Source: Lacrimispora xylanolytica (GTDB lineage: Bacteria > Bacillota > Clostridia > Lachnospirales > Lachnospiraceae). Taken from it: a DNA stretch of 64,000 nt. How positions within the stretch are numbered: position 1 is the stretch's first letter; each line of letters begins with the position of its first letter. The notes beneath the pieces were generated by a model, which saw only the letters and a program-made list of their open reading frames with translations, ran no database searches and was not told the DNA's origin. Location of the stretch: positions 3,705,001 through 3,769,000 of the forward strand of contig NZ_CP113524.1 of assembly GCF_026723765.1 (NCBI RefSeq), written 5' to 3'. The translations under genes were made by a program, and so were the position numbers. Shown piece by piece: positions 1 through 64,000 of the stretch.

Positions 1-57
1 AAAAGTATGGGTTTACTAATACGAATATCTGGTATCTCTTTCTACCGCACCTTTAAA

Positions 58-1398
58 CTATTTCCAGTTAGAATCGCCCTGCGCTTTTGCATTGCGTTCT
101 GTTTCTGTATCCAGTGCCTGCGCCACTTCTTTCGCATCCTTTAACATCCCGGTGTAATAGTTTAACAATGGCTCACTTAAGTTTCCGTAAGAATACTTGT
201 TGATTTCTTCCCAGTCTGTCATGGATTTTCCGCTGTCCATAAGCTTCTTTAAATCTTCCGTTGCCTTAGGAATATCGCTGGTAACATTTTTATTTAAATA
301 TACCCCTGGCTGGGCATCGGCATAAATCTGCTGTGCCTTTTGGGAAGCTATGAAGTTTAGTGCCTTTTTCCCAAGATCAGCATCCTTACAATTGGTAGTC
401 AGTGCCAGGGAATAGGGGGTGAACATATTGATGTAATTGTCACCGCCTGGAGTTGGAATGGCAAAGGCTCCGATGTCATCTATCTTATCCGGAAACTTTT
501 TATTGATGTTATCCGCACACCAGGTGCCGTTGATATACATGGCACACTCTCCGTTTGCCAGGGCCTGATGGGCATTGTCCACGGTATCCGATAAGTAGGT
601 TTCATTCACATAGCCAAGGTCAATGAGATCCTTTGTTCTCTCAATAGAGCCTACAAAATTGGTACAATCTGCGTATTTCAGTTTATTTGTATTAATCTGA
701 TCCATAAGACCGAAGGTATCCGTTCCTTTTTCAGCTGCATCATTTAACAGACCGCTGATGGTAGGTGGCTGAACGCTCCAAGCGTCCTTACCGGAGTAAT
801 AGACCGGAGTCACTCCTTTCGCCTTTAACTTCTCACAAACTGCCAAAAGCTCATCCCAGGTTCCTGGTATCGCAACACCTGCTGCTTCAAACACCTTTTT
901 ATTGTAGAACACACCGGATAGAACCACGGAATCAATGGGGACCGCATATAGCTTCCCTTGATACATAAAGGTGCCATCCAGTGCCTTTTTATCATACTCA
1001 GAGACACAATCCAGTCCCGTTAAATCCACCAGCTTATCAAGGCCATTGGCATAAGATTCCACCCATTGGGGCTTATAGACCTGAATGATGTCAGGAAGGT
1101 CATTGGTGGCAAATTTCGTCTGAAGGACCTGATCTCCCTGGGAACCTCCCTGTATTTTTGATATCTCAAGCTTAAAGCCAAGCTCACTGGAATTCTCGTT
1201 GATGTACTGCTCCAATGCCTGCCAGCCTGCTTTATACCAATCCGTATACATGAGAACGCTTAAAGTCTTAACCTCCGGGCTTCCCTTTGCTGCCGCGCTC
1301 CCTGACCCCGAAGCTGCACTGTTTCCCCCGCATCCGGAAAGACTGGTAATCATGGAAAATGCCAGACTCATTACCAGCCACTTTTTACTTTTTTTCAT
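58..1398 (-). CDS. Extracellular sugar-binding lipoprotein of an ABC importer
   Basis: This is a solute-binding protein of the carbohydrate ABC importer type (SBP_bac_1), expected to be lipid-anchored outside the membrane and to deliver an oligosaccharide or sugar to permeases that would lie left of the window. The chosen start at 1398 gives MKKSKKWLV, a hydrophobic stretch and a lipobox LSGC, then a Gly/Ser-rich linker. An in-frame extension up to 1458 has no good ribosome site, whereas AAGGAAGGG precedes 1398. The mature part has the typical DIIQVY, GTWDELL and NGTWCADN stretches of this family. It is divergent from a YesM/YesN pair, an arrangement often seen for sugar uptake regulation. 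The substrate cannot be told from sequence. Confidence 0.88.
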   Translation of the reverse strand: MKKSKKWLVMSLAFSMITSLSGCGGNSAASGSGSAAAKGSPEVKTLSVLMYTDWYKAGWQALEQYINENSSELGFKLEISKIQGGSQGDQVLQTKFATNDLPDIIQVYKPQWVESYANGLDKLVDLTGLDCVSEYDKKALDGTFMYQGKLYAVPIDSVVLSGVFYNKKVFEAAGVAIPGTWDELLAVCEKLKAKGVTPVYYSGKDAWSVQPPTISGLLNDAAEKGTDTFGLMDQINTNKLKYADCTNFVGSIERTKDLIDLGYVNETYLSDTVDNAHQALANGECAMYINGTWCADNINKKFPDKIDDIGAFAIPTPGGDNYINMFTPYSLALTTNCKDADLGKKALNFIASQKAQQIYADAQPGVYLNKNVTSDIPKATEDLKKLMDSGKSMTDWEEINKYSYGNLSEPLLNYYTGMLKDAKEVAQALDTETERNAKAQGDSNWK

Positions 1399-1430
1399 AT
1401 TGAATACCCTTCCTTTTATTTTCACTTGAA

Positions 1431-1441
1431 TTAACCGGTTA
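1431..1441. promoter_or_regulatory. Palindrome TTAACCGGTTA in leader of sugar-binding gene
   Basis: The 11-bp sequence contains the perfect palindrome AACCGGTT. It lies just downstream of a possible TATGAT -10 box on the minus strand (1454-1459), so it would sit at about +7 to +14 of that transcript, the usual place for a roadblock operator of a LacI-type repressor. No regulator of that type is seen in the window, so the role is a guess. Confidence 0.3.
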
Positions 1442-1533
1442 TTTCCTGAACCAATCATACCATTTTATTCCAGGGAAATGCATTGCACTTTTTTCCACTT
1501 TATAGGATTTTTTTACACTTTTTTATGTACAAC

Positions 1534-1562
1534 TTGACAGATATACCCTAAAATTTTATGAT
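1534..1562 (+). promoter_or_regulatory. Sigma-A promoter of the YesM/YesN pair
   Basis: TTGACA at 1534-1539 and TATGAT at 1557-1562 are separated by 17 bases, and the kinase gene begins 34 bases downstream with GGAGG before its ATG. This is a near-consensus housekeeping promoter. Confidence 0.65.
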
Positions 1563-1596
1563 ACTTTTATAATACATTACCAAAAATGGAGGCGCA

Positions 1597-3390
1597 ATGA
1601 AAACCCACTTTAAAAGCATCCGGTATAAGTTCATTTTTTCCATGACACTGATCTTTCTTCTGTTTGCGGCAATGGTACTTGGCGTCTGGTACCAGGCATT
1701 AAAAAAAGAAGCGGCCTCCACTGCCATACATAATTCGGAACATTTACTTCAAGTCTCAAACACCATATTTGAGAATCAGGTGCAGGATATTATTAATGTG
1801 GCTGCTCTTACTTCCGTCCGGTCCAGCAACTCTCTGTCCACCAACATTATCACCATATTATCAAGAGATGACTTAAGCGATGCTGACATTGTAAATTACC
1901 AGAGAACTGCTTCTGATTACTTAATCAGCCTTTGCAGCTTTAAGAATAATCTAAACGGCCTTATGCTAAGTGATTTTAACGGAAATACCATTACATACGG
2001 CCTTCCCTCTTCCTTTGAGACCTTGAAAGAGAATCAATGGATCTCCATTATTAAAGACAGTGATAAAGAACTGATTTTCATACCTCCCCATTTTCCTCAC
2101 AAATGGTACAATACGAAAAATGATATGGTCTTTTCCGTATTAAAACCGGTTTACGGCTTTAACAATCAGAAGATTGGATTTGTGAATGCGGACATCAGTG
2201 CCAGTCTGTTTGAAGAGTGCTTTGATACCAGCTCCACCTCAGCCTCCTCACTGTATGTAATCAATCAGGTGGATGGAAATGTACTGTTTCATCCAGCATT
2301 CAATCTACTAAATACAGAGCAAAATGAGCCGGCACTTCCAGAGATTATTGACGGAATCAAAGATAATTCAGGCCATTTTTTCATCACCAGCGATACAGGC
2401 GATCGAATGCTGGTGGTATACCATACCTCAAGGCTGACCAATTGGACAACCTTAAATGTAATTCCTGAAAGGGAAATCGTATCAGCATTTACAAAGACGC
2501 TCCACAACATCGTTCTCATCACGCTCCTCCTTGTGGCCCTTATGATCGCATGTATCTTTCTCATCACCTCTCTGCTGACGAGGAAAATACGGCTTCTTGC
2601 CAATGCCGTAAGACACATAGACGGTGACTGCCTGGATTTTCCCATAGAAATACATACTCAGGATGAGATCGGCGCTTTATCCAGCCAGTTTAAAGCCATG
2701 CTGAACCGAATCCGCCATCTCCTTTTACAGGTAAAAAAAGAAGAGGAATCAAAGCACCGTGCGGAAATCGCAGCACTTCAATTCCAGATGAATCCTCACT
2801 TTTTATACAACACCTTAAATACCATCAAATTTCTGTCCGCTCTCCAGGGGGCAGACAACATCGCAAAAGTGGCAGAAGCTCTCTCCTCTCTCATGCATAC
2901 CAACATGGACGGCAGATCTTTTATTCATGTAGAGGAAGACCGTGACTTTCTGACCTCCTATCTGGAGATTCAAAATTACCGCTATACCAATACCTTTCAA
3001 TACCGCATACAAGTCTCAGAGGAGGCAGGTTCTTATATGATTCCAAAGCTGCTGGTCCAACCCCTGGTGGAAAATGCTATAAAGCACGGCTTAAAAGACA
3101 AGGTTTCCGATGGAATTCTCATGGTGGATTATCTCGTTGATGACGGCTTCTTAACAATCATTGTGGAGGACAATGGACAGGGAATAGAGGAAGAACGGAT
3201 TCATGAAATATTAAATCACAACCAGAATGAGAATGCCGGACACATAGGCATTCACAATATCAGAGAGCGCCTTTCCATGTACTTTTCATCCAGCTTTGAG
3301 ATGGAAATTATCAGCCAGCCAGGAATCTTCACCCGGTTTGAATTACAGCTTCCCATAATACAAGAAAACGAGGTGGCACATTATGTATAA
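1597..3390 (+). CDS. YesM-type membrane sensor histidine kinase
   Basis: A 597-residue sensor kinase of the LytS/YesM class. An N-terminal membrane helix (about residues 13-31) is followed by a large extracellular sensing region of about 260 residues, a second helix near 300-322 (IVLITLLLVALMIACIFLI), a HAMP linker, the His_kinase motif with FQMNPHFLYNTLN around 400, and a C-terminal HATPase with QPLVENAIKHG and DNGQGI. The PHFLYN His is the expected phospho-site. It overlaps the following AraC-type regulator by 8 bases, so the two are translationally coupled. It probably senses a sugar or its binding protein and controls the divergent ABC importer. Confidence 0.92.
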   Translation: MKTHFKSIRYKFIFSMTLIFLLFAAMVLGVWYQALKKEAASTAIHNSEHLLQVSNTIFENQVQDIINVAALTSVRSSNSLSTNIITILSRDDLSDADIVNYQRTASDYLISLCSFKNNLNGLMLSDFNGNTITYGLPSSFETLKENQWISIIKDSDKELIFIPPHFPHKWYNTKNDMVFSVLKPVYGFNNQKIGFVNADISASLFEECFDTSSTSASSLYVINQVDGNVLFHPAFNLLNTEQNEPALPEIIDGIKDNSGHFFITSDTGDRMLVVYHTSRLTNWTTLNVIPEREIVSAFTKTLHNIVLITLLLVALMIACIFLITSLLTRKIRLLANAVRHIDGDCLDFPIEIHTQDEIGALSSQFKAMLNRIRHLLLQVKKEEESKHRAEIAALQFQMNPHFLYNTLNTIKFLSALQGADNIAKVAEALSSLMHTNMDGRSFIHVEEDRDFLTSYLEIQNYRYTNTFQYRIQVSEEAGSYMIPKLLVQPLVENAIKHGLKDKVSDGILMVDYLVDDGFLTIIVEDNGQGIEEERIHEILNHNQNENAGHIGIHNIRERLSMYFSSSFEMEIISQPGIFTRFELQLPIIQENEVAHYV

Positions 3391-4987
3391 CATATTAATT
3401 GTAGATGACGAACTTTTGGTCCGTACCAACATCAAACTGCTGCTCCAGAACTTTTCTCAGGAATTCATGGTCTGTGGGGAGGCTTCCGACGGGCTGTCCG
3501 CACTGGACAAGATCTCCCAGACCCATCCTGATATTATTCTTTCCGATATGCGGATGCCAAATATGAACGGCTTAGAGCTTTGCCAGAAAGTAAAAGAATT
3601 GTATCCGGAAACTTTATTCGTTGCCCTGAGCAATTACGACGATTATACCTATGTCCGGGGCGCACTGAAAAATGGGGCTATGGATTACGTTTTAAAGCAT
3701 AAGCTGAACGAATGCTACTTACTCTCCCTGCTAAGCGAACTAAAAAAAAGGTTGAATACCCATAACAAATCAAAGGCATTTCCTGACCGTACCATTTCTG
3801 CCCTCAGAGAGAAATTCGTAATTGATCTTTTAGGAGGGGCCTTATTATCAAAAAAAGAGATAGAAGCTAATATCCGTTCTCTGGGAATCTCTCTCTCCCT
3901 CACTCAGGTGATACCCATTATCCTGTCGGTTGATGATTATGGAAGAATCGAACACCTAAATAACTATAACCAGCGGAATATATTAAGCTTTTCCATCTGC
4001 AATATAGGAAATGAACTGTTAAGCAAATACCCTACCGGGATCCTGGCCCATATTGAGCGGGAAACCTATTGCATCCTTTTATCCTTTGCTCATGAAGCCA
4101 GTCAGGCAAAAACAGAAGAGACCATCAGCAGCCTGTTACATCAGCTTTCCACCAATTATAAAAACTTCTTAAATATCTCTGTAAGCTTTTGTGTGGGAGA
4201 GCGTGCCAGCCATATTATTGACGTGGGACACGCCTATACAAAAGCCTTAGAGACCATGTGCCTGGCATTTTACTCGGGGAAGCAGTCCATCCTCCATTCT
4301 AAGCCTGTTACCAATGCCTCTGCCAGCTTATCCGGGCTTGATTACTCCATAGAAAAGATACTTTTAACTCTGGTATTAAAAGGAGAGTACGAAAAAGCAG
4401 AAGGAATCATCAACAAATTATTTCAGGATATGATTGAACAAAAGGAACCTCGTTCCAATGTTCAGATGAAATGCGCAGACCTGCTGAGCATTATCACCAG
4501 AATCTCGAAAAAGAATCAACTGGATTTAAATCGAATCATCACGGACAAAGTCTCCCCGGACCAGATATTTACCCAATTAAGTACCCTGCCCCAGCTATGG
4601 GAATGGTTCCTCCATTGCTTTTTTAATATGTGTAAAGAAATACAGCTTCAAATGCCCGGCGATTCCAATTATGTAAAATCTGCTATCGCATATCTCAACC
4701 GGGATTACGCAAAGCCCATCTCCCTTCAAAGCATTGCCGATGAGATTGGAATCAGTATGGGATACTTAAGCACCATTTTTAAAAGCGAAACAGGACAGGG
4801 ATTTACCGATTATTTAAACTCCTTAAGAATCGCTTCTGCCATACATCTTCTGGAGCTTGGAGAAAGAGACTTTCATAAGATTGCGGAGAAATGTGGATTT
4901 CAGGACTATGCATACTTCTTTAAGGTATTTAAAAAGCGAATGGGTATCACACCGAAAAATTATTTAAGGACTCAGCTATACGGATAA
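3383..4987 (+). CDS. YesN-type response regulator with AraC DNA-binding domain
   Basis: A 534-residue cytoplasmic response regulator, partner of the kinase it overlaps. Residues 1-120 form a receiver with acidic pair DDE, phospho-acceptor Asp in IILSDMRMPNMNG, and the switch Lys in DYVLKHK. A long central region of unknown fold follows, and the last 100 residues are an AraC/XylS pair of helix-turn-helices (IADEIGISMGYLSTIFK and IAEKCGFQDYAYFFKVFKK). It should activate sugar-use genes, probably those at the left edge. A strong terminator follows. Confidence 0.92.
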   Translation: MYNILIVDDELLVRTNIKLLLQNFSQEFMVCGEASDGLSALDKISQTHPDIILSDMRMPNMNGLELCQKVKELYPETLFVALSNYDDYTYVRGALKNGAMDYVLKHKLNECYLLSLLSELKKRLNTHNKSKAFPDRTISALREKFVIDLLGGALLSKKEIEANIRSLGISLSLTQVIPIILSVDDYGRIEHLNNYNQRNILSFSICNIGNELLSKYPTGILAHIERETYCILLSFAHEASQAKTEETISSLLHQLSTNYKNFLNISVSFCVGERASHIIDVGHAYTKALETMCLAFYSGKQSILHSKPVTNASASLSGLDYSIEKILLTLVLKGEYEKAEGIINKLFQDMIEQKEPRSNVQMKCADLLSIITRISKKNQLDLNRIITDKVSPDQIFTQLSTLPQLWEWFLHCFFNMCKEIQLQMPGDSNYVKSAIAYLNRDYAKPISLQSIADEIGISMGYLSTIFKSETGQGFTDYLNSLRIASAIHLLELGERDFHKIAEKCGFQDYAYFFKVFKKRMGITPKNYLRTQLYG

Positions 4988-5005
4988 TCCAATCATTACA
5001 CAAAG

Positions 5006-5040
5006 AAAAGACGACGGAATTTCTTCCGTCGTCTTTTCTA
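5006..5040 (+). terminator. Rho-independent terminator after yesN-type gene
   Basis: A 14-bp perfect stem, AAAAGACGACGGAA (5006-5019) with TTCCGTCGTCTTTT (5024-5037) and a 4-base loop. Because A and T runs flank both sides it can act in both directions, also ending the oad transcript from the right. Confidence 0.85.
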
Positions 5041-5082
5041 CATTTTATTTTTAGGATTCTAATAAATAGACAGTCAGCTAAT

Positions 5083-5214
5083 TTATTTGTCTTTTTTTGG
5101 TGCGGTTAATTTTAAAAGCACCTGGGAAATTCCATAAAGCAGAATCATTACAACGAAGATACCGCCCATGCCTACGCCCATCAATTCTAAAGCTTTTGCC
5201 ATGATATCTGACAT
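5083..5214 (-). CDS. oadG: Sodium-pump decarboxylase gamma subunit, 43 aa
   Basis: This very short gene encodes 43 residues: MSDIMAKALELMGVGMGG, then one membrane helix (IFVVMILLYGISQVLLKL) and a Lys-rich tail. Size, single helix and position directly after the beta-subunit gene match the gamma (OadG/MmdD-like) subunit that anchors and assembles the Na+-translocating oxaloacetate or methylmalonyl-CoA decarboxylase. No long Pro/Ala linker is present, so it is the minimal clostridial form. The gene is 55 bases after oadB and presumably in one transcript with citM and oadB. The alpha (carboxyltransferase/biotin) subunit is not in this window. Confidence 0.75.
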   Translation of the reverse strand: MSDIMAKALELMGVGMGGIFVVMILLYGISQVLLKLTAPKKDK

Positions 5215-5269
5215 AATTACCTCCATCCCCTATCAGGGAAACTACATTTTAATCAATAGTTACGTTAGA

Positions 5270-6388
5270 TTACATGAAGAAGGAAAGCAGAAGTCCACCA
5301 GCTACTACTGAAGCGATCTGACCGGAAACGTTAGCACCGGCTGCATGCATCAGGATAAAGTTTGTAGGATCTTCCTTTGTCGCCATCTTCTGAATTACAC
5401 GGCTACTCATAGGGAATGCGGAGATACCGGCAGCTCCAACCATAGGATTAATCTTCTCTTTGCGGAATAAGTTTAAAAGCTTAGCAAAGATTACACCGCC
5501 TGCGGTATCAAATACGAAACCTAACAGACCGAATGCAATGATTAACAATGTCTTAACATTTAAGAACTCGCCAGCTGTCATCTTTGTAGCAATTGTAAGT
5601 CCAAGTAAAATACTAATAATATTTACTAATTCATTCTGTGCAGATGCACTTAAGCGGTCCAGCACGCCGCACTCACGAAGAAGGTTTCCGAACATAAGGA
5701 ATCCGATCAGCGGAAGGGACATAGGAGCTGTAAAACCAGCAACAAATGTAATAAGTAATGGGAATAAAATTTTCGCTGTCTTAGAAACGTCTTTTGGTTC
5801 ATATTTCATATGAATCATACGCTCTTTCTTTGTTGTCAGCGCTGTAATAACAGGTGGCTGTATGATTGGCACAAGAGCCATGTAAGAATACGCCGCCACA
5901 GTAATCGGTCCTAATAAATTTGGAGCCAGTTTACCAGCTACAAAGATACTGGTTGGGCCATCAGCCGCTGCAATAATACCCATAGAAGCAGCCTCTGGAA
6001 GAGTTAATCCTGTAACCGCTATAATTAAAACTACGGTTGCGAAGATACCAAACTGTGCAGCAGCACCAAACAACATCATAAAAGGGTTCTGCAGTAACGG
6101 TCCAAAATCAATCATTGCACCGATTCCGATGAAAATAAGAAGCGGGAACAATTCTGTTGAAATTCCGGCATCAAACAACACGTTCAGAACACCTTCCACT
6201 CCGGTACTTGGTTGTGTAATAATACCGGACATCGGGAAATTAACTAAAATCGTGCCTAGTCCCATAGGAACTAAAAGTGTCGGCTCATACTCTTTTTTGA
6301 TACCCAGATACATTAGGGCGCAGCCAATTAACATCATAATGGCCTGCTGCCATGTAAACGAGAGTAGCCCTTCTAATAATATGCTCAT
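5270..6388 (-). CDS. oadB: Na+-translocating decarboxylase beta subunit
   Basis: An integral membrane protein of 372 residues with about nine to eleven helices, the ion-pumping subunit of oxaloacetate (or methylmalonyl-CoA) decarboxylase. It uses decarboxylation of the biotin-bound carboxyl group to export Na+. The family signature DGPTSIFVAGKLAP begins at Asp143, equivalent to the essential Asp203 region of the Klebsiella enzyme. A second conserved segment GAAGISAFPMSSRV lies near the C-terminus. I chose the ATG at 6388 because GGAG lies 6-7 bases before it; a TTG at 6400 would overlap that site. Its place after a citrate transporter and near citrate lyase argues for oxaloacetate as substrate. 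Confidence 0.9.
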   Translation of the reverse strand: MSILLEGLLSFTWQQAIMMLIGCALMYLGIKKEYEPTLLVPMGLGTILVNFPMSGIITQPSTGVEGVLNVLFDAGISTELFPLLIFIGIGAMIDFGPLLQNPFMMLFGAAAQFGIFATVVLIIAVTGLTLPEAASMGIIAAADGPTSIFVAGKLAPNLLGPITVAAYSYMALVPIIQPPVITALTTKKERMIHMKYEPKDVSKTAKILFPLLITFVAGFTAPMSLPLIGFLMFGNLLRECGVLDRLSASAQNELVNIISILLGLTIATKMTAGEFLNVKTLLIIAFGLLGFVFDTAGGVIFAKLLNLFRKEKINPMVGAAGISAFPMSSRVIQKMATKEDPTNFILMHAAGANVSGQIASVVAGGLLLSFFM

Positions 6389-6424
6389 TTTTGTCTCCAA
6401 TCTAAATCTCTGCCTGTATTAACT

Positions 6425-7801
6425 TTAAATAAATAATGGACATGCTCCTGTAATAGCAGCTACAGCAACCATGATAACGAAGATGCCGAGTGCCCATTTT
6501 GCGGATTCTTTCTGCCACTCACCCATTTCAAGTCCTGTCATGTTTAACAGCAGGTAGATAAATGCTACCAGTGGGCTTAATAAGTGGAATGCCTGGCCTA
6601 ACAGTGATGCTACAGTCATGTTCAGTGCAGAGTAGCCATATTTTGCTCCTGCCTCTGCGAATACTGGTAAGATGCCATAGTAATAAGCATCATTTGATAA
6701 GAAGAAGGTACCAGGTGCAGAAACTATTGCTGTTACAAGTCCCCACCATCTTCCAAGAGAGGTTGGAAGGGCACTAACCATACTATGAGCTAATGCATCG
6801 CTCATACCTGTGTTTCCGAACAGACCAGAGAACATACCTGCACCGATAACCAGGATTACTACCTGTAATGCATCTCCTGCGTTGTCCTGAATACGATTTT
6901 TCTGATCTTTAATCTTTCTATAGTTTACCATAAGTCCAATTACTAATGCAACTAAGAAAAGGAAAGAAGATGGAAGTTTATCCATAACTAAAAGTACAAC
7001 AGTACCAATGGTTAAGATAGCGTTGAACCAGATCAGTTTAGGACGCTTTAAAGCCTCTACTTCTGGGTCAGACTGAGTTGTCTGTGCAAGCTCGCTTGCG
7101 GAAAGCTTCTGAATACCAACTCTTTTTCTTTCCTTAAGACCAAGGTAGAAAGCAACACCCAGCATGTAGATAACGGATACAACCATACCTGGAGCAAGAG
7201 CTGCAAGTACAGGGCCGCCTTCCACTTCCATAACTGCCATAGCACGTGCAGTTGGGCCTCCCCAAGGGAGTAAGTTCATAATTGTGTTCATCAGGATAAT
7301 CAAAACGCCCAGGTAAAGCATCTTAATGTTGAGCTTTTTGTAAATCGGGATAAACGCTGTACAGCAAATAAGTGTTGTAGTTGTACCGTCACCATTTAAG
7401 GAAACAGCTGCAGCTACGATTGCAGTTCCGACTAAAACTTTAACTGGATCACCGCCAGCAACGCGGATAACAGTGTTTACAATCGGATCAAACAGACCAG
7501 CATTCAGCATGATTGAGAAAAACAGGATTGCGAAAAGCAGCATGAATGCGGTTTTGGAACTCTTTACCAGTCCGTCCTGAGACATCTTTCCAAGAGCTAC
7601 GATCTGATCTCCAATGGATAAAGCATCAGCAGCATCTTTTTCAAGATATTTGGCAATAGGTTCCTTCATTACTCCGGTGAATACACCGATGAGTGAGAAC
7701 ACCAGTGGGACACTAATAAGTGCCGTAAACGGGTGCAGCTTTTTGGTCATGACTAACGCCAAGAACACAATTATCATGAGCCATGCTAAGATAGTAATCA
7801 T
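6425..7801 (-). CDS. citM: CitMHS-family citrate transporter
   Basis: A 458-residue transporter with about 11-12 membrane helices, of the CitMHS family that imports citrate complexed with a divalent cation in symport with protons. Recognisable parts are the N-terminal MTKKLHPFTALISVPLVFSLIG, the NGDGTTTTLICCTAFIPIYKKL segment and the C-terminal SAPGTFFLSNDAYYYGILPV. The start has GGGGG nine bases upstream. It is the first gene of the citM-oadB-oadG unit, so import and oxaloacetate decarboxylation are co-expressed. Its promoter shares a tandem element with the citrate lyase operon. Confidence 0.9.
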   Translation of the reverse strand: MITILAWLMIIVFLALVMTKKLHPFTALISVPLVFSLIGVFTGVMKEPIAKYLEKDAADALSIGDQIVALGKMSQDGLVKSSKTAFMLLFAILFFSIMLNAGLFDPIVNTVIRVAGGDPVKVLVGTAIVAAAVSLNGDGTTTTLICCTAFIPIYKKLNIKMLYLGVLIILMNTIMNLLPWGGPTARAMAVMEVEGGPVLAALAPGMVVSVIYMLGVAFYLGLKERKRVGIQKLSASELAQTTQSDPEVEALKRPKLIWFNAILTIGTVVLLVMDKLPSSFLFLVALVIGLMVNYRKIKDQKNRIQDNAGDALQVVILVIGAGMFSGLFGNTGMSDALAHSMVSALPTSLGRWWGLVTAIVSAPGTFFLSNDAYYYGILPVFAEAGAKYGYSALNMTVASLLGQAFHLLSPLVAFIYLLLNMTGLEMGEWQKESAKWALGIFVIMVAVAAITGACPLFI

Positions 7802-7847
7802 ATAAATGATCCCCCTTTTAATATAGATGCATAAGTATCATGTAACC

Positions 7848-7891
7848 ATATTAAACGGAGTTTCTTAAAGAGTAATAAAAACTTACTTAAA
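7848..7891 (-). promoter_or_regulatory. citM promoter with tandem TTTAAG elements
   Basis: Read on the minus strand: TTTAAG (7891-7886), 16 bases, TTTAAG (7869-7864), 10 bases, then TAATAT (7853-7848) as -10. No good -35 box exists at the right distance, which suggests an activated promoter. The same spacing, 22 bp between elements and 10 bases to the -10, occurs upstream of citD. Direct repeats in multiples of 11 bp are typical for OmpR-family response regulators, one of which lies at 13087. Confidence 0.5.
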
Positions 7892-7955
7892 ATTTTGTAA
7901 GATTTTATATTATTTTTAGATTTTTGTAATAATTCTAAATTCTTCTTCGTAAATG

Positions 7956-10595
7956 TTATCTCCGCTTAACTATCTTTAATATTTCCATAATTGGAATAAT
8001 TGATACAGCAATTATAACAGCGGCGATATATTCTTTTAAAGAAATGAATTCAAAATGAAATGCTTCTCTTAAAAACGGTACATAAATTACGGCTGTGGTC
8101 AGTACAAATGATACGCACAGAGAACCTGTTAAGAAAACATTTCTTGTTTTCAGCTTAAATACGGATTCCGTTCTGGAGCGCATATTAAAGGAGTGGAACA
8201 TCTCAAGTAAGGAAAGGGCTAAGAATGCCATGGTCATACCGTCCTTGCTTTCTGCAACCTCCCATACTCCACTTTCCATATAGTGACCAACAAAATAAGC
8301 CAGTAAGGTAAGAAGAGCGATTACTACACCCTGGAATAAGGTCTCGCTTCCTACTCCATCAGAGAAGATACCATCTTTTGGATTTCTTGGTTCTCTCTTC
8401 ATGATGTCAGACTCTTCTGCCTCCATACCAAGTCCAATGGCCGGGAAACAGTCTGTAATTAAGTTGATCCAGAGTAAATGAACAGGCTTTAAGATTGTAA
8501 ATCCTAAAAGGCTTGCAATAAATACAGAAATAACCTCTGCTAAGTTTGAAGATAGCAGGAACTGAATGGCTTTTCTGATGTTGTCATAAATACGTCTTCC
8601 TTCGGCTACCGCTGATACGATAGTGGCAAAGTTATCATCAGCAAGTACCATATCAGCAACGTCTTTCGTTACATCGGTTCCAGTAATACCCATACCTACT
8701 CCAATGTCAGCTTCCTTAATGGAAGGAGCGTCATTGACACCGTCACCAGTCATGGCTGTAACCTTGGAAAGCTTTTTCCAGGTCTTAACGATACGAACCT
8801 TATGTTCCGGCTGAACTCTTGCATAAACAGAATAATTCTGAATGGTCTTTTCCAGTTCTTCATCAGAGATCTTAGATAATTCAGCGCCGGTAATGGCCAT
8901 TCTCTCATGATCCAGAATTCCAAGTTCCTTTGCAATGGCAACAGCAGTATCTCTGTGGTCACCAGTAATCATAATCGGGCGGATTCCAGCTGCCTGACAT
9001 TCTTTGATGGCGTCCTTAACCTCCGGACGTACTGGATCGATCATTCCGGAAAGTCCTAAATACACAAGGTTGCGTTCTAATATCTCAGGTTCTGTGGAAG
9101 CAGGCTGGCTCTCCCAGCTTCTCATGGCACCGCAAAGAACACGAAGTGCTTTATCTGCCATGGCTTTGTTTTCCTTTAGGATACTGTTGCGGATCTCATC
9201 CGTCATATCCACTTCCACTCCGCCGATAAATGCCTTGGTACAGCGTTTTAAAACTTCATCCGGTGCACCCTTTGTAAACTGGATAATGGTATTGTCCTCT
9301 TTTTTATGGATGGTGGACATCATCTTTCTCATAGAGTCGAAAGGAGCTTCGCCGATACGAACGAAGGTATTCTTCAGCTCACTTTTATCAAGTCCATGTT
9401 TATAGCCATCGTTGACAAGAGCACACTCTGTTGGCTCTCCCACTGCATCCTTACTTTCTGGATCTAACTCTGCATCAGAGCAGAGCGCCATGGCAGTCAT
9501 AAGCATGTTTTCATCATCTGCAGCATGCTGTACAACCGTCATCTTATTCTGAGTAAGGGTTCCTGTCTTATCGGAGCAGATAATCTGAGTACAGCCAAGA
9601 GTCTCTACTGCGGTCAGCCTTCTGATGATAGCCCGCTTTCTTGACATCTTTGTAACGCCGATTGACAAAAGAATGGTAACAACAGCTGCCAGTCCTTCAG
9701 GAATCGCGGCAACAGCAAGTGAAACTGCAATCATAAAGGTATCAATCAGTTCCCGTAAATGAATTCCTCTGCCGGAAAGTCCGATTCTGGTCAGATTAAC
9801 TGCAAACATCAGTCCACAGATAACAAGTACTAAAATAGAAAGAATTTTTGATAACTGGTTTAATTTGATCTGAAGAGGTGTCTCTTCATCTTTAGCCGAA
9901 TTTAATGCATGTGCGATGTGACCGATTTCGGTTTCCATACCGGTATGACATACAACAGCCTTTCCTCTTCCGTATACCACGGTGGAACCCGTATAGACCA
10001 TGTTCTTTCTGTCGCCAAGGGCAACCTCTCCAGAACCGTCTCCAATCACGGATTCAATCTTTGATACAGATAAGGATTCACCGGTAAGTGCAGCCTCTTC
10101 CACTTTTAAGCTGGCGCTTTCCAAAATTCTAGCATCTGCCGGAACAGAATCTCCTGCCTCTAATAAAATGATATCACCGGGAACCAGTTCCTCGGACTTA
10201 ACTACAAGAAGTCTGTCGTGACGGATTACCTTTGATGTGGCCGCTGCCATTTCCTGCAAGGATTCAATGGCTGATTCTGCCTTGGATTCCTGATATACAC
10301 CAAGTACCGCATTGATAATTACAACCAGTAAGATAATGATCGTATCGATCATACTTTCTCCCACATAAAGGGAGGTCGCTCCGGAAATGAAAGCTGCTGC
10401 AATCAGAATAATAGTCATGAAATTGGTAAGCTCTTTTAAGAACTTATGAATGAGACTCTCTTTCTTTCCTTCTGTTAACTTGTTCATTCCGTACTTCGAC
10501 TGTCTTTCCGCAATCTGGGCGTCTGAAAGCCCCTGATGTGATGTCTCTAGCTTTCCTAGCACATCTTCGGATTCCATTAAATATTCTTTCTGCAT
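7956..10595 (-). CDS. P-type Ca2+-transporting ATPase (P2A-like)
   Basis: An 879-residue cation pump in the plasma membrane. The N-terminal cation-ATPase segment (LETSHQGLSDAQIAERQSKYG) is followed by helices M1-M2, the actuator with LTGES, M4 with IPEGLA, the phosphorylation site CSDKTGTLTQNK, the nucleotide-binding part with KGAPDEVL, the hinge MTGDGVNDAPS, and six C-terminal helices. The IPEGLA motif and length match SERCA/PMR1-like calcium pumps. It sits between the citrate genes and their likely regulators but has its own promoter. Since CitM-type carriers import divalent metal with citrate, a role in expelling co-imported Ca2+ is an attractive inference. Confidence 0.9.
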   Translation of the reverse strand: MQKEYLMESEDVLGKLETSHQGLSDAQIAERQSKYGMNKLTEGKKESLIHKFLKELTNFMTIILIAAAFISGATSLYVGESMIDTIIILLVVIINAVLGVYQESKAESAIESLQEMAAATSKVIRHDRLLVVKSEELVPGDIILLEAGDSVPADARILESASLKVEEAALTGESLSVSKIESVIGDGSGEVALGDRKNMVYTGSTVVYGRGKAVVCHTGMETEIGHIAHALNSAKDEETPLQIKLNQLSKILSILVLVICGLMFAVNLTRIGLSGRGIHLRELIDTFMIAVSLAVAAIPEGLAAVVTILLSIGVTKMSRKRAIIRRLTAVETLGCTQIICSDKTGTLTQNKMTVVQHAADDENMLMTAMALCSDAELDPESKDAVGEPTECALVNDGYKHGLDKSELKNTFVRIGEAPFDSMRKMMSTIHKKEDNTIIQFTKGAPDEVLKRCTKAFIGGVEVDMTDEIRNSILKENKAMADKALRVLCGAMRSWESQPASTEPEILERNLVYLGLSGMIDPVRPEVKDAIKECQAAGIRPIMITGDHRDTAVAIAKELGILDHERMAITGAELSKISDEELEKTIQNYSVYARVQPEHKVRIVKTWKKLSKVTAMTGDGVNDAPSIKEADIGVGMGITGTDVTKDVADMVLADDNFATIVSAVAEGRRIYDNIRKAIQFLLSSNLAEVISVFIASLLGFTILKPVHLLWINLITDCFPAIGLGMEAEESDIMKREPRNPKDGIFSDGVGSETLFQGVVIALLTLLAYFVGHYMESGVWEVAESKDGMTMAFLALSLLEMFHSFNMRSRTESVFKLKTRNVFLTGSLCVSFVLTTAVIYVPFLREAFHFEFISLKEYIAAVIIAVSIIPIMEILKIVKRR

Positions 10596-10648
10596 TTCTT
10601 TCTCCTATAAGAACTATTTTTGAATTAATGCTAATCCGGCTTTCTTTC

Positions 10649-10680
10649 CCGAAGCATTATCTTTTAGAAAAATGCTTCGG
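10649..10680 (-). promoter_or_regulatory. Stem-loop in leader of Ca2+-ATPase gene
   Basis: Perfect 10-bp inverted repeat CCGAAGCATT / AATGCTTCGG with a 12-base loop, about 20-40 bases downstream of the predicted start of transcription. No T-run follows on the minus strand, so it is not an intrinsic terminator; it could stabilise the mRNA or bind a protein. Confidence 0.5.
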
Positions 10681-10696
10681 TTGATAGGCCTCTTTT

Positions 10697-10726
10697 ACTA
10701 TAACTTGTACCATTGGTTTCTGTCAA
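10697..10726 (-). promoter_or_regulatory. Sigma-A promoter of the Ca2+-ATPase gene
   Basis: On the minus strand TTGACA (10726-10721), 18 bases, TATAGT (10702-10697). The -35 is consensus, implying expression independent of the citrate regulators. Confidence 0.65.
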
Positions 10727-10795
10727 TAAATACCAAGTAATCCAGAAAATTTTTGTAAGAATTGCATCTTGCTTTTGTATTTTTTTCAAATCATT

Positions 10796-13003
10796 CTACA
10801 TTTTTTCTATACAGTTTTTGACTGCTTTTAAAATTGCCGAGTCAGAAACCGGTTTATCGATATAATCGTCAATGATTTTTCGCCGCTTGGCTTCCACAAT
10901 TTCCTTAGTCACCCGGTCCGCCATGATAATACGAATCAGTCCTGGGTAGGTTCCTTTTAAGGACATACAGAAATTAGCACCGCTCTTTCCTTCCACATAC
11001 TGTTCACTGATGACAGCGTCCACCTCCTGCTCCTTTAAAGTTTTCCTGGCTTCTTCAAAATTCATACATGAGATGATGGTCACTTTTAGCTTGCTGAAGT
11101 TTTTCTCCAGAAGTTTCAGTACTTTTGGATTGTCATCAATAATAAGCAGCCTTAAATCTCCGTCCCGGTCTCCTTCTACAGTCGGATTCCCTTCGTGTTC
11201 CTTTTGTTCATTGACTGGTAAAAAGATATGGAATATACTTCCTACTCCAACGCTGCTCTCTGCGAAGATATGGCCCTTATGTGAATGAATGATCTGTTCT
11301 ACTAATGATAAGCCAAGTCCTGTTCCTACTCCGTTTTTCTTGGTGGTAAAGAAAGGATCAAAGATCTGCTTTAATGTCTCCTCACTCATTCCTTCCCCAT
11401 TGTCAAAAACACTGATGCGGATATAGGAATCCCATTCCCCTGATACAGAGGACTGTTTATACTGTTCTAATTCATAAGGCATTACAACCTGGGATTTAAT
11501 GAAAATCTTACCTTCCTTATGGCCGATGGCATGGATGGCATTCACACAGATATTTAAAATCACCTGATTAATCTGTGTTTCATTTCCAAGGAAGCACTCC
11601 TCGTCAAGCTTGATATCTTCTTCTACCTTTACATTGGGCGGACAGACAGAGGTCACCATCTTGGCGGCTCTGCGGAGAACCTTGCCTGCATTTACAGTTT
11701 TGTATGCCGTCTCCATATTTTTTCTGCTGAGAGAAGATATCTGTTGTATAATTTCTTTCGCCTTTGATGATGCCTCATATATTTCCATGGCATTCTCATA
11801 GCCATCAGAGGTTTCATCAAGCTCCAGCATCAAAAGCTCTGCATATCCCATGATGGGTGTCAAAAGATTGTTAAATTCATGAGCGATTCCTCCAGTCATA
11901 GTTCCCATGATCTGCAGCCTTTGCTGGTGTGCAATGGTCTCCTCGCTTTGATGCATTTCTTCCAATATGTTATTAAGCTCCAGCAGATAGGTAATTTCTT
12001 CCCGGTCCTTTCTCTTTTGAAGCCATAAAGCACCAATGTAAAACACCATCCCAAGAACCACGGCCACAATGCCAACCGATACAAGTCCCAGCTTGAAAAA
12101 TCCAGCGGCCACAGGGATATAAATATCATCATAATCAATGACCGCACTCATGACCAGAAATCCCTTTCCAATATAAACGGGACAGAATGCACTGATTTTT
12201 TTGACCTCCGGAACGCCAGGGTCTGCCCACCAGTAAGAATAATATTCCGCGACTCCAGTCTCTCCCCGGTTCTGCCTGTCTATCATCTGTTCCAGACTGG
12301 TTAAATCTGCTTCGGGGAACATGACCTTTCTGCCGGATATTACATTAATCCCCCATTGGCTTCTCTGAGGGTGTGTCAGTATTGTGCCCTGGGAATCCTT
12401 AATCAGCACATATCCATTGGTGCCAAGGCGTATATTAGATACCAGGGTATCGTTGTAGCTTTTGGTGTTAATTAAAATAGATACGGATTTCCCATCCTCA
12501 ATTTCCTTTTTCACCACCAGATAGATCTCTCCGTTTTTCAGCCTGCACTGCCGAAAGCTGGTGTCCTCATCAATCTCTGTTACGGAATACGTATCCACGA
12601 TACCAAAGCCGTGAATACTTTTTAAGAGATTGCCGTCCTTATCTTCTAAAATAGCATCATAGACATAGCGGGTATGATAATTGACATACTCCTCCAGAAC
12701 AGACCAGGTTTTTTCCCCTGTTTTTTTGTATTTTTCTTCCTCCATGGCACAAAGCGAATTGACATCAGCCTGATATCCCTCAATAAATGCTCTTAAATTA
12801 TCTCCCATGCTCTGGGTGGTTAAAAGCATCTGCTTTTTCTGATTGTCAATAATTGCCTCTTTGTATTCTTTCCATATGCTGAACACCAGGCAGGAAAAGA
12901 TACCGAGCACAATAATCATAGCCAAAGACATGATAAATGCTCTTCTTTTTTTAATTTCCATTAAAATGTTCATCAATATTCCCTTCGTTTGTCTTTTCGT
13001 CAT
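10796..13003 (-). CDS. Cache-domain hybrid sensor kinase with degenerate receiver
   Basis: A 735-residue membrane kinase. Helix 1 (about 23-45) and helix 2 (about 308-332) flank an extracellular double-Cache-like domain suited to small ligands such as carboxylates. Then come a coiled linker, HisKA with GGIAHEFNNLLTPIMGYAELL, HATPase with NICVNAIHAIG, DNGEGMS and GVGTGLGLSLV, and a C-terminal receiver. In the receiver the acidic pair (IIDDN) and Lys (DKP) are kept, but the phospho-acceptor position reads Glu667 (AVISEQ). The start at 13003 has GGAG eight bases upstream; ATG at 12973 is an alternative. It is divergent from an OmpR-type regulator and lies in the citrate region, so citrate sensing is likely but inferred. 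Confidence 0.85.
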   Translation of the reverse strand: MTKRQTKGILMNILMEIKKRRAFIMSLAMIIVLGIFSCLVFSIWKEYKEAIIDNQKKQMLLTTQSMGDNLRAFIEGYQADVNSLCAMEEEKYKKTGEKTWSVLEEYVNYHTRYVYDAILEDKDGNLLKSIHGFGIVDTYSVTEIDEDTSFRQCRLKNGEIYLVVKKEIEDGKSVSILINTKSYNDTLVSNIRLGTNGYVLIKDSQGTILTHPQRSQWGINVISGRKVMFPEADLTSLEQMIDRQNRGETGVAEYYSYWWADPGVPEVKKISAFCPVYIGKGFLVMSAVIDYDDIYIPVAAGFFKLGLVSVGIVAVVLGMVFYIGALWLQKRKDREEITYLLELNNILEEMHQSEETIAHQQRLQIMGTMTGGIAHEFNNLLTPIMGYAELLMLELDETSDGYENAMEIYEASSKAKEIIQQISSLSRKNMETAYKTVNAGKVLRRAAKMVTSVCPPNVKVEEDIKLDEECFLGNETQINQVILNICVNAIHAIGHKEGKIFIKSQVVMPYELEQYKQSSVSGEWDSYIRISVFDNGEGMSEETLKQIFDPFFTTKKNGVGTGLGLSLVEQIIHSHKGHIFAESSVGVGSIFHIFLPVNEQKEHEGNPTVEGDRDGDLRLLIIDDNPKVLKLLEKNFSKLKVTIISCMNFEEARKTLKEQEVDAVISEQYVEGKSGANFCMSLKGTYPGLIRIIMADRVTKEIVEAKRRKIIDDYIDKPVSDSAILKAVKNCIEKM

Positions 13004-13031
13004 TGACTTGTCTCCAGGTTAATACTATAAT
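13003..13031 (+). promoter_or_regulatory. Sigma-A promoter of the OmpR-type regulator
   Basis: TTGACT at 13003-13008 and TATAAT at 13026-13031, spaced by 17 bases. The -35 box begins on the last base of the divergent kinase's start codon, so the two genes share an 83-base control region. Confidence 0.7.
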
Positions 13032-13086
13032 ATTTTTAGAGTAATTTCGATATATTTCTACAAAAATTTTAATTTTGGGGGAATCT

Positions 13087-13773
13087 ATGTCTGATAAAGT
13101 ATTAATAGTGGATGATGATCCGGCAGTTTATAAGCTGCTGGAAAAAGTCATGCACAGCAATGATCTAGAAACCACTGTTGCAGACAGCGGCCTCGCTGCT
13201 TTAAATTTGTTAAAAAACCATTCCTACGATATCATTCTTATGGATGTTATGCTGGGGGACATGGAAGGCTTTGAGGTCATAAAGAGAATTCGCAGCCAGG
13301 GCGACCAGACCCCTGTTATGATCGTAAGCGGGAGAAACGAAGATTACGACTCCCTCTATGGACTTTCACTGGGTGCTGACGATTATATTACAAAGCCATT
13401 TCGCCCATTGGTTCTTGGTGCTAAGGTTAAGGCATTGATACGCCGTAACAAAAACCAGATTTTAGACAGCTCAGAGCTGATTGAATGCGGCCCCTTCTCT
13501 TACAACACTTCCACCATGCGATTTTATAAAAATGGCGAAGAAATTGTACTTTCCTCCAAGGAAAGCAGTTTGATGCTTTTATTTATCAAACGTCCCAATC
13601 AGGTTTTTACCAAGGATATGATTTACGAGCATGTATGGGGAAACAGCATTGCCATAGACGATAACGCCATTATGGTATATATCAACCGTCTGCGCAGTAA
13701 AATCGAAAAAGACCGGCAAAAGCCGGCCCATATCGTAACAGTCAGAGGTCTAGGATACCGGTTTATCCCATAG
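13087..13773 (+). CDS. OmpR/PhoB-family response regulator
   Basis: A 228-residue regulator: receiver at 1-115 with DDD acidic cluster, phospho-acceptor Asp in IILMDVMLGDMEG, and Lys in DDYITKPF; a winged-helix DNA-binding domain at 130-228 with KESSLMLLFIKRPNQVFTKD and VYINRLRSKIEKD. The ATG at 13087 follows GGGGGA by four bases; an earlier TTG at 13075 overlaps that site and is unlikely. It is divergent from the Cache kinase and convergent with citG, overlapping it by 11 bases. It is the best candidate for binding the tandem elements before citM and citD. Confidence 0.9.
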   Translation: MSDKVLIVDDDPAVYKLLEKVMHSNDLETTVADSGLAALNLLKNHSYDIILMDVMLGDMEGFEVIKRIRSQGDQTPVMIVSGRNEDYDSLYGLSLGADDYITKPFRPLVLGAKVKALIRRNKNQILDSSELIECGPFSYNTSTMRFYKNGEEIVLSSKESSLMLLFIKRPNQVFTKDMIYEHVWGNSIAIDDNAIMVYINRLRSKIEKDRQKPAHIVTVRGLGYRFIP

Positions 13774-14704
13774 GCCTCTGGCCTTTTTTTATGTCAAACT
13801 CGTTAACTTCCGAGAATTCCTTTGATCCGTCCCACAACAGATCTGCCAGAAATATGGTGACAGCCAGAAGATCCGCACAGCCTCCTGCACTGATATTTCT
13901 ATCTATAAAATCCTTATCCATACGTTTCAGGATAGATACAGCCTCTTCCTGATATGCCCCTCCAGAAGAAAGAAATTCCTTTGCCAATCCCTTGACCTCA
14001 TGTAATGCCTCCAGGTTATGCCTGGCGATGATATTAGAATCATCCACCTGACTCATCAGAGCAAACAAGGTCTGTAGCTTAACAAGATTAAAATCTCTGC
14101 CTTCCGAAATTCCCTTTGCCATTACAGGCAGGGAAATGGTCCGTATGGACTGGTAGCCGCTTATGGCTTCTCCTCTGGCACCCATGGTGCCGTATTTTTG
14201 CAGATTTTTCTCTCCATTGCTGGTGAAGTCACGCATCCCATGAACTTCTTTTAATAAGGTATCCCGTACCATAGCCTGCTCCATTTCCATCAGAGAGTAT
14301 AGGGTTACGGTATCATCCCTCTCAATGCAAGCCCCCACAGCCGCACTGAGTATTCCCATATTAAAAATAAGCCCTTTGTGAGTATTCACTCCAGCAGTTG
14401 CATGGTACATAGCCTTTTCTGCATCAATGCCCAACCTTCTAATATTAGAAAATATCTCGAAAGGACTGTCCTTATGCTTTATGCCTTCCTGTGCCATGGC
14501 TGCAAAATACGGCTTAAGAGCGTCCGCACTCCGCTCAAAGGTGGATACATCCATATCCTTATGAGCGCCATTGGAGTATAAATCCACCAGACCCGGCTTG
14601 GGGGAGGTATATACCTCCTCCAATAGAGCCCGGTATGCCATATCTCCGATTCTTTCGGCAATTTTATCGTTTTTATCCATATCTGTCTCGGAGAAGAGCT
14701 GCAT
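13763..14704 (-). CDS. citG: Triphosphoribosyl-dephospho-CoA synthase
   Basis: CitG makes 2'-(5''-triphosphoribosyl)-3'-dephospho-CoA from ATP and dephospho-CoA, the precursor of the citrate lyase prosthetic group. The 313-residue protein shows the family motifs SPKPGLVDLYSNGAHKDM and HKGLIFNMGILSAAVG (GxNTHKG box at 145-160). The start at 14704, four bases past the citF stop with AGAGG eight bases upstream, is preferred over an in-frame extension into citF. It is the last gene of citDEFG and is encoded apart from citX rather than fused to it. Its 3' end overlaps the convergent regulator. Confidence 0.88.
   Translation of the reverse strand: MQLFSETDMDKNDKIAERIGDMAYRALLEEVYTSPKPGLVDLYSNGAHKDMDVSTFERSADALKPYFAAMAQEGIKHKDSPFEIFSNIRRLGIDAEKAMYHATAGVNTHKGLIFNMGILSAAVGACIERDDTVTLYSLMEMEQAMVRDTLLKEVHGMRDFTSNGEKNLQKYGTMGARGEAISGYQSIRTISLPVMAKGISEGRDFNLVKLQTLFALMSQVDDSNIIARHNLEALHEVKGLAKEFLSSGGAYQEEAVSILKRMDKDFIDRNISAGGCADLLAVTIFLADLLWDGSKEFSEVNEFDIKKGQRPMG
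13772..13790 (+). terminator. Short terminator of the OmpR-type regulator gene
   Basis: AGGCC-TCT-GGCCT followed by seven T, starting inside the stop codon. The five-bp GC-rich stem is small but the T-run is clear. It lies inside the citG 3' end. Confidence 0.5.
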
Positions 14705-14708
14705 ATTT

Positions 14709-16271
14709 TTATTCCTCTGAAAACTCAAACTTCTTAATCTTACGCACAACATCCATAACGGTACCGTCACGGCTTTCAATGATTCCAACAATCTTGTCAT
14801 CAAACTGAACGCGCTCTGGCTCTCCAACGATAGAGTAAGCAATGTCTCTCAGCTCTTCAATGGTCTTAAATGGAAGATCAACATCTTTCATGCATTCGAT
14901 TAAATCCTGTCTTTTCGGGTTGATTGCAATTCCATAATCAGTAACAACTACGTCAATGGATTCACCAGGTGTTGTTACAGTTGTTACGTCGGTACAGATT
15001 GCAGGAATTCTTCCCTGAATCAGCGGAGAAATAACGATAGTACATTTTGCTCCTGCTGCTGTATCCGGATGTCCGCCCTGAGCGCCGGTAACGATACCGT
15101 CAGAACCTACAACTACGTTACAGTTAAAGTTAACATCTACTTCTAAAGCTGCAAGGATAACAAAATCCAGCTTGTTAACGACAGCACCCTTGTTGAAAGG
15201 ATCTGCGTACTCGCCTGCACTGATACGGAAGTGCTTCGTATTAATTACGGATTCAACCGCACTTAAATCGAAGTCCTGAGTATCTAAAAGTGCATCAACC
15301 TGGCCATTCTCTAAAAGATCACACATAGGCTTTGTAAGACCACCCACGCCGAAACGCATACGGATATTTCTTTCCTTCATGATCTTAGCCAGGGATACGG
15401 TAGATGCGATAGAAGCACCACCGACACCGGTCTGATAAGAGAATCCATCTTTAAAGTAAGGTGTATTCACTACAAATTCAGTACAGTAATCAGCCATCAT
15501 AAGCTTACGCATATCACTGGTTGGTTTCGCCGCTCCTGTTGCAATCTTATCTGGATTACCGATTTCATCTACAACTACTACATAATCCACTTTTGTCATG
15601 GAGATATGAGCCGGGAAGTTAGGGAACGGAACGAGACAGTCTGTAATAGCGACTACCTTATCTGCATGATCTGCATCGACCATGGAATAGGAAAGAACAC
15701 CACAGTTAGACTTTCCGCCGATACCACGGCAGTTGCCGTAATCATCACAGGTAGGAGCTCCGATAAATGCAACGTCAATTCTTACTTCGCCAGATTCGAT
15801 AGCACGAACTCTGCCGCCGTGAGAACGCATGATTGCAAGTCCCTGTAATTTGCCTTCAGAAATAGCCTGACCGATCTTACCTCTAACACCAGAAGACTGA
15901 ATGTTTGTTATAGTACCATCTTCGATTAAAGGTAATAAAGGATCGTGAGCCTTACCAAGAGAGCTTGCACAGATGGTAATATTTTTAATTCCCATCTTAT
16001 GAACCTGCTCCATAACCATGTTTACGATATAGTCGCCTTCTCTGAAGTGGTGATGGAAACCAAATGTCATACCATCTTTGATATTACACTTTTCCAGCAC
16101 TTCACGAATGCTGTTTACCATCTTGCTTCCTTCGTTATTGATTACACATTTGGTAACCGGACCGTCTTTTTTATATTCATATCCATCAAAATGATGGTTT
16201 CCCATGAAGGGTTGTTTGCCTGTCAATTCTAAGATTTCTTCTGGAATATCTCTGCCTACTGCATTAATCAT
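14709..16271 (-). CDS. citF: Citrate lyase alpha subunit (citrate:acetyl-ACP transferase)
   Basis: The alpha subunit exchanges the acetyl group on the ACP for citrate, giving citryl-ACP and acetate. The 520-residue protein has the CitF/CoA-transferase features: KDGMTFGFHHHFREGD near the N-terminus, GAPTCDDYGNCRG, and the late GGHPDTAAGAKCTIVI and EVDVNFNCNVVVGSDG segments. The start at 16271 (MINAVGRDIPEE) has AAGGAG nine bases upstream, and begins just before the citE stop. It works in the complex with CitD and CitE in the cytoplasm. Confidence 0.95.
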   Translation of the reverse strand: MINAVGRDIPEEILELTGKQPFMGNHHFDGYEYKKDGPVTKCVINNEGSKMVNSIREVLEKCNIKDGMTFGFHHHFREGDYIVNMVMEQVHKMGIKNITICASSLGKAHDPLLPLIEDGTITNIQSSGVRGKIGQAISEGKLQGLAIMRSHGGRVRAIESGEVRIDVAFIGAPTCDDYGNCRGIGGKSNCGVLSYSMVDADHADKVVAITDCLVPFPNFPAHISMTKVDYVVVVDEIGNPDKIATGAAKPTSDMRKLMMADYCTEFVVNTPYFKDGFSYQTGVGGASIASTVSLAKIMKERNIRMRFGVGGLTKPMCDLLENGQVDALLDTQDFDLSAVESVINTKHFRISAGEYADPFNKGAVVNKLDFVILAALEVDVNFNCNVVVGSDGIVTGAQGGHPDTAAGAKCTIVISPLIQGRIPAICTDVTTVTTPGESIDVVVTDYGIAINPKRQDLIECMKDVDLPFKTIEELRDIAYSIVGEPERVQFDDKIVGIIESRDGTVMDVVRKIKKFEFSEE

Positions 16272-16272
16272 C

Positions 16273-17172
16273 TTATAAATCTCCTTTATACACACCGGAG
16301 GCCTTGGCCAGATCTATGGTTCTCTTAGCTCCGTCATAGAACGCAATGTCAATCATCTTTCCATCAACGGTAAATACTCCAATGCCCAATTCCTTTTTCT
16401 CATCGATCTCTTTTACAACTTTCTCTGCAAAAATGATATCCTTCTGGGTTGGGGTATAAATCTCATGTACTACCGGAATCTGACGTGGGTTAACGATGGA
16501 TTTACCATCAAAGCCCATCAGATGAATGGTCTCAACTTCTTTACGGAATCCTTCCATATCATCAAGGTTGGTGAATACTGTATCGAAACACTGAACCTTT
16601 GCTGCTCTGGCTGCAATGATCATGTTCTGTCTTGCACCCATTAACTCTACGCCGGTTCCTGTAATACGTGTCTGTAAGTCTTTGGTGTAATCTCCACCGG
16701 ACAAAGCAATACCGAAAAGTCTGTCAGATGCTTCGCAGACATCAAGAGCTTTCATAACACCTCTGGCAGATTCGATGGCTGCCATAATAAGGGTTCTTCC
16801 TTCCGGAATGTTAAAGTCTTTTTCTGCCTGAAGGATCTCTGCCTCAACGGCACGAACATCTTCTGGTGTCTCTGTCTTAGGAATACGGATCGCGTCACAG
16901 CCGCCTGCTACTGCACAACGGATATCTTCTTTCCAATAAGGGGTATCAAGGCCATTGATTCGAACGACACGCTCGCAGCCTCTGTAGTCAATTTCCTTTA
17001 ACGCATGGTATAAGGAGAATCTGGCTACATCTTTCTGATTCTCTGCAACTGCATCCTCTAAATCAAGCATGATGGAGTCCGGTTTATAAATATACGGATC
17101 CTTTACAAGACCTGGTTTCTGGGCATTTAAAAACATCATGCTTCTTCTAAGCCGTTTTTTATTCGGATTCAT
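16273..17172 (-). CDS. citE: Citrate lyase beta subunit (citryl-ACP lyase)
   Basis: CitE cleaves citryl-ACP into oxaloacetate and acetyl-ACP. The 299-residue TIM-barrel protein has the HpcH/HpaI family signs: RSMMFLNAQKPG, DSIMLDLEDAV with catalytic acidic residues, VRINGLDTPYW, IAAIESARGV, and GFDGKSIVNPRQI. The start ATG at 17172 shares one base with the citD stop (TAATG), so translation is coupled. Product oxaloacetate would feed the OadB-containing decarboxylase. Confidence 0.95.
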   Translation of the reverse strand: MNPNKKRLRRSMMFLNAQKPGLVKDPYIYKPDSIMLDLEDAVAENQKDVARFSLYHALKEIDYRGCERVVRINGLDTPYWKEDIRCAVAGGCDAIRIPKTETPEDVRAVEAEILQAEKDFNIPEGRTLIMAAIESARGVMKALDVCEASDRLFGIALSGGDYTKDLQTRITGTGVELMGARQNMIIAARAAKVQCFDTVFTNLDDMEGFRKEVETIHLMGFDGKSIVNPRQIPVVHEIYTPTQKDIIFAEKVVKEIDEKKELGIGVFTVDGKMIDIAFYDGAKRTIDLAKASGVYKGDL

Positions 17173-17471
17173 TACTTTCCTGCGCCTCCCCAAAGATTAT
17201 TCTCAAAATGGTCTGTGGCACGGCTTACCGCACCTTCCACTCGTGCCTTAATGGTACAATCCAGGGCTCCTTTGTCAACAATGGCAATTTTTATATTGTT
17301 AATTCCCATATTGTTAAGAGTCTCCATAACCACTTTACGGATCTGGTTCCCGTACTGGTTAATAACTGCGCTTTCAAGCGCAAAATCGATTTTACCATCG
17401 CCCGGCTCTACGGTTACCTGACAGTCGCTGGATTCTAATGTTCCTGCCAAAGCTGGTTTTGTTATCTCCAT
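17172..17471 (-). CDS. citD: Citrate lyase acyl carrier protein (gamma subunit)
   Basis: A 99-residue acyl carrier protein holding the phosphoribosyl-dephospho-CoA arm of citrate lyase. The attachment Ser is Ser14 in GTLESSD, the usual position for CitD. RRS is GGGAGG before the ATG. It is the first gene of the citDEFG operon; the ligase gene citC that often precedes it is not found within the window. Confidence 0.94.
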   Translation of the reverse strand: MEITKPALAGTLESSDCQVTVEPGDGKIDFALESAVINQYGNQIRKVVMETLNNMGINNIKIAIVDKGALDCTIKARVEGAVSRATDHFENNLWGGAGK

Positions 17472-17508
17472 TTTGCTTAAAGCCTCCCTTTTATTTTCGT
17501 ATGATTTT

Positions 17509-17552
17509 ATTATAATTATGGAATCTTAATCAGGGGAAAAAGGAATCTTAAA
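17509..17552 (-). promoter_or_regulatory. citDEFG promoter with tandem TTAAGATTCC elements
   Basis: Minus strand: TTTAAGATTCC (17552 downwards), then ATTAAGATTCC 22 bp later (17530 downwards), then 10 bases after the ATTAAG core the -10 TATAAT (17514-17509). The repeats match each other over ten bases, TTAAGATTCC. The -35 position is poor (TCCCCT), as expected for an activator-dependent promoter. Layout and spacing equal those before citM. Confidence 0.55.
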
Positions 17553-17569
17553 ATTTATTAAGACAGAAA

Positions 17570-17617
17570 GTGCTGTAAAATCAATGTATTTATCTGAAAA
17601 CATTGATATCACAGCAC
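17570..17617 (-). terminator. Stem-loop between citX and citD
   Basis: Interrupted inverted repeat: GTGCTGT...ATCAATGT pairs with ACATTGAT...ACAGCAC around a 12-base loop. On the minus strand it follows citX and is succeeded by TTTCTGTCTT, a weak T-rich tail, so it may end or attenuate the MATE-citX transcript before the citD promoter. Confidence 0.45.
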
Positions 17618-17646
17618 CCTCTTCCAGATATATCCTGAATCCGGAT

Positions 17647-18189
17647 TTAACGTGCCTTTTTCAGCCATGAGCTTATTATGTCCTCGACACGTGCATATAA
17701 TTCTTCTATCGTATGGCTCCGGCTGCGACCGCAGCTCTTTGCTTCCTGACCGCATAAGAGACATCTTCTGGGTGGCGCACCGAGCTGTTCTCTGCTGATG
17801 CCATTTCCTGTCTTATCGTAAACATCCATATCAAAAAGTCTTCCCAGTGGATGGGTTTCTTCTATATCTATTGTCATTTTTTTAATGAAAACAGGATCAT
17901 CACTTTTTACTGCAAAAATTTTTAAACAGCCCTCTTTTTTTATCACTTCACGTTCACCTTCCAGCACAAGCTCACGGACATCTAATGCCTCCTTAATGGC
18001 TTGTCCGCCTTCAAAAAAAGCCTTTAAGATACCAGGGGAGTTTTTCTTCGGCCCAGGTATGTTCATTCCCAGGGCCACGATGACTGCTTCTTTATGAGCC
18101 TCTCTCATCTCTTCCTGCATCCTTACTTTATCTTCACGGAAGGAGAGCATCTCTTCCAAGGTCACAAGCTCTTGTTTGTTTTCCATCAT
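17647..18189 (-). CDS. citX: Apo-citrate lyase phosphoribosyl-dephospho-CoA transferase
   Basis: CitX transfers the prosthetic group precursor made by CitG to CitD. The 180-residue protein carries the family motifs GRLFDMDVYD and GAPPRRCLLCGQEAKSCGRSRSH. Two adjacent ATGs exist (18189 and 18186); GGAG is four bases from the first and seven from the second, so the second may be used. The gene overlaps the end of the upstream MATE gene by over 50 bases, meaning it is co-transcribed with it and not with citDEFG. Confidence 0.92.
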   Translation of the reverse strand: MMENKQELVTLEEMLSFREDKVRMQEEMREAHKEAVIVALGMNIPGPKKNSPGILKAFFEGGQAIKEALDVRELVLEGEREVIKKEGCLKIFAVKSDDPVFIKKMTIDIEETHPLGRLFDMDVYDKTGNGISREQLGAPPRRCLLCGQEAKSCGRSRSHTIEELYARVEDIISSWLKKAR

Positions 18190-19507
18190 AATTCTCCTTT
18201 CCTATCTTTCTGATTTTTGCTGCCAAAGGTATTACCATTAAAATCCACACAATTGGTTCTGCCACAATAATACCCATATAGTTTAAGACCGGAGCCAGGA
18301 ACATGGCAATGGCCACCTTTCCCACAAGCTCAATAAAGCTTGACACCACCGGCGTCTTATGATCCCCGGTTCCCTGTAAGGTGTTACGGAAAATGGATAT
18401 GGAGGCAGCCACCATGTAAAACAGGGAATTGATTCTTAAATAAAGGGAAGCCGTTTTTAGCACTTCTTTATTATAGGTGCCAGTTACCATATTAATCAGA
18501 TGGGGTGCTGCCAGATAGCTTAAGAGTACCATACCTCCAGACCAGATAAAGGTCAGGGTCAGAGCTGTTTTAAGCCCCAAACGAATTCTGTCGGTTCTTC
18601 CTGCTCCCATATTCTGACCGCAGAAGGTTGCCATGGTGACCCCCATAACAGAAAAAGGAAGCATAAAAAATTCAGTGATTTTCCTGGCCGCTGTATGGGC
18701 CACAATAATATCCATGCCAAAGGTATTGATGACTCTTTGAAGAGACAGGGTCCCGAAAAATACCAGTGACATCATAAGAGCCATGGAAAGTCCGGAAGCA
18801 TATAGCTCCCTGGCCTCCGATAAGGTGATTTTAAAGTCCCCTAAACGAAACCGGAACACAGGATATCTCTTTACCATATAGAACAGGCATAACAAGGCGG
18901 CGGCCGACTGGGAAATGACGGTGGCAATAGCGGCCCCGCCGACTCCCATTTTAAAATGGTACACAAATAAGATGGCGAGAAATATGTTTAAAAGGCTGGA
19001 GCCCATTAAAAACATAAGGGGAGCCGCCGTATCTCCCACGGACCTAAGAATATTGGCGCATGCGTTATAAAGCATGGTCATGACCATTCCAAGGAGAATG
19101 ATCCTGATATAGGCCTTGGCATCGGATAATAGTTCCTGAGGTACATTTAACAGCTTTAAGAAGATATTTAATCCGCCCACGCATATAAGAGTAAGAAAAA
19201 GAGAGGTCAGGGTTCCCAGGAGAAGACCTCCTGCCGAATACCGCCTGACTCCCTCTTTTTCTCCAGCTCCAAAGCTTTTTGCAGTGAGCAGTGCAAAGCC
19301 TCCGGTGAGGCCGGATAAAAAGCCTATAAATAAAGTGCTGATGGAGGTTGTCGCCCCGACGGCTGCCAGAGCACCTTCTCCTAAAATACTTCCTACGATT
19401 CTTGTATCGGCCAAGCTGTAAAAAAGCTGAAAGACATTGCCAAGAGCCACCGGCACAGCAAATGTCAGCATGATTTTAGCTGGATTTCCTTTTGTTAAGT
19501 CTTTCAT
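18134..19507 (-). CDS. MATE-family efflux transporter
   Basis: A 457-residue, 12-helix membrane protein of the multidrug and toxin extrusion family, which exports organic compounds in exchange for Na+ or H+. The N-terminus LTKGNPAKIMLTFAVPVALGNVFQLFYSLADTRIVG and the repeat-half signature GVTMATFCGQNMGAG are typical. The protein ends normally with a polar tail. Its 3' end overlaps citX by 56 bases, an unusual pairing; a role in citrate metabolism is not evident from the protein. Confidence 0.9.
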   Translation of the reverse strand: MKDLTKGNPAKIMLTFAVPVALGNVFQLFYSLADTRIVGSILGEGALAAVGATTSISTLFIGFLSGLTGGFALLTAKSFGAGEKEGVRRYSAGGLLLGTLTSLFLTLICVGGLNIFLKLLNVPQELLSDAKAYIRIILLGMVMTMLYNACANILRSVGDTAAPLMFLMGSSLLNIFLAILFVYHFKMGVGGAAIATVISQSAAALLCLFYMVKRYPVFRFRLGDFKITLSEARELYASGLSMALMMSLVFFGTLSLQRVINTFGMDIIVAHTAARKITEFFMLPFSVMGVTMATFCGQNMGAGRTDRIRLGLKTALTLTFIWSGGMVLLSYLAAPHLINMVTGTYNKEVLKTASLYLRINSLFYMVAASISIFRNTLQGTGDHKTPVVSSFIELVGKVAIAMFLAPVLNYMGIIVAEPIVWILMVIPLAAKIRKIGKENYDGKQTRACDLGRDALLP

Positions 19508-19554
19508 GACTTTTCTCCTTTATGTGTACTACCGCGAAATCCAAGAGTATGTGT

Positions 19555-19857
19555 TTACAAAGACTGAGATCTGGAAAAATCTGCAAACCCCTGAGCCAAA
19601 GGATAAGGGGCACTGTTTTTAAGGGGAGCCGTTATGGTTCCCTTTACATAAAAGCTAAAGGCCGGCCGGCGGTTGTTTGTCTTATTTAAATTCTTAATAA
19701 GCCTCTGGCTTCTGCCCAGTTCTCCTATGTATACCCCATTCTGATTATAAATCTCCGTTCCATAAAATCTGCCCAGGATGGTTCCGTCGCATGCCACCAG
19801 ATAATCTTTCTGCCGGACGCCTACATAGCTGCCTTCCCAACTCCAGTATCTTACCAT
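19555..19857 (-). CDS. Small 4-fold beta-flower-like protein
   Basis: A 100-residue cytoplasmic protein with no signal peptide. It contains short repeated units with aromatic and Gly residues (YVGVRQKDYLVACDGTILGRFYGTEIYNQNGVYIGEL), resembling the 4-fold beta-flower domain annotated in many Clostridia. Function is unknown. It is followed by the MATE gene 48 bases later on the same strand and may share its transcript. Confidence 0.55.
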   Translation of the reverse strand: MVRYWSWEGSYVGVRQKDYLVACDGTILGRFYGTEIYNQNGVYIGELGRSQRLIKNLNKTNNRRPAFSFYVKGTITAPLKNSAPYPLAQGFADFSRSQSL

Positions 19858-20028
19858 TCTTTCAACACCTTTCCTGTTTTATTATGTAACATCATACACC
19901 ATTCCTTGCAAAAAAGAAACACTCCTGCCTTAAGACATTGATAAATTTTAAACCTTTACTGGATTTTTCTTTTCATCTGTTATATAATACTGCAAAATAC
20001 AGAATATACGCATACACAGGAGGACATT

Positions 20029-21057
20029 ATGGGATTTCAATATATTAACAACCTGCCAAGCCCGGAAGAAATCAAGGACCGCTTTCCACTTCCGGCCGAA
20101 TTTAAAGCCCTTAAGCTAGAGCGGGACCAGGCCATCAGCGACGTATTTACTGGAAAAAGCGACAAATTCCTTGTTATCATTGGACCCTGTTCTGCTGATA
20201 ATGAGGACTCTGTATCAGATTACGTAAATCGGCTCACAAAGGTACAGGAAAAGACAAAGGACCGTCTGATCCTGATTCCAAGAATCTATACCAACAAACC
20301 TCGTACGACCGGAGAAGGTTATAAGGGCATGCTTCACCAGCCAGATCCGGAAAAAAAGCCGGACATGCACGAGGGTCTTATCGCCATTCGTAAAATGCAC
20401 ATGAAGGTATTAACAGAAACTGGCTTATCCACTGCTGACGAGATGCTCTATCCGGAGAACTTAACTTATCTTGACGATATTATGTCCTACATCGCCATTG
20501 GTGCCCGCTCTGTGGAGAACCAGCAGCACCGCCTCACTTCCAGCGGATGTGACGTGGCAGTCGGCATGAAGAATCCAACCAGCGGAGATATGTCCGTTAT
20601 GTTAAACTCTGTGGTAGCCGCCCAGCAGCCTCATGATTTCACCTATCGGGGCTTTGAGGTAAAAAGCAGCGGAAACCCACTGGCCCACACGATTTTAAGA
20701 GGTGCTGTCAATAAGCATGGACAGTGCATTCCCAACTATCATTTTGAAGATCTCTACCTTCTTCATGAGATGTATGGAAGGCGCAACCTGGCTAATCCAG
20801 CCTGCATCGTAGATGCCAACCATTCAAATTCCAATAAGAAATACAAGGAGCAGATCCGTATCTCCAAGGAAGTTCTTCACAGCCGCAGACATTCCAAAGA
20901 GATTCACACTCTGGTAAAAGGCCTGATGATTGAAAGTTATATCGAGCCAGGCGCTCAGAAGGTGGGTGACGGCTGCTACGGAAAATCCATTACAGACCCT
21001 TGTCTTGGCTGGGATGATTCCGAACGTCTGCTTTATGAAATTGCTGATCTGATCTAA
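20029..21057 (+). CDS. aroF: 3-deoxy-7-phosphoheptulonate synthase (class I, AroG-type)
   Basis: DAHP synthase condenses phosphoenolpyruvate and erythrose-4-phosphate, the first step to aromatic amino acids. The 342-residue protein shows IGPCSADNEDSV, RIYTNKPRTTGEGYKGM, GARSVENQQHR, GMKNPTSGD and VDANHSNS with metal-binding Cys/His/Glu/Asp residues. Length and motifs fit the feedback-inhibitable AroFGH type. It is a single gene with AGGAGG before the ATG, a TATAAT box near 19980, and a strong terminator after it. Which effector inhibits it cannot be told. Confidence 0.92.
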   Translation: MGFQYINNLPSPEEIKDRFPLPAEFKALKLERDQAISDVFTGKSDKFLVIIGPCSADNEDSVSDYVNRLTKVQEKTKDRLILIPRIYTNKPRTTGEGYKGMLHQPDPEKKPDMHEGLIAIRKMHMKVLTETGLSTADEMLYPENLTYLDDIMSYIAIGARSVENQQHRLTSSGCDVAVGMKNPTSGDMSVMLNSVVAAQQPHDFTYRGFEVKSSGNPLAHTILRGAVNKHGQCIPNYHFEDLYLLHEMYGRRNLANPACIVDANHSNSNKKYKEQIRISKEVLHSRRHSKEIHTLVKGLMIESYIEPGAQKVGDGCYGKSITDPCLGWDDSERLLYEIADLI

Positions 21058-21126
21058 GGACAGCGACTGGATACCCGTCCAAAATAAGGGACTGATGCAA
21101 AGAGGCTTTGAAGATATACCATATAC

Positions 21127-21175
21127 AAAAATACGCCTTGATTCGGATTATAAAGTCCGAATCAAGGCGTATTTT
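21127..21175. terminator. Bidirectional terminator between aroF and uppP
   Basis: A 20-bp perfect stem from AAAATACGCCTTG to CAAGGCGTATTTT around an 8-base loop, with A-run on one side and T-run on the other. It can stop both the aroF transcript and the convergent uppP transcript. Confidence 0.9.
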
Positions 21176-21239
21176 CATGTGAACCATATATTAAGTTTTC
21201 TATACAAAATGCAATCACCGCTTCATTTAGAAGCTTCCC

Positions 21240-22085
21240 TTACAGGCCAAGTACTGCTGATACGGTGAAATATAAAATCACCACAACGCCCAGTACAATT
21301 CTGTAATATCCAAAGAATTTAAAATCATGCTGTCTGATGTAACCCATTAAGAACTTAATGGCATACACAGAAACAACAAAGGCAACTACCATACCCATGA
21401 TGAGGTAGAAAACCTGGGCGCCGCTGAATACTGAACCATTGACCAGGTATTTTACAATTTTCAAAAGGCTTGCACCAAACATAACCGGGATTCCAAGGAA
21501 AAAGGAAAATTCTGCAGATGCCGCTCTGGAACACCCCAGGATCATGGCACCAAGGATGGTGGAACCGGAACGGGACGTTCCCGGAATAAGAGCCAGAAGC
21601 TGGAACAGTCCGATATAAAGGGCTGTCTGGAAGGAGATATCTCCTACCTTCTGCACATCAAAGGTTTTATACTGGTTCCTGTTTTCAATGATAAGAAACA
21701 GAACACCGTAAATAATCAGGGTGGCAGCAACCACATATCCATTCATCAGATACTCATCAAGAATATCATCTACCAGTAAACCAATTACCGCAGCCGGTAT
21801 ACAGGCAAGCACAATCTTGCTCCACAAAACCAGAGTAGCTGTTCTTTGGGCTGGTTTTTTCTTTAGGGAAAAAGGATTCAGCTTATCAAAGTAAAGCACA
21901 ACCACTGCAAGAATCGCACCCAGCTGAATGACAACTAAAAACATGTTTTTAAAGGCTGCCGGCTGGTTTAGATGAATGATTTCATCCACCAGAATCATGT
22001 GACCGGTACTGCTAATTGGAAGCCACTCTGTAAATCCTTCTACAATTCCCAGTACCAGAACTTTTAAAATTTCTAAAATATTCAT
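21240..22085 (-). CDS. uppP: Undecaprenyl-diphosphatase (BacA/UppP)
   Basis: Membrane enzyme of 281 residues that recycles undecaprenyl pyrophosphate to the phosphate for cell wall synthesis and gives bacitracin tolerance. It has the two catalytic regions of the family: [20 protein letters not shown] at the N-terminus and [17 protein letters not shown] at about 165-182. About eight helices are visible. It is the last gene of a hisH-hisF-ung-uppP run on the minus strand. Confidence 0.95.
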
Positions 22086-22100
22086 TGCATTTCCTCTGCT

Positions 22101-22778
22101 CTATTTTATATTTTCTATCTGCCAGTCAATCGGCTCCACTCCATTGGCCTCTAAAAAGGCATTGGACTTGCTAAAATGCTTACAGCCAAAAAATCCCCGG
22201 TATGCGGAAAGCGGACTGGGATGAGGCGCTTCCAGTATTAAGTGCTTTGGATTATTAAGCATTGCTTTTTTATTCTGGGCAGGACGGCCCCAAAGAAGAA
22301 ATACGATCGGATGGTCCTGTTCATTTAAAATACGGATGGCTGCATCGGTAAACTTCTCCCAACCGATTCCCTGATGGGAGTTGGCCGCATGGGCACGAAC
22401 GGTAAGGACCGTATTTAAAAGCATGACTCCCTGATCCGACCATTTCTTCAAGTATCCATGACTGGGTATCTCACATCCCAAGTCTTCCCTAAGCTCCTGA
22501 TAGATATTTACCAGAGACGGCGGAATATCCACTTCAGGCTTTACGGAAAAGCAAAGGCCGTGGGCCTGACCATGATTGTGGTAAGGATCCTGACCTAAGA
22601 TCACTGCCTTTACCTTGGAAAGAGGCGTGAACTGAAACGCATTGAAGATATCATCAGGCTCCGGGAAAACAAGCCCTTTCTCATATTCTTCTTTCACCTT
22701 CTGATAAAGTTCCCTGTAATACGGCTTTTTAAACTCCTCACTTAACGGGGACAGCCAGTCATTGTCAATTGCTCCCAT
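22101..22778 (-). CDS. ung: Uracil-DNA glycosylase, family 1
   Basis: Removes uracil from DNA to start base-excision repair. The 225-residue protein has the water-activating loop GQDPYHNHGQAHGLCFSV, the uracil-binding LLNTVLTVR, and the DNA-intercalating loop HPSPLSAYRGFFG. Start with AAAGGAG seven bases upstream. It lies 15 bases from both neighbours, between hisF and uppP. Confidence 0.96.
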   Translation of the reverse strand: MGAIDNDWLSPLSEEFKKPYYRELYQKVKEEYEKGLVFPEPDDIFNAFQFTPLSKVKAVILGQDPYHNHGQAHGLCFSVKPEVDIPPSLVNIYQELREDLGCEIPSHGYLKKWSDQGVMLLNTVLTVRAHAANSHQGIGWEKFTDAAIRILNEQDHPIVFLLWGRPAQNKKAMLNNPKHLILEAPHPSPLSAYRGFFGCKHFSKSNAFLEANGVEPIDWQIENIK

Positions 22779-22793
22779 GTTTTCTCCTTTGCA

Positions 22794-23555
22794 TTAAATC
22801 CTAACTGGTATCTCTAACTCATTTAAATATCGTTTTAAATCCATAATTTCCATTTCTTTGTAGTGAAACAGGGAAGCTGCCAGTGCGGCATCAGCCATCC
22901 CTTCGGTTAAGGCATCACGGAAATGCTCCATGGTTCCTGCCCCGCCAGAGGCGATAACTGGAACAGAAACATTCTCTGCTATGATGCGGTTTAACTCGTT
23001 GTCGTAACCTGCTTTTGTACCATCGCAGTCCATGCTGGTTAAAAGGATTTCTCCAGCACCAAGCCGGTCTGCCTCTCTTGCCCACTCAATGGCATCAAGT
23101 CCGGTATCGACCCTGCCGCCGTTTTTATAAACGCTCCAGCCGCTTCCGTCCTTCCGCCTTCTGGCATCAATGGCAACCACTACACATTGACGTCCAAACT
23201 TATCGGCGGCGTCAGAAATGAGCCTTGGCGTATTGATTGCAGATGAATTAATGGAAATCTTATCGGCACCTTCTCTTAAAAGCATCTTAAAGTCGTCTAC
23301 CGTGCGGATGCCGCCGCCTACGGTAAATGGAATGAACACCTTCTCAGCCACCCGGCGGACCATATCCACTACCGTATTTCGGTTATCCGAGGAGGCGGTG
23401 ATATCTAAAAATACCAGCTCATCCGCTCCTGCCTTATCGTAGGCTGCTGCAATCTCAACGGGATCGCCTGCATCCTTTAAGTCCACGAAATTTACTCCCT
23501 TTACCACTCTTGCGTTATGTACATCCAGGCATGGTATGATTCTCTTCGTTAGCAT
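22794..23555 (-). CDS. hisF: Imidazole glycerol phosphate synthase, cyclase subunit
   Basis: The 253-residue TIM barrel uses ammonia from HisH to convert PRFAR to imidazole glycerol phosphate and AICAR. Visible motifs: [15 protein letters not shown] with the catalytic Asp, [32 protein letters not shown] with the second catalytic Asp, and [12 protein letters not shown]. It follows hisH by 11 bases and forms a heterodimer with it. Other his genes are not in the window. Confidence 0.97.
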
Positions 23556-23566
23556 CCGGCACCTCC

Positions 23567-24175
23567 TTAAGTAAGTTCTATGAAATTTTTCAAGATATGA
23601 AGACCTGTATCACTGCTCTTTTCCGGATGGAACTGGCAGGCAAATAAGTTATCTCTCTCCACGGAAGCGCCAAAGGTCAGACCATACTCTGACGTTGCTG
23701 CCACATCGGATTGCCGTTCTGCTTCTAAATAATATGAATGGACAAAATAAACATATGCACCGGAATGGATTCCTTTAAAAAGTCTACCTTCCGGCTTGAT
23801 CTTAAGACTGTTCCAGCCCATATGAGGCACCTTTAGACCAGGGGTATTTGGAAATCGAAGAATTTTGCCGGGCAGAAGGCCAAGACCTTTTACTCCTTCT
23901 GATTCCTGGCTGCTTTCAAAAAAGAGCTGAAGCCCCAGACAGATGCCAAGAAGGGGTGTCCCATTCTCCGCTATCTTTTGTATCACTTCCACCAGCTCAT
24001 ATTGGTGAAGCTTATCCATCGCTTCCCCAAACGCTCCCACTCCTGGCAGAATTACTTTATCCGCAGAAAGAAGGATTTCCTTATCCCTTGTTACGACAGG
24101 GCTTTCTCCCAGAGAAACCAGGGCTTTTTCCACACTTTTTAAATTTCCGGCATCGTAGTCAATTATCGCAATCAT
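23567..24175 (-). CDS. hisH: Imidazole glycerol phosphate synthase, glutaminase subunit
   Basis: A class I glutamine amidotransferase of 202 residues giving ammonia to HisF. The catalytic Cys is in [13 protein letters not shown], with His-Glu in [10 protein letters not shown], and [14 protein letters not shown] at the N-terminus. I chose ATG 24175, which has GAGGTGG five bases upstream, over a GTG at 24184 that overlaps that site. First gene of the hisHF-ung-uppP group. Confidence 0.95.
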
Positions 24176-24246
24176 GGCAGCCACCTCTTTACGCCTTTTT
24201 TCAACATTTTAGCACAGTACCCTGTAATGCACAACGCAAAAAATAA

Positions 24247-24861
24247 CTATAAACTTCGAAAGAATTCCAAAGAATTTTCAGAAATTGCATCTGCTTTTCC
24301 TTTTACGGTATCAGAAAGCTGGGAAAAGGAACCATGGATCCGGTATAAATGAGCCTTATTATTAATGGAAGCTGTTTTTTCAAACGGCCACCGGATAACG
24401 GTAGGCGTTTGAAATCCCACCCCCATTTCCAGAAGCAGAAGCTTCTTATTTAAGGTAGCAGAAAGCCAGTAGGTATAGGCGTTCCACTGAGGAAGATATC
24501 CTTCCTCTATGTATTCCTCTGCCTTTATAGTATTCCCAGTCAGAGGCTGCCCGCAATGAGGGCAGATATCATCAGGAATCTCTAAAGGCTCCCAAATATC
24601 CTTGGTACAGGATTTGGAGCACTGTCTCCAGGTCTCATTGCCACAGGGCGCAACGATTCGTTTCTGGTCTAAGGAGGATTTACGAATCTCTCCGTCGGTC
24701 ACTGTTGTCACAATAAAATAATCTTTTCCCTGAATCATGCGATTCAGCTTTTCATAAAGCTCTTTTATATCCCCGGTCTCTTTGGCGTTCCACTCTTCAC
24801 CGATACCGATTAATAATTTTTCACAGCTTTTTATTTCTTCCACAATTTTTTCTTTTATCAT
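24247..24861 (-). CDS. Sir2-like NAD-binding protein with zinc site
   Basis: A 204-residue protein resembling the Sir2/sirtuin Rossmann fold: KLLIGIGEEWN near the N-terminus, FIVTTVTDGEIRKS where sirtuins have the TQNIDGL segment, a four-Cys zinc site (C...C then CPHC), and LLLLEMGVGFQTPTVIRWPFE near the end. The usual catalytic HGS box is not obvious, so it may bind NAD or ADP-ribose without classical deacetylase action. The start at 24861 is chosen for AGGTGG nine bases upstream. Confidence 0.6.
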   Translation of the reverse strand: MIKEKIVEEIKSCEKLLIGIGEEWNAKETGDIKELYEKLNRMIQGKDYFIVTTVTDGEIRKSSLDQKRIVAPCGNETWRQCSKSCTKDIWEPLEIPDDICPHCGQPLTGNTIKAEEYIEEGYLPQWNAYTYWLSATLNKKLLLLEMGVGFQTPTVIRWPFEKTASINNKAHLYRIHGSFSQLSDTVKGKADAISENSLEFFRSL

Positions 24862-25011
24862 TGATCTTATCCACCTTTTGTAAGAAGTCCCCATCTATTA
24901 TACATCAGCAGCAATCTTAAGAAAAGATAGAAATTCTGTTCTTGCGGCTCTTACCGTATCTATGCTATACTTATGCATGCATGAAACATAAACAAAGGAA
25001 GTAAGCCATCT

Positions 25012-25443
25012 ATGAATAAACACATAAAGCTTTCTCCCTTGCTGGGAGGTTTTGCTGCTATTGCAGTGCTGGCACTGCTATTAGTCATATACACTCTGAC
25101 AAGACCGGTTCCCATGGCGGGTACAAAGAATATCTCCATTGATGTCGTATATGAAAACGGAGTCAAAGAGCATTATCAGATTACCACAGAAGCCCACTTT
25201 CTTCTGGAGGCAATAAGTTCCATTCCTGAGCTTAAGGTTTCAGGAACATCAAGCGACGAATTTGGACTAATGGTAACTACCATCAATGGAACGAGAGCCG
25301 ATTACCAAAAGGACCATGCTTATTGGGCGCTCCTGTTAAATGGCGAGCCCTGCAGCTACGGGGTCAGTCAGCAGCCCATTAAGGATAAGGAGGCATATAC
25401 GTTTCAGTATACCCCTGCAAACGAGGAGGCCCAAAAGCCATGA
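25012..25443 (+). CDS. Membrane-anchored DUF4430 (transcobalamin-like) protein
   Basis: A 143-residue protein with an N-terminal anchor helix (about 10-30) and an outside DUF4430 domain, the beta-grasp fold shared with intrinsic factor/transcobalamin C-termini (SSDEFGLMVTTINGTRADYQKDHAYWALLLNG). It overlaps the next gene by ATGA. Such domains are found beside ECF-type S components and may help capture a vitamin, possibly a corrinoid; the ligand is inferred, not shown. Confidence 0.75.
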   Translation: MNKHIKLSPLLGGFAAIAVLALLLVIYTLTRPVPMAGTKNISIDVVYENGVKEHYQITTEAHFLLEAISSIPELKVSGTSSDEFGLMVTTINGTRADYQKDHAYWALLLNGEPCSYGVSQQPIKDKEAYTFQYTPANEEAQKP

Positions 25444-25955
25444 AGACCGTTCCCCCTATGACAACTGGTGAACTGGTACGGGATGCTCTTTTAGCTGCCT
25501 TGTTATTTATCAGCCAGGTAAGTCTTTCCTGGATCAGTAACGTGGAGCTGGTATCCCTTCTGCTGATTTTATATACTCTGGTATTCAAAAAACACGTATG
25601 GCTGATCCTGTACGTGTTTATTGTATTGGAGGGACTTGTGTATGGATTTGGGCTGTGGTGGTTTTCCTACCTTTATGTATGGCCCATTCTTGTGGCTGCT
25701 GTTTTTCTTTTCATAAAAGGAAGACCTCCAAAGTCATTTACCATAGCCATATTATCAGGCATATTTGGATTGCTCTTTGGACTGTTCTGTTCTCTGTCCT
25801 ATGTTATCCTTGCAGGCCCCCATGCCGCCTTTGTCTGGTGGACGGCCGGAATTCCCTTTGACCTTGTTCATGGAATCGGTAATTTCCTGCTGTCCCTTAT
25901 CTTATTTTCGCCGTTATACCGGCTTCTTACCGCATTAAACCGAATCCAATCATAA
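25440..25955 (+). CDS. ECF transporter S-component-like membrane protein
   Basis: A 171-residue protein with six hydrophobic helices and the layout of an energy-coupling-factor S component, the substrate-binding subunit that works with a shared EcfAA'T module. It lies directly after a DUF4430 gene with a 4-base overlap. No EcfA or EcfT gene is in the window, so it would rely on a module encoded elsewhere. A cobalamin-type substrate is plausible by its partner but not proven. Confidence 0.72.
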   Translation: MKTVPPMTTGELVRDALLAALLFISQVSLSWISNVELVSLLLILYTLVFKKHVWLILYVFIVLEGLVYGFGLWWFSYLYVWPILVAAVFLFIKGRPPKSFTIAILSGIFGLLFGLFCSLSYVILAGPHAAFVWWTAGIPFDLVHGIGNFLLSLILFSPLYRLLTALNRIQS

Positions 25956-25970
25956 AAAGGAGTGCTATCC

Positions 25971-27176
25971 ATGGAATCAGCAATTGTCAGAATCAAAAAA
26001 GGTGAGGCCCGCGCCTTAAAAGCAGGAGGTATGTGGATCTATGATAACGAAATCGATACCATTACCGGAGATTTTACCAACGGGGATATTGTAACAGTGG
26101 AGGATTTTGACGGCTACTTTCTCGGCCGTGGTTTTATCAACACCAATTCCAAAATCACCATCCGCATCATGACCCGGAAAAAAGACACTGAAATCAACGA
26201 AGACTTTATTGAGATGCGGGTGCGAAATGCCTGGGAATATCGGAAGACCACTTCCGATACGGACAGCTGCCGTGTAATCTTTGGAGAGGCTGACTTTCTA
26301 CCCGGTATTGTGGTGGACAAGTTCTCCGATGTACTGGTGGTAGAATCCCTTGCCCTGGGCATTGACCGTTTAAAGCCTCTCATCCTGGACACTTTGAAAC
26401 GAATCTTAAATGAAGATGGGATTGAAATCCGTGGTATTTATGAAAGAAGCGATGCGAAAGTCCGCCTTCAGGAAGGCATGGAGCGGGTAAAGGGCTTTAT
26501 CGGCGAGCCATTTGATACGAAGGTGGAGATCGTGGAAAACGGGGTCAAATATATGGTAGATGTTCAGGACGGCCAGAAAACCGGATTTTTCCTGGATCAG
26601 AAATATAACCGTCTCGCCATGCACCGGATCTGCAAAGGAAAACGGGTATTAGACTGCTTTACCCATACCGGTTCCTTCGCCTTAAACGCCGGAATCGCCG
26701 GAGCGACCCAGGTTCTGGGCGTTGATGCCTCTGAGCTTGGAGTGGCCCAGGCTATGGAAAATGCGCGGTTAAATGATTTATCCGACGTAGTTACCTTTCA
26801 GTGTGCGGATGTGTTCGAGCTTCTTCCTGAGTTTGAAAAAAAGGGAGAAAAGTTTGACGTAGTGATTTTGGATCCACCTGCCTTTACAAAGTCAAGAAAC
26901 TCCGTGAAAAATGCAGTAAAAGGATATCGTGAAATCAACTTAAGAGGCATGAAGCTGGTAAAAGACGGAGGATATCTGGCTACCTGCTCCTGCTCTCATT
27001 TTATGACACCGGAGCTTTTTACTAAGACCATACGGGAGGCAGCCGCTAACGTTCACAAGCGTCTCCGTCAGGTAGAATACCGGACACAGGCAGCCGACCA
27101 CCCTATTTTATGGGCTGGGGAAGATACTTCTTACTATTTGAAATTCTATATCTTCCAGGTGTGCGATGAGAAATAA
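25971..27176 (+). CDS. Class I SAM-dependent 23S rRNA (cytosine-5) methyltransferase, RlmI-like
   Basis: A 401-residue protein with an N-terminal PUA domain (IVRIKKGEARALKAGGMWIYDNEI), an EEHEE-like linker, and a Rossmann methyltransferase domain with VLDCFTHTGSFALNAG for SAM, DPPAFTKSR as motif IV, and CSCSHFM with the catalytic Cys. This matches the RlmI/YwbD family that modifies 23S rRNA. The ATG at 25971 with AAAAGGAG eight bases upstream is preferred over a GTG at 25962. Confidence 0.9.
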   Translation: MESAIVRIKKGEARALKAGGMWIYDNEIDTITGDFTNGDIVTVEDFDGYFLGRGFINTNSKITIRIMTRKKDTEINEDFIEMRVRNAWEYRKTTSDTDSCRVIFGEADFLPGIVVDKFSDVLVVESLALGIDRLKPLILDTLKRILNEDGIEIRGIYERSDAKVRLQEGMERVKGFIGEPFDTKVEIVENGVKYMVDVQDGQKTGFFLDQKYNRLAMHRICKGKRVLDCFTHTGSFALNAGIAGATQVLGVDASELGVAQAMENARLNDLSDVVTFQCADVFELLPEFEKKGEKFDVVILDPPAFTKSRNSVKNAVKGYREINLRGMKLVKDGGYLATCSCSHFMTPELFTKTIREAAANVHKRLRQVEYRTQAADHPILWAGEDTSYYLKFYIFQVCDEK

Positions 27177-27194
27177 ATAAAATTGATATTGCAG

Positions 27195-27225
27195 CGCTCC
27201 TGCAAGTAATAGCAGGAGCGTTCCA
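27195..27225 (+). terminator. Stem-loop after rlmI-like gene
   Basis: CGCTCCTGC (27195-27203) pairs with GCAGGAGCG (27212-27220), 9 bp with an 8-base loop. The tail TTCCATTCGGT is only mildly T-rich, so efficiency is uncertain. Confidence 0.6.
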
Positions 27226-27340
27226 TTCGGTCATTCGGTTAGTTTCTACTAACTAAATATTTTCAAGTTGAATTCCTTGTATTGGATTTCATCTTACAAT
27301 TGATTCCACAAAACTTAACGGCGGGGAATGGAGATTTTAT

Positions 27341-29311
27341 ATGAAAGATATGTATCGCAAAGATAATATTTTTACCAAAGAAGAAATGGATGATATTTTT
27401 CTCATTCTGGAATATTCAGCTATTTCTCTTCTTGATATTAGGCATCATTTGATCTCTCCCGAAGAAGCTTTAAAAGATTGTATATTGCCTTCCAGTGCCT
27501 TTCTCTTTACGTATCCTGGAAAGGCAGAAGTGCTGTTGGGGGACAAATCCTATCAGATCAATCATTTCAGCCTCTTTCATGGCGGCAAAGGTACCTCCCT
27601 TTCCATTATTCCTCACGGTGAGTGGCTTGAATATTATATGATCTTCTACAAAACCGGTGAAACACAGTTTCACAAAGAGAAATTAAAGAAATTACTGGAG
27701 CAGATTAACCCATTTCAGCAGCAATATGGATTCACTCCCCAGAATCCGGTTTTTTTCACTGAGATTTTACGCAGTATATATGAACACTGGAACGAGCCTG
27801 CTCCCATGAAAAAATTTTATGAGAAATCTTTATTCTATCAATTTACCTATGAGCTATACAAAGAACTGGCAGAGGCCAGCGTATTGACCTTTGATCCAAA
27901 TATTGTAAAAATGACCATACGGTATATAGAAAAAAATTACGCAACTTCCATTGCAGTTCAGGATCTTTGTCAACGTTTTGGCATCAGCTACAGCCATTTT
28001 TACAGACTTTTCAAAAAGGAGACCGGTAGTACCTTTCAGGGATACTTATTAAAAATACGCTTGGAAAAGGCCCGGCAATATATGATAGAAAGCAGCTATT
28101 CACTTAGTGAAATTGCTAAATTTACCGGTTTTTATGACGAATTCCATCTAAGCAGCTCTTTTAAAAAGCTTACCGGCATGTCTCCGGCAACTTTAAGAAA
28201 GAATCTTACATGGGACAAGAAATATCCTTACATGGAAAATCCTGAGTTCTCACACTATAATGAAGCGTATCAAGTTAGTCAAAACAAACTCAATATACAA
28301 GGAGATATTATGTTAAAACATTTGAAAAACAAGACAGCAGTGATGGCTGCAGCGCTTTCATTCATGACTCTCTTATCCGGCTGTTCCACAGCATCATCAG
28401 TCTCAGACAACACGACTCCAACAGCCTCCCAGGCTGCAGACAATCAGAATTCTCAAAAAGATGATGATTCCCAAAAATCAGAAACAAAAATATTACAAAC
28501 GGTAAAAGGCGATGTGGAAATTCCCGTAACCCCAAAACGGGTCGTTACGGATAGTGGGCTATTAGGAGATATTCTGGCACTGGGTGTGACTCCAATAGCC
28601 ATTGAGAATTACGGTGCCGAAGATGTGTCCTATAAGGATTTAATCAAGGATATCACCGTCTTGGAAAAATGGGAACCAGAATACATTATGGCAGAGCAGC
28701 CAGATTTAATCATCACCCAATATGAAGAAAACTATGAGCAGCTATCAAAAATCGCACCAGCGGTTTATGTTCCCTCCGATCAGATGACGGTAGATGAAGA
28801 ATTATCATTTTTAGCAGAAGCCTTAGGAAAAGACCCGGAAGAAGGAAAAAAAATCCTGGACGCTTATTTTGAAAAAGTCGCTGAATATAAAGCCAAGTTA
28901 GAAGAAGCCGGCCTATACAACAAAACCTTCAGCGTCATCAGAGTCCAGGGAGAAAATCAGATCGGTGTTCGATGGAGCAACAATCTGGGCGGCCAGATTC
29001 TATTCGGCGCATTGGAGCTTCCTAAAACAGAAGGCGCGCAAGAAGAAATTGATGCAGGCCATGACTGGGGAGCAACTCTCTCCTTTGAAGCACTGCCTAA
29101 ATATATGGGGGATTACATTCTTGTGACGGAATACGGTAATTATGATTTAATCAAAGATAATCCGATCTGGAAGTCTCTTCCCGCTGTCGAGGCAGGTAAT
29201 ATTATTATACTCTCTGAGCCATTTATGTATCTGAATGATATTTACTCCTGGTCCGCCCAGTTAGACCTAGTGGGGGATGCTCTTTTGGAGTTAGCAAAGA
29301 AAGAAAAGTAA
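27341..29311 (+). CDS. AraC regulator in frame with siderophore-binding lipoprotein
   Basis: One uninterrupted 656-codon frame. Residues 1-290 are an AraC-family regulator with an N-terminal cupin-like sensing part and two helix-turn-helices (VQDLCQRFGISYSHFYRLFKKETG and EIAKFTGFYDEFHLSSSFKK). After about 30 linker residues comes M324, which starts a normal lipoprotein. No stop separates them. Fusions of AraC with a siderophore-binding domain are known (Btr of Bacillus subtilis), but there the binding domain lacks a signal peptide. Here an export signal sits in the middle, so either the downstream part is made separately, or the full protein spans the membrane, or an ancestral stop was lost. 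Iron-siderophore response is the likely role. Confidence 0.75.
   Translation: MKDMYRKDNIFTKEEMDDIFLILEYSAISLLDIRHHLISPEEALKDCILPSSAFLFTYPGKAEVLLGDKSYQINHFSLFHGGKGTSLSIIPHGEWLEYYMIFYKTGETQFHKEKLKKLLEQINPFQQQYGFTPQNPVFFTEILRSIYEHWNEPAPMKKFYEKSLFYQFTYELYKELAEASVLTFDPNIVKMTIRYIEKNYATSIAVQDLCQRFGISYSHFYRLFKKETGSTFQGYLLKIRLEKARQYMIESSYSLSEIAKFTGFYDEFHLSSSFKKLTGMSPATLRKNLTWDKKYPYMENPEFSHYNEAYQVSQNKLNIQGDIMLKHLKNKTAVMAAALSFMTLLSGCSTASSVSDNTTPTASQAADNQNSQKDDDSQKSETKILQTVKGDVEIPVTPKRVVTDSGLLGDILALGVTPIAIENYGAEDVSYKDLIKDITVLEKWEPEYIMAEQPDLIITQYEENYEQLSKIAPAVYVPSDQMTVDEELSFLAEALGKDPEEGKKILDAYFEKVAEYKAKLEEAGLYNKTFSVIRVQGENQIGVRWSNNLGGQILFGALELPKTEGAQEEIDAGHDWGATLSFEALPKYMGDYILVTEYGNYDLIKDNPIWKSLPAVEAGNIIILSEPFMYLNDIYSWSAQLDLVGDALLELAKKEK
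28310..29311 (+). CDS. Internal in-frame start: iron-siderophore-binding lipoprotein
   Basis: Within the long frame, ATG at 28310 has AAGGAG five bases upstream (28299-28304), a perfect ribosome site. It would give a 333-residue protein beginning with a Lys-rich N-terminus, hydrophobic core and lipobox LLSGC (Cys25), a Ser/Gln-rich spacer, then a Peripla_BP_2 fold (PKRVVTDSGLLGDILALG, EKWEPEYIMAEQPDLIIT). This is the normal architecture of FeuA/FhuD-like iron-siderophore binding proteins. No permease or ATPase gene is adjacent. Confidence 0.7.
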   Translation: MLKHLKNKTAVMAAALSFMTLLSGCSTASSVSDNTTPTASQAADNQNSQKDDDSQKSETKILQTVKGDVEIPVTPKRVVTDSGLLGDILALGVTPIAIENYGAEDVSYKDLIKDITVLEKWEPEYIMAEQPDLIITQYEENYEQLSKIAPAVYVPSDQMTVDEELSFLAEALGKDPEEGKKILDAYFEKVAEYKAKLEEAGLYNKTFSVIRVQGENQIGVRWSNNLGGQILFGALELPKTEGAQEEIDAGHDWGATLSFEALPKYMGDYILVTEYGNYDLIKDNPIWKSLPAVEAGNIIILSEPFMYLNDIYSWSAQLDLVGDALLELAKKEK

Positions 29312-29337
29312 GAAAGCATTACATGGAACACAAAGAA

Positions 29338-29394
29338 ACGCCTGGATTGAAATTTCCTATGGAAGTTCCAATCCAGGCGTCCTTTTATTTATTA
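29338..29394 (+). terminator. Terminator after the AraC/lipoprotein gene
   Basis: ACGCCTGGATTG pairs with CAATCCAGGCGT, extended by AAATTTCC / GGAAGTTC with wobble pairs, then CCTTTTATTTATT. A strong intrinsic terminator. Confidence 0.85.
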
Positions 29395-29404
29395 CACTTT
29401 GAGT

Positions 29405-29953
29405 CTATTGTTTCTCAGGCTGGGGATTCCCGCACCACTCATCTTTTAAAATCCCATATTCTAAGGTATCCAGCCAAATTGGCTCTCCACTCTCATCAGT
29501 CTTAAAATAGATGTTTTTAACCAGCAAGCCTTCCCGCCTCATAGACAAACGCTCCATCAGCTTCCAGGAACGCTCATTATTCGGATTGCACATGGCAACG
29601 ATTCGCCTTGCGCCAAGTTCACGAAAAGCATGATCAAGAAATGCTTTGGCACTCTCAAATGCCAATCCCTTTCCCTTATAACGAGGATTAAACACATACC
29701 CCAATTCCCAGGTGTCAAACTCCATTTTCTTAAATAGAAGCTCTCCTATTACTTTTCCATTCTCCTTTAGGCATACTGCGTAAAAGAAATCCTGTTCTGC
29801 TCTTTTTATTGCAGCTTCTCTGGCCCGGTCACTGGTATAAGCTTCATAGGGCAGATACCGGACTACCTCCTCATCGGAAAGATACTCATAAATATCCTGC
29901 CAATCTTCTGGCCGGAATCTGCGAATGAACAGCCGGTCTGTGGTTATTTTCAT
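29405..29953 (-). CDS. GNAT acetyltransferase, RimJ/RimL type
   Basis: A 182-residue N-acetyltransferase. TTDRLFIRRFRPEDWQDIYEYLSD at the start, the acetyl-CoA loop (FNPRYKGKGLAFESAKAFLDHAF), and CNPNNERSWKLMERLSMRREG are typical of the RimJ/RimL group acting on protein N-termini, amino acids or antibiotics. ATG 29953 with GGGAGG eight bases upstream is chosen over 29980. The substrate is unknown. Confidence 0.88.
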   Translation of the reverse strand: MKITTDRLFIRRFRPEDWQDIYEYLSDEEVVRYLPYEAYTSDRAREAAIKRAEQDFFYAVCLKENGKVIGELLFKKMEFDTWELGYVFNPRYKGKGLAFESAKAFLDHAFRELGARRIVAMCNPNNERSWKLMERLSMRREGLLVKNIYFKTDESGEPIWLDTLEYGILKDEWCGNPQPEKQ

Positions 29954-29976
29954 CTTATCATCCTCCCAGTTTTTTC

Positions 29977-30960
29977 TCATCTGTAAAACTGAGAATATAC
30001 ACCTCCGGGGACAACACCGCCCCGGTACTGTGCAAGCTCACTGACTGTGACCAGCTGATACCCTGCCTGCGTAAGCTTTGGTATGATTTCCAGAGCTGCC
30101 GCTCCTGTCTGGGGATATAATTCATGCATCAGCACAATGTCTCCATCTCTTACCTTAGTTAATACAGACTGTATGGTCTTATTGGTATTTCTTGTCTTCC
30201 AATCCAAGGTATCAATGCTCCACATGATCATAGGAGCCTTGACGTTCTGAAGAACGGTCTGGTTCTTATTTCCTCCCGGGAGTCTTACAAGCTGAGGCCT
30301 TACTCCAGTGGCTGCAAACACTGCATCGTTGCAGCGGTTGATCTCACTTTGTATCTGTGCACCGTTTAATCTGTTTAAGTACTTATGGTCAAAGGTGTGA
30401 TTTCCGATTTCATGTCCTTCCGCCACCATGCGCTTAAGCTCTGTTTCATAGGCTGCTGCTCTGCTTCCTACCACAAAGAATGTGGCTTTACCTCCGTACT
30501 GCGCGAGGGAATCCATGATTTGATTTCCTACAGGAGCGTAAGGGCCGTCATCAAAGGTCAGTGCCACCATGGGCCGGTTGGGGTCAATCTGTCTTCCAGT
30601 CTCTGCCGGCTGAGTTTCAGCTTGTCCACTTTCTTCGGAAGCTGTTTCGTTTGTGCTGCTTTCCTGACTGCTATCTTCCGTTTTTTGCTCCTGGCTTTTG
30701 TGCTCCTTGGTTTCCTCACTGGAGCTGCCTTGGGATTCTTTTTCAGCCTTACCGGGCTGGTCTGAAATGTTTCCGTTTTTATCTACCCATCTGGCAACGC
30801 CAGGTCCCAGGTTTTCATCTATCCAGCCATTTCTGACATCAGTCCTGTCTGGAGCCGGCGCAGTCTCATCTGCCATGGATGAAAATGGTGCGGCTGGTAC
30901 AAAGGCTGTTACAAGTGCGACAGCCATTAGAATACTTGTCCATTGTAAAAATCTCTTCAT
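29977..30960 (-). CDS. Secreted polysaccharide deacetylase (NodB homology)
   Basis: A 327-residue exported enzyme: signal peptide (1-31, ending near FSSMA), a Ser/Glu/Gln-rich low-complexity linker of about 60 residues, and a carbohydrate esterase 4 domain. NodB motifs: TFDDGP with catalytic Asp and metal Asp, HTFDH for zinc, RLPGGN, DTLDWK, and LMHE in place of the usual LxHD. It probably deacetylates peptidoglycan GlcNAc or MurNAc at the wall. The GNAT gene follows 23 bases later, likely one transcript. Confidence 0.92.
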   Translation of the reverse strand: MKRFLQWTSILMAVALVTAFVPAAPFSSMADETAPAPDRTDVRNGWIDENLGPGVARWVDKNGNISDQPGKAEKESQGSSSEETKEHKSQEQKTEDSSQESSTNETASEESGQAETQPAETGRQIDPNRPMVALTFDDGPYAPVGNQIMDSLAQYGGKATFFVVGSRAAAYETELKRMVAEGHEIGNHTFDHKYLNRLNGAQIQSEINRCNDAVFAATGVRPQLVRLPGGNKNQTVLQNVKAPMIMWSIDTLDWKTRNTNKTIQSVLTKVRDGDIVLMHELYPQTGAAALEIIPKLTQAGYQLVTVSELAQYRGGVVPGGVYSQFYR

Positions 30961-31049
30961 ATTTCATCACTCCTTTAGCGGTTACTGATTATTACTATAC
31001 AGGAAAGAATGAAGAATTGGAAGAAGTTTACTAAAAAAGTAAAGAAGCC

Positions 31050-31394
31050 TTAAAAGAAGCTTAAGTATCCTGGCCCACTAACAGCCAGAGCCGCCTCAAA
31101 CACAGGCTGATTCGTTTTAAATACAGGTATCCCCAGTTCCATTGCCTTTTCCTCCATTCCATCCTCAGGCTGAATGCCTTCTGCCAGTATAATGCAGGAA
31201 GCCTTTACCAAAGAAGCCACTGCCAGTGTATTTCTGTTTCCAATGACCGTTACCCAGGCGCAGCCCTCCGGTGCCTTTCCCATGGCATGGCTTAGAAGGT
31301 CACAGCAATAAGGGGTTGATATCCTTTGATTCCCCCAATTTCCTTCGGTCACCACCTCAAAATAACCGCTGTCTATCAGCTCTCTTATTGTCAT
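31050..31394 (-). CDS. DRTGG-domain protein beside the hydrogenase operon
   Basis: A 114-residue protein consisting of a DRTGG domain, the ligand-binding fold found in HPr kinase N-termini and phosphotransacetylase: MTIRELIDSGYFEV, AWVTVIGNRNTLAVASLVKASCIILAEG, and GIPVFKTNQPVFEAA. It is divergent from the HydABC operon; such proteins recur beside clostridial hydrogenase genes, so a regulatory role is inferred. It has no kinase domain. Confidence 0.75.
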   Translation of the reverse strand: MTIRELIDSGYFEVVTEGNWGNQRISTPYCCDLLSHAMGKAPEGCAWVTVIGNRNTLAVASLVKASCIILAEGIQPEDGMEEKAMELGIPVFKTNQPVFEAALAVSGPGYLSFF

Positions 31395-31443
31395 TTTTAT
31401 CCCCTTTTTTCCTTAATTCATAAAAATAAAAGCATTTATGATA

Positions 31444-31470
31444 ATTATAGCACAAATTACCCTAAGGTAA
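31444..31470 (-). promoter_or_regulatory. Promoter and palindrome before DRTGG gene
   Basis: On the minus strand TATAAT lies at 31449-31444. Upstream of it, TTACCCTAAGGTAA (31457-31470) has TTACC/GGTAA arms around CTAA and covers the -18 to -35 zone, as an operator would. It lies in the 199-base region shared with the divergent hydrogenase operon. It does not look like a Rex site. Confidence 0.4.
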
Positions 31471-31593
31471 TAGGAAGATTAGACGTAATGTTTGTTATTT
31501 TTTTGTCGAATATCATTCAAAACTATAGATTTTTTATCAATAACATGGTAAAATATCAGGTACATTGCACAACACATTTTAAGGAGGTTATTT

Positions 31594-32088
31594 ATGACTT
31601 GTATAAAGCAAGGCGTCCCTTTTCAGGGGACGAAAGAGCAGGAAGCTGCTTTGAAAGAAGCAATCTTCCTGCTGAAAGATGCAAAAGGATCTCTTATGCC
31701 TATCATGCAGAAGGCACAGGAGATTTACGGTTATCTTCCAATCGAAGTACAAACCATGATTTCCGATGAAACAGGCATTCCTCTGGAGAAAATCTATGGG
31801 GTAGCCACTTTTTATTCTCAATTCGCACTGCAGCCAAAGGGCAAATATCAGGTCTCAGTCTGTCTTGGGACCGCCTGCTATGTAAAAGGCTCGGGAGACA
31901 TCTTCCACAAGCTGGAAGAGCTTCTTGGAATCACCAACGGTGAATGCACACCGGATGGAAAGTTTTCTCTTGATTCCTGCCGCTGCGTAGGTGCCTGTGG
32001 TCTTGCCCCTGTCCTTATGGTCAACGGGGAAGTTTATGGAAGGCTTTCGGCTGACGATGTTCCTGACATCCTGGCCAAGTATGAATAA
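31594..32088 (+). CDS. hydC: HydC: NuoE-like [2Fe-2S] subunit of bifurcating hydrogenase
   Basis: A 164-residue thioredoxin-like ferredoxin of the NuoE family carrying one [2Fe-2S] cluster with Cys in CLGTACYVKGS and SCRCVGACGLAPV. In multimeric hydrogenases this subunit passes electrons between HydB and HydA. Perfect AAGGAGG six bases before ATG. It opens the five-gene operon hydC - HATPase - [2Fe-2S] - hydB - hydA. Confidence 0.9.
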   Translation: MTCIKQGVPFQGTKEQEAALKEAIFLLKDAKGSLMPIMQKAQEIYGYLPIEVQTMISDETGIPLEKIYGVATFYSQFALQPKGKYQVSVCLGTACYVKGSGDIFHKLEELLGITNGECTPDGKFSLDSCRCVGACGLAPVLMVNGEVYGRLSADDVPDILAKYE

Positions 32089-32103
32089 TTCAAAAGGTAT
32101 ATC

Positions 32104-32658
32104 ATGAAAGAGATCTCGTTACATATTCTGGATGCGGCAGAAAACTCCCTTCGGGCAGGCGCTTCCCTAATCTCCATCCTTGTTTGGGTGGATGAGAGGA
32201 ATGATCGTCTGACTACCGTCATTACTGATGACGGAAAAGGCATGACAGAGGAAACTTTGTTAAGGGTCACTGACCCGTTTTTTACCACAAGATCCACCAG
32301 AAACGTAGGACTTGGCATTCCATTTTTTAAATATGCGGCTGAAATTACCGGGGGAAGTTTCTCCATTTGGTCCAAACCGGAAAAGGGAACAACCGTAACC
32401 GCTGTCTTTTCCCTGTCCTGCATTGACCGAATGCCCCTTGGTGACATAAACAGCACCATAGAAACACTGATTCTTTGCCATCCAGACAAGAACTTTTTCT
32501 ATACCTACCGTTTTAATGAAGCAGCCTTTGAATTGGATACAAGAAGCTTCCGAAAGATCCTTTTGGATATCCCACTGAATGAGCCGGAGATATCTGCCTT
32601 TATAAAGGAATATTTACGGGAGAACAAATCGGAGATAGATGGAGATGCGGCCATTTAG
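32104..32658 (+). CDS. HATPase-domain protein in hydrogenase operon
   Basis: A 184-residue protein that is almost only a histidine-kinase-type ATPase domain: N-box DAAENSLRAGA, G1 DDGKGMTEE, F-box DPFFTTR, G2 GLGIPFFKYAAEITGG. No phospho-His dimerisation domain is present, resembling anti-sigma or serine kinase forms. It is placed 15 bases after hydC. Together with the SpoIIE phosphatase 6 kb downstream it could form a kinase/phosphatase switch; this is inference. Confidence 0.85.
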   Translation: MKEISLHILDAAENSLRAGASLISILVWVDERNDRLTTVITDDGKGMTEETLLRVTDPFFTTRSTRNVGLGIPFFKYAAEITGGSFSIWSKPEKGTTVTAVFSLSCIDRMPLGDINSTIETLILCHPDKNFFYTYRFNEAAFELDTRSFRKILLDIPLNEPEISAFIKEYLRENKSEIDGDAAI

Positions 32659-32681
32659 GGCCGTTTTATTGGAGGAATAAC

Positions 32682-33059
32682 ATGAAGACTCTTGAGGAAT
32701 TAAAGGAAATCCGAGATAAAATGCAGAGTCAGGTCGCCATGAGAAAAGAAGATCACGGGCGCACGCGCATTCTGGTGGGTATGTCCACATGCGGCATTGC
32801 AAGCGGCGCAAGACCTGTTCTACAGACACTGTCAAACCTGGTTCAGGAACACCATATGACAGACCGGTTCACCGTTATCCAGACCGGCTGCAATGGCTTA
32901 TGCCAGTACGAACCAATCGTAGAAATTTTGGAACCCGGAAAAGAAACCATCACTTACGTTAAGATGACCCCTGAAAAAGCAGAAGAAATCTTTCAGGAGC
33001 ATGTTATCAATGGTCAGGTTCTGGAAAACTATACGTTGGCTTTTGCTGACTCAAAATAA
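32682..33059 (+). CDS. Thioredoxin-like [2Fe-2S] ferredoxin in hydrogenase operon
   Basis: A 125-residue protein: a helical N-terminus followed by a thioredoxin-like [2Fe-2S] fold with STCGIASGARPV and QTGCNGLCQYEPIVEI supplying the Cys ligands. Similar to the N-terminal domain of HydB and to HydC, probably an extra electron carrier in the complex. 14 bases before hydB, in one transcript. Confidence 0.85.
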   Translation: MKTLEELKEIRDKMQSQVAMRKEDHGRTRILVGMSTCGIASGARPVLQTLSNLVQEHHMTDRFTVIQTGCNGLCQYEPIVEILEPGKETITYVKMTPEKAEEIFQEHVINGQVLENYTLAFADSK

Positions 33060-33073
33060 GGAGGAATCAGGAG

Positions 33074-34861
33074 ATGTATCGTTCACATGTATTGGTTTGC
33101 GGCGGCACAGGGTGCACCTCTTCCGGCAGCCAGCAGATTATGGCTAGATTAGAGGATGAACTTGGAAAACAGGGACTTTCTGAGGAAGTATCCGTAGTAC
33201 AGACCGGATGTCACGGTCTTTGCGCATTAGGACCTATTATGATCGTTTATCCGGACGCATCTTTTTATGCAATGGTCAAGGAAGAAGACATTCCGGAAAT
33301 TGTCAGTGAGCACTTATTAAAGGGGCGTCCAGTAGAGAGACTTCTCTATGAGGAGACCGTTACGCCATCAGGCATTAAGGCTTTAAGTGATACAGATTTC
33401 TATAAAAAGCAGCACAGAATCGCACTTAGAAACTGCGGTGTTATCAATCCCGAAGTAATTGAGGAATACATTGGTACCGGTGGCTATCAGGCGCTTGGTA
33501 AAGTTTTAACAGAGATGACTCCTGATGAAGTCATTCAGGAGCTTTTAGACAGCGGATTAAGAGGACGAGGCGGCGCAGGATTCCCTACTGGTTTAAAATG
33601 GAAGCTTGCAAAGCAGAACGATGCCGATCAAAAATATGTCTGCTGTAACGCGGATGAAGGAGATCCCGGTGCATTTATGGACCGTTCCGTTCTGGAAGGA
33701 GACCCACATGCACTTTTAGAAGCCATGACCATTGCAGGTTATGCCATCGGTGCTTCCCAGGGTTACATATATGTTCGTGCAGAGTATCCAATTGCGGTCG
33801 ATCGTCTTAGAATTGCTCTTGCACAGTCAAGAGAGATGGGACTTTTAGGAGATGATATCTTTGGAACCGGATTTTCCTTTGATATTGACCTTCGTCTTGG
33901 AGCAGGTGCCTTTGTATGCGGCGAAGAAACTGCCCTTATGGTTTCCATCGAAGGAAACCGCGGCGAGCCAAGACCACGTCCTCCATTCCCAGCCCAGAAG
34001 GGTCTTTTTGGCAAGCCTACCATCTTAAATAACGTAGAAACCTATGCAAATATTCCTCAGATCATCTTAAACGGCTCCAAATGGTTCGCTTCCATGGGTA
34101 CAGAGCGTTCCAAGGGAACCAAGGTATTTGCACTGGGCGGAAAGATTAAGAATACCGGACTGGTAGAAGTTCCTATGGGAACCACTCTCCGGGAGATCAT
34201 AGAGGAAGTGGGAGGCGGCATTCCAAACGGCAAGAAGTTTAAGGCAGCCCAGACCGGCGGTCCTTCCGGCGGCTGTATTCCCATGGAGCATTATGACATT
34301 CCCATTGATTACGATAACTTAATTGCCATTGGTTCCATGATGGGCTCCGGTGGTCTGATTGTTATGGATGAAACCGATTGTATGGTGGATATTGCCAAAT
34401 TCTTCTTAGAGTTTACCGTAGAAGAATCCTGCGGCAAATGTACTCCATGCCGAATCGGAACCAAGCGTATGCTGGAAATCCTCGATAAGATCACAAAGGG
34501 CCAGGCTACCCTGGAAGATGTGGATCGTCTGGAAGAGTTATGCGACTATGTAAAAGCAAACTCTGCATGCGGCTTAGGCCAGACAGCTCCCAATCCGGTT
34601 CTTTCCACCTTGAAGTTCTTCCGGGATGAATACAATGCCCACATTATAGACAAAACCTGTCCGGCTGGTGTGTGTAAAGCACTCCTCTCCTATTATATTG
34701 ATTCCGAAAAGTGCAGGGGCTGTACGCTCTGCGCCAGAAACTGTCCAGTTCAGGCAATCTCCGGTTCCGTTAAGAACCCTCATATCATTGACTTTGACAA
34801 ATGTATCAAGTGCGGTGTATGTATGGAGAAATGCAAATTTGACGCTGTTTATAAGAGATAA
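33074..34861 (+). CDS. hydB: HydB: NuoF-like NADH/FMN subunit of bifurcating hydrogenase
   Basis: A 595-residue flavoprotein, proposed site of electron bifurcation between NADH and ferredoxin. In order: thioredoxin-like [2Fe-2S] domain (CGGTGCTSSGS, CHGLCALGP), NuoF core with NADH site RGRGGAGFPTGLKW and FMN site GAGAFVCGEETALM, SLBB domain, the [4Fe-4S] motif ESCGKCTPCRIG, and two C-terminal ferredoxin clusters (CRGCTLCARNCP, CIKCGVCMEKC). The stop is next to the hydA leader. Confidence 0.94.
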   Translation: MYRSHVLVCGGTGCTSSGSQQIMARLEDELGKQGLSEEVSVVQTGCHGLCALGPIMIVYPDASFYAMVKEEDIPEIVSEHLLKGRPVERLLYEETVTPSGIKALSDTDFYKKQHRIALRNCGVINPEVIEEYIGTGGYQALGKVLTEMTPDEVIQELLDSGLRGRGGAGFPTGLKWKLAKQNDADQKYVCCNADEGDPGAFMDRSVLEGDPHALLEAMTIAGYAIGASQGYIYVRAEYPIAVDRLRIALAQSREMGLLGDDIFGTGFSFDIDLRLGAGAFVCGEETALMVSIEGNRGEPRPRPPFPAQKGLFGKPTILNNVETYANIPQIILNGSKWFASMGTERSKGTKVFALGGKIKNTGLVEVPMGTTLREIIEEVGGGIPNGKKFKAAQTGGPSGGCIPMEHYDIPIDYDNLIAIGSMMGSGGLIVMDETDCMVDIAKFFLEFTVEESCGKCTPCRIGTKRMLEILDKITKGQATLEDVDRLEELCDYVKANSACGLGQTAPNPVLSTLKFFRDEYNAHIIDKTCPAGVCKALLSYYIDSEKCRGCTLCARNCPVQAISGSVKNPHIIDFDKCIKCGVCMEKCKFDAVYKR

Positions 34862-34878
34862 TGGAGGGAGACCGCATC

Positions 34879-36624
34879 ATGGAGAATATTACAATTAAAA
34901 TCAACGGCTTGGACGTAAGCGCTCCTGCAGGCTCCACGATTCTTGAGGCTGCCAGGCTTGCTCATATTGAGATACCAACTTTATGCTTTTTAAAAGAAAT
35001 CAATGAAATTGCTGCATGCCGTATCTGTACCGTAGAAATCGGCGGCGGTAAGCTTGCAGCGTCCTGTGTATACCCCATCAATGCAGGGATGGAGGTATGG
35101 ACCAATACTCCTAAGATCCGTGACTACAGAAAGAAGACCCTGCAGCTCATCTTATCCAATCACGACCGCTCCTGCTTATCCTGTGTAAGAAGCGGTGACT
35201 GTGAGCTTCAGACGCTCTGTAAGGAACTCGGCGTTGACGCTGAGAACTACTATGACGGAGATAAGACACCTTCCACTCCGGATGAAAGTGCAGCCCATAT
35301 GGTACGTGACAACAGCAAGTGTATTTTATGCCGCCGCTGCTCTTCTATCTGTGAAAAGGTACAGGGAATTGGGGTCATTGGACCTAACAGCAGAGGTTTT
35401 GCCACATTTATCGGATCTCCATTTGAGATGGGACTGGGGGACACCAGCTGTGTTTCCTGCGGACAGTGTATTGCTGTCTGCCCCACCGGCGCTCTTTATG
35501 AAAAGAGCAGCATTCAGGAAGTTGCTGATGCCATTGCAGATTCAGAGAAACATGTAATCGTTCAGACGGCTCCAGCCGTACGCGCTGCCCTTGGGGAAGA
35601 ATTTAACTTCCCAATCGGAACCAATGTAGAAGGAAAGATGGTTTCAGCCTTAAGAAGACTTGGCTTTGATAAGGTATTTGATACCAACTTCAGTGCGGAT
35701 CTTACCATTATGGAGGAGGCACACGAATTCATAGAGCGTGTACAGCACGGCGGTGTTCTGCCTATGATCACCTCCTGTTCTCCAGGCTGGATCAAATACT
35801 GTGAACACTATTTCCCTGATATGACAGAGAATTTATCTTCCTGTAAATCTCCTCAGCAGATGTTTGGCGCTATTGCCAAATCCTACTATGCAGAGAAGAT
35901 GGGCTTAAAACCAGAGGATATTGTATCCGTAAGCGTTATGCCATGTACCGCCAAAAAGTTTGAGATTGGAAGAGACGATCAGGATGCCAATGGTTCTCCA
36001 GATGTGGATTACACCATCACCACCAGAGAGCTGGCTCGTATGATCAAACAGGCTGGGCTTCGCTTTGAGAACCTTCCTGATGAATCCTTTGACACCCCTC
36101 TGGGACTTGGCTCCGGCGCCGGAGTCATCTTTGGTACCACCGGCGGCGTTATGGAAGCCGCTCTTCGTACGGCGGTAGAAAGCCTTACCGGAGAAGAGCT
36201 CGCGAAACTTGAGTTTAACGATGTCCGTGGTATGGAGGGAATCAAGGAAGCCTCCTATGAAGTAGGCGATTTAAAAGTCAATGTAGCGGTTGCTTCTGGC
36301 TTAATCAATGCAAGAGATTTATTAAACCGGGTAAAATCCGGGGAAGCGGACTACCACTTCATCGAGATCATGGGCTGTCCGGGCGGTTGTATCGGAGGCG
36401 GCGGCCAGCCACAGCAGCCAGGCTATATCCGCAATACGACCGATATCCGCGGCCTGCGTGCAAAGGTATTATATGATTCCGATGCAAGCAATAAGATTCG
36501 TAAATCTCATGAAAACCCTGCAATCAAAGAGCTTTACAGCACATATTTAGGGGAACCGGGAAGCGAAAGGGCACACCATCTCCTTCATACGACTTACGTA
36601 AAAAGAAAAATCAATCAAATCTAA
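34879..36624 (+). CDS. hydA: HydA: [FeFe] hydrogenase catalytic subunit, bifurcating (group A3-like)
   Basis: A 581-residue hydrogenase: N-terminal [2Fe-2S] (CRICTVEIGGG), His-ligated [4Fe-4S] (CLSCVRSGDCELQTLC), two [4Fe-4S] (CILCRRCSSIC, CVSCGQCIAVCP), then the H-cluster domain with L1 TSCSPGW, L2 MPCTAKKFE and L3 EIMGCPGGCIGGGGQP. L1 has Ser where the textbook motif TSCCPxW has a second Cys; I recall this from other NADH-linked forms but cannot verify it here. With HydB and HydC it should couple NADH and reduced ferredoxin to H2. ATG 34879 with GGAGGG nine bases upstream is preferred over ATG 34861. Confidence 0.94.
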   Translation: MENITIKINGLDVSAPAGSTILEAARLAHIEIPTLCFLKEINEIAACRICTVEIGGGKLAASCVYPINAGMEVWTNTPKIRDYRKKTLQLILSNHDRSCLSCVRSGDCELQTLCKELGVDAENYYDGDKTPSTPDESAAHMVRDNSKCILCRRCSSICEKVQGIGVIGPNSRGFATFIGSPFEMGLGDTSCVSCGQCIAVCPTGALYEKSSIQEVADAIADSEKHVIVQTAPAVRAALGEEFNFPIGTNVEGKMVSALRRLGFDKVFDTNFSADLTIMEEAHEFIERVQHGGVLPMITSCSPGWIKYCEHYFPDMTENLSSCKSPQQMFGAIAKSYYAEKMGLKPEDIVSVSVMPCTAKKFEIGRDDQDANGSPDVDYTITTRELARMIKQAGLRFENLPDESFDTPLGLGSGAGVIFGTTGGVMEAALRTAVESLTGEELAKLEFNDVRGMEGIKEASYEVGDLKVNVAVASGLINARDLLNRVKSGEADYHFIEIMGCPGGCIGGGGQPQQPGYIRNTTDIRGLRAKVLYDSDASNKIRKSHENPAIKELYSTYLGEPGSERAHHLLHTTYVKRKINQI

Positions 36625-36644
36625 AAGCTTCCTATCATAAAATT

Positions 36645-36684
36645 CTTGATCTGCCTGGTAACAAGGCAGATCGAGACTTTTTTA
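36645..36684 (+). terminator. Terminator of the hydrogenase operon
   Basis: TCTTGATCTGCC pairs with GGCAGATCGAGA (one wobble), then CTTTTTTATTTTATT. Ends the hydC-to-hydA transcript. Confidence 0.88.
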
Positions 36685-36747
36685 TTTTATTCGTTTCATT
36701 GTTTCCTTTTTTGGAAAATCTATAAAAAATGAATGGTTTAAGAGAAA

Positions 36748-36770
36748 ACCTCCATACTAAGATTGGAGGT
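36748..36770 (+). promoter_or_regulatory. Hairpin covering the ribosome site of the coat-protein gene
   Basis: ACCTCCA (36748-36754) is exactly complementary to TGGAGGT (36764-36770), the ribosome-binding site of the gene at 36778. The 7-bp stem with a 9-base loop would hide the site in the mRNA. Confidence 0.5.
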
Positions 36771-36777
36771 GATAAAA

Positions 36778-36951
36778 ATGAGCCCAAAGGAATTAATTTA
36801 TATTGAAGATGCTCTTGGACATGAAAAATTTTTAAAGACACAGTGTCAGGAAGCAGCTCAGAATTTGCAGGATCCAGAATTAAAGGCCTGCGCACAGGAA
36901 ATTATGCAAAAGCACCAGCAGATTTTTGACAATTTCTATAACTTAGTGTAA
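36778..36951 (+). CDS. Small spore coat-like protein
   Basis: A 57-residue helical protein, MSPKELIYIEDALGHEKFLK onwards with Gln/Ala-rich helices, similar in look to short proteins encoded beside CotF-type coat proteins in Lachnospiraceae. GGAGGTGAT lies eight bases upstream of ATG 36778. The CotF-like gene follows 13 bases later. Role in the spore coat is inferred from that partner. Confidence 0.6.
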   Translation: MSPKELIYIEDALGHEKFLKTQCQEAAQNLQDPELKACAQEIMQKHQQIFDNFYNLV

Positions 36952-36964
36952 GGAGGAACCGAAG

Positions 36965-37210
36965 ATGGATGACAGGACTATTATGGAGAACCTGCTGAAC
37001 ACAGCCAAGGGCGTGTGTGATCTTTATATGCACGGTACCATTGAATCCCCTACCCAGAATGTACACCAGGCATTTGATACTGCATTAAATGACAGCTTAT
37101 GCATTCAGGACAGCATTTACAAGAAAATGTCTGCAAAGGGATGGTATACAACAGAACAGGCAGAGCAGCAGAAAGTAACCAAGGTAAAAAATCAGTTTGC
37201 AGGAATGTAA
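36965..37210 (+). CDS. CotF-family spore coat protein
   Basis: An 81-residue protein with the coat F pattern: a helical N-terminus, DTALNDSLCIQDSIYKKMSAKGWY, and a polar tail. CotF-like proteins are part of the spore coat and are ferritin-like helical bundles. It overlaps nothing and is followed by a terminator. Placement inside the hydrogenase region appears incidental. Confidence 0.75.
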   Translation: MDDRTIMENLLNTAKGVCDLYMHGTIESPTQNVHQAFDTALNDSLCIQDSIYKKMSAKGWYTTEQAEQQKVTKVKNQFAGM

Positions 37211-37277
37211 TTTAGGGGAGCAATCCGCTTGCAGATACGTAAAAGGCTGTGAAAAATAGCCTTTTAAAAAATGAAAC

Positions 37278-37324
37278 GTGCGTCTTGATAAGCCTATAAA
37301 GGCAAAAATCAAGACGCACTTTTT
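37278..37324 (+). terminator. Terminator between coat gene and group-B hydrogenase
   Basis: GTGCGTCTTGAT (37278-37289) pairs with ATCAAGACGCAC (37308-37319), with a small GCC/GGC hairpin nested in the loop, then TTTTT. It ends the coat-protein transcript and may also stop the convergent hydrogenase transcript. Confidence 0.85.
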
Positions 37325-37341
37325 CGTGATCCTTATTCTTA

Positions 37342-38793
37342 TTAATGTCTGTGCATTGGAACCGTTTCAAGTCCCTGGCTTGCTAAGTTCTCATGTACCT
37401 CTCTGGCATCAGCCTGACCGATGAGAAGATCTCTGGCTTTTTTCGCCTCATTCTCATTCTTATATCTAGCAGGACCGCCAACACAGCCGCCGGTACATAC
37501 CATACCTTCGATAAAATCGGCTGGGAGCTTTCCTACCTTTAGCAGCATTAATGCTTTTTTACATTCTGCTGCACCATTGCACTTCATTACCTGAATATCC
37601 GTATTCTTCTCTGTCTCTTTTAAACATTCCAGCACTGCCGCGGTTACGCCGCCGCCATTACCAAAACGTTTACCAAAAACTGAAGCCTGCTGATACGTAT
37701 TCTCTTCCGGTTCAAGCTCTACGCCCTTTGCCTGCATAAGAGCTACCGCCTCTCCAAGAGTCAGGACATAATCTGCATTGTCTTTTACATTTAAGTCAAG
37801 GCTTTCACTCTTCTTTGCAATACAAGGTCCGATAAATACGGTTACTGTTTCAGGATCCTTTTCTTTGAGCATTCTGGATACCGCACACATTGGAGATACG
37901 GTAGTTGACATATTTTCAAGGAGCATGGGATAGTGCTGCTTGATCATATTTACAAATGCCGGACAACAGGAGGTTGTCATCTTTTTGCCTTCTTCATAGG
38001 CTTCCGCCCATTCTGCTGCCTCCGCTGCTGCTGTTAAGTCACCGCCTAAGGCAACCTCAACCATATCAGTAAAACCAGCCTTTTTCAGAGCAGTTTTCCA
38101 GCTTGCCATGGTGATATCAGGGCCGTACTGGCCTTCTGTAGCCGGGGCTACCATAGCCACTACCTTCTTTCCTGCCTTGATCAGCCGGATTACATCAGCG
38201 AGGAAGGTCTTTGTTCCAATGGCACCAAAAGGACAGCCATTGACACATGCTCCGCACTGGATGCATTTTTTCTCATCTATAACAACAATGTCGTTTTCAT
38301 CCATAGTAATGGCATCTACCGGGCAGCTCTTTTTGCAAGGGCGTGTCAGATCCGCAATGGCATTGTAAGGGCAGGCCTGAGAGCATTTTCCGCATTCCTT
38401 GCACTTATCCGGATCAATATGGGCGCGGTCGTGTCCCATGGTGATGGCTCCGAAATTACAGGAAGCCTGACAAGCTTTTCCCATACAGAGCTGGCAGTTG
38501 TCCGTTACCACATAACGGGCAATGGGGCAGCCTTCACAGGCAGAATTTATGACCTGTACGATATTTGTGGTATCCTTTCCGCTGGGGCATAAGCCTTCTG
38601 CAAGCCGTACTCTTTCTCTGATAATTTCCCGTTCCCTGTAAATGCAGCATCGAAACTGGGCTTTTGGACCTGGAATGATGTGATATGGAATCTCATTTCT
38701 GCTTTCTTCTATCCTATCCTCCCAGACATATTTTGCAACTTCAAGCAGTACCTGGTGTGTAATACGATGTAATGTAGCGTCACTTGTTGCCAT
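37342..38793 (-). CDS. [FeFe] hydrogenase, group-B type
   Basis: A 483-residue single-chain hydrogenase. N-terminal Cys-rich part (CEGCPIARYVVTDNCQLCMGKACQASC), ferredoxin motifs CKECGKCSQACP and CIQCGACVNGCPFGAIG, and an H-cluster domain with L1 TSCCPAF, L2 IGPCIAKKSE and L3 EGMVCTGGCVGGP. The motifs fit the poorly studied group B enzymes found in many anaerobes, probably ferredoxin-linked. It stands 53 bases after the phosphatase gene on the same strand, so it may be the last gene of the sensory-hydrogenase transcript. Confidence 0.88.
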   Translation of the reverse strand: MATSDATLHRITHQVLLEVAKYVWEDRIEESRNEIPYHIIPGPKAQFRCCIYREREIIRERVRLAEGLCPSGKDTTNIVQVINSACEGCPIARYVVTDNCQLCMGKACQASCNFGAITMGHDRAHIDPDKCKECGKCSQACPYNAIADLTRPCKKSCPVDAITMDENDIVVIDEKKCIQCGACVNGCPFGAIGTKTFLADVIRLIKAGKKVVAMVAPATEGQYGPDITMASWKTALKKAGFTDMVEVALGGDLTAAAEAAEWAEAYEEGKKMTTSCCPAFVNMIKQHYPMLLENMSTTVSPMCAVSRMLKEKDPETVTVFIGPCIAKKSESLDLNVKDNADYVLTLGEAVALMQAKGVELEPEENTYQQASVFGKRFGNGGGVTAAVLECLKETEKNTDIQVMKCNGAAECKKALMLLKVGKLPADFIEGMVCTGGCVGGPARYKNENEAKKARDLLIGQADAREVHENLASQGLETVPMHRH

Positions 38794-38846
38794 AATTTTC
38801 CTCCTGTAACTTCCACCGAAGCGGTCGTGTGAACATCCTTTGTGAA

Positions 38847-40028
38847 CTAATAATACGTGATTGTAACCTTTTTCCCCATTTCTTCTAACGCATGCTTTAA
38901 CTGATCCACAAGATTCTGGCGTATGCCAAGATCAAAAGGCAGGCCTGGATTCTGATAGGCACTGTTAATGGCCTTTCCCACAAACAGGTTAAGCTCTGTG
39001 CAGTCCTCAATGAGCATCTTTGCTACCTGGGAACCTCCATTCAGCTTATCCAGCTCCTGGAAGAATTCCTCTGTTACTGACTGATTCTTTGCGTACTGTT
39101 TTAAAAGCTTTAGCACCCGGTTTAAGGTCAGTACGCCTTCTGTGACAAGCTCCACCCCCTCAAGGGTTGCAATGGGCGGGATGTCAGGATCATAGTAATG
39201 CAAAGAGACGGAAAGCTTTTTCCCAAGCTCTCTTGATACAATGTTTGCACTGGTCCCACCGCAGATAATCCGCTTTGTGGTCTCATCTCCTGATAAAAAT
39301 GCATGTACCATGGAAACGTCATCCTCTTTGCTTTTGGGTGGTCCGGTCATTAAATGTACCGGCTTCCTGTCGATGATCCGCATCACTGCAACCGTGGTAT
39401 CATCGCCGGGCCGGTACTGATAAAGCTCATCACAGGCTCTTGTAAGGGCAGAAGCAAGCCGCATGGCTGAAATGGTCTTACGGTACTGCTTCACCGCATA
39501 GGAAGCCACATCATCCCACAGCCATCCGAAATTAAGAAGCTGTCCCACTCCTGCATGAATGGTTCCATCGCTTAAAAGAATGAGAGCATCTCCCTTTTTC
39601 ACCCGAAACCGGTACTCATTGATCTTTTTATTTCTTATGATCCTAGTATTTTGCGGTATGGGCACAAGGCTACCATCCCGGATAAATATACAGCTGGGGT
39701 TATCAAACTCCACCAGATAGGCTTCTCCGCTGTTTAAGACCTGGAGAATGCTGAAGGTGGAGTAAGCCACCTGCCGAACCTGGCAGACCGGAAGTGTCTC
39801 TACAATGGTTTCCACACATTCCTCTAAGGTGGCACCATTTAAAAACATGGTACCAAGTATCTTGGAGGTCATGGTCGCCAGTATGTTTGCCTTAACCCCG
39901 CTACCCATGCCATCAGCCAGGATCATAATGTTGGAATCATCTGTTTGCAGCAGCTCTACCTTATCCCCGCACAGGACTTCGTTGAACTTGTTTAAGCTTT
40001 TGTATGCCGCATCTACTGTAATACCCAT
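38847..40028 (-). CDS. SpoIIE-family PP2C serine/threonine phosphatase
   Basis: A 393-residue phosphatase. The PP2C/SpoIIE core shows ADGMGSGVKAN with metal Asp, FDNPSCIFIRDG, LSDGTIHAG, and DDTTVAVMRI. A C-terminal extension of about 170 residues (CGGTSANIVSRELGKKL, LTLNRVLKLLKQY) is of the kind seen in phosphatases beside sensory hydrogenases. Start ATG at 40028 shares one base with the stop of the PAS-hydrogenase gene (TGATG) and has GAGGT six bases upstream. It is the likely output enzyme of that sensor. Confidence 0.9.
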   Translation of the reverse strand: MGITVDAAYKSLNKFNEVLCGDKVELLQTDDSNIMILADGMGSGVKANILATMTSKILGTMFLNGATLEECVETIVETLPVCQVRQVAYSTFSILQVLNSGEAYLVEFDNPSCIFIRDGSLVPIPQNTRIIRNKKINEYRFRVKKGDALILLSDGTIHAGVGQLLNFGWLWDDVASYAVKQYRKTISAMRLASALTRACDELYQYRPGDDTTVAVMRIIDRKPVHLMTGPPKSKEDDVSMVHAFLSGDETTKRIICGGTSANIVSRELGKKLSVSLHYYDPDIPPIATLEGVELVTEGVLTLNRVLKLLKQYAKNQSVTEEFFQELDKLNGGSQVAKMLIEDCTELNLFVGKAINSAYQNPGLPFDLGIRQNLVDQLKHALEEMGKKVTITYY

Positions 40029-41761
40029 CACTTAACCTCGCTTTCGCTTCCTTCGTCCAATAGGGATCTGCAAAGCTTTGTCAGTGTGGTTTTTGTCTCT
40101 GCTGTGGTTTCCCCCAGCAGTCCGGCAATTTCCTGGGCCACCATCATCTGCTTATGGATGACCTTCTGAGCCAGATCAATGGTTTCCAGCTTCATCTCAT
40201 ACTCCTGCTTAGCCTGCTCTTCTTCTCTTGTGATATCGATAAATGTGGCTAAGACCACATCCTCTTTTTCAACATAAACAATGTTTTGCATGGTAGAAAA
40301 ACCGTACTCTCCATAGCTCACCTTTTTTCCGTGAATCTTTTGATGGGACTGATACACCCATTGGAAATCAGAGGGATCGATGAATTCGTATAAATACATC
40401 TCCAAAGCTTCCTGTCTGCTTATTCCAAAGTACCTTTCTCCCACCTTAGAGAACTCAAGGATCTTCATATCCTTATCCACGATCAGTACGATGTTGGGCG
40501 ATGTCTCCAAAACAAGATTGGAAAGGGATTCTGCTTTTTCATTCATAAAAGGAATGCACATATTAAGCTCTGCCTTTTTCTGAAATACAGCTATGGCCTT
40601 TTCACGGCATGTGGAATAACCGCAGGCTCCGCAGTTTAGCTCATCCTCCGGTTTTAGTTTTCCTGTCATCTTAAATATTTCTTTGATCTGGGCTTCCGTC
40701 GGCATAGCCTCTTCCGGCGCCCGATCCATAAAATGTTTCTGAAACGATATCCGGTCTATCTTGGGACTGATCTCCTCCCAGGGTACCGGCTCCTTCTCAA
40801 TGCTTTCTTCCATATCCAGCTTCACTTTAAACCGTGAAATCTTCTCATCTTCTACCATGGGACCATTGATGCACCCCCCGGAGCATATGTTCATTTCAAT
40901 AAAGCAGCCGTTCATAGAGCCTTCTTTGATGCTTTCGCAAAGATCAATACAGCTTTTGATTCCATGGACATAAAGCTTTCTGTATTGGTCCTGCTCTTTT
41001 TCTGTTGCCACAACAGAACTTATGATTCCGTTGGTAACAGGATAAAGGCGGTTAACTCTTGGATTCTCATTGGTAAATGGGATGTCCTCACATTCTTCTA
41101 TGGATATCCCTTCCTCTGAAAGCCATCTTTTTAAATCAGAAAAGTTTAAGACCGCATCAATATATCCAGCATGACGGGGGTCCTCTGACTCCTTCTTTTT
41201 GGCAATGCAGGGACCGAGAAACACCACCTTTGTGTCATAGCCCATCTTTCTTTTTAACAGCTTCCCATGGGCGATCATTGGTGATACCACAGGTGCCAGA
41301 TGTCCAATGAGCTGAGGATAATAAATCTCGATCAAATCATTGACGCCAGGACAGCAGGTGGTGATAATGGTATCCATCTTCCCTTCCTCTAACAGGCGGG
41401 TATATTCTGCCGTTACCAGGGCAGCCCCTTCTGCTGTCTCTCTCACATCCGAAAACCCCAGCTTCTTAAGTGCTCCGTTTACCTGACCGATGGAGCTATA
41501 TTTTAAAAGTCCCATATAAGATGGAGCAAGGGAGATAACGGTTCTTTTTCCCTGCCTTATGTATTCTTTAACCAGCTCTAAATCACTGATCAGTGTTTTG
41601 GCAGACTGAGGACACACCTGCATGCATTTCCCGCATAAGATGCATTGATCCGGCATGATCTCTGCCCGCTCATTACGAATCATGACTGCCTTGACTTCAC
41701 AGTTACGGATACATTTATAGCAATGCTTGCATTTGGTAGCTTTGAAATCAATGATTCCCAT
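40028..41761 (-). CDS. hydS: Sensory [FeFe] hydrogenase with PAS domain (group C, HydS-like)
   Basis: A 577-residue protein. Two N-terminal [4Fe-4S] motifs (CKHCYKCIRNC, CILCGKCMQVCP); an H-cluster domain with L1 TTCCPGV, L2 LGPCIAKKKE and L3 EMNICSGGCINGP; an extra four-Cys [4Fe-4S] segment (CGACGYSTCREKAIAVF...C); a PAS domain (TSPNIVLIVDKDMKILEFSK); and a helical C-terminus. This architecture defines the putative H2-sensing group C. It is directly coupled to a PP2C phosphatase gene by a one-base overlap. It probably senses H2 or redox state rather than making H2 in bulk. Confidence 0.9.
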   Translation of the reverse strand: MGIIDFKATKCKHCYKCIRNCEVKAVMIRNERAEIMPDQCILCGKCMQVCPQSAKTLISDLELVKEYIRQGKRTVISLAPSYMGLLKYSSIGQVNGALKKLGFSDVRETAEGAALVTAEYTRLLEEGKMDTIITTCCPGVNDLIEIYYPQLIGHLAPVVSPMIAHGKLLKRKMGYDTKVVFLGPCIAKKKESEDPRHAGYIDAVLNFSDLKRWLSEEGISIEECEDIPFTNENPRVNRLYPVTNGIISSVVATEKEQDQYRKLYVHGIKSCIDLCESIKEGSMNGCFIEMNICSGGCINGPMVEDEKISRFKVKLDMEESIEKEPVPWEEISPKIDRISFQKHFMDRAPEEAMPTEAQIKEIFKMTGKLKPEDELNCGACGYSTCREKAIAVFQKKAELNMCIPFMNEKAESLSNLVLETSPNIVLIVDKDMKILEFSKVGERYFGISRQEALEMYLYEFIDPSDFQWVYQSHQKIHGKKVSYGEYGFSTMQNIVYVEKEDVVLATFIDITREEEQAKQEYEMKLETIDLAQKVIHKQMMVAQEIAGLLGETTAETKTTLTKLCRSLLDEGSESEVK

Positions 41762-41763
41762 GA

Positions 41764-42003
41764 TTAAAGCCTCCCTATAATTTCCCTGTCAAAAAACTCC
41801 CTGGTGTCTTCCGGCTTTAAGGAATACAACTGCCCATCTACGGTCACGCATACACCGCTTACACAATTTCCACTGCAAAAAGAGCCGTTTAAGTCCACCT
41901 GTTCCTCCAGATGGCGCTCCTTTACCATGGCTTGAAGCTGTGCTACGATTTCCCTGGACCCCTTTAAATGGCACGCGCTGCCGATACAGATCGTCACTCT
42001 CAT
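41764..42003 (-). CDS. Small [2Fe-2S] ferredoxin of the sensory hydrogenase operon
   Basis: A 79-residue thioredoxin-like ferredoxin of the NuoE C-terminal type, with Cys ligands in CIGSACHLKGS and SFCSGNCVSGVC. It begins the transcript that continues two bases later with the PAS hydrogenase. It likely carries electrons to or from that protein. Confidence 0.85.
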   Translation of the reverse strand: MRVTICIGSACHLKGSREIVAQLQAMVKERHLEEQVDLNGSFCSGNCVSGVCVTVDGQLYSLKPEDTREFFDREIIGRL

Positions 42004-42130
42004 GAGTATTTCCCCTCCTGTTTTCCCCTTGTTTTTACTACCCCTATTAAAATATTATCGCATATCACTGGGGGGTTATCAATAAATTTTTACCGATTAG
42101 CTGTATTTTTTGAAATACACCTGACAGGAC

Positions 42131-42166
42131 AAAAAAAGGGACCCAAAGTCTCCTCCGGTCCCTTCA
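42131..42166 (-). terminator. Terminator of purine nucleoside phosphorylase gene
   Basis: On the minus strand GGGACC pairs with GGTCCC around a 13-base loop, followed by seven T. It lies 17 bases past the stop of the phosphorylase gene. Confidence 0.85.
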
Positions 42167-42182
42167 TCTCTTATCTTCTATC

Positions 42183-43013
42183 CTACTTTCCCGCAATCTT
42201 AGTAATAGAAGCAGTAATTAATTTTTTAAATAACGGTGCCACACGGTCTGCAGTTTCCTGAACCTCTGCATGGCTTAAAGGCTGGTCTGTGATTCCACAG
42301 GCCATATTGGTGATACAGGAGATACCGCACACCTTCATGCCCATATGGTTGGCTGCAAGCGCCTCACAGGCAGTGCTCATGCCTACGGCGTCTGCTCCCA
42401 GAATACGGCACATCTGCACTTCAGCCGGAGACTCATAAGCCGGACCGGATAACTGAAAATAAATACCTTCCTGAAGCTCAATACCTTCTTCCTTTGCCGC
42501 TTCCTTAATGAGGCCGCGAAGCTCTCTGCGGTATACATCGCTCATATCCGGGAATCTTGGACCCAGTTCATCAATATTCTCTCCCAGTAGTGGGGAAGGA
42601 ACTGAGGTTGCAATGTGATCCTTAATCAGCATGAAATCGCCGGCATGGAACTCCTTATTGATGCCGCCGCAGGCATTGGTCAGGAATAAGGTCTTTGCTC
42701 CTAATAATCCCATCAGCCTTGTTGGGAGCACCACATCTGTCATTGGGTATCCCTCGTAAAAATGAACACGTCCCTGCATGATTACCACTGGAACCTTGTT
42801 TACATAACCAAAAATAAATCTTCCCTTATGTCCTGCTACCGTTGAAACCGGAAAGCCTTCAATATCCTTATAATCAATGGTTGCTGCTACTTCTATCTCC
42901 TCTGCATACTCTCCAAGACCGGAACCCAGGATCAGGGCGACTTCCGGAACAAAATCCGTTTTTTCCCTAACACTTTTCAAACAATTTTGAAGTTTTTCAT
43001 ATACTTGATTCAT
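42183..43013 (-). CDS. punA: Purine-nucleoside phosphorylase
   Basis: Phosphorolysis of inosine and guanosine to free base and ribose-1-phosphate in purine salvage. The 276-residue trimeric-type enzyme shows LILGSGLGEYAEE for phosphate, GRVHFYEGY, LTNACGGIN, GPAYESPAEVQM and AVGMSTACEALAANHMG. The start at 43013 has GGGAG ten bases upstream; an in-frame extension to 43094 has no ribosome site. Confidence 0.95.
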   Translation of the reverse strand: MNQVYEKLQNCLKSVREKTDFVPEVALILGSGLGEYAEEIEVAATIDYKDIEGFPVSTVAGHKGRFIFGYVNKVPVVIMQGRVHFYEGYPMTDVVLPTRLMGLLGAKTLFLTNACGGINKEFHAGDFMLIKDHIATSVPSPLLGENIDELGPRFPDMSDVYRRELRGLIKEAAKEEGIELQEGIYFQLSGPAYESPAEVQMCRILGADAVGMSTACEALAANHMGMKVCGISCITNMACGITDQPLSHAEVQETADRVAPLFKKLITASITKIAGK

Positions 43014-43101
43014 TCGCTTTAATCTCCCTTCACTTTCCTGTTGACTCAAAAATACAGGTATTCTTAGTATATCACAAAAACTGATATAACTCATCTAATT
43101 T

Positions 43102-43131
43102 TTGACAAATGAGACGCAAAAATGATATACT
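43102..43131 (+). promoter_or_regulatory. Sigma-A promoter of the NitT/TauT-like ABC operon
   Basis: TTGACA (43102-43107), 18 bases, TATACT (43126-43131), about 70 bases before the first gene. No riboswitch-like leader is evident in that short space. Confidence 0.65.
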
Positions 43132-43201
43132 GAATCTGTCCATATTCCAGATTATGGAAGGATTTTTATGGAAATTATCATCTGCAAAAAGGGAGGATTT
43201 T

Positions 43202-44260
43202 ATGAAAAAAATAATACCAATATTCATGGCACTTACAGTGGCTCTCACCGCATTAACCGGCTGTTCCACAAAGAAAGGGGAGCCGGAAACAAAGCCCCAG
43301 GACACGACTGCATCTTTATCTCAGGAAGTCACTGAATCCAAAACAGATTCGGCAAAAAATGAGAGCTATACCTTAAAAATCGGCTCTTTAAAAGGCCCTA
43401 CCTCTATGGGACTGGTGGAGCTTAAGGATCAGTCTTCAAAGGGTACCTCGGAGGGAAGCTATGAGTTTACGATGGTAACCGCAGCCGACGAACTCCTTGG
43501 GAAGATAGTAAGCAAGGAGCTGGATATCGCCTTGGTACCCGCTAATATGGCTTCCATTCTTTATACAAAGACAAACCATGAAATCACGGTACTTGACATC
43601 AATACATTAGGAGTTCTCTATGGTATCTCAGGGGATGCTTCTATTAAGACAACAGCCGACTTAAAGGGTAAAACCATATATCTTACTGGCAAAGGAACCA
43701 CCCCGGATTATGTATTACAGCATCTATTAAAGGCCAACGGACTGACCGCAGAGGATGTGACTCTGGAGTATAAATCAGAGGCAACCGAAGTAGCTTCTAT
43801 TCTAAAAGAAAAACCAGACGCTGTCGGCATACTTCCCCAGCCCTTTGCAACTGCTGCCATGGTCCAAAATGACAAGCTTCATATGGTCCTTGATCTGACC
43901 AAAGAATGGGATGCAAAATCCGGATCAGAGGGCGGCAGCCTGGTCACAGGTGTCACTATCTGCAGAAATGAGGTATTAAAGGAGCACAAAGAGGCTGTGG
44001 ATACCTTTATGGCGGAACATAAAAAATCTGCGGAATTTGTCAACTCGAATGTAAGTGAGGCTGCTGCACTGGTGGTTTCCGACGGAATCATTGAAAAAGC
44101 ACCCATTGCAGAGAAAGCTATCCCCTATTGCAGCATTACATATATTGACGGAAAAGATATGAAGCCCCTTTTAGGCGGCTACCTAAACGTACTCTTTGAT
44201 ATGGAGCCGTCATCTGTGGGCGGAGCTCTTCCTGATGATTCCTTCTATTATATGCCATAA
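43202..44260 (+). CDS. ABC importer substrate-binding lipoprotein (NMT1/TauA-like)
   Basis: A 352-residue lipoprotein: signal with lipobox LTGC (Cys21), a Lys/Glu/Thr-rich spacer, then a type II binding fold of the NitT/TauT/thiamine-precursor group (LKIGSLKGPTSMG, DIALVPANMASILY, LKGKTIYLTGKGTTPDYVL). The start at 43202 has GGGAGG five bases upstream. Permease and ATPase follow at once. Substrates of this group include nitrate, sulfonates and pyrimidine precursors; the actual one is unknown. Confidence 0.88.
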   Translation: MKKIIPIFMALTVALTALTGCSTKKGEPETKPQDTTASLSQEVTESKTDSAKNESYTLKIGSLKGPTSMGLVELKDQSSKGTSEGSYEFTMVTAADELLGKIVSKELDIALVPANMASILYTKTNHEITVLDINTLGVLYGISGDASIKTTADLKGKTIYLTGKGTTPDYVLQHLLKANGLTAEDVTLEYKSEATEVASILKEKPDAVGILPQPFATAAMVQNDKLHMVLDLTKEWDAKSGSEGGSLVTGVTICRNEVLKEHKEAVDTFMAEHKKSAEFVNSNVSEAAALVVSDGIIEKAPIAEKAIPYCSITYIDGKDMKPLLGGYLNVLFDMEPSSVGGALPDDSFYYMP

Positions 44261-44286
44261 ATGAAGCAAAGAAAAAAGGAGATCCA

Positions 44287-45057
44287 ATGAAATCATCTGC
44301 CTTCCAGCTAAAACGTGCATTCATGATCCTCTTTTGGATCTTCCTGTGGCAGGCGGCAAGCTCTGCCCTCCAAAACAATATTATTTTAGTAGGCCCTTTG
44401 GAGGTTCTTCAGTCGCTGCTGTCACAGATTCTTACCATGGAGTTCTGGAAGACCATAGCTTTTTCCTTTGGAAAAATCAGTCTTGGTTTTTTCCTCTCTT
44501 TTGCAGCTGGCATGGTGACCGGAGGCGCTGCTTTTCGTTTTCCCCTTCTGGAAGACTTCTTAGAGCCGCCCATGTTATTTTTAAAGTCTGTGCCCGTGGC
44601 GTCTTTTATTATACTGGCGCTAATCTGGATCGGATCAGAAAACCTGTCCCTGTTTATTGCCTTTTTGGTGGTATTTCCCATGATCTATCTCCATACCATG
44701 GCAGGCTTTCGCAGTGCGGATAAAAAGCTTCTGGAAATGGCAAGAGTATTTCAGATGCCGCGTGTTAAGAAGTTATTTTACATATACCGCCCCGCTCTCC
44801 TTCCTCATCTGATTGGCGGCTGCCGGGTGGCACTTGGAATGAGCTTTAAATCAGGAATTGCCGCTGAAGTCATCGGGGTTCCGGATCATTCCATTGGAGA
44901 AAAGCTATATATGGCAAAGATTTATCTAAGCACTGCTGACTTATTTGCCTGGACACTGGTAATTCTCGTAATCAGCGCTGCCTTTGAATCCCTGTTTTTA
45001 TGGCTCTTATCCCTGGCAGCTCCTGCCGTCGTCGTAAATAGAAGGAAGGAGGATTAG
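44287..45057 (+). CDS. ABC importer permease (NitT/TauT-like)
   Basis: A 256-residue permease with about six helices. The cytoplasmic EAA loop is readable near 138-165 (ADKKLLEMARVFQMPRVKKLFYIYRPALLPHLIGG), the contact to the ATPase. It forms the membrane channel for the binding protein upstream, 26 bases away, and is three bases from the ATPase gene. Confidence 0.9.
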   Translation: MKSSAFQLKRAFMILFWIFLWQAASSALQNNIILVGPLEVLQSLLSQILTMEFWKTIAFSFGKISLGFFLSFAAGMVTGGAAFRFPLLEDFLEPPMLFLKSVPVASFIILALIWIGSENLSLFIAFLVVFPMIYLHTMAGFRSADKKLLEMARVFQMPRVKKLFYIYRPALLPHLIGGCRVALGMSFKSGIAAEVIGVPDHSIGEKLYMAKIYLSTADLFAWTLVILVISAAFESLFLWLLSLAAPAVVVNRRKED

Positions 45058-45060
45058 CAT

Positions 45061-45639
45061 ATGGAACTGAACATAAGAGATTTATGTTTATCCTTTGATG
45101 GTCGTTCCGTTCTTTCTGATGTGAACTTATCCCTTCATTCCGGTAACGTTTACTGCCTTATGGGTCCATCGGGCTCTGGAAAGACCTCATTTTTAAAGAT
45201 TCTTTTAGGACTTTTAAAAGCGGATTCTGGCTTTGTTCATATTCCTGTTGGAATAAAAATGTCTGCTGTGTTTCAGGAAGACCGTCTCTGCGAGGAATTT
45301 ACGCCCATGGAAAACCTGATCATGACAGTTCCTGGCTACTCCAGAGAGCATAGAGAAAAAGCAAAGGAAATACTTCTAAATCTTCTGCCGGAAGAGTCTC
45401 TTCTACGGCCTGTGTCCACCTTAAGCGGTGGCATGAAGCGGCGGGTCGCCATTGGAAGAGCCTTATTTGTTCCTTCTGATGTAATACTAATGGATGAACC
45501 ATTTACCGGACTTGACCATGGGACAAAAGAAAAGGTAATTCGCTATATCAAGACTTGTACCAGAGATAAGCTGGTAATTATAAGCACCCATCATTCAGAA
45601 GATGCGGCCCTATTTGATGGAACTTTGATCCACGTATGA
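45061..45639 (+). CDS. ABC importer ATP-binding protein (NitT/TauT-like)
   Basis: A 192-residue ATPase with Walker A GPSGSGKTS, Q-loop VFQEDRL, signature LSGGMKRRVAIGRAL, Walker B VILMDEPF and the switch His in IISTHHSEDAA. It is shorter than usual (about 240) because the C-terminal helical extension is absent, yet all motifs are intact. Last gene of the three-gene operon. Confidence 0.93.
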   Translation: MELNIRDLCLSFDGRSVLSDVNLSLHSGNVYCLMGPSGSGKTSFLKILLGLLKADSGFVHIPVGIKMSAVFQEDRLCEEFTPMENLIMTVPGYSREHREKAKEILLNLLPEESLLRPVSTLSGGMKRRVAIGRALFVPSDVILMDEPFTGLDHGTKEKVIRYIKTCTRDKLVIISTHHSEDAALFDGTLIHV

Positions 45640-45753
45640 CAAATAAAAATCCATAGTTCCAATGAAGTGTGATGTTAGTGAAATAACAATATAAAAACAT
45701 TAATTAAGGGGAAAACATAATTAACAGGATAATCAGAACTAATAGGAAAACAC

Positions 45754-45806
45754 AAAATACCCCTATACAGGACTTTGTCTTTATGGACCTGTATAGGGGT
45801 ATTTGA
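45754..45806. terminator. Bidirectional terminator after ABC operon
   Basis: AAATACCCCTATACAGG pairs with CCTGTATAGGGGTATTT, a 17-bp stem around a 16-base loop. The A and T ends allow it to serve both the ABC operon and the convergent lipoprotein gene. The rest of 45640-45868 shows no gene. Confidence 0.85.
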
Positions 45807-45868
45807 TTTAGTATTATTAAAAGAAATTTTATTCATTTACTTGCAGAGCTGTTTAGTAAAACCTGGTC

Positions 45869-46588
45869 TTATTTCAGCTTTAAGGTCTTAATTGCTGCTT
45901 CCACCTGATCGATTACTGCCTTGTCATCAGACTCAATGGTGCCTGCTGCACTGATATACTTCTTTGCTGCTGCATCATAGGAACCGCTGATAGCAAAATA
46001 ACGAACTCCATCCTGTGCATTCTTATAGCGGACTGCGTAATCGAATTTCTGGCTTCCGTTGCTTCCATTTTCAACGTTATAGCGAACAAATTCCATATCG
46101 TCTCCACGGTCAACCAGCTTCTTATACTCTTCCATGGTTGCAGGATAAACCTCTCTTGCACCGTCTGCGTCGTCACCTTCTACATAAGTAACTTCCAGAA
46201 TATCGTTTCCATTGGGTGAGGTAAATGAGGCTACGCTCTCATCTCCATCTTCATCTACACTCCAGTTAGCAGGAGGTGTAATCTGATATTTTCCTGATAC
46301 TGAGGTAAATACGCCGGAATTGATGCTTCCAGCATCTGCAGAGGTTACCTGCACATAAGCTGTGGTCTCCTCAGTCTCACCTTCCTGTGTATCATCGCTT
46401 GCTGCTTCAGATCCACTGGTTTCTCCTTCTTTTGTCTCCCCTGCCTTAGTTTCAGAAGATGCTACCGTAGCGGAAGCTTCTTTGGAAGATTCCTGCTGCT
46501 TTGTATTATTCTTAGATCCACAGGCGGTAGCTGCTATCATCACTGTCATGGCCAGGGCAATCACTGCCAACAAATTTTTTCTTCTCAT
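45869..46588 (-). CDS. Uncharacterised lipoprotein
   Basis: A 239-residue exported protein: signal with lipobox-like TACG (Cys23), a spacer of about 60 residues rich in Ser, Glu and Thr, and a compact domain with SGKYQITPPANWSVDEDGDES and FAISGSYDAAAKKYISAAGTI. The domain resembles PsbP/DUF1795-like folds often found in clostridial lipoproteins. Start at 46588 with GGAG eight bases upstream. Function unknown. Confidence 0.75.
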   Translation of the reverse strand: MRRKNLLAVIALAMTVMIAATACGSKNNTKQQESSKEASATVASSETKAGETKEGETSGSEAASDDTQEGETEETTAYVQVTSADAGSINSGVFTSVSGKYQITPPANWSVDEDGDESVASFTSPNGNDILEVTYVEGDDADGAREVYPATMEEYKKLVDRGDDMEFVRYNVENGSNGSQKFDYAVRYKNAQDGVRYFAISGSYDAAAKKYISAAGTIESDDKAVIDQVEAAIKTLKLK

Positions 46589-46715
46589 GTTAATCACTCC
46601 TTATAATCAGTCTTATTTCCGGTGACGCTCTGAATTATATCATGGAAAAAAAGAAAAGTATAGGGGATTAAAGGAACTGAAAGAAACCCCAAAAATTCTT
46701 AATAATTTTACCAAC

Positions 46716-47177
46716 TTATTTGCCAGTTTCCAGGTTAAGCAGCTCTATCTTAATAGGAAGTCCGCCTCCGTAGCCAACCAAACTGCCATTTGCACCAATG
46801 ACTCGGTGACATGGAATTATAATTGAAATAGGATTGCGATTATTGGCCATTCCTACTGCCCTGCATGCCTTGGGATTTCCAATGGCTACCGCAATATCCT
46901 TGTAGCTTCTGGTTTCCCCATAAGGGATGTCTAACAGAGCATTCCAGACCTTCTTTTGAAATTCCGTGCCCTCCGGCTTAAGAGGCAGATCAAATGATTT
47001 TCTCTTCCCATCCATATATTCTTCCAGCTGAAGCGCTGCCCGTTCCAACAAAGGGGTTCTTTTTTTAATCCCTTCCAAAGGCTCTTTCACCAAAAATTCC
47101 AGCCCGGTAATTGCTTCTTCATCGCATATTATAGTAAGAGCTCCTACTCTGCTTTCCATGGTGTCCCAGTATTTCAT
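46716..47177 (-). CDS. ogt: Methylated-DNA-[protein]-cysteine methyltransferase
   Basis: Repairs O6-methylguanine by irreversible transfer to its own Cys. The 153-residue protein has the HTH (RSYKDIAVAIGNPKACRAVGMANNRNP) and active site IIPCHRVIG, followed by GYGGGLPIK. The ATG at 47177 has GGGG nine bases upstream; another ATG at 47186 would touch that site. Confidence 0.94.
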   Translation of the reverse strand: MKYWDTMESRVGALTIICDEEAITGLEFLVKEPLEGIKKRTPLLERAALQLEEYMDGKRKSFDLPLKPEGTEFQKKVWNALLDIPYGETRSYKDIAVAIGNPKACRAVGMANNRNPISIIIPCHRVIGANGSLVGYGGGLPIKIELLNLETGK

Positions 47178-47541
47178 AAGTAACATCCCCTTTCTCTCTC
47201 GTCCATTTATTCTCTGGTTTCATTATATCACAGGTGCCTTAAAATACTACTGAAATTCCCATATCAGGCAATTCATCCATTTGTTTTTAAACATTTCTTA
47301 TAATTCCTTTCGAATCTTTATGAAATGTTTATGCGCAGGTCAAACTTCCGTCACAATTTCCAGATATACTAATAAATGTAAAGGACCCCACCTTTTAATA
47401 TTGACTTTTTATTTTTCATACTCAACCGGCAGGAACAAGAAATTGGTTCTGCCGGTTCCTCCCTTTTCTGGGATAAAATCCTCAAAAAACCACGTAAATT
47501 CAAGCTTTTTAAATAATTTGAATTTTTTTCTAAATTATTGT
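47178..47541. other. Intergenic stretch before the tRNA cluster
   Basis: AT-rich, with no convincing gene. A reading frame antisense to tRNA-Pro that crosses here is the well-known spurious product of tRNA complement and is not counted. Confidence 0.6.
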
Positions 47542-47570
47542 TGACAAAAGTATTGCCATCAGATATAATA
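47542..47570 (+). promoter_or_regulatory. Consensus promoter of the tRNA cluster
   Basis: TTGACA (47542-47547), 17 bases, TATAAT (47565-47570), a perfect sigma-A promoter 50 bases before tRNA-Pro, as expected for stable RNA genes. Confidence 0.85.
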
Positions 47571-47620
47571 ACTCTTGCGTTGCTGATGAACAGCGAAAAA
47601 CAAAAACGCGAATTACCTTC

Positions 47621-47694
47621 GGGGTGTGGCTCAGCTTGGCTAGAGCGCCTGGTTTGGGACCAGGAAGTCGCAGGTTCGAATCCTGTCACCCCGA
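47621..47694 (+). tRNA. tRNA-Pro (anticodon TGG)
   Basis: Acceptor CGGGGTG pairs with CACCCCG, discriminator A; anticodon stem CCTGG/CCAGG with loop TTTGGGA; T loop GGTTCGAATCC. No CCA is encoded. Confidence 0.96.
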
Positions 47695-47736
47695 CTGAGA
47701 TAAAACTGTAAAAGTTATATTCTCTCAAACACTTTT

Positions 47737-47807
47737 GCGGGTGTAGTTCAATGGTAGAACACTAGCCTTCCAAGCTAGATACGTGGGTTCGATTCCCATC
47801 ACCCGCT
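47737..47807 (+). tRNA. tRNA-Gly (anticodon TCC)
   Basis: Acceptor GCGGGTG/CACCCGC, anticodon stem CTAGC/GCTAG with loop CTTCCAA, T loop GGTTCGATTCC. 71 nt, no encoded CCA. Confidence 0.96.
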
Positions 47808-47810
47808 TTT

Positions 47811-47884
<74 letters not shown>

Positions 47885-47915
47885 TTTCACATTTCTAACC
47901 AAGATGTGGAATTAT

Positions 47916-47990
47916 GGTGGGTATGGCGAAGTTGGTTATCGCGCCAGATTGTGGCTCTGGAGGCCCAGGGTTCGAATCCCTGTACTCACC
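47916..47990 (+). tRNA. tRNA-His (anticodon GTG)
   Basis: Acceptor GTGGGTA/TACTCAC, with the extra G at position -1 (47916) facing C73, the identity mark of tRNA-His. Anticodon stem CCAGA/TCTGG with loop TTGTGGC. Confidence 0.95.
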
Positions 47991-47991
47991 T

Positions 47992-48015
47992 TTCCCTTAT
48001 AGGGAATTTTTTTTT
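47992..48015 (+). terminator. Intrinsic terminator-like hairpin inside tRNA cluster
   Basis: TTCCCT-TAT-AGGGAA followed by nine T, between tRNA-His and tRNA-Gln. Only 15 bases remain before tRNA-Gln, too few for a new promoter. Confidence 0.6.
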
Positions 48016-48030
48016 ATCAGGAGTTTTAAT

Positions 48031-48102
48031 TGGGCTATCGCCAAGCGGTAAGGCACAGGACTTTGACTCCTGCACTCGTTGGTTCAAATCCAACTAGCCC
48101 AG
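48031..48102 (+). tRNA. tRNA-Gln (anticodon TTG)
   Basis: Acceptor TGGGCTA/TAGCCCA, anticodon stem CAGGA/TCCTG with loop CTTTGAC, T loop GGTTCAAATCC. 72 nt. Confidence 0.95.
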
Positions 48103-48105
48103 TAT

Positions 48106-48178
48106 GGGATACTAGCTCAGGTGGTAGAGCACTTGACTTTTAATCAAGTTGTCCGGGGTTCGAGTCCCCGGTGTCTCA
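48106..48178 (+). tRNA. tRNA-Lys (anticodon TTT)
   Basis: Acceptor GGGATAC/GTGTCTC with two G-T pairs, anticodon stem CTTGA/TCAAG with loop CTTTTAA, T stem CCGGGG/CCCCGG. 73 nt. Confidence 0.95.
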
Positions 48179-48189
48179 TGAATAAAGAA

Positions 48190-48222
48190 AGACGGATTCT
48201 ATTGACAGAGTCCGTTTTTTCT
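48190..48222 (+). terminator. Terminator after tRNA-Lys
   Basis: ACGGATTCT pairs with AGAGTCCGT (one wobble), loop of six bases, then TTTTTT. Ends the six-tRNA transcript. Confidence 0.85.
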
Positions 48223-48272
48223 TTCCCTAAACTCCTCTCTCACCCTATTTTTATAATTACAATTTATAATTC

Positions 48273-48301
48273 TTGACAATTTCTACTTCCAATGGTATCA
48301 T
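48273..48301 (+). promoter_or_regulatory. Promoter of tRNA-Leu
   Basis: TTGACA (48273-48278), 17 bases, TATCAT (48296-48301), 14 bases before the tRNA. Confidence 0.75.
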
Positions 48302-48315
48302 CTATATTGTTGTCA

Positions 48316-48395
48316 GCGGGTATGGCGGAATTGGCAGACGCGCCAGATTTAGGTTCTGGTGGGATACCGTGCAGGTTCAAGTCCTGTTACCCGCA
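48316..48395 (+). tRNA. tRNA-Leu (anticodon TAG)
   Basis: Acceptor GCGGGTA/TACCCGC, anticodon stem CCAGA/TCTGG with loop TTTAGGT, and a variable arm (GTGGGATACCGT) as expected for a class II tRNA. Confidence 0.95.
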
Positions 48396-48412
48396 TGTCA
48401 GGTAAACGGTGA

Positions 48413-48458
48413 AAACACCGGATTTCCTTGTAAACACAAGGGGTTCCGGTGTTTTTTT
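48413..48458 (+). terminator. Terminator after tRNA-Leu
   Basis: AACACCGGA pairs with TCCGGTGTT, with CCTTGT/ACAAGG nested in the loop, followed by a run of T. Confidence 0.85.
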
Positions 48459-48607
48459 ATTGGTTGGATTAGTTAATCCCTTCCTATTATAATATAGGAA
48501 AAGAAAAATTAAATATTAATCGTTGTAAAAATATGGAAATATTTTCATATAGCTTAATCCTTATTGCGGCTTTACAATCGTTATATAATTTTCTGGGAGG
48601 TGATAAT

Positions 48608-48790
48608 TTGAAACATCGAGTAAAGAAAACCGAGAAACAGTGGGCCGATGAATTTGACCAGCTACAAGCCGCAAGCATGGAAATCAAAGCCCCCTCTGCT
48701 CCCCCCGGAGAATTCGAAAACATTCTAAAGGAGATGAATCGAAGAGGGATCAAGCCCAGAATCCGGGAAGAGCTGGAACACAGGAAGTAA
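48608..48790 (+). CDS. Small uncharacterised protein, TTG start
   Basis: A 60-residue charged cytoplasmic protein, MKHRVKKTEKQWADEFDQLQ to IREELEHRK, with a central Pro-rich stretch (APSAPPGEF). The TTG at 48608 is chosen because GGGAGGTGAT lies four bases before it; an upstream ATG (48533) would add a hydrophobic leader but has no ribosome site. It is convergent with the subtilase gene, seven bases apart. No function can be assigned. Confidence 0.55.
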   Translation: MKHRVKKTEKQWADEFDQLQAASMEIKAPSAPPGEFENILKEMNRRGIKPRIREELEHRK

Positions 48791-48797
48791 AAAGCGG

Positions 48798-50471
48798 TTA
48801 CTGGCTTAATAACCGTTTGTACATTTCACTGGGATCCAGCTTTCCGTACCCCCAAATATTGTTGGGATACGTCTGATTTTCGTCACGGGCTGCTTCCCTG
48901 ATGATCAGACGGTTAACCTGATTCCCTGTTACAGCAGTATAATTACCTTTGCTGTAGGCCCACTCCATGATAGTGGCAGCTACTCCAGTTGTATGAGCTG
49001 CTGCTGCCCCAGTTCCAGTGATGGTCCCATACCGGCCTTCTGGTATGGCACAGGGAATCCGGTAGCCAGGTGCACCAATATCTGGTTTCACTATACCAAG
49101 TCTCGTATACCCTCTTCCTGATTCCAGGAGAATTTCCCCAGTTTGCTGATTATATGCTGTGATTGTTAAAGGATGTGCCGAATCACCGGCTGCTGTAATG
49201 GTTGTATTGGGGTCAGAGTTTATAAAGAAGGTCTCATTTGATATTAAATTGCCTGACGGAAGCCAGCAATGAAATGAAAATGGCTCCCCTGTCATACTTC
49301 CAACTCTGAAATACCATGTTCCAGATGGAATATTTCGAAATCTCAGCAGTATAAGCTGATCTCCTGTCTCTTCCTCAAATAATATATTATTTACCCAAAT
49401 CTCTCCATTGACCGTCTGATATGTAATTCTCTGACATCCTTCTACGGTTGGATTTATGATCTGAGAGGTTTCATAGGTAGGTGTTGTAATCTCTATAAAT
49501 AGACTGGAAGGTATGTAGGGCCAGATTTCCATCATAAATTCCTGGTCAATTCTTCCCACAGAAAGCTGAAAGCTATTATAGAAAGGAGCAATGTCTGTTC
49601 TGTTATAATAATGTCTCTGATTATTTCCCTCATTGCCAGCCGATACGACCACACCTGTCCGCGGAAGCTGTACCAGATAGTCCAGATACGAACTTAAAGG
49701 CCCTCTCCCATCATGACCGCCCTGGCTGCTGCCTAATGCCAGACAAATGACAATAGGACGGTTTAACCGGCTTGCCACACCTGTCAGGTAGCGGATACCA
49801 AGCATGATATCTGATTCCTGATAGCAGAGAGCATTTTGAGGGACAAAAAATACTTCTTTTAAATTCGCCTTAGCCTCCTTTAATTTGACAACGACCAAAT
49901 CTGCCTCTGGGGAAATCCCTGCAAAATTATGGGCATCATCCCGACGGCCTGCCATAATACTTGCAATGGCAGTTCCATGACCTATGGTATCCACAGATGG
50001 AACCAGAGTCAGTGGCTGATCTGAGATTAAAGCAAAGTTAATCAGTTCTCTAGTGTATTCTGCACCAAAAGTAAATCCTCTTGGTGGTACACTTCCTTCC
50101 TGCGTCTGATCCCAGATAGAAATGATTCTGGTGGTCCTATCATTGTGCGTAAAGACGGGATGACGATAATCAATTCCCGTATCCACCACACCTACAAGAA
50201 CACCTCTTCCATACATAGTCGTATCCTGAATTTCCTGTAGTGCTTTTACATCAGGCTCATCACAGCTTACGGTGGATTCTAAAGTGAATAAAGCAGGAAA
50301 CAAATGATAAGAATTTTTTCCCAGATCACATGGCTCCATCTGGTCCTTTGGAATATGAACCAGGGAAGTTAAATCATTAACGGGTGTAATGTTATCGCCT
50401 GTATTATAGGTGGGTATCAATGCATTATTGATAATAAAATCATAAAATCGATTGTCCAGAATCTTCTCCAT
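48798..50471 (-). CDS. Csp-like subtilase (S8) with catalytic Ser replaced by Gly
   Basis: A 557-residue protein of the clostridial S8/CspABC family without signal peptide. The catalytic Asp (Asp97 in VGVVDTGID) and His (His165 in GHGTAIAS) are kept. At the Ser position the usual GTS reads GTG, codon GGG at 49008-49010, giving Gly488 (ITGTGAAAAHTTG). The protein is therefore predicted to be inactive as a protease. In C. difficile the germinant-signalling pseudoprotease CspC also has Gly in place of Ser. The oxyanion Asn region (VVSAGNEGNNQRH) is intact. GGAGG lies seven bases before ATG. A germination or scaffold role is inferred only. Confidence 0.85.
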   Translation of the reverse strand: MEKILDNRFYDFIINNALIPTYNTGDNITPVNDLTSLVHIPKDQMEPCDLGKNSYHLFPALFTLESTVSCDEPDVKALQEIQDTTMYGRGVLVGVVDTGIDYRHPVFTHNDRTTRIISIWDQTQEGSVPPRGFTFGAEYTRELINFALISDQPLTLVPSVDTIGHGTAIASIMAGRRDDAHNFAGISPEADLVVVKLKEAKANLKEVFFVPQNALCYQESDIMLGIRYLTGVASRLNRPIVICLALGSSQGGHDGRGPLSSYLDYLVQLPRTGVVVSAGNEGNNQRHYYNRTDIAPFYNSFQLSVGRIDQEFMMEIWPYIPSSLFIEITTPTYETSQIINPTVEGCQRITYQTVNGEIWVNNILFEEETGDQLILLRFRNIPSGTWYFRVGSMTGEPFSFHCWLPSGNLISNETFFINSDPNTTITAAGDSAHPLTITAYNQQTGEILLESGRGYTRLGIVKPDIGAPGYRIPCAIPEGRYGTITGTGAAAAHTTGVAATIMEWAYSKGNYTAVTGNQVNRLIIREAARDENQTYPNNIWGYGKLDPSEMYKRLLSQ

Positions 50472-51157
50472 GCATCAGCCTCCTGTCTTTTAAAGGAAGA
50501 TATGATACAGTTTATGCGGTGAACCGTCGGATATGAGCAGAAGAATTCAACCAATGCCTTAGAATATAACGGCAATATGGTACAAACATCACTATTCATT
50601 TTATTTAGGCGTAAATAACTTTTATTTACAAATTTTTTTATTAAAAAGATAAAAATTTACTTATTTTACTTTACTTAAACGATTTCTTGCGTTATAATTT
50701 ATATAACTCTTCTTAGGAGTGCCGTATTTCCCCAATCCTGCGGTGCTCCATTTTTTATTGTCTTTTTCCAAAAGCATACATTTCCCCTTATTTTTCATAA
50801 AAGTATCAAATTCTGCATCCCTTCCCCATATGATGATTTTTTTCGTCTTTTTTTACAAACTATTTCATTAGTTTTAAATATTCTGGTTTCACAAACTCTT
50901 CATAATTCTATCAAATATTAGACACACTTTTTTCTTATATTAATATCTGAAAACAGGCCCATGTGACCTTTTAAATAGACTTTTTTTCATACCTGCCGGC
51001 AAAGTAATTTTGCCGGCTTCCTCTATGTTATGGACCGCAATTATCAGGAGATTTTTAAAGCAGGTTGGCAATAACCGAGTTGTTGCTGTTTTTTCATCAT
51101 GATACAATGGGAATATTGGACATCATGAAGCCGCAGCATGCGGAGAATGGAGCTTTT
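50472..51157. other. 686-base AT-rich intergenic region
   Basis: No gene is seen. It contains a candidate short RNA unit (50680-50757) and a GCCGGCAAA/TTTGCCGGC hairpin at 50995-51017 with a mildly T-rich tail. The rest is AT-rich without clear structure. Confidence 0.55.
50680..50757 (+). ncRNA. Candidate short promoter-terminator RNA
   Basis: TTTACT (50670s), 17 bases and TATAAT form a possible promoter ending near 50699. Shortly after it GGAGTGCCG (50716-50724) pairs with CGGTGCTCC (50741-50749, two wobbles), followed by six T. The transcript would be about 50 nt. There is no gene on this strand for it to terminate, so it could be a small RNA or a leftover terminator. Confidence 0.3.
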
Positions 51158-52831
51158 ATGAAAAAACATTATGAAAAAATTCTATGGGACTGTGACCTTT
51201 GGGTCTCTCAGGTAATCCATTTTCAGGTTACAGACCCTTCCAGTGAATTCTATGGAGGATTCAGAGACCATGACGGTCTGGTAGAGCCTAAATATGCCAT
51301 CTTCCAGGTTACAAATATGACTGCAAGCTTCTTAAACAGCCAGAGCCGTTATTATGGAAGCAAGGACATCTATAGCAGAATTACCATTGCCCTGGATTAC
51401 ATAAAAAGAGGTCAGAGAGAAAATGGATTTTTTGACCTCATTAACTGCAACTTTTATTCCGGAGCGGATACTGCTTTCTGCCTGGACGGGCTTTTGCCTG
51501 CATATTTGTATGTAAAGCGGTTATTAGAAAATGAAATAGAAAGTCCGGTTCAAATGGATTTACTGGTTCCTTTGAAAGATACGATGGAAGCCATTTTGAT
51601 TAAGGGCGGAAAGGCAATGATTGGAAGTGGATTTCATACTCCTAACCACCGCTGGGCCATTGCTTCTGTTCTTCAAATGCTTACTTCCATCACTGGGGAT
51701 GAATCCTTTCAAAAAGGCGCGGAAGTATTTATGGTGGAATTTTGCGACTGTAATGAGGATGGAGAATATGCGGAACGTTCTGCTGGGGGATACAATTTAG
51801 TAAACAATAACGCTATGATTATGCTGGCTCTTGCAACGGGTGATGATTCCTATTATGTGCCTGTAAAGCGGAATCTCAATATGATGCTTACATACATAGA
51901 GCCGGATCAGAGTATCTTTACCAACAACTCTACAAGACAGGATCGGGGGGTGAAAGTTTATCCCGTTGGATATTATCTAGAATACCTTTATATGGGTATT
52001 ATATTTGAAAATGAGACCTTTTTAAAGGCTGCCTGCTCTATTATGAATATTGCGGAAGAGAAGCAAATTAGCATGGAGGGTTTTCTTATTCATTTCATGC
52101 TCATGCCAAAGCTGTTAGAGTTTGAATATGAAACTTGCGGGCTTTTAACAGACTATTGCCGATATTATAAGGATTCTGGTATCGTTCGATTGCGCAGAGG
52201 AGGTTATTCTGCTTCTATATTAAATGGCAGTCCTACCTTTCTGTTCTTCCAGCATGGGGATTTTTCTGTGAGCATGAAAATTGGGGCGGGCTTTTGTGAG
52301 CATCGGTATTTTACTGCTCAGAGCATTACCAGTGTTTCTGAAACGGGAGGCTTTCAGTTAAAAGAGACGAAAACTGGCTGGTATTATCTTCCCTTTGATG
52401 AGCCACAGGATACTACGGATTGGTGGAAAATGGACCATACGAAACGAGATAAACTTTATGGCCCGGATATGATTTTTGATATTGTAATAGAAGAAGCTGA
52501 AAATGGGATTGATGTGAAGATAAAAACAGAGGGAATCGACCGGGCGCCTCTACGGGTTGAATTGGCCTTTGATGGTGGGTGTCGGTTGGAATCTGAGCAT
52601 TTTATTGCTGAAGGGGTTAAGGGCGGGGGTATGGTAGCCAAGGCTGGCACTGTGACCGCTACAAAGGGGAAATATGCCATTACGGCTGGTCCTGGGTTTG
52701 GGGAACATAATTATGTGGCTGGGAAGTTTGGAAGCCAGAATCGCTCCAGTGAGTGCTTTACTGTTTATTTTACGGATTTTACCTGCTTTGAGCATACTAT
52801 TTCCCTTAGGGCGGTTCCGGCGGCTTATTGA
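51158..52831 (+). CDS. Uncharacterised 557-aa protein, possible alpha/alpha-toroid enzyme
   Basis: A soluble protein without signal peptide. The first two thirds are helical with repeated aromatic and Gly-rich turns (IALDYIKRGQRENGFFD, GFHTPNHRWAIASVL, YAERSAGGYNLVNNNAM), the last third is beta-rich. This layout resembles heparinase II/III-like and other (alpha/alpha) toroid polysaccharide enzymes followed by a beta-sandwich; His and Tyr in the conserved-looking stretches could be catalytic. The start at 51158 has GGAG five bases upstream. Single gene; substrate unknown. Confidence 0.6.
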   Translation: MKKHYEKILWDCDLWVSQVIHFQVTDPSSEFYGGFRDHDGLVEPKYAIFQVTNMTASFLNSQSRYYGSKDIYSRITIALDYIKRGQRENGFFDLINCNFYSGADTAFCLDGLLPAYLYVKRLLENEIESPVQMDLLVPLKDTMEAILIKGGKAMIGSGFHTPNHRWAIASVLQMLTSITGDESFQKGAEVFMVEFCDCNEDGEYAERSAGGYNLVNNNAMIMLALATGDDSYYVPVKRNLNMMLTYIEPDQSIFTNNSTRQDRGVKVYPVGYYLEYLYMGIIFENETFLKAACSIMNIAEEKQISMEGFLIHFMLMPKLLEFEYETCGLLTDYCRYYKDSGIVRLRRGGYSASILNGSPTFLFFQHGDFSVSMKIGAGFCEHRYFTAQSITSVSETGGFQLKETKTGWYYLPFDEPQDTTDWWKMDHTKRDKLYGPDMIFDIVIEEAENGIDVKIKTEGIDRAPLRVELAFDGGCRLESEHFIAEGVKGGGMVAKAGTVTATKGKYAITAGPGFGEHNYVAGKFGSQNRSSECFTVYFTDFTCFEHTISLRAVPAAY

Positions 52832-53014
52832 GATGTGATTCGGAAAAAACAGAGAATGTACCTAACTATTATAACACAGCTGAAAAAGTCAACCATAGCA
52901 ATAATTATGGACATGTTAAAAGAAGTTGCCACTCTCATGACTATACATCAGCTATGAAAGCGGCAACTCCACCGTTTAACTTACTGTTAGTATACCCGTG
53001 AACTATTTACACGG
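52832..53014. other. Non-coding sequence left of the IS-bracketed segment
   Basis: No gene is seen. It contains GTTGCC/GGCAAC arms (52925-52966) and, at 52996-53016, CCCGTG-N9-CACGGG, a six-bp hairpin at the junction with the IS remnant. Confidence 0.5.
52962..53012 (+). repeat. Direct repeat, left copy (about 50 bp)
   Basis: The stretch from GGCAACTC to AACTATTTACAC matches 56066-56114 apart from a few substitutions and a two-base gap, in the same orientation. Each copy directly touches an IS256-type end. Confidence 0.75.
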
Positions 53015-53107
53015 GGGAATCCCAAAGTTTATGTAAACCTTCAAACTGATGTAAAATAAAATTACTCAGTCTGGAGGTTTTATTTTATAGCAGAAAGAAG
53101 AAGGGAT
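53015..53107 (+). mobile_element. Truncated IS256-family end with first transposase codons
   Basis: About 93 bases nearly identical to the reverse complement of the right end of the IS at 54560-56064, through the leader and into the first seven transposase codons. ATG has become ATA, and after the Arg-rich start (AERRRD) a TAA follows. It is oriented inversely to the larger copy. Confidence 0.85.
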
Positions 53108-53220
53108 TAATGCTGTTATACAGCAATTTTATGAAGTAATATAACGAAACCATCTCGCATATAATCGAATATCCATAAATTCTTCCAAATCTACAAGTTA
53201 TGGCTATAGATTCCAATTTT

Positions 53221-53460
53221 CTTTCAAGAATTAGAAGTGTTGCAAATTTTAGCCTGAGGGGCATGAAGTATTAACAGGAATTGTAGATACGGGAATAGAT
53301 TACAGATATTTTATTTAACTGGATAAATATCCACTGTTACAGACAATAATTATGTTAACAACAATATATATCTTTATGCAAGCCGATGATATATCAGTAC
53401 ACTCGTTGTAAAGCCTGAATTTCAACACCAGGTGTGAATGTAATTGGACCAACCTTAAAA
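53221..53460 (+). pseudogene. Decayed, internally deleted Csp-like subtilase
   Basis: Fragments of an S8 peptidase can be read across frames. ANFSLRG, then after a shift EVLTGIVDTGIDYR (53265-53306, catalytic Asp region); then, after a large deletion, NNNIYLYASR, a stop, YISTLVVKPEF (to 53422), and after another shift TPGVNVIGPTLK (53425-53460). These correspond in order to the intact homologue at 48798 (VGVVDTGIDYR and SGRGYTRLGIVKPDIGAPG). The His and Ser regions are gone. Confidence 0.75.
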
Positions 53461-53490
53461 TTGATTATTAATATAGGAGATGTTGTAGAA

Positions 53491-54354
53491 ATGATAAATG
53501 GGAATTATAAAATTTATTTAATAACCATGGATAAAAGTGATCAATTTTGGGAGGTTATGGATAATGGTGCTAGAGAAATGGCTTCTATGTTAGGTGTTGC
53601 ATATGAATGGGACGCCCCCTTAACAAGAGATATATATAAACAAATTCAAATATTTAATAATGCCGTAGTAGCGGGAGCCGATGCAATATTGCTAGCAGCA
53701 AGTGATCCTTTAAAGATTTCAAGCGCAGTTGAAGAAGCGAAAGCATTGGGTGTAAAAATCATTTATGTTGATGCACCAGCGTTTGAAGAAGCAGTCACAA
53801 CTTTAGCTACAGATAATTATACAGCTGGTAAGATAGCTGGAGAAAATATGTTTTACGAATTAGAGGAGTTTGGTCTCACAAATGGTTCAATAGGAATCAT
53901 TGGGGTAACTCCTGAAAATAGAACGACTGTAAATCGGGAAATAGGATTTCGCGATTATTTTAAGTTGTTTGTTAGATATCAAATATTAGAAACAATATAC
54001 ACGAATGGTGACCCAGAGTTAGCAAAACAAGCAACGGAAAAATATATAAGAGACAATCCCAATCTTGTTGGTATTTTTTCAACAAATGAGGGATCTACGT
54101 TAGGGATGGGGTACGCTTTGAGAGATAATGATATAAATATTATCGGTATCGGATTTGATATTACACCTGTAATTCAGGAAATGATAAGAGATAATACTAT
54201 AAAAGCTACATTGGTACAAAATCCATTTACAATGGGCTATTTGGGTATGGCTGAGGCAGTTGCTGCATTAAGGGGATTTGATACAGGTCCACAATTAATT
54301 AATACTGGAGTATCTGTAGTTAATATATATACACCAAGTCGAATATTATCATAA
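53491..54354 (+). CDS. Type-1 periplasmic-binding-fold protein lacking signal peptide
   Basis: A 287-residue protein of the RbsB-like sugar-binding group: YKIYLITMDKSDQFW, GADAILLAASDP, TLATDNYTAGKIAGENM, IFSTNEGSTLGMGYAL and the C-terminal ATLVQNPFTMGYLGMAEA. Normal family members start with a signal peptide and lipobox; here the reading frame upstream is remnant subtilase sequence instead. ATG 53491 has AGGAG eleven bases upstream. It is likely a truncated gene joined to the subtilase relic. AT-rich compared with the core genes. Confidence 0.65.
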   Translation: MINGNYKIYLITMDKSDQFWEVMDNGAREMASMLGVAYEWDAPLTRDIYKQIQIFNNAVVAGADAILLAASDPLKISSAVEEAKALGVKIIYVDAPAFEEAVTTLATDNYTAGKIAGENMFYELEEFGLTNGSIGIIGVTPENRTTVNREIGFRDYFKLFVRYQILETIYTNGDPELAKQATEKYIRDNPNLVGIFSTNEGSTLGMGYALRDNDINIIGIGFDITPVIQEMIRDNTIKATLVQNPFTMGYLGMAEAVAALRGFDTGPQLINTGVSVVNIYTPSRILS

Positions 54355-54559
54355 TTAACTATATTGAGAAATAAGGAAATTAAAATAACACCTGTAGAAA
54401 GAAATCATGTTATGAGTGATGAGATGTAAAAAAAAATGAACGCAGCGGTACCGGTATTGAGATTTGATACTCAGCCCATTGATTCTGTTTTATCCAGAAC
54501 GATTGAATGAATATCTATAAAGGAAAACCGGTCTGACAGTTTGTCATAACTGTCTGGGG
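54355..54559. other. Non-coding stretch before the IS256 element
   Basis: No gene. Contains GACAGTT-N6-AACTGTC (54535-54554), a hairpin next to the left IS end. Confidence 0.5.
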
Positions 54560-56064
54560 GAGACCGTTTCAAAGTCCGTGTAAACTCCAAAAACTGATAT
54601 AAAATATTGATTGTTATTTATGGGCAAGGCCATTTTTCATTGGTTCTTGCCCATGCTTGTATTATAAAACTGTTTTTGGGGTTGTCAAGTAAAACTCCCC
54701 TTTGGCAGTCTTAATACCTTGCTCTTTAATTTTTAAGATAACCTTTCTTCAAAGAAAATCTCCAACTGGGAATGGATCTGACCCCAATCCTGACGGTGGC
54801 CCGTCCATTTTTTGGTGATATCCATAGTTGCCAGGTATAGCATTTTTAGCAGGCTGTCATCTGTGGGAAATATCGTCTTACTTTTCGTGACCTTTCGGAG
54901 CTGCCGGTAAAAGCCCTCTATGGCATTTGTGGTGTAAATAATTCTACGTACAGCCTCAGGATATTTAAAATACGTGGATAGATTAGCCCAGTTATCCCGC
55001 CAGGACTTTGTTATTTTAGGGTATTTCCCGCCCCATTTGTCATCAAATAGATCTAGTTCACTTAGTGCGATATCTTCTGTAGGTGCAGCATACACACGTT
55101 TTAAATCTACCATAAGTGGCTTGATATCTTTGTAGGATACAAACTTCGTTGTGTTACGGATTTGATGAATAATGCACTGCTGAATTTCAGTTTTTGGAAA
55201 AACCTCCTCAATTGCCTGGGGAAAACCGGTCAGGCCATCCACACATGCAATCAGGATATCTCGGACTCCACGGTTTTTTAAACCGTTCATAATTGACAGC
55301 CAGAACTTCGCACTTTCGTTCTCGCCGACATACATTCCAAGAACATCTTTATGTCCACTCATATCTATGCCAATGGCGATATAGACAGCTTTTTTTTACG
55401 ATTCGGCCTTCGCTTCTGACATGAAAATGGATGGCATCCATGAATACTACGGCATAAATATCTTCCAGTGGGCGTTCTTGCCAGGGTCTGCCCCCTTGGG
55501 CACTCTTTTACAATAGGGAGTATTTTATCTGTAATGCGACTTATTGTACTGTCCGAGATATCTACTCCATAGAGATCCTGCATATGACTTTCAATATCTC
55601 CGGTGGTCATCCCTTTGGCATACATGGAGATGATTTTTTCTTCCATGTCCTGAGACAAGGTGTTTTGATACTTCTTGATAATCTTAGGTTCAATCCCCAT
55701 TTCGATCACGAGGAACGTCCAGCTCCATATCTCCATAGCTAGTATGTAATGTTTTTGAATTATAACCATTTCTGCTGTTATCTGTTTCTTTGTTGCGGAA
55801 GTCGTACTTGGTGTAACCCAGTTCCTCCTCCATTTCGCCATCCAGACTACCTTCCAGGATGACAGACATCATTTCTCTCATGAGACCATTGACATCTGTT
55901 CCATTCTTAACTGGATTTTCTTTCAGATATCCATTCATCATTTCACGTAGTGCCTGTCTTTCGGGAGACTCGTCCCTTCTTCTTTTTGCCATAAAATAAA
56001 ACCTCCAAACTGAGTAATTTTATTTTACATCAGTTTGAAGGTTTACACAAACTTTGGGATTCTC
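54560..56064 (-). mobile_element. IS256-family insertion sequence, about 1.5 kb, inactive
   Basis: Ends GAGA...CAAAGTCCGTGTAAAC (54560 onwards) and, reversed from 56064, GAGAATCCCAAAGTTTGTGT form imperfect inverted repeats. Eight-base flanks (GTCTGGGG and GGGCAACT) do not match, so no target duplication is seen. The transposase inside is broken. Confidence 0.8.
54733..55992 (-). pseudogene. IS256-family (mutator-type) transposase, frameshifted
   Basis: The gene would give about 415 residues but is split over three frames. Part 1 (MAKRRRDESPERQALREMMNG to LDVPRDRNG), part 2 (EPKIIKKYQNTLSQDMEEKI to DKILPIVKE), a short out-of-frame segment (ERPLEDIYAVVFMDAIHFHV), and part 3 (MSGHKDVLGMYVGENESAKF to the end, with CVDGLTGFPQAI and TTNAIEGFYRQLRKVTK). 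Shifts lie near 55695, 55490 and at a run of eight A near 55390. DDE residues are spread over the parts. Confidence 0.88.
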
Positions 56065-56065
56065 G

Positions 56066-56114
56066 GGCAACTCTATTGTTTAACTTACTGTTAGTAACCC
56101 CGAACTATTTACAC
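56066..56114 (+). repeat. Direct repeat, right copy (about 50 bp)
   Basis: Partner of 52962-53012, directly outside the right IS end and in the same orientation. Confidence 0.75.
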
Positions 56115-56174
56115 TAAAAATGTTGCGGAGACTTTAACCTTCACCAACTTGGATTTTTAGATATTATGTTTGAA

Positions 56175-56447
56175 TTATCCTAGATTTTCTTTTATCTGCC
56201 TAACCTTATCCATAATTTCTTTTTCACTGAAGTACATATTAGGGATTTTTAGTTCATCATCATCGTCAGAAAATCTTCCTGTCATTTCACACAATTCTCC
56301 AAACAAACGATTTTCCTCATTACTCAACTCATCATAGTTTACCTCTAAATCATAAATACGTGTAAATTCATCGCAAAATGTTTTAACGATATATGAACCC
56401 TTTACTAACCCATTTATTAAATACCAAAGACTTTCTTTTTCTGTCAT
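56175..56447 (-). CDS. Probable immunity protein for the Rhs toxin
   Basis: A 90-residue acidic, helical protein (MTEKESLWYLINGLVKGS, RFSDDDDELKIPNMYFSEKEIM) encoded 12 bases after the Rhs gene on the same strand. Small acidic proteins directly behind polymorphic toxins are normally their specific immunity partners. The gene is AT-rich compared with the Rhs body, as is the toxin tip. I do not recognise its family. Confidence 0.7.
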   Translation of the reverse strand: MTEKESLWYLINGLVKGSYIVKTFCDEFTRIYDLEVNYDELSNEENRLFGELCEMTGRFSDDDDELKIPNMYFSEKEIMDKVRQIKENLG

Positions 56448-56459
56448 CTTTATACACCC

Positions 56460-59400
56460 CTATTTTTTTATTTCTGGTAATTTTCCCATAGCCTTTCTTG
56501 CATATTCAAAGTGATAAACTTGATTAGTCGTTGAATCATACAGAACTTCTAAATTGTACAATTTACCATTTTTAGTGATTGTAGTATAGTACATTGTTGC
56601 ACTTGAGCCTCTTGGATCAGGAAATGCTTCTCCTTTTCGTATAGCGTCTTGTAGTGTTTGAATAGGTATTTGCCTCCCGCTTTCTCCCATATGTTCCAAT
56701 GCTTTTTTAGAGAAATTCAGTCCATCATCTAAATTAGAATATTGCCCCGCCCCCTTAGCAATTTTCATTTGTTGCGCTTGCAGTAATTGCCTGGTCTGCG
56801 TGAAACCTGTAGCACCAGCAGGAGCCACGGTTGCTACACCACCCCCAAGTCCTGATGCAACTGCACCAGTTGATGCCAGCGCACTACCAGTAGCTCCATA
56901 TGCAAGTGCCCCACCACCAGCTAGACCAGCTGTAGAGCCTACAGCAGCGCCTTTCAGAACTGCATTTAATGAAAATTCACCTTTCAGAGCTGAAATTACT
57001 CCATTTGAAAATCCTCCAGCTACTAAACCACCTACAACAGCGAGAACCAAAAATGGAACATGACCGGTAGGATCAGTATATAAAACAGGATTATTATGAC
57101 AATAAGTATACTTATTCAAACTTAGAGGATCTGTAATTTCCAGTTCGTTAGGCATTTTCCGGGTTGTCTTTTCTACGCTGTCCTCAGTAAGAAAACGACC
57201 GGTTTCAGATCTGTAACTTCTTGCTCGCAAATAGTAGGTTTTTGTATCTATGTCTAAATACTCCCCACAATAACGGAACGGATTCTCCTCCTCTTTATCT
57301 GGAGTTTTCTCAATTCCAAAAGCATCATACTCATACGAACCTTTACAAATTCCGCTTTGACTCCACAGTTGGGTTACATCCCCATGTTCATTAAATATAT
57401 AATAGTATACCACATTATCTTTTTCACAGGCAATCAGATTGATTCCTCTTAAATAGGTTTTAATCTGTTGGTTTTCAATCTGTTCCGCTACAATATTCGT
57501 TCCATCCCAGCAATACAAATTCGTTTTACTCTGGTTCTCAGTGAGTTTCCTAACTTCAGTGCTATGGCGCAGGCCATCTCCCCGGTACTGGTACGAAATT
57601 TCTTTCTCATCCTGATTTATTCTGGTTAGTTGGTTGAATCCATCATATTGTCTCCACTCATAAACTGACGGAGTCTCCCTTTGATAGGTCCCTGATAACC
57701 TGACATTTCCCGGATAATTCGGTGTTGGCGCTGTTTTTTCCCATATGCGGAAGACTTCATTCCCATTATCATCATAACGGTACTGATAAGTTTCGGTTAT
57801 TTTTCCCTGCTTTTTTATTTCCTTTACAAGCCTATTATTCAAACCATACTCATAACTGGTGACACTGACGAGCTCATCCTTTGTTCTTCCCTCCACCATT
57901 ACTTTCATACGGTTGGAGTAGGCATCATAGGTATAAAGAGTCCGCTTCCAGTCGGAATAATCTTCTTCTGTCAGACGACCTAGCCGATCATATTGATACG
58001 ATATGATTGTTGGGGTAGAACCAGCTTTATTAATCTTGCTTAGAATGTTCCCTGACACATCATAGGTGTATTCCCAAGAAGAAATTACGGTTCCCTGCCG
58101 TTTATTCTCCAATGATATTATCCTGTTTCCATCATTATATTTATAAATGGTTTCCATACCGGACTGGGGATAGCGGAGGGCTTTACGATTGCCTTTTTCA
58201 TCGTATTCGTACTCTGCCAGTATAGTCCCTGTTGCATTGTCTTTTCTTACCTGCTTTAAACGGGATAAGTCATCATATATGTAATACAGACTGACCTCCG
58301 GATTTGTTTTTCCTTTACAAACCAACTGAAAGGATTGACGGTTTCCATACATGTCATAAGTATAATCTTTTTCTGCATTTCCCGGATCTTCCTGTCGAGT
58401 GAGCTGGCCTTTATTATTGTAGTAATACTTCGTCTCCAGGAGGACGGTTTGTTTTCCTCCCCCTGACTCCCGACTGACTTCACTAATCCGCTTTCCGTTC
58501 TTACCATAGGCATACTCCCGCTCGCTTACTGTCATTCCATCAGGAGTTTTCTTTTGCACGTTTTCTCTTATCAGGCGTTCCAGAGCATCATGTTGATAAA
58601 CGGTGTGGTCCTTATTTCTGTCTATTTTTTTCTGCAGCCTTCCAGCTTTGTCATACTCATGGTATTCCGTATAGCCGCAGGAATCCGTCATTGCCGTGAC
58701 ATTTCCAAAGCGGTCATAGGCGTATGTTGTCACCTCACGCCCTTCACCTGATGGGGTATCTCCGGCTCTCCTCAAAATGACCTGATTCATTGCATCATAT
58801 CGGCAGGTGGTCCTAATCCAGTTGTTCGGACTAAGGAATTGATAGGTATCGGTTAAACGGTTCCTGGCATCATAAACGTACTGATTCTCCTGCCAGCCAT
58901 CTTTTTGAGCTTTCTTTTCCCATATTACATTCCCGTTTCCATCATAGTAATATTTTACAATGCTGCTACGCTGGTCAAACGGCGTGGTGATTTGAACCAA
59001 ACGTCCTGCCTTATCGTATTGAAATTCGGTTTTCTTTCCAGCCTCATCCCATTGGAATCGTTTATTGCCTAACGCATCATATTGAATGCTAGTAATTCGC
59101 TCCTGGCCGGAGTCAGTCCGTATGTGTTTTACTGGTCGGCCGGCATAATCGTACCCCCAACGTTCCGCTTTGTTCCCGGCATCAATTTTGAGGATATTGT
59201 TTCCTGCATTGTCATATTCGTAGGTAAATATTCTGTCTCCGGCTAAAGTTTCCTTCCGGATCCGATTTTTCTGGTCTTTATAACATACCGTCACCAGATC
59301 CGGAGCGGAGGCATCTCCTATGATTTTTTTCAGTTCACGATAGTACTTTCTGCCATCTGATAAATCGGTAAATACCTCATTGTATTCATACCTCTCCTCA

Positions 59401-61814
59401 TAACCGACTTGTGGAATCGTTCGGGATAGCACCCGGCCAAATGAATCGTAGGTATAACGCTCGGTCTTTCTTACTTGGTCTGCTGCTGTGCCGTTCCCAT
59501 TATATGTAACTACTTCTGTCAGCTCGCCCCATGAATTATATCGGAAATCCTGCAGCACGACATCCCCGGAGGCCGGCTCATTGGATACGGCCAGGCAGAC
59601 CTGTTGAATCTGTCCTAGCGGTGTGTATTGAATTCGTCTTTTATTGTGGTTCGCATCTGTTTCCGTGATATAGTTTAAGCGGTCATTATAATAAGTTTCA
59701 TTTACTGCCTGCTGACCATCAACTGGGGGCAGCGTTTCTGCTTCCACTCGTCCAAGCCTGTCATATCGGATGGTACTGACCTGATTCCTCGAATCTTTTT
59801 TGGAAATGAGACGTCCCCAATTGTCATATTGAAATTCTTCCTTTATTGAATCACAAGGTCTTCCGTCTGCATCTATAATACCGGTTTGTTCTTTTGATAT
59901 AAAGTTATGTGTGTATCTGCTGTCTGTACTGAAAGGAGTACTGTATTTATAAATTGTTTCCGCATAATCACCTGACTGTTCCAGATTCCCACCGTCTGTC
60001 AGAAAATACCTTCTTTCGTTGGTCACACAATAGGGGTTTGGGGGATCTTTATAATCATATCCCATTTTTTCTTTTAAGACTCCATTTTCATATAGACGAT
60101 GATACTTTATTACTCGATTTCCCAATTCCGCATAGAGTTCGTTTGTTTCTTTGATCTGGTCAGAGCCATTTTTTCTTCCCGTTTCAAGAACGATGCTGTA
60201 GTCTCCATAGGTCGTATTTATTTCCTGGTTGCAAAAAGGGTCATCCGGATATTCTTCTATGAGCTGTATAATATTTGCTTTTTGATCTGCGGAATATTTC
60301 CATAAGGTTTTCTTTTCCAGAAACTTTGATTCATTGTTCCTGTCAAATACCTGGTCAACTGCTGATACTACTAGTTTATTACTATATTTATAAGTGCTTT
60401 TTGAAATAAGGGAGTTATGATGTCGAACTTCCTTTTTTAATAACAGACCCTCGTTATCAAATCGATGAGTTTCTATAATATCCTGATGAGTTTTTACTTC
60501 CGCATATTCAATATACTCGCCACTGTTGGCAGATCCAGAATCAAGCGTGTACTTATATTCTCCCCGGTTATATTCAGTCCCGTCAACAATATCCCTTTTC
60601 ATTGTTAATGCAAAATGGGTAATCTGTCCACCAACATCATTTTCAATGCTAATGTCTCTATCATATATAAACTGTGTGGAAGCATTATTGGGATATGTAA
60701 CATTCTTTAGCAACATATACCTTCTCGTTTGAGTTTTTGTGTTGTTTCCCGCTACACTCGGGGAAGCACACTTCATGGAACCTTTATGTTCATCTAAATT
60801 ATAGTAGCTGTACTGGGTCATACGTCCTACAGGGTCAGTAACTGCGATGAGTTTATAAGCGTTGCGCCTTTCAATATCATAGGAAATTTCACATGCTTTT
60901 CCAGCTGCACTTTCTGGTAATTTCCAGATAAGTCCGGAATCGTTTTTCTCCAGATTGATTATACGCCCCCAGGTGTCCACAATTTTCATACCGCCGTATT
61001 TTCTTAGATCATAGAAAATAGTATTACCAAATTTATCCTGACGTGCAACCAGTGAGAAATCAATAGCATTTGATGTATCCCGATCTCCATCGTCTCCACC
61101 AGAACTTTGAAAATAGTCTTTATTTCCATTCTTGTATTCAATAATAATATTATAACGTTTTGTGATATCCATTGCATAGGGATGTCGTAGTGTACCTGAT
61201 CTGGTAACGATACTCACATCTTTTAAGTTATAATTCTCAAATCTGTCTGAGTATCGGCTTATTTCTAAATTTCTTCCATCTTCAAGATGCAGAATATAAT
61301 TATAGCTGCGAGTTCCTACTAAATATGGCAGCCAAGCCCACCTAAGATTCTGCACGGTCTCAATGGAAGGCAGAACAAAAGACCATCCATGCCCGAGTCC
61401 ATATGTCGAGGTATAAAAAAAGTTATCTATTGAACCTGTTAATAACATTGAATTTATAACATATGGAGCCATATCCACTAAATTTGCACAGCCGGAATCG
61501 TAGCGCCTGGCAATGGTTACATCAAAACCATCTCTACCTGGCAAGACAAAATCTGTTGTCTCATATTGGAGATTGCCAGTACTTAACTGAATATTTACCT
61601 TATTTGATTCAAAGTAGGTAAATGGGGATTCCGGATACTGTTTAATGTTAGAAAATCCGTCCTCTTCTGAAGACAGCACCGCCTGGCTCAACTGTGTTTT
61701 CAGGCTTTTTTCTTCCATTTTTTCTTCACCTAATACGTTCTCATCCGTATTTGTATCGGGCTCATCCCATTTATCTATCTCAATGTGATTCTCTAAATTC
61801 TTTTTATCGTCCAT
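56460..61814 (-). CDS. Rhs/YD-repeat polymorphic toxin, 1784 aa
   Basis: A giant YD-repeat protein. An acidic N-terminal 60 residues without signal peptide, a beta-rich part with DFVLPGRDGFDVTIARRYDSG, many YD repeats (YDRLGRVEAETLPP, YDAFGIEKTP), the Rhs core (NPFRYCGEYLDIDTKTYYLRARSYRSETGRFLTED, DPLSLNKYTYCHNNPVLYTDPTG ending near 1584), a Gly/Ala-rich pre-toxin hydrophobic stretch (1587-1670), and a variable tip of about 85 residues. The tip (SKKALEHMGESGRQIPIQ to FEYARKAMGKL) resembles DUF4258/BECR-type RNase toxins. It is expected to be delivered to or released on neighbouring cells, with the next gene giving immunity. Confidence 0.88.
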   Translation of the reverse strand: MDDKKNLENHIEIDKWDEPDTNTDENVLGEEKMEEKSLKTQLSQAVLSSEEDGFSNIKQYPESPFTYFESNKVNIQLSTGNLQYETTDFVLPGRDGFDVTIARRYDSGCANLVDMAPYVINSMLLTGSIDNFFYTSTYGLGHGWSFVLPSIETVQNLRWAWLPYLVGTRSYNYILHLEDGRNLEISRYSDRFENYNLKDVSIVTRSGTLRHPYAMDITKRYNIIIEYKNGNKDYFQSSGGDDGDRDTSNAIDFSLVARQDKFGNTIFYDLRKYGGMKIVDTWGRIINLEKNDSGLIWKLPESAAGKACEISYDIERRNAYKLIAVTDPVGRMTQYSYYNLDEHKGSMKCASPSVAGNNTKTQTRRYMLLKNVTYPNNASTQFIYDRDISIENDVGGQITHFALTMKRDIVDGTEYNRGEYKYTLDSGSANSGEYIEYAEVKTHQDIIETHRFDNEGLLLKKEVRHHNSLISKSTYKYSNKLVVSAVDQVFDRNNESKFLEKKTLWKYSADQKANIIQLIEEYPDDPFCNQEINTTYGDYSIVLETGRKNGSDQIKETNELYAELGNRVIKYHRLYENGVLKEKMGYDYKDPPNPYCVTNERRYFLTDGGNLEQSGDYAETIYKYSTPFSTDSRYTHNFISKEQTGIIDADGRPCDSIKEEFQYDNWGRLISKKDSRNQVSTIRYDRLGRVEAETLPPVDGQQAVNETYYNDRLNYITETDANHNKRRIQYTPLGQIQQVCLAVSNEPASGDVVLQDFRYNSWGELTEVVTYNGNGTAADQVRKTERYTYDSFGRVLSRTIPQVGYEERYEYNEVFTDLSDGRKYYRELKKIIGDASAPDLVTVCYKDQKNRIRKETLAGDRIFTYEYDNAGNNILKIDAGNKAERWGYDYAGRPVKHIRTDSGQERITSIQYDALGNKRFQWDEAGKKTEFQYDKAGRLVQITTPFDQRSSIVKYYYDGNGNVIWEKKAQKDGWQENQYVYDARNRLTDTYQFLSPNNWIRTTCRYDAMNQVILRRAGDTPSGEGREVTTYAYDRFGNVTAMTDSCGYTEYHEYDKAGRLQKKIDRNKDHTVYQHDALERLIRENVQKKTPDGMTVSEREYAYGKNGKRISEVSRESGGGKQTVLLETKYYYNNKGQLTRQEDPGNAEKDYTYDMYGNRQSFQLVCKGKTNPEVSLYYIYDDLSRLKQVRKDNATGTILAEYEYDEKGNRKALRYPQSGMETIYKYNDGNRIISLENKRQGTVISSWEYTYDVSGNILSKINKAGSTPTIISYQYDRLGRLTEEDYSDWKRTLYTYDAYSNRMKVMVEGRTKDELVSVTSYEYGLNNRLVKEIKKQGKITETYQYRYDDNGNEVFRIWEKTAPTPNYPGNVRLSGTYQRETPSVYEWRQYDGFNQLTRINQDEKEISYQYRGDGLRHSTEVRKLTENQSKTNLYCWDGTNIVAEQIENQQIKTYLRGINLIACEKDNVVYYYIFNEHGDVTQLWSQSGICKGSYEYDAFGIEKTPDKEEENPFRYCGEYLDIDTKTYYLRARSYRSETGRFLTEDSVEKTTRKMPNELEITDPLSLNKYTYCHNNPVLYTDPTGHVPFLVLAVVGGLVAGGFSNGVISALKGEFSLNAVLKGAAVGSTAGLAGGGALAYGATGSALASTGAVASGLGGGVATVAPAGATGFTQTRQLLQAQQMKIAKGAGQYSNLDDGLNFSKKALEHMGESGRQIPIQTLQDAIRKGEAFPDPRGSSATMYYTTITKNGKLYNLEVLYDSTTNQVYHFEYARKAMGKLPEIKK

Positions 61815-61831
61815 TTAATCCTTTCTTAGTC

Positions 61832-62887
61832 TTAATATAATGATATTAGTGTGTTTCCAGTTCCCTTAGCAATAAATTGGACTATTGCAATGGGACCGCT
61901 AAAGCACTCATTCTTATTTAACTGTCTGGTTGATTGAAACCTTAGGTTTCCTGGAATACTGGAGTATATTTTTATATTTTCTTCCGGATAATTTCCGGGT
62001 TCTTTTATACTTTTTATATCCCCGGCTGAAAAGCTGACTAATTCCAGTAAGTATGGGTCATACCGTAGGTTCATACGGATTTTATCCAGACCGCTGACTT
62101 CCTGAGCTTTCATAAGCACGGTGTAACGTTTACCTAACTTTACCGGGTATTTCATAGTGCTATTACGGTAAAATACTGGAATAACAGATATTTGTGCTGT
62201 CTCCAAATACTCAGACTCATACCCATTAGAATCAAATGCTTTGATCCGATACATTGCGTTAGACGCACCTATTGGAATAAAATCTGTCATTCCCCGGTGC
62301 TCTTTTACCTGATTCCGTGCATCCAGTTCATCAAATGTCAGGTCTTTTTCTTCCCATTCGTTAAATGTCAGCCATCTGGAGTCTATACTATCCCAAGAGA
62401 TGCCAGGAAGCGTTATTTTCTCAAGCTTCTCCCATGAGTGCTCTGATTTTTCCAAGCTGCTCCAGGAATTATGAAGCTTGTCCAGCTCAAGCCAGGTCCA
62501 GCCCTGCTCAATGCCAGGCCGTTCAAGACCTGGGCCTTTAAATATTTCAAAGCTGATATCCCTGCTTTCTAGCTGCTTCCATGTGCATGCTTGTTGCTCA
62601 AGCTGTGACCAGCTTAACTGTTCATATTCCAAGCGTTCCCATTGCTGACCTTTGCCTGTTCTGGTCTCGATTTGATTCCAGTTAAGAGCAGCTTGCTCAT
62701 GACTGCTCCAAGGTTCATCAGAACTGTCATAATTATCCCAAGTGTATCCAGATAGGGCCTGTAAAAAGGTTTCATTAAATGCTCTTTCTACCGTATAACT
62801 CTTATCTTGTTCCATTTCTTCCCAAGAAATTTCTGCTCGTTCTCCTTCGTATAGGAGGGGGATATGCAAACATTCAGGTCTGTTCAT
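61832..62887 (-). CDS. Decapeptide Trp-repeat protein with FN3-like and cohesin-like domains
   Basis: A 351-residue protein, 17 bases before the Rhs gene. Residues 20-190 contain fourteen short units of the form S/T-W/F-x-x-L/I-E/D, with aromatic residues at 22, 50, 60, 70, 83, 93, 103, 113, 132, 142, 152, 165, 175 and 185, mostly spaced exactly 10. Residues 200-237 look like the end of a fibronectin III domain (YRIKAFDSNGYESEY). Residues 245-351 resemble a cohesin-type beta-sandwich (GLDKIRMNLRYDPYLLELVS). No signal peptide is seen. It may be a partner or carrier of the Rhs toxin; I know no described family for the repeats. Confidence 0.7.
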   Translation of the reverse strand: MNRPECLHIPLLYEGERAEISWEEMEQDKSYTVERAFNETFLQALSGYTWDNYDSSDEPWSSHEQAALNWNQIETRTGKGQQWERLEYEQLSWSQLEQQACTWKQLESRDISFEIFKGPGLERPGIEQGWTWLELDKLHNSWSSLEKSEHSWEKLEKITLPGISWDSIDSRWLTFNEWEEKDLTFDELDARNQVKEHRGMTDFIPIGASNAMYRIKAFDSNGYESEYLETAQISVIPVFYRNSTMKYPVKLGKRYTVLMKAQEVSGLDKIRMNLRYDPYLLELVSFSAGDIKSIKEPGNYPEENIKIYSSIPGNLRFQSTRQLNKNECFSGPIAIVQFIAKGTGNTLISLY

Positions 62888-63240
62888 AAATCGTAGGTTC
62901 TCCTTTCTTTTTTATTTGTTATCTTTGTTCATATTTTATAATTGATTGTATTTGTATCTTCTGCTCTGATTCATTGAATCTGCATTTTACTGTGTACTAT
63001 TATTTTTCGTTTTAGAACGATAAGTTTTTTCTGCTGGATGTAGATTTAGTTAATTCCTAGGGGAGTTATCATTTTTTATTTACTGATTCTCATATTATGC
63101 AATTGTAAATACATAAGTGTTGTTAACTGTTTTTTAACTTAAGCAAAAACAATAAAATGACCTTAATTTCATTTATTATTTACACTCTCAAGATTACATG
63201 TGTTACAATAAAGTAAGTATACTTGAAAGGATATGTTAAA
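62888..63240. other. AT-rich intergenic region upstream of Rhs operon
   Basis: 353 bases with no gene. It must hold the divergent promoters: a minus-strand TATAAA near 62935 for the Rhs operon, and a plus-strand start for the small membrane protein. No clear hairpin. Confidence 0.5.
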
Positions 63241-63456
63241 ATGAAAAAACTAATAAGTTATTCAATATTAATAGTAGGAGTATTAGGACTTTTACTGTTT
63301 TTTATAAAAAAATGGTATATACGTACAGCAGTTATTGGAAATTCAGATGGTCCCACTTCAGTTTTCGTAGCTGGAAAGTATAGCGATTTTACACCGGTTT
63401 ATTTCATTATAGGAGTACCCATTTTAATTGTACTTTATATTCTTAGAAAAAAATAA
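63241..63456 (+). CDS. 71-aa membrane protein carrying the OadB DGPTS motif
   Basis: A small protein with two membrane helices: residues 4-20 (ISYSILIVGVLGLLLFF) and 51-68. Between them lies IGNSDGPTSVFVAGK, which matches DGPTSIFVAGK of the full decarboxylase beta subunit at 5270-6388, the Na+/carboxylate site of that family. It has none of the other OadB parts. ATG 63241 has AAAGGA nine bases upstream. Short proteins with this motif are sometimes annotated as decarboxylase subunits, but one cannot pump on two helices. Role unknown. Confidence 0.65.
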   Translation: MKKLISYSILIVGVLGLLLFFIKKWYIRTAVIGNSDGPTSVFVAGKYSDFTPVYFIIGVPILIVLYILRKK

Positions 63457-63490
63457 AAATGCTTATTCATCTCACATCATTAATAGCCAT

Positions 63491-63528
63491 TTAAGACTGT
63501 CTTATTGTAAAATAGGACAGTCTTTTTT
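63491..63528 (+). terminator. Terminator after the small membrane protein
   Basis: AAGACTGTC pairs with GACAGTCTT, extended by TATT/AATA, followed by six T. Confidence 0.85.
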
Positions 63529-63598
63529 AATTAAAATTCTTTCGTTATTACTTGTTTTTTTCTGTTTATAATAAATTGCATCTGGGGTAAATAGCAAT

Positions 63599-63997
63599 TT
63601 AGATGGTAACTTTTTTACCATTTAAATATAATCCATCAGGTCTAAATTCATATACAACTAAAGTTTCACCTCCTAAATGACCAAAAATTCGAAAAATATT
63701 ATTGTAACAATCTATTACTGTATTATCACCAGTATTTCCACCTAAACCTTTAAAAACTATTTCACTCCCCTCTGGTCCAGACGGGTTCTGCGAATTTAGT
63801 CCAACACTACCATAATTTCCGTAAAAACCTGGAGTTGATTTAATAGTATCTAAATTACTACTTAGCTTATTAATTTTCTCATTAATAACAGTGTTATTAC
63901 TACCAATATCCTGTTTTAGCTTAGTTACCTCATCATCGATAATAACATTATCGTTAACAAAATCTTGTCTTACTGGCTTATCTGAAGCTTCCCACAT
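63599..63997 (-). CDS. Phage tail-fibre-like protein, probably 5'-truncated by window edge
   Basis: At least 132 residues. The N-terminus MWEASDKPVRQDFVNDNVIIDDEV resembles the conserved start of phage and tailocin tail-fibre proteins, followed by a coiled coil (VTKLKQDIGSNNTVINEKINKLSSNLDTIK) and a Gly/Asn-rich beta tip (GNYGSVGLNSQNPSGPEGSE, VYEFRPDGLYLNGKKV). The first Met is three bases from the window edge, so the true start may lie outside. It hints at a prophage or tailocin continuing to the right. Confidence 0.6.
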   Translation of the reverse strand: MWEASDKPVRQDFVNDNVIIDDEVTKLKQDIGSNNTVINEKINKLSSNLDTIKSTPGFYGNYGSVGLNSQNPSGPEGSEIVFKGLGGNTGDNTVIDCYNNIFRIFGHLGGETLVVYEFRPDGLYLNGKKVTI

Positions 63998-64000
63998 ATT

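Follow-up and report, generated by a model that had tools for sequence, protein, structure and literature searches.

An AraC regulator gene of Lacrimispora with an embedded in-frame lipoprotein start and candidate iron operator: a putative two-product gene family in Bacillota

The Btr (YbbB) protein of Bacillus subtilis is described as an AraC-type activator with a sensory FeuA-like domain (PMC9609785), and the feuABC-ybbA operon, which it is reported to activate, is repressed by Fur (PMC6529636). The gene studied here lies in a 64,000-nucleotide stretch of a Lacrimispora genome (Lachnospiraceae; 4.5 Mb), hereafter the window. Like Btr, it has the AraC part first and the siderophore-binding domain second, in one frame and in an iron context, and the best NCBIfam match of its AraC half is the Btr model NF049932 (98.7 bits against a cut-off of 900 bits, covering the AraC half only). 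In contrast to Btr, members of the window family possess a signal peptide, a start codon, a Shine-Dalgarno sequence and a putative operator between the two parts, and they have kept the glutamates that are used for docking to a permease. With the class III siderophore-binding lipoproteins of FecCD importers (the FeuA and FhuD kind) the gene shares the Peripla_BP_2 domain, the lipobox and both docking glutamates, as well as the arrangement of a signal peptide and lipobox directly behind a start codon preceded by a Shine-Dalgarno sequence. It differs from them in that its nested frame starts inside another gene, so that the promoter-like region and the operator are themselves coding sequence.

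Nested genes that are read in one frame from an internal start include the short form of CheA, IF2 and ClpB, and the yeast SUC2 gene uses two starts to serve two destinations. In all of these, as in the window, one frame has two starts and the shorter product is the C-terminal part; SUC2 further sends its two products to different compartments, as is proposed here. Unlike in these nested genes, the inner start in the window provides its product with a signal for export, and what looks like an iron operator of the type used by the host lies in the inner promoter-like region. Another related layout is that of ToxR and CadC, membrane-tethered one-component regulators with a DNA-binding part, a hydrophobic segment and an outer sensing part, which the long form in the window would resemble if it were tethered, whereas its hydrophobic segment is a predicted lipoprotein signal peptide with a cleavage site and a start of its own. 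Fusions of AraC regulators to binding proteins and in-frame internal starts are each already known. In the open-access literature we found no such fusion whose joint contains a signal peptide or an operator, although one may still be in print.

The frame at 27341–29311 (+ strand) is uninterrupted over 656 codons, and Pfam domains were recognized in both halves, all above their curated cut-offs, namely HTH_18 (residues 209–287), HTH_AraC (196–235) and Peripla_BP_2 (401–625; 62.1 bits against a cut-off of 27.5). These matches bear out the initial annotation, in which an AraC domain had been seen to read without a stop into a siderophore-binding lipoprotein. The features of the locus are collected in Table 1. 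The cysteine of the lipobox L-S-G-C, Cys348, is located 24 codons past the internal ATG at 28310; signal peptides and lipoboxes were called by pattern rather than by a trained predictor. Among solved structures, the ferric-hydroxamate receptors are nearest to the binding domain. The AraC_binding (cupin) domain was recognizable in two of 25 members (best E 0.00021), neither of which is the window protein. A structure model built from three near-identical input sequences had a mean pLDDT of 36.5 and was discarded. Upstream of the gene, at 25012–25955, there are two adjoining small frames. By eye, one product is secreted or anchored in the membrane and the other is a membrane protein; they could be a pair of ECF-type transporter components.

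Table 1. Positions in the window of the fused frame, its parts and the signals in and around it
Feature	Position	Strand	Basis
Putative upstream iron operator, perfect dyad GTTAGTTTCTACTAAC, ahead of the entire gene	27238..27253	+	Upstream dyad in 13/13 Lacrimispora-type members
Shine-Dalgarno core GGAG of the first start	27330..27333	+	By eye
Whole frame: AraC, linker, signal peptide and siderophore-binding domain (656 aa)	27341..29311	+	ORF reading and Pfam
AraC half, residues 1–287; DNA-binding part 196–287	27341..28201	+	Pfam
Coding linker, residues 288–323, also housing the embedded putative regulatory region	28202..28309	+	
Embedded promoter-like pair TGGAAA-17-TATAAT; weak -35, -10 at 28256–28261	28233..28261	+	
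Putative linker operator, dyad GTTAGTCAAAACAAAC with one mismatch	28274..28289	+	
Internal Shine-Dalgarno AAGGAG	28299..28304	+	
Nested lipoprotein frame (333 aa), ATG at 28310	28310..29311	+	
Predicted lipoprotein signal peptide MLKHLKNKTAVMAAALSFMTLLSGC; lipobox LSGC, residues 345–348	28310..28384	+	
Siderophore-binding domain Peripla_BP_2, residues 401–625; predicted docking glutamates E447 and E583	28541..29215	+	
Probable terminator: hairpin CGCCTGGATTG / CAATCCAGGCG, then T-rich tail	29339..29389	+	By eye; absent from a scan with loop limit 8

Among its nearest relatives, the gene of Clostridium sp. 12(A) is 99% identical over the protein and that of [Clostridium] aerotolerans DSM 5434 is 92% identical. 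In one scan of the genome contig collection the matches were confined to these two, and neither has a stop codon between the AraC and lipoprotein halves. The Lacrimispora genome itself encodes a second full-length fused copy with 42% identity and an identical layout. The initial annotation had left room for a simple gene pair with a recent loss of its stop codon and had proposed a comparison of related genomes. As the frame is open in both relatives, in the paralogue of the same genome and across two bacterial families, and as a search with the AraC half alone gave the same picture (see below), a stop loss or sequencing error confined to this strain has practically no probability left and was rejected. 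An error of sequencing or assembly was rejected as well, since independent assemblies, and about 100 homologues, show the same open frame.

Within the genus, eight of 25 genomes had a match at E <= 1e-60, and six contained full-length fused copies, up to four per genome. With the best three candidates scored in each genome, at least three of 397 Lachnospiraceae genomes, one of them from another genus, had full-length copies, as did at least five of 398 genomes of the phylum, comprising the window's own genome and four members of a second Bacillota family, termed f33, which we infer to be Paenibacillaceae-like. Among the 78 genomes of f33, 21 had full-length matches at E <= 1e-90, 90 matches in total and up to 11 per genome. 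Judged by sequence, the fused frame is a member of a family of AraC regulators joined to siderophore-binding lipoproteins in Lacrimispora, one other Lachnospiraceae genus and f33. Two genomes possess eleven full-length fused paralogues each, an unusual expansion of one regulator-receptor architecture. Among plasmid records, the binding-protein half alone was matched, on two plasmids of Paenibacillus polymyxa.

Since a full-length query favours fused frames, the AraC half alone was used to search 25 genomes, mostly picked for earlier fused matches, at E <= 2e-70. In 98 of the 101 matches the frame continues without a stop across the linker and into the signal peptide; a regulator and a lipoprotein cleanly separated by a stop were seen in none. 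The matches include 90 from the intact set with a signal peptide and six that were read directly, and no stop between the halves was found in these 96 intact copies (the window's own included). In two others the linker and lipobox are open and the binding domain is damaged, one copy has lesions in its AraC half as well as in its linker, and two are Btr-like fusions without a signal peptide. The weaker matches were nine fusions of 559–609 codons, a single copy with a frameshift, and six frames of just 283–323 codons; seven of the fusions were fetched, and all seven lack a signal peptide. These Btr-like sequences fit the earlier remark that fusions of the Btr type have no signal peptide. The lesions of the damaged fused copies (the three above, G792, and a fourth in one of the eleven-copy genomes, G867) lie in the AraC half, the linker or the binding domain, which suggests turnover of paralogues.

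Codons and linkers were analysed in 98 unique members, 85 from f33 and 13 of the Lacrimispora type, with the other Lachnospiraceae genus counted in the latter. The linkers are 35–54 codons long and end at an internal start codon, which is ATG in 92 members, GTG in four and TTG in two. A lipobox was found in all 98, its cysteine 20–25 residues past this start, and all 98 have a Shine-Dalgarno core ahead of the start, compared with 186 of 1210 other in-frame ATGs of the same genes. The start, AAGGAG and lipobox pointed out in the initial annotation are thereby confirmed as conserved signals. In f33, a Fur-type box TGATAATNATTATCA, scored against what we take to be the consensus, reaches at least 12 of 14 positions in 79 of 85 linkers and in none of 943 other windows of the same genes, and usually begins 40 bases before the internal start. 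In the Lacrimispora type its place is occupied by the dyad GTTAGT-N4-ACTAAC, which reaches at least 10 of 12 positions in nine of 13 linkers and in none of 177 other windows; the other four linkers have a weak dyad (8–9 of 12). The dyad lies mostly 39 bases ahead of the internal start, and 36 bases in the window. None of the 13 Lacrimispora-type linkers reaches 12 of 14 for the Fur-type box, and none of the 85 f33 linkers reaches 10 of 12 for the dyad.

A -10-like hexamer was found just before the operator in 77 of 90 operator-bearing linkers (12 of 14 for the Fur-type box, or 9 of 12 for the dyad), and in f33 its distance to the operator changes in 3-base steps in 60 of 66 cases. TTG is present 17 bases upstream, at the place of a -35 element, in just 42 of these 77 linkers; in the window the -35 (TGGAAA) is a poor one, and shuffles of the region yield promoter-like pairs in comparable number (6.4, vs 9 in the real sequence). 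A second operator, upstream of the entire gene, was found in all 13 Lacrimispora-type members and in 53 of the 85 from f33. On the opposite strand (28282–28254), a promoter-like pair TTGACT-17-TATAGT overlaps the linker operator; this pair may simply mirror the dyad, or antisense transcription into the AraC part may begin there.

When up to one mismatch is allowed, the dyad occurs at 30 places in its own genome, compared with nine for the reversed control, and two of the 30 are in the window (27238–27253 and 28274–28289). Twenty proteins adjoining dyad sites were tested with Pfam. They include six Peripla_BP_2 proteins, one FecCD permease, two DtxR-family repressors, one peroxiredoxin, one iron/manganese superoxide dismutase, two AraC regulators and one borderline match to a ferric reductase; the other six have no plain iron role (an ABC exporter type, a family-5 binding protein, DUF3793, a Crp-like regulator and two methyltransferases). 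From these neighbours, the dyad looks like the mark of an iron and oxidative-stress regulon of this Lacrimispora. Our guess is that a DtxR-family protein might bind it; the dyad is found upstream of two DtxR-family genes in the genome, and its half-sites resemble the DtxR consensus TTAGGTTAG(G/C)CTAACCTAA as given in PMC1382209, with a different spacing.

Over 28 independent pairs, synonymous difference is 0.36–0.53 in the AraC half. In the four 10-codon blocks that lead up to the internal start it is 0.23, 0.17, 0.13 and 0.27, and past the start it recovers; synonymous change in the linker is thus down to about one third. The nonsynonymous difference does not drop alongside, and dN/dS (30 pairs) is therefore 0.60–0.67 in the linker, compared with 0.18 in the AraC half and 0.11 in the binding domain. 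By this measure the linker is constrained as DNA and hardly as a peptide, and the weak constraint on the peptide argues against a conserved job for the linker of the long form itself. Further than some 40 codons upstream of the internal start, synonymous change is at its background level, with no sign of an AraC-binding site further upstream within the AraC coding part.

A weakly constrained linker peptide would be expected if two ordinary neighbouring genes were read through by chance, the open linker being a passive leftover of the operator region, and genuine gene pairs separated by a stop are indeed present among more distant relatives (three loci). This reading is made highly improbable by the state of the frame, in which no stop is found among 4139 linker codons, compared with 169 and 506 in the two shifted frames, and by the absence of clean pairs from the AraC-half search. 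At the varied linker sites, 20.6 stop-creating changes were expected and none was observed, in pairs that had been preselected as fused, for which the AraC-half search partly compensates. Moreover, all 79 Fur-type boxes are in one codon phase, though a second phase is equally stop-free; shared descent accounts for part of this uniformity. Part of the Fur-type box follows from the peptide, since synonymous recodings of the linker peptides often reach 12 of 14 (893 of 1700), the residues D-N-H-Y-Q having few codons; 13 of 14 is reached by 431 of 1700 recodings and by 67 of 85 real linkers. As read from these signals, the linker is a double-purpose element, in which protein code coincides with a -10-like hexamer, a putative iron operator, a Shine-Dalgarno sequence and a start codon.

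For such a frame the initial annotation had offered either two products or a membrane-spanning DNA-binding receptor. The conserved signals, including the promoter-like element and the candidate iron operator in the linker, argue well for two products. Were the full 656-residue protein instead the working form, its buried signal peptide would serve as an anchor with the AraC part inside and the binding domain outside, a siderophore outside the cell would be signalled directly to DNA, and the nested lipoprotein would be minor or absent. This fits an uninterrupted frame and a signal peptide that in 88 of 98 members exceeds every other stretch in hydrophobicity; its n-region carries a positive charge in 96 of 98, as expected if the N-terminal part stayed inside. 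However, the signal peptide of the window protein is not its most hydrophobic stretch, the lipobox, so oriented, would offer a site for cleavage, and tethering explains neither the conservation of a start codon, a Shine-Dalgarno sequence and an operator at one place nor the synonymous trough that ends at the internal start, and we regard it as unlikely.

Cleavage at the lipobox is the basis of a further alternative, in which a long exported precursor is cut by signal peptidase II into an outer lipoprotein and an AraC part, which the remaining stub of the signal peptide would keep anchored. The lipobox present in all 98 members and the open frame agree with such a polyprotein, and a bacterial precursor with a cut internal signal peptide has a precedent in FbcH of Bradyrhizobium, which reportedly is processed in this manner. 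As the only source of the lipoprotein, a polyprotein would nevertheless leave the nested start, Shine-Dalgarno sequence and operator without explanation; nothing in the sequence separates it from tethering, and we hold it to be less likely again than the anchored receptor.

The embedded start is followed by a domain with the features of a transport receptor. In such receptors, two glutamates dock to the permease. All 104 fused copies with a signal peptide have both (E447 and E583 in the window), as do 39 of 42 standalone binding proteins, compared with four of 11 Btr-like fusions without a signal peptide. A FecCD-like gene was found within 4.5 kb of 22 of 98 members, in many cases between a few and roughly a hundred bases downstream, whereas none of the 13 Lacrimispora-type copies has one within this distance and none is near the window gene. 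We think that the nested product would be an ordinary siderophore lipoprotein resembling a transport receptor.

The two halves of the gene have different relatives. The binding domain of the window is 70–71% identical to standalone lipoproteins encoded at the end of transporter operons in sister species and, the direct orthologue excepted, 33–40% identical to the other fused copies, with which the AraC half shares 37–48% identity. On FastTree trees, for which standalone proteins were sampled from gene neighbourhoods alone, the label 'fused with signal peptide' requires five changes for the AraC half versus 22 for the binding domain, 12 of which are forced by well supported branches. The contrast in identity and the tree changes suggest that the AraC-linker unit is old and stable, while binding domains have been exchanged with ordinary lipoproteins. 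In four loci of the sister species, these closest relatives of the window domain are plain lipoproteins encoded last in an operon, behind FecCD-like permeases and a frame of 600 codons, and in two of the four a second lipoprotein is located immediately behind the first.

In view of the embedded signals, we consider it likely that the locus is a single gene that is read from two starts in one frame, has two iron-operator regions and encodes both a long AraC-receptor form and a transport lipoprotein nested within it. The upstream region and the first start would yield the long protein of AraC part, linker and binding domain, while the promoter-like element and operator in the linker, if active and controlled by iron, would together with their own Shine-Dalgarno sequence and start yield the binding domain alone as an exported lipoprotein serving a FecCD-type siderophore importer. 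Since the frame stays open, the long product is presumably made and wanted. Its task we infer from Btr, a protein with a sensory FeuA-like domain that activates an operon: the long form would be a Btr-like activator, which by this analogy probably senses the same ferric siderophore as the nested lipoprotein, through the same binding domain. As for its location, the chances are roughly even that the long form is a cytosolic sensor with an unused buried signal peptide; a membrane-tethered receptor is a somewhat weaker candidate, and a precursor cut by signal peptidase II a much weaker one.

More tentatively, and as something short of probable, we propose that one binding domain serves two compartments, leading from the nested start to an exported transport receptor and from the first start to the ligand sensor of a DNA-binding activator, so that the two specificities could not drift apart. 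The joint would then be a peptide linker, promoter, iron operator, ribosome-binding site and start codon in one, with an operator type that depends on the host, the Fur type in f33 and a different iron dyad in the Lacrimispora type. If so, a domain exchange, as in the lineage of the window, would re-tune import and regulation in a single step.

If both products are made, these bacteria would possess conserved and strongly amplified in-frame nested genes (up to 11 copies per genome), with one product going to DNA and the other to the cell surface, and the codons of the joint would double as a regulatory switch. Gene finding that yields the long frame only would miss the lipoprotein, and siderophore receptors in such bacteria may therefore be undercounted. 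The family offers a natural case of selection on DNA and on reading frame in identical bases, and a system suited to asking whether one shared binding domain couples siderophore sensing to import.

What the first reader, a model, noticed from the sequence alone, without database searches (positions are those of the whole stretch)
61832..62887. Decapeptide Trp-repeat plus cohesin-like protein encoded with an Rhs toxin
Fourteen W/F-x-x-L-E units occur with a strict 10-residue period (aromatics at 50-60-70, 83-93-103-113, 132-142-152, 165-175-185). The jumps of 13 at 70-83 and 152-165, and of 19 at 113-132, split the array into blocks. It is followed by FN3-like and cohesin-like domains. The repeat looks like a regular solenoid or a binding array, and the gene is 17 bases from a giant Rhs toxin. 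A two-part system, toxin plus repeat adaptor linked by a cohesin-type fold, does not match any polymorphic-toxin layout I know.
Basis: partly seen in the sequence, partly recalled or inferred. Interest (0 to 1): 0.68.

Follow-up and report, generated by a model that had tools for sequence, protein, structure and literature searches.

The report
Phage-fibre docking adaptor beside Rhs toxin
The odd tryptophan repeats look like a string of phage tail-fibre docking sites in a protein encoded between a swappable phage-type fibre and a bacterial Rhs toxin, which suggests a toxin aimed by borrowed phage fibres.

Summary
It was found only in Lacrimispora and a near relative. There it belongs to a conserved module: a short phage-type tail fibre (constant first 30-45 residues, tip different in every strain), this protein (constant), an Rhs shell with a variable C-terminus, and a variable immunity gene. 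The decapeptide array is the C-terminal motif of phage baseplate protein Gp48 (PF10076). Phage Gp48 normally carries one triplet; this protein carries about four. Phage fibres with the same N-terminal anchor as the Lacrimispora fibre directly follow a triplet-bearing Gp48 in 11 of 11 phage loci found from the anchor alone. The cohesin-like C-terminus recurs across Clostridia at the end of repeat proteins encoded just before Rhs genes (26 of 33, against 1 of 14 other cohesin proteins). Best reading: an adaptor whose array docks trimeric fibres and whose C-terminus faces the Rhs protein, giving an Rhs toxin with exchangeable, in some strains invertible, phage-type aiming tips. Binding, export and killing are not shown.

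The parts
63599..64000 (-). Tail-fibre-like gene (144 aa; full gene runs to 64033, outside the window). Residues 1-45 constant anchor (MSSTNKTSLGLNMWEASDKPVRQDFVNDNVIID), short coiled coil, variable tip
   Evidence: one per genome, same genomes as the adaptor; first 30 residues 93-100% identical in the genus by median; 13 tips share no similarity with one another at E<1e-3; this tip is 50% identical to a gene of Enterocloster phages
61832..62887 (-). Adaptor gene (351 aa)
   Evidence: intact, conserved in length across the genus, no signal peptide by eye
62744..62887 (-). Residues 1-48: putative first half of an FN3-like domain
   Evidence: Weak: aligns with FN3 strands B-C of class-A relatives, hhalign E 0.025, probability 2%; no Pfam hit on its own
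62666..62743 (-). Docking block 1, residues 49-74 (aromatics 50, 60, 70)
   Evidence: Gp48-triplet profile, 9.4 bits
62540..62641 (-). Docking block 2, residues 83-116 (aromatics 83, 93, 103, 113)
   Evidence: Gp48-triplet profile, 22.6 bits on 83-107
62417..62497 (-). Docking block 3, residues 131-157 (aromatics 132, 142, 152)
   Evidence: Gp48-triplet profile, 15.6 bits
62321..62398 (-). Docking block 4, residues 164-189 (aromatics 165, 175, 185), degenerate
   Evidence: Only marginal profile matches; period 10 retained
62177..62299 (-). Residues 197-237: second half of the FN3-like domain (strands F-G)
   Evidence: PHROG hit 198-236 E 0.00099; FN3 protein L005 45% identical over 199-236
61835..62161 (-). 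Residues 243-351: C-terminal cohesin-like domain
   Evidence: weak Pfam Cohesin match; hhalign E 6e-8 (residues 211-349) to the FN3+C-terminal domain of Rhs-neighbour proteins of other Clostridia
56460..61814 (-). Rhs/YD-repeat protein (1784 aa); shell conserved, residues from about 1600 (57016-56460) strain-specific C-terminal toxin region
   Evidence: RHS_repeat, DUF6531, Rhs_assc_core; shell median identity 57-87%, last 84 residues 10%
56175..56447 (-). Candidate immunity gene (90 aa)
   Evidence: same place as immunity-type genes of other strains: DUF5071, Barstar, DUF2019, pentapeptide, DUF5104, DUF1871

Best explanation
The gene encodes the constant adaptor of a fibre-aimed Rhs polymorphic toxin. 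Its decapeptide array is about four copies of the phage Gp48 C-terminal triplet, which in phage baseplates most likely holds the N-terminus of a trimeric tail fibre. Here it would dock several copies of the short fibre encoded upstream, perhaps one trimer per triplet. The cohesin-like C-terminus would face the Rhs shell. The assembled product would be an Rhs toxin carrying exchangeable phage-type tips that choose the target cell, with the C-terminal toxin released inside and the producer protected by the downstream immunity protein. Shown by sequence: the conserved module, the motif identity, the anchor-triplet association in phages, and the constant and variable parts. Inferred: physical docking, binding of the Rhs protein, targeting and killing. 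Unknown: how proteins without signal peptides leave the cell.
For: (1) Module: fibre, adaptor and Rhs occur in the same Lacrimispora genomes (16, 17 and 16 of 25, nearly always once per genome; 8 have none; the two mismatches involve contig ends) and in a second genus, G033. (2) Repeat identity: scanning viral contigs for the 10-residue pattern returned mainly C-termini of 180-220 aa proteins, of which five of five scanned are Pfam Phage_Mu_Gp48, nearly always with three units. A profile of phage triplets hits the adaptor at the array blocks, 27.2 bits in all, best of 2000 shuffles 9.2; the motif was preselected by the pattern, so the block register is the independent part. (3) Partner: a profile of the Lacrimispora fibre anchor against 5070 ORFs of those phage loci gave 7 N-terminal hits (2 with E<0.01, others weak), all starting within 24 nt of the end of a Gp48-type gene. 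Reciprocally, 11 of 11 phage fibres found from the anchor alone directly follow a gene ending in an aromatic triplet. (4) In phage Mu the trimeric fibre N-terminus is anchored on a 'fiber docking loop' of gp48 (PMC11915804). (5) A contractile phage contig encodes a protein with two triplets joined to an Ig/FN3-like end, between gp48 and the fibre; it aligns with the adaptor, E 1e-8. (6) C-terminal domain next to Rhs across Clostridia: 26 of 33 against 1 of 14. (7) Constant anchor and adaptor, variable tips and toxins.
Against: No binding was tested. The AlphaFold model of the adaptor failed (pLDDT 35). No solved structure with this triplet turned up, and Mu's docking loop (residues 133-155) is not shown to be the same segment. 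The fourth block is degenerate. No signal peptide or dedicated exporter was found. In the window the fibre gene is about 710 nt upstream with a 77-aa ORF on the other strand between, so co-transcription is unproven. Class-A relatives without array or fibre also sit by Rhs genes, so the C-terminal domain has a role that does not need fibres. Seven of the 33 class-A genes are not directly followed by an Rhs gene; some precede S8-protease genes.
Confidence: 0.62

Rival explanations
1. Fibre and adaptor are stray phage-tail genes that arm a prophage or tailocin elsewhere in the genome; the Rhs gene is an incidental neighbour.
For: Anchor and triplet are phage-type; the own genome holds two prophage Gp48 genes.
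Against: Both prophage Gp48 proteins lack the aromatic triplet and their fibres lack this anchor. No other tail gene lies beside the module in the loci read. Adaptor and Rhs lie within a few tens of nt of each other in every complete locus, and the adaptor's C-terminus is an Rhs-neighbour domain in distant Clostridia.
Confidence: 0.12
2. The adaptor is a structural partner of the Rhs shell (plug, cap or chaperone); the array does something else, such as binding glycans or cell wall, and the fibre is a separate adhesin.
For: Class-A relatives carry propellers, FN3 or other repeats instead of the array and have no fibre anchor, yet sit by Rhs genes.
Against: The array occurs only where the fibre occurs, and the same anchor-triplet pairing holds in phages.
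Confidence: 0.18
3. The C-terminal domain is a true cohesin that binds a dockerin, as in cellulosomes or the ScaO/ScaP-type proteins in which cohesin, dockerin and Rhs share one chain.
For: Weak Pfam Cohesin match; a cohesin region is the best PDB sequence match (E 0.11); ScaO/ScaP of C. alkalicellulosi combine S8 peptidase, cohesin, dockerin and Rhs (PMC6780208).
Against: Below the Pfam cut-off; no dockerin in the Rhs protein; class-A domains are single and C-terminal, unlike cellulosomal cohesins.
Confidence: 0.08

Closest known systems
Phage Mu-like Gp48 / XkdU baseplate wedge protein (PF10076)
   Same: Aromatic decapeptide triplet encoded next to a fibre with the same N-terminal anchor; Mu gp48 holds the fibre N-terminus on a docking loop (PMC11915804)
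   Different: The adaptor has no Gp48 domain, carries about four triplets rather than one, and sits in an Rhs locus with no tail genes
WapA / Rhs polymorphic toxins of Gram-positive bacteria
   Same: YD-repeat shell, strain-specific C-terminus, following immunity gene
   Different: No signal peptide; fibre and adaptor genes added
Clostridial class-A proteins: repeat modules plus single C-terminal cohesin-like domain before Rhs or S8-Rhs genes (defined here, unnamed)
   Same: FN3-like stretch plus the same C-terminal domain, directly upstream of Rhs
   Different: Those have N-terminal sequences that look like signal peptides and RCC1, kelch, FN3 or S8 modules in place of the docking array
Phage Mu G segment (invertible tail-fibre genes)
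   Same: Tip switching by DNA inversion in some Lacrimispora strains (Mu: PMC11915804)
   Different: A tyrosine recombinase (PF00589) and a short core site inside the fibre gene, not the Gin serine invertase of Mu (the latter from general knowledge)
ScaO/ScaP unconventional scaffoldins
   Same: Cohesin and Rhs modules combined
   Different: Single polypeptides with dockerins in cellulosome producers

Membership tests
Phage_Mu_Gp48 (PF10076) | Gp48 wedge domain | tested here: not met
   Pfam scan of the adaptor at E<=1 shows no PF10076
Phage_Mu_Gp48 (PF10076) | C-terminal aromatic decapeptide triplet as found in phage relatives | tested here: met
   Triplet profile hits at blocks 49-74, 83-107 and 131-157
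Phage-type tail fibre (upstream gene) | N-terminal anchor shared with phage fibres that follow gp48 | tested here: met
   Best phage fibre hit E 4.7e-7; 11 phage loci from the anchor alone
Cohesin (PF00963) | Score above the Pfam cut-off | tested here: not met
   15.4 bits against 24.1
Cohesin (PF00963) | Dockerin partner | tested here: not met
   No dockerin in the Rhs protein
Rhs polymorphic toxin | RHS/YD repeats and Rhs core | tested here: met
   PF05593 E 4.5e-49; TIGR03696 E 1.1e-18
Rhs polymorphic toxin | Strain-specific C-terminus with matching immunity gene | tested here: met
   Identity falls to 10% at the end; different immunity families per strain
WapA | N-terminal signal peptide and wall anchor | tested here: not met
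   The sequence starts MDDKKNLENHIEIDKWDEPD, no hydrophobic stretch (by eye, no predictor run)
FN3 domain | Complete domain recognised by profile | tested here: inconclusive
   Second half matches FN3-type proteins; first half not significant
Rhs polymorphic toxin | Kills or inhibits non-immune cells | not testable with these tools
   Needs an experiment

The most novel reading that the evidence does not exclude
A tail-less toxin particle: an Rhs cocoon that carries several phage-type fibres on a multivalent Gp48-derived docking array, with fibre tips exchanged between strains and switched by DNA inversion. A polymorphic toxin whose target range and toxin are both modular.
Probability: 0.45. 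Interest if true: 0.9.

Novelty: new variant of a known kind. Interest (0 to 1): 0.8.

Why it matters
How Gram-positive Rhs toxins choose and enter target cells is largely open. If an Rhs toxin is aimed by phage fibres through a phage docking motif, target range becomes readable from the fibre tip and testable in laboratory strains. It would also define the aromatic triplet as a fibre-docking code, useful for annotating Gp48-type baseplates, and it exposes a widespread clostridial family of Rhs-neighbour proteins with a shared C-terminal domain.

Tried and rejected
A first viral pattern scan had a 27-nt period by mistake and is not evidence; the 30-nt scan is. Scans of phage records and viral contigs with the whole adaptor found no relative. 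A split-FN3 test by profile comparison, which used the alignment columns on either side of the array side by side, was too weak to count. Pfam found nothing for fibre tips, the window's toxin tail or residues 1-65. The cellulosome reading was rejected for membership: score below cut-off and no dockerin. Literature searches found no description of this module; most subscription journals are not in that library.

Full report
WHAT IS THERE. The finding is a real gene on the minus strand, 62887 to 61832, 351 aa, 17 nt before a 1784-aa Rhs gene. The 10-residue period of aromatics is real (9 pairs at lag 10 against 2.0 expected, maximum 7 in 20,000 shuffles). There are 13 units in four blocks (3, 4, 3, 3), not 14. 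The genome is a Lacrimispora: near-identical loci come from Clostridium sp. 12(A) and [Clostridium] aerotolerans (the genus name is from general knowledge of these species). Within the genus 17 of 25 genomes carry the gene. The 15 copies aligned are 350-351 aa long, without change in the number of units. One further genus in the family, G033, has it.

THE MODULE. The Rhs N-terminal region occurs in 16 of the 25 genomes, always directly after the adaptor; 8 genomes have neither. It occurs in 16 of 25 genomes. The mismatches are G301, where the contig ends about 0.9 kb upstream of the adaptor, and G312, where two contigs end inside the adaptor. The fibre's first 30 residues are 93-100% identical to the window copy by median, yet 13 tips show no similarity to one another at E<1e-3. 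The Rhs shell is conserved (median identity 57-87% per 100 residues up to about residue 1500), but the last stretch falls to 10%. The genes after it belong to different immunity-type families in different strains: DUF5071, Barstar, DUF2019, pentapeptide, DUF5104, DUF1871. The window's own candidate is the 90-aa ORF 56175-56447. The adaptor is evenly conserved, 64-79%. So aiming part and toxin vary, while adaptor and anchor do not.

WHAT THE ARRAY IS. Most in-frame protein hits are the extreme C-termini of 180-220 aa proteins ending like YLTWDELDSYNFTWDELDQLNLTWDELE, nearly always three units. The five that were scanned with Pfam are Phage_Mu_Gp48, with the triplet beyond the Pfam domain. A profile of phage triplets hits the adaptor at 49-74, 83-107 and 131-157 and marginally at 164-192 (27.2 bits; best of 2000 shuffled sequences 9.2). 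Because the phage proteins were found with a pattern based on the adaptor, the match at W, L and E is partly built in. The triplet organisation and the genes next door are not. An AlphaFold model of one Gp48 with 31 sequences (pLDDT 89) shows the triplet as three short helices joined by loops. Its closest solved structures are clostridial and other contractile baseplate proteins.

WHAT THE ARRAY PROBABLY BINDS. A profile of the Lacrimispora fibre anchor was run against 5070 ORFs from the phage loci. Seven ORFs matched at their N-terminus (the best, L367, E 4.7e-7 and L348, 0.0024; the rest weak), and all seven start within 24 nt of the end of a triplet-bearing Gp48 gene. Some of these contigs are near relatives, so the hypergeometric value of 1e-13 overstates independence. 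The reciprocal test needed no W pattern: 11 viral loci found from the anchor alone all have, directly upstream, a gene ending in an aromatic triplet; two of these loci were already in the first set and at least one pair is near-identical. In phage Mu, cryo-EM shows the N-terminus of the trimeric fibre gp49 on a fibre docking loop of gp48 (PMC11915804). A contractile-phage contig (L254) has a separate 161-aa protein with two triplets and an Ig/FN3-like end, between gp48 and a fibre with a related anchor. It aligns with the adaptor at E 1e-8. Anchor and triplet are both absent from the 50 clostridial regions (class A and controls) outside this module.

WHAT THE C-TERMINUS IS. It resembles cohesin weakly. 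A profile of this domain hit 62 of 391 Clostridia genomes. Two kinds of protein carry it. In one, here called class A, the domain is single and ends within 20 residues of the C-terminus of a repeat protein (RCC1, kelch, FN3, S8). Twenty-six of 33 assessable class-A genes are followed within 4.5 kb by an Rhs/YD gene, and three more are the first of two tandem class-A genes before an Rhs gene. Of proteins with internal or multiple cohesin domains, 1 of 14 is followed by one. The comparison was made on matches chosen by domain similarity, not by Rhs neighbourhood. A crude background in the same regions is 15 of 55 other long ORFs, inflated because many of the regions were cut around Rhs loci. hhalign matches adaptor residues 211-349 to the FN3 plus C-terminal domain of class-A proteins (E 6e-8). 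The domain is therefore best read as the Rhs-facing end, though no interface is known.

INVERTIBLE TIPS. In L133, L135, L137 and L142 a 12-bp core (AATAGTGATTTA, coding NSDL in the fibre's coiled coil) has an inverted copy 0.6-2.5 kb away. In L133, L135 and L142 a second tip ORF reads in frame from that copy; in L137 both sides are short. A tyrosine recombinase (PF00589) lies inside or beside the segment in L133, L137 and L142. Eight of the nine core sites in 244 kb of held Lacrimispora-type sequence belong to these pairs. The window strain lacks the site and the recombinase at this locus.

MECHANISM AND LIMITS. The most likely mechanism is an adaptor that docks fibres through the array and joins the Rhs shell through its C-terminus, giving a fibre-aimed polymorphic toxin. 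Steps shown: module, motif identity, association, variability. Steps inferred: docking, Rhs contact, targeting, delivery. None of the three proteins has a signal peptide by eye, whereas class-A relatives and their Rhs proteins begin with signal-like stretches, so release may be by lysis or an unknown route. No description of this arrangement was found in the searchable literature, which lacks most subscription journals.

Noticed in passing
L133:13033-13653, L135:5311-5964, L137:3865-6391, L142:11938-14367: Fibre tips flanked by inverted copies of AATAGTGATTTA with a second in-frame tip on the other strand in three of four loci, and a tyrosine recombinase inside or next to the segment in three: a likely tip-switching inversion.
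   Followed up: partly
L083-L121 (class A loci): Widespread clostridial proteins with RCC1, kelch, FN3 or S8 modules and a single C-terminal cohesin-like domain, encoded just before Rhs or S8-Rhs genes, often with a 290-360 aa secreted gene between.
   Followed up: partly
L254:8591-9076: Phage protein with two aromatic triplets joined to an Ig/FN3-like end, between gp48 and a tail fibre in a contractile phage contig; a possible ancestor type of the adaptor's array region.
   Followed up: partly
window 63223-63456 (+): 77-aa membrane ORF with the motif IGNSDGPTSVFVAGK between fibre and adaptor on the opposite strand; found in L002 and L003 only among the other loci checked.
   Followed up: no
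window 54733-55992 (-): Pieces of a transposase-like gene in different frames, just downstream of the Rhs/immunity pair.
   Followed up: no
L371, L372 (own genome C1:1008031 and C1:795757): Two prophage Gp48 genes without the aromatic triplet, followed by genes that look like other fibre types.
   Followed up: partly
L142:11929-12566 and 13745-14381: Near-identical direct duplication (about 1.8 kb apart) of fibre-tip sequence flanking the recombinase gene.
   Followed up: no
L163, L221, L225, L229, L231, L235, L239, L240: A 9-residue W-x-x-[L/F]-D array at the end of, or inside, long phage proteins, found by the mistaken 27-nt pattern; probably a different motif.
   Followed up: no
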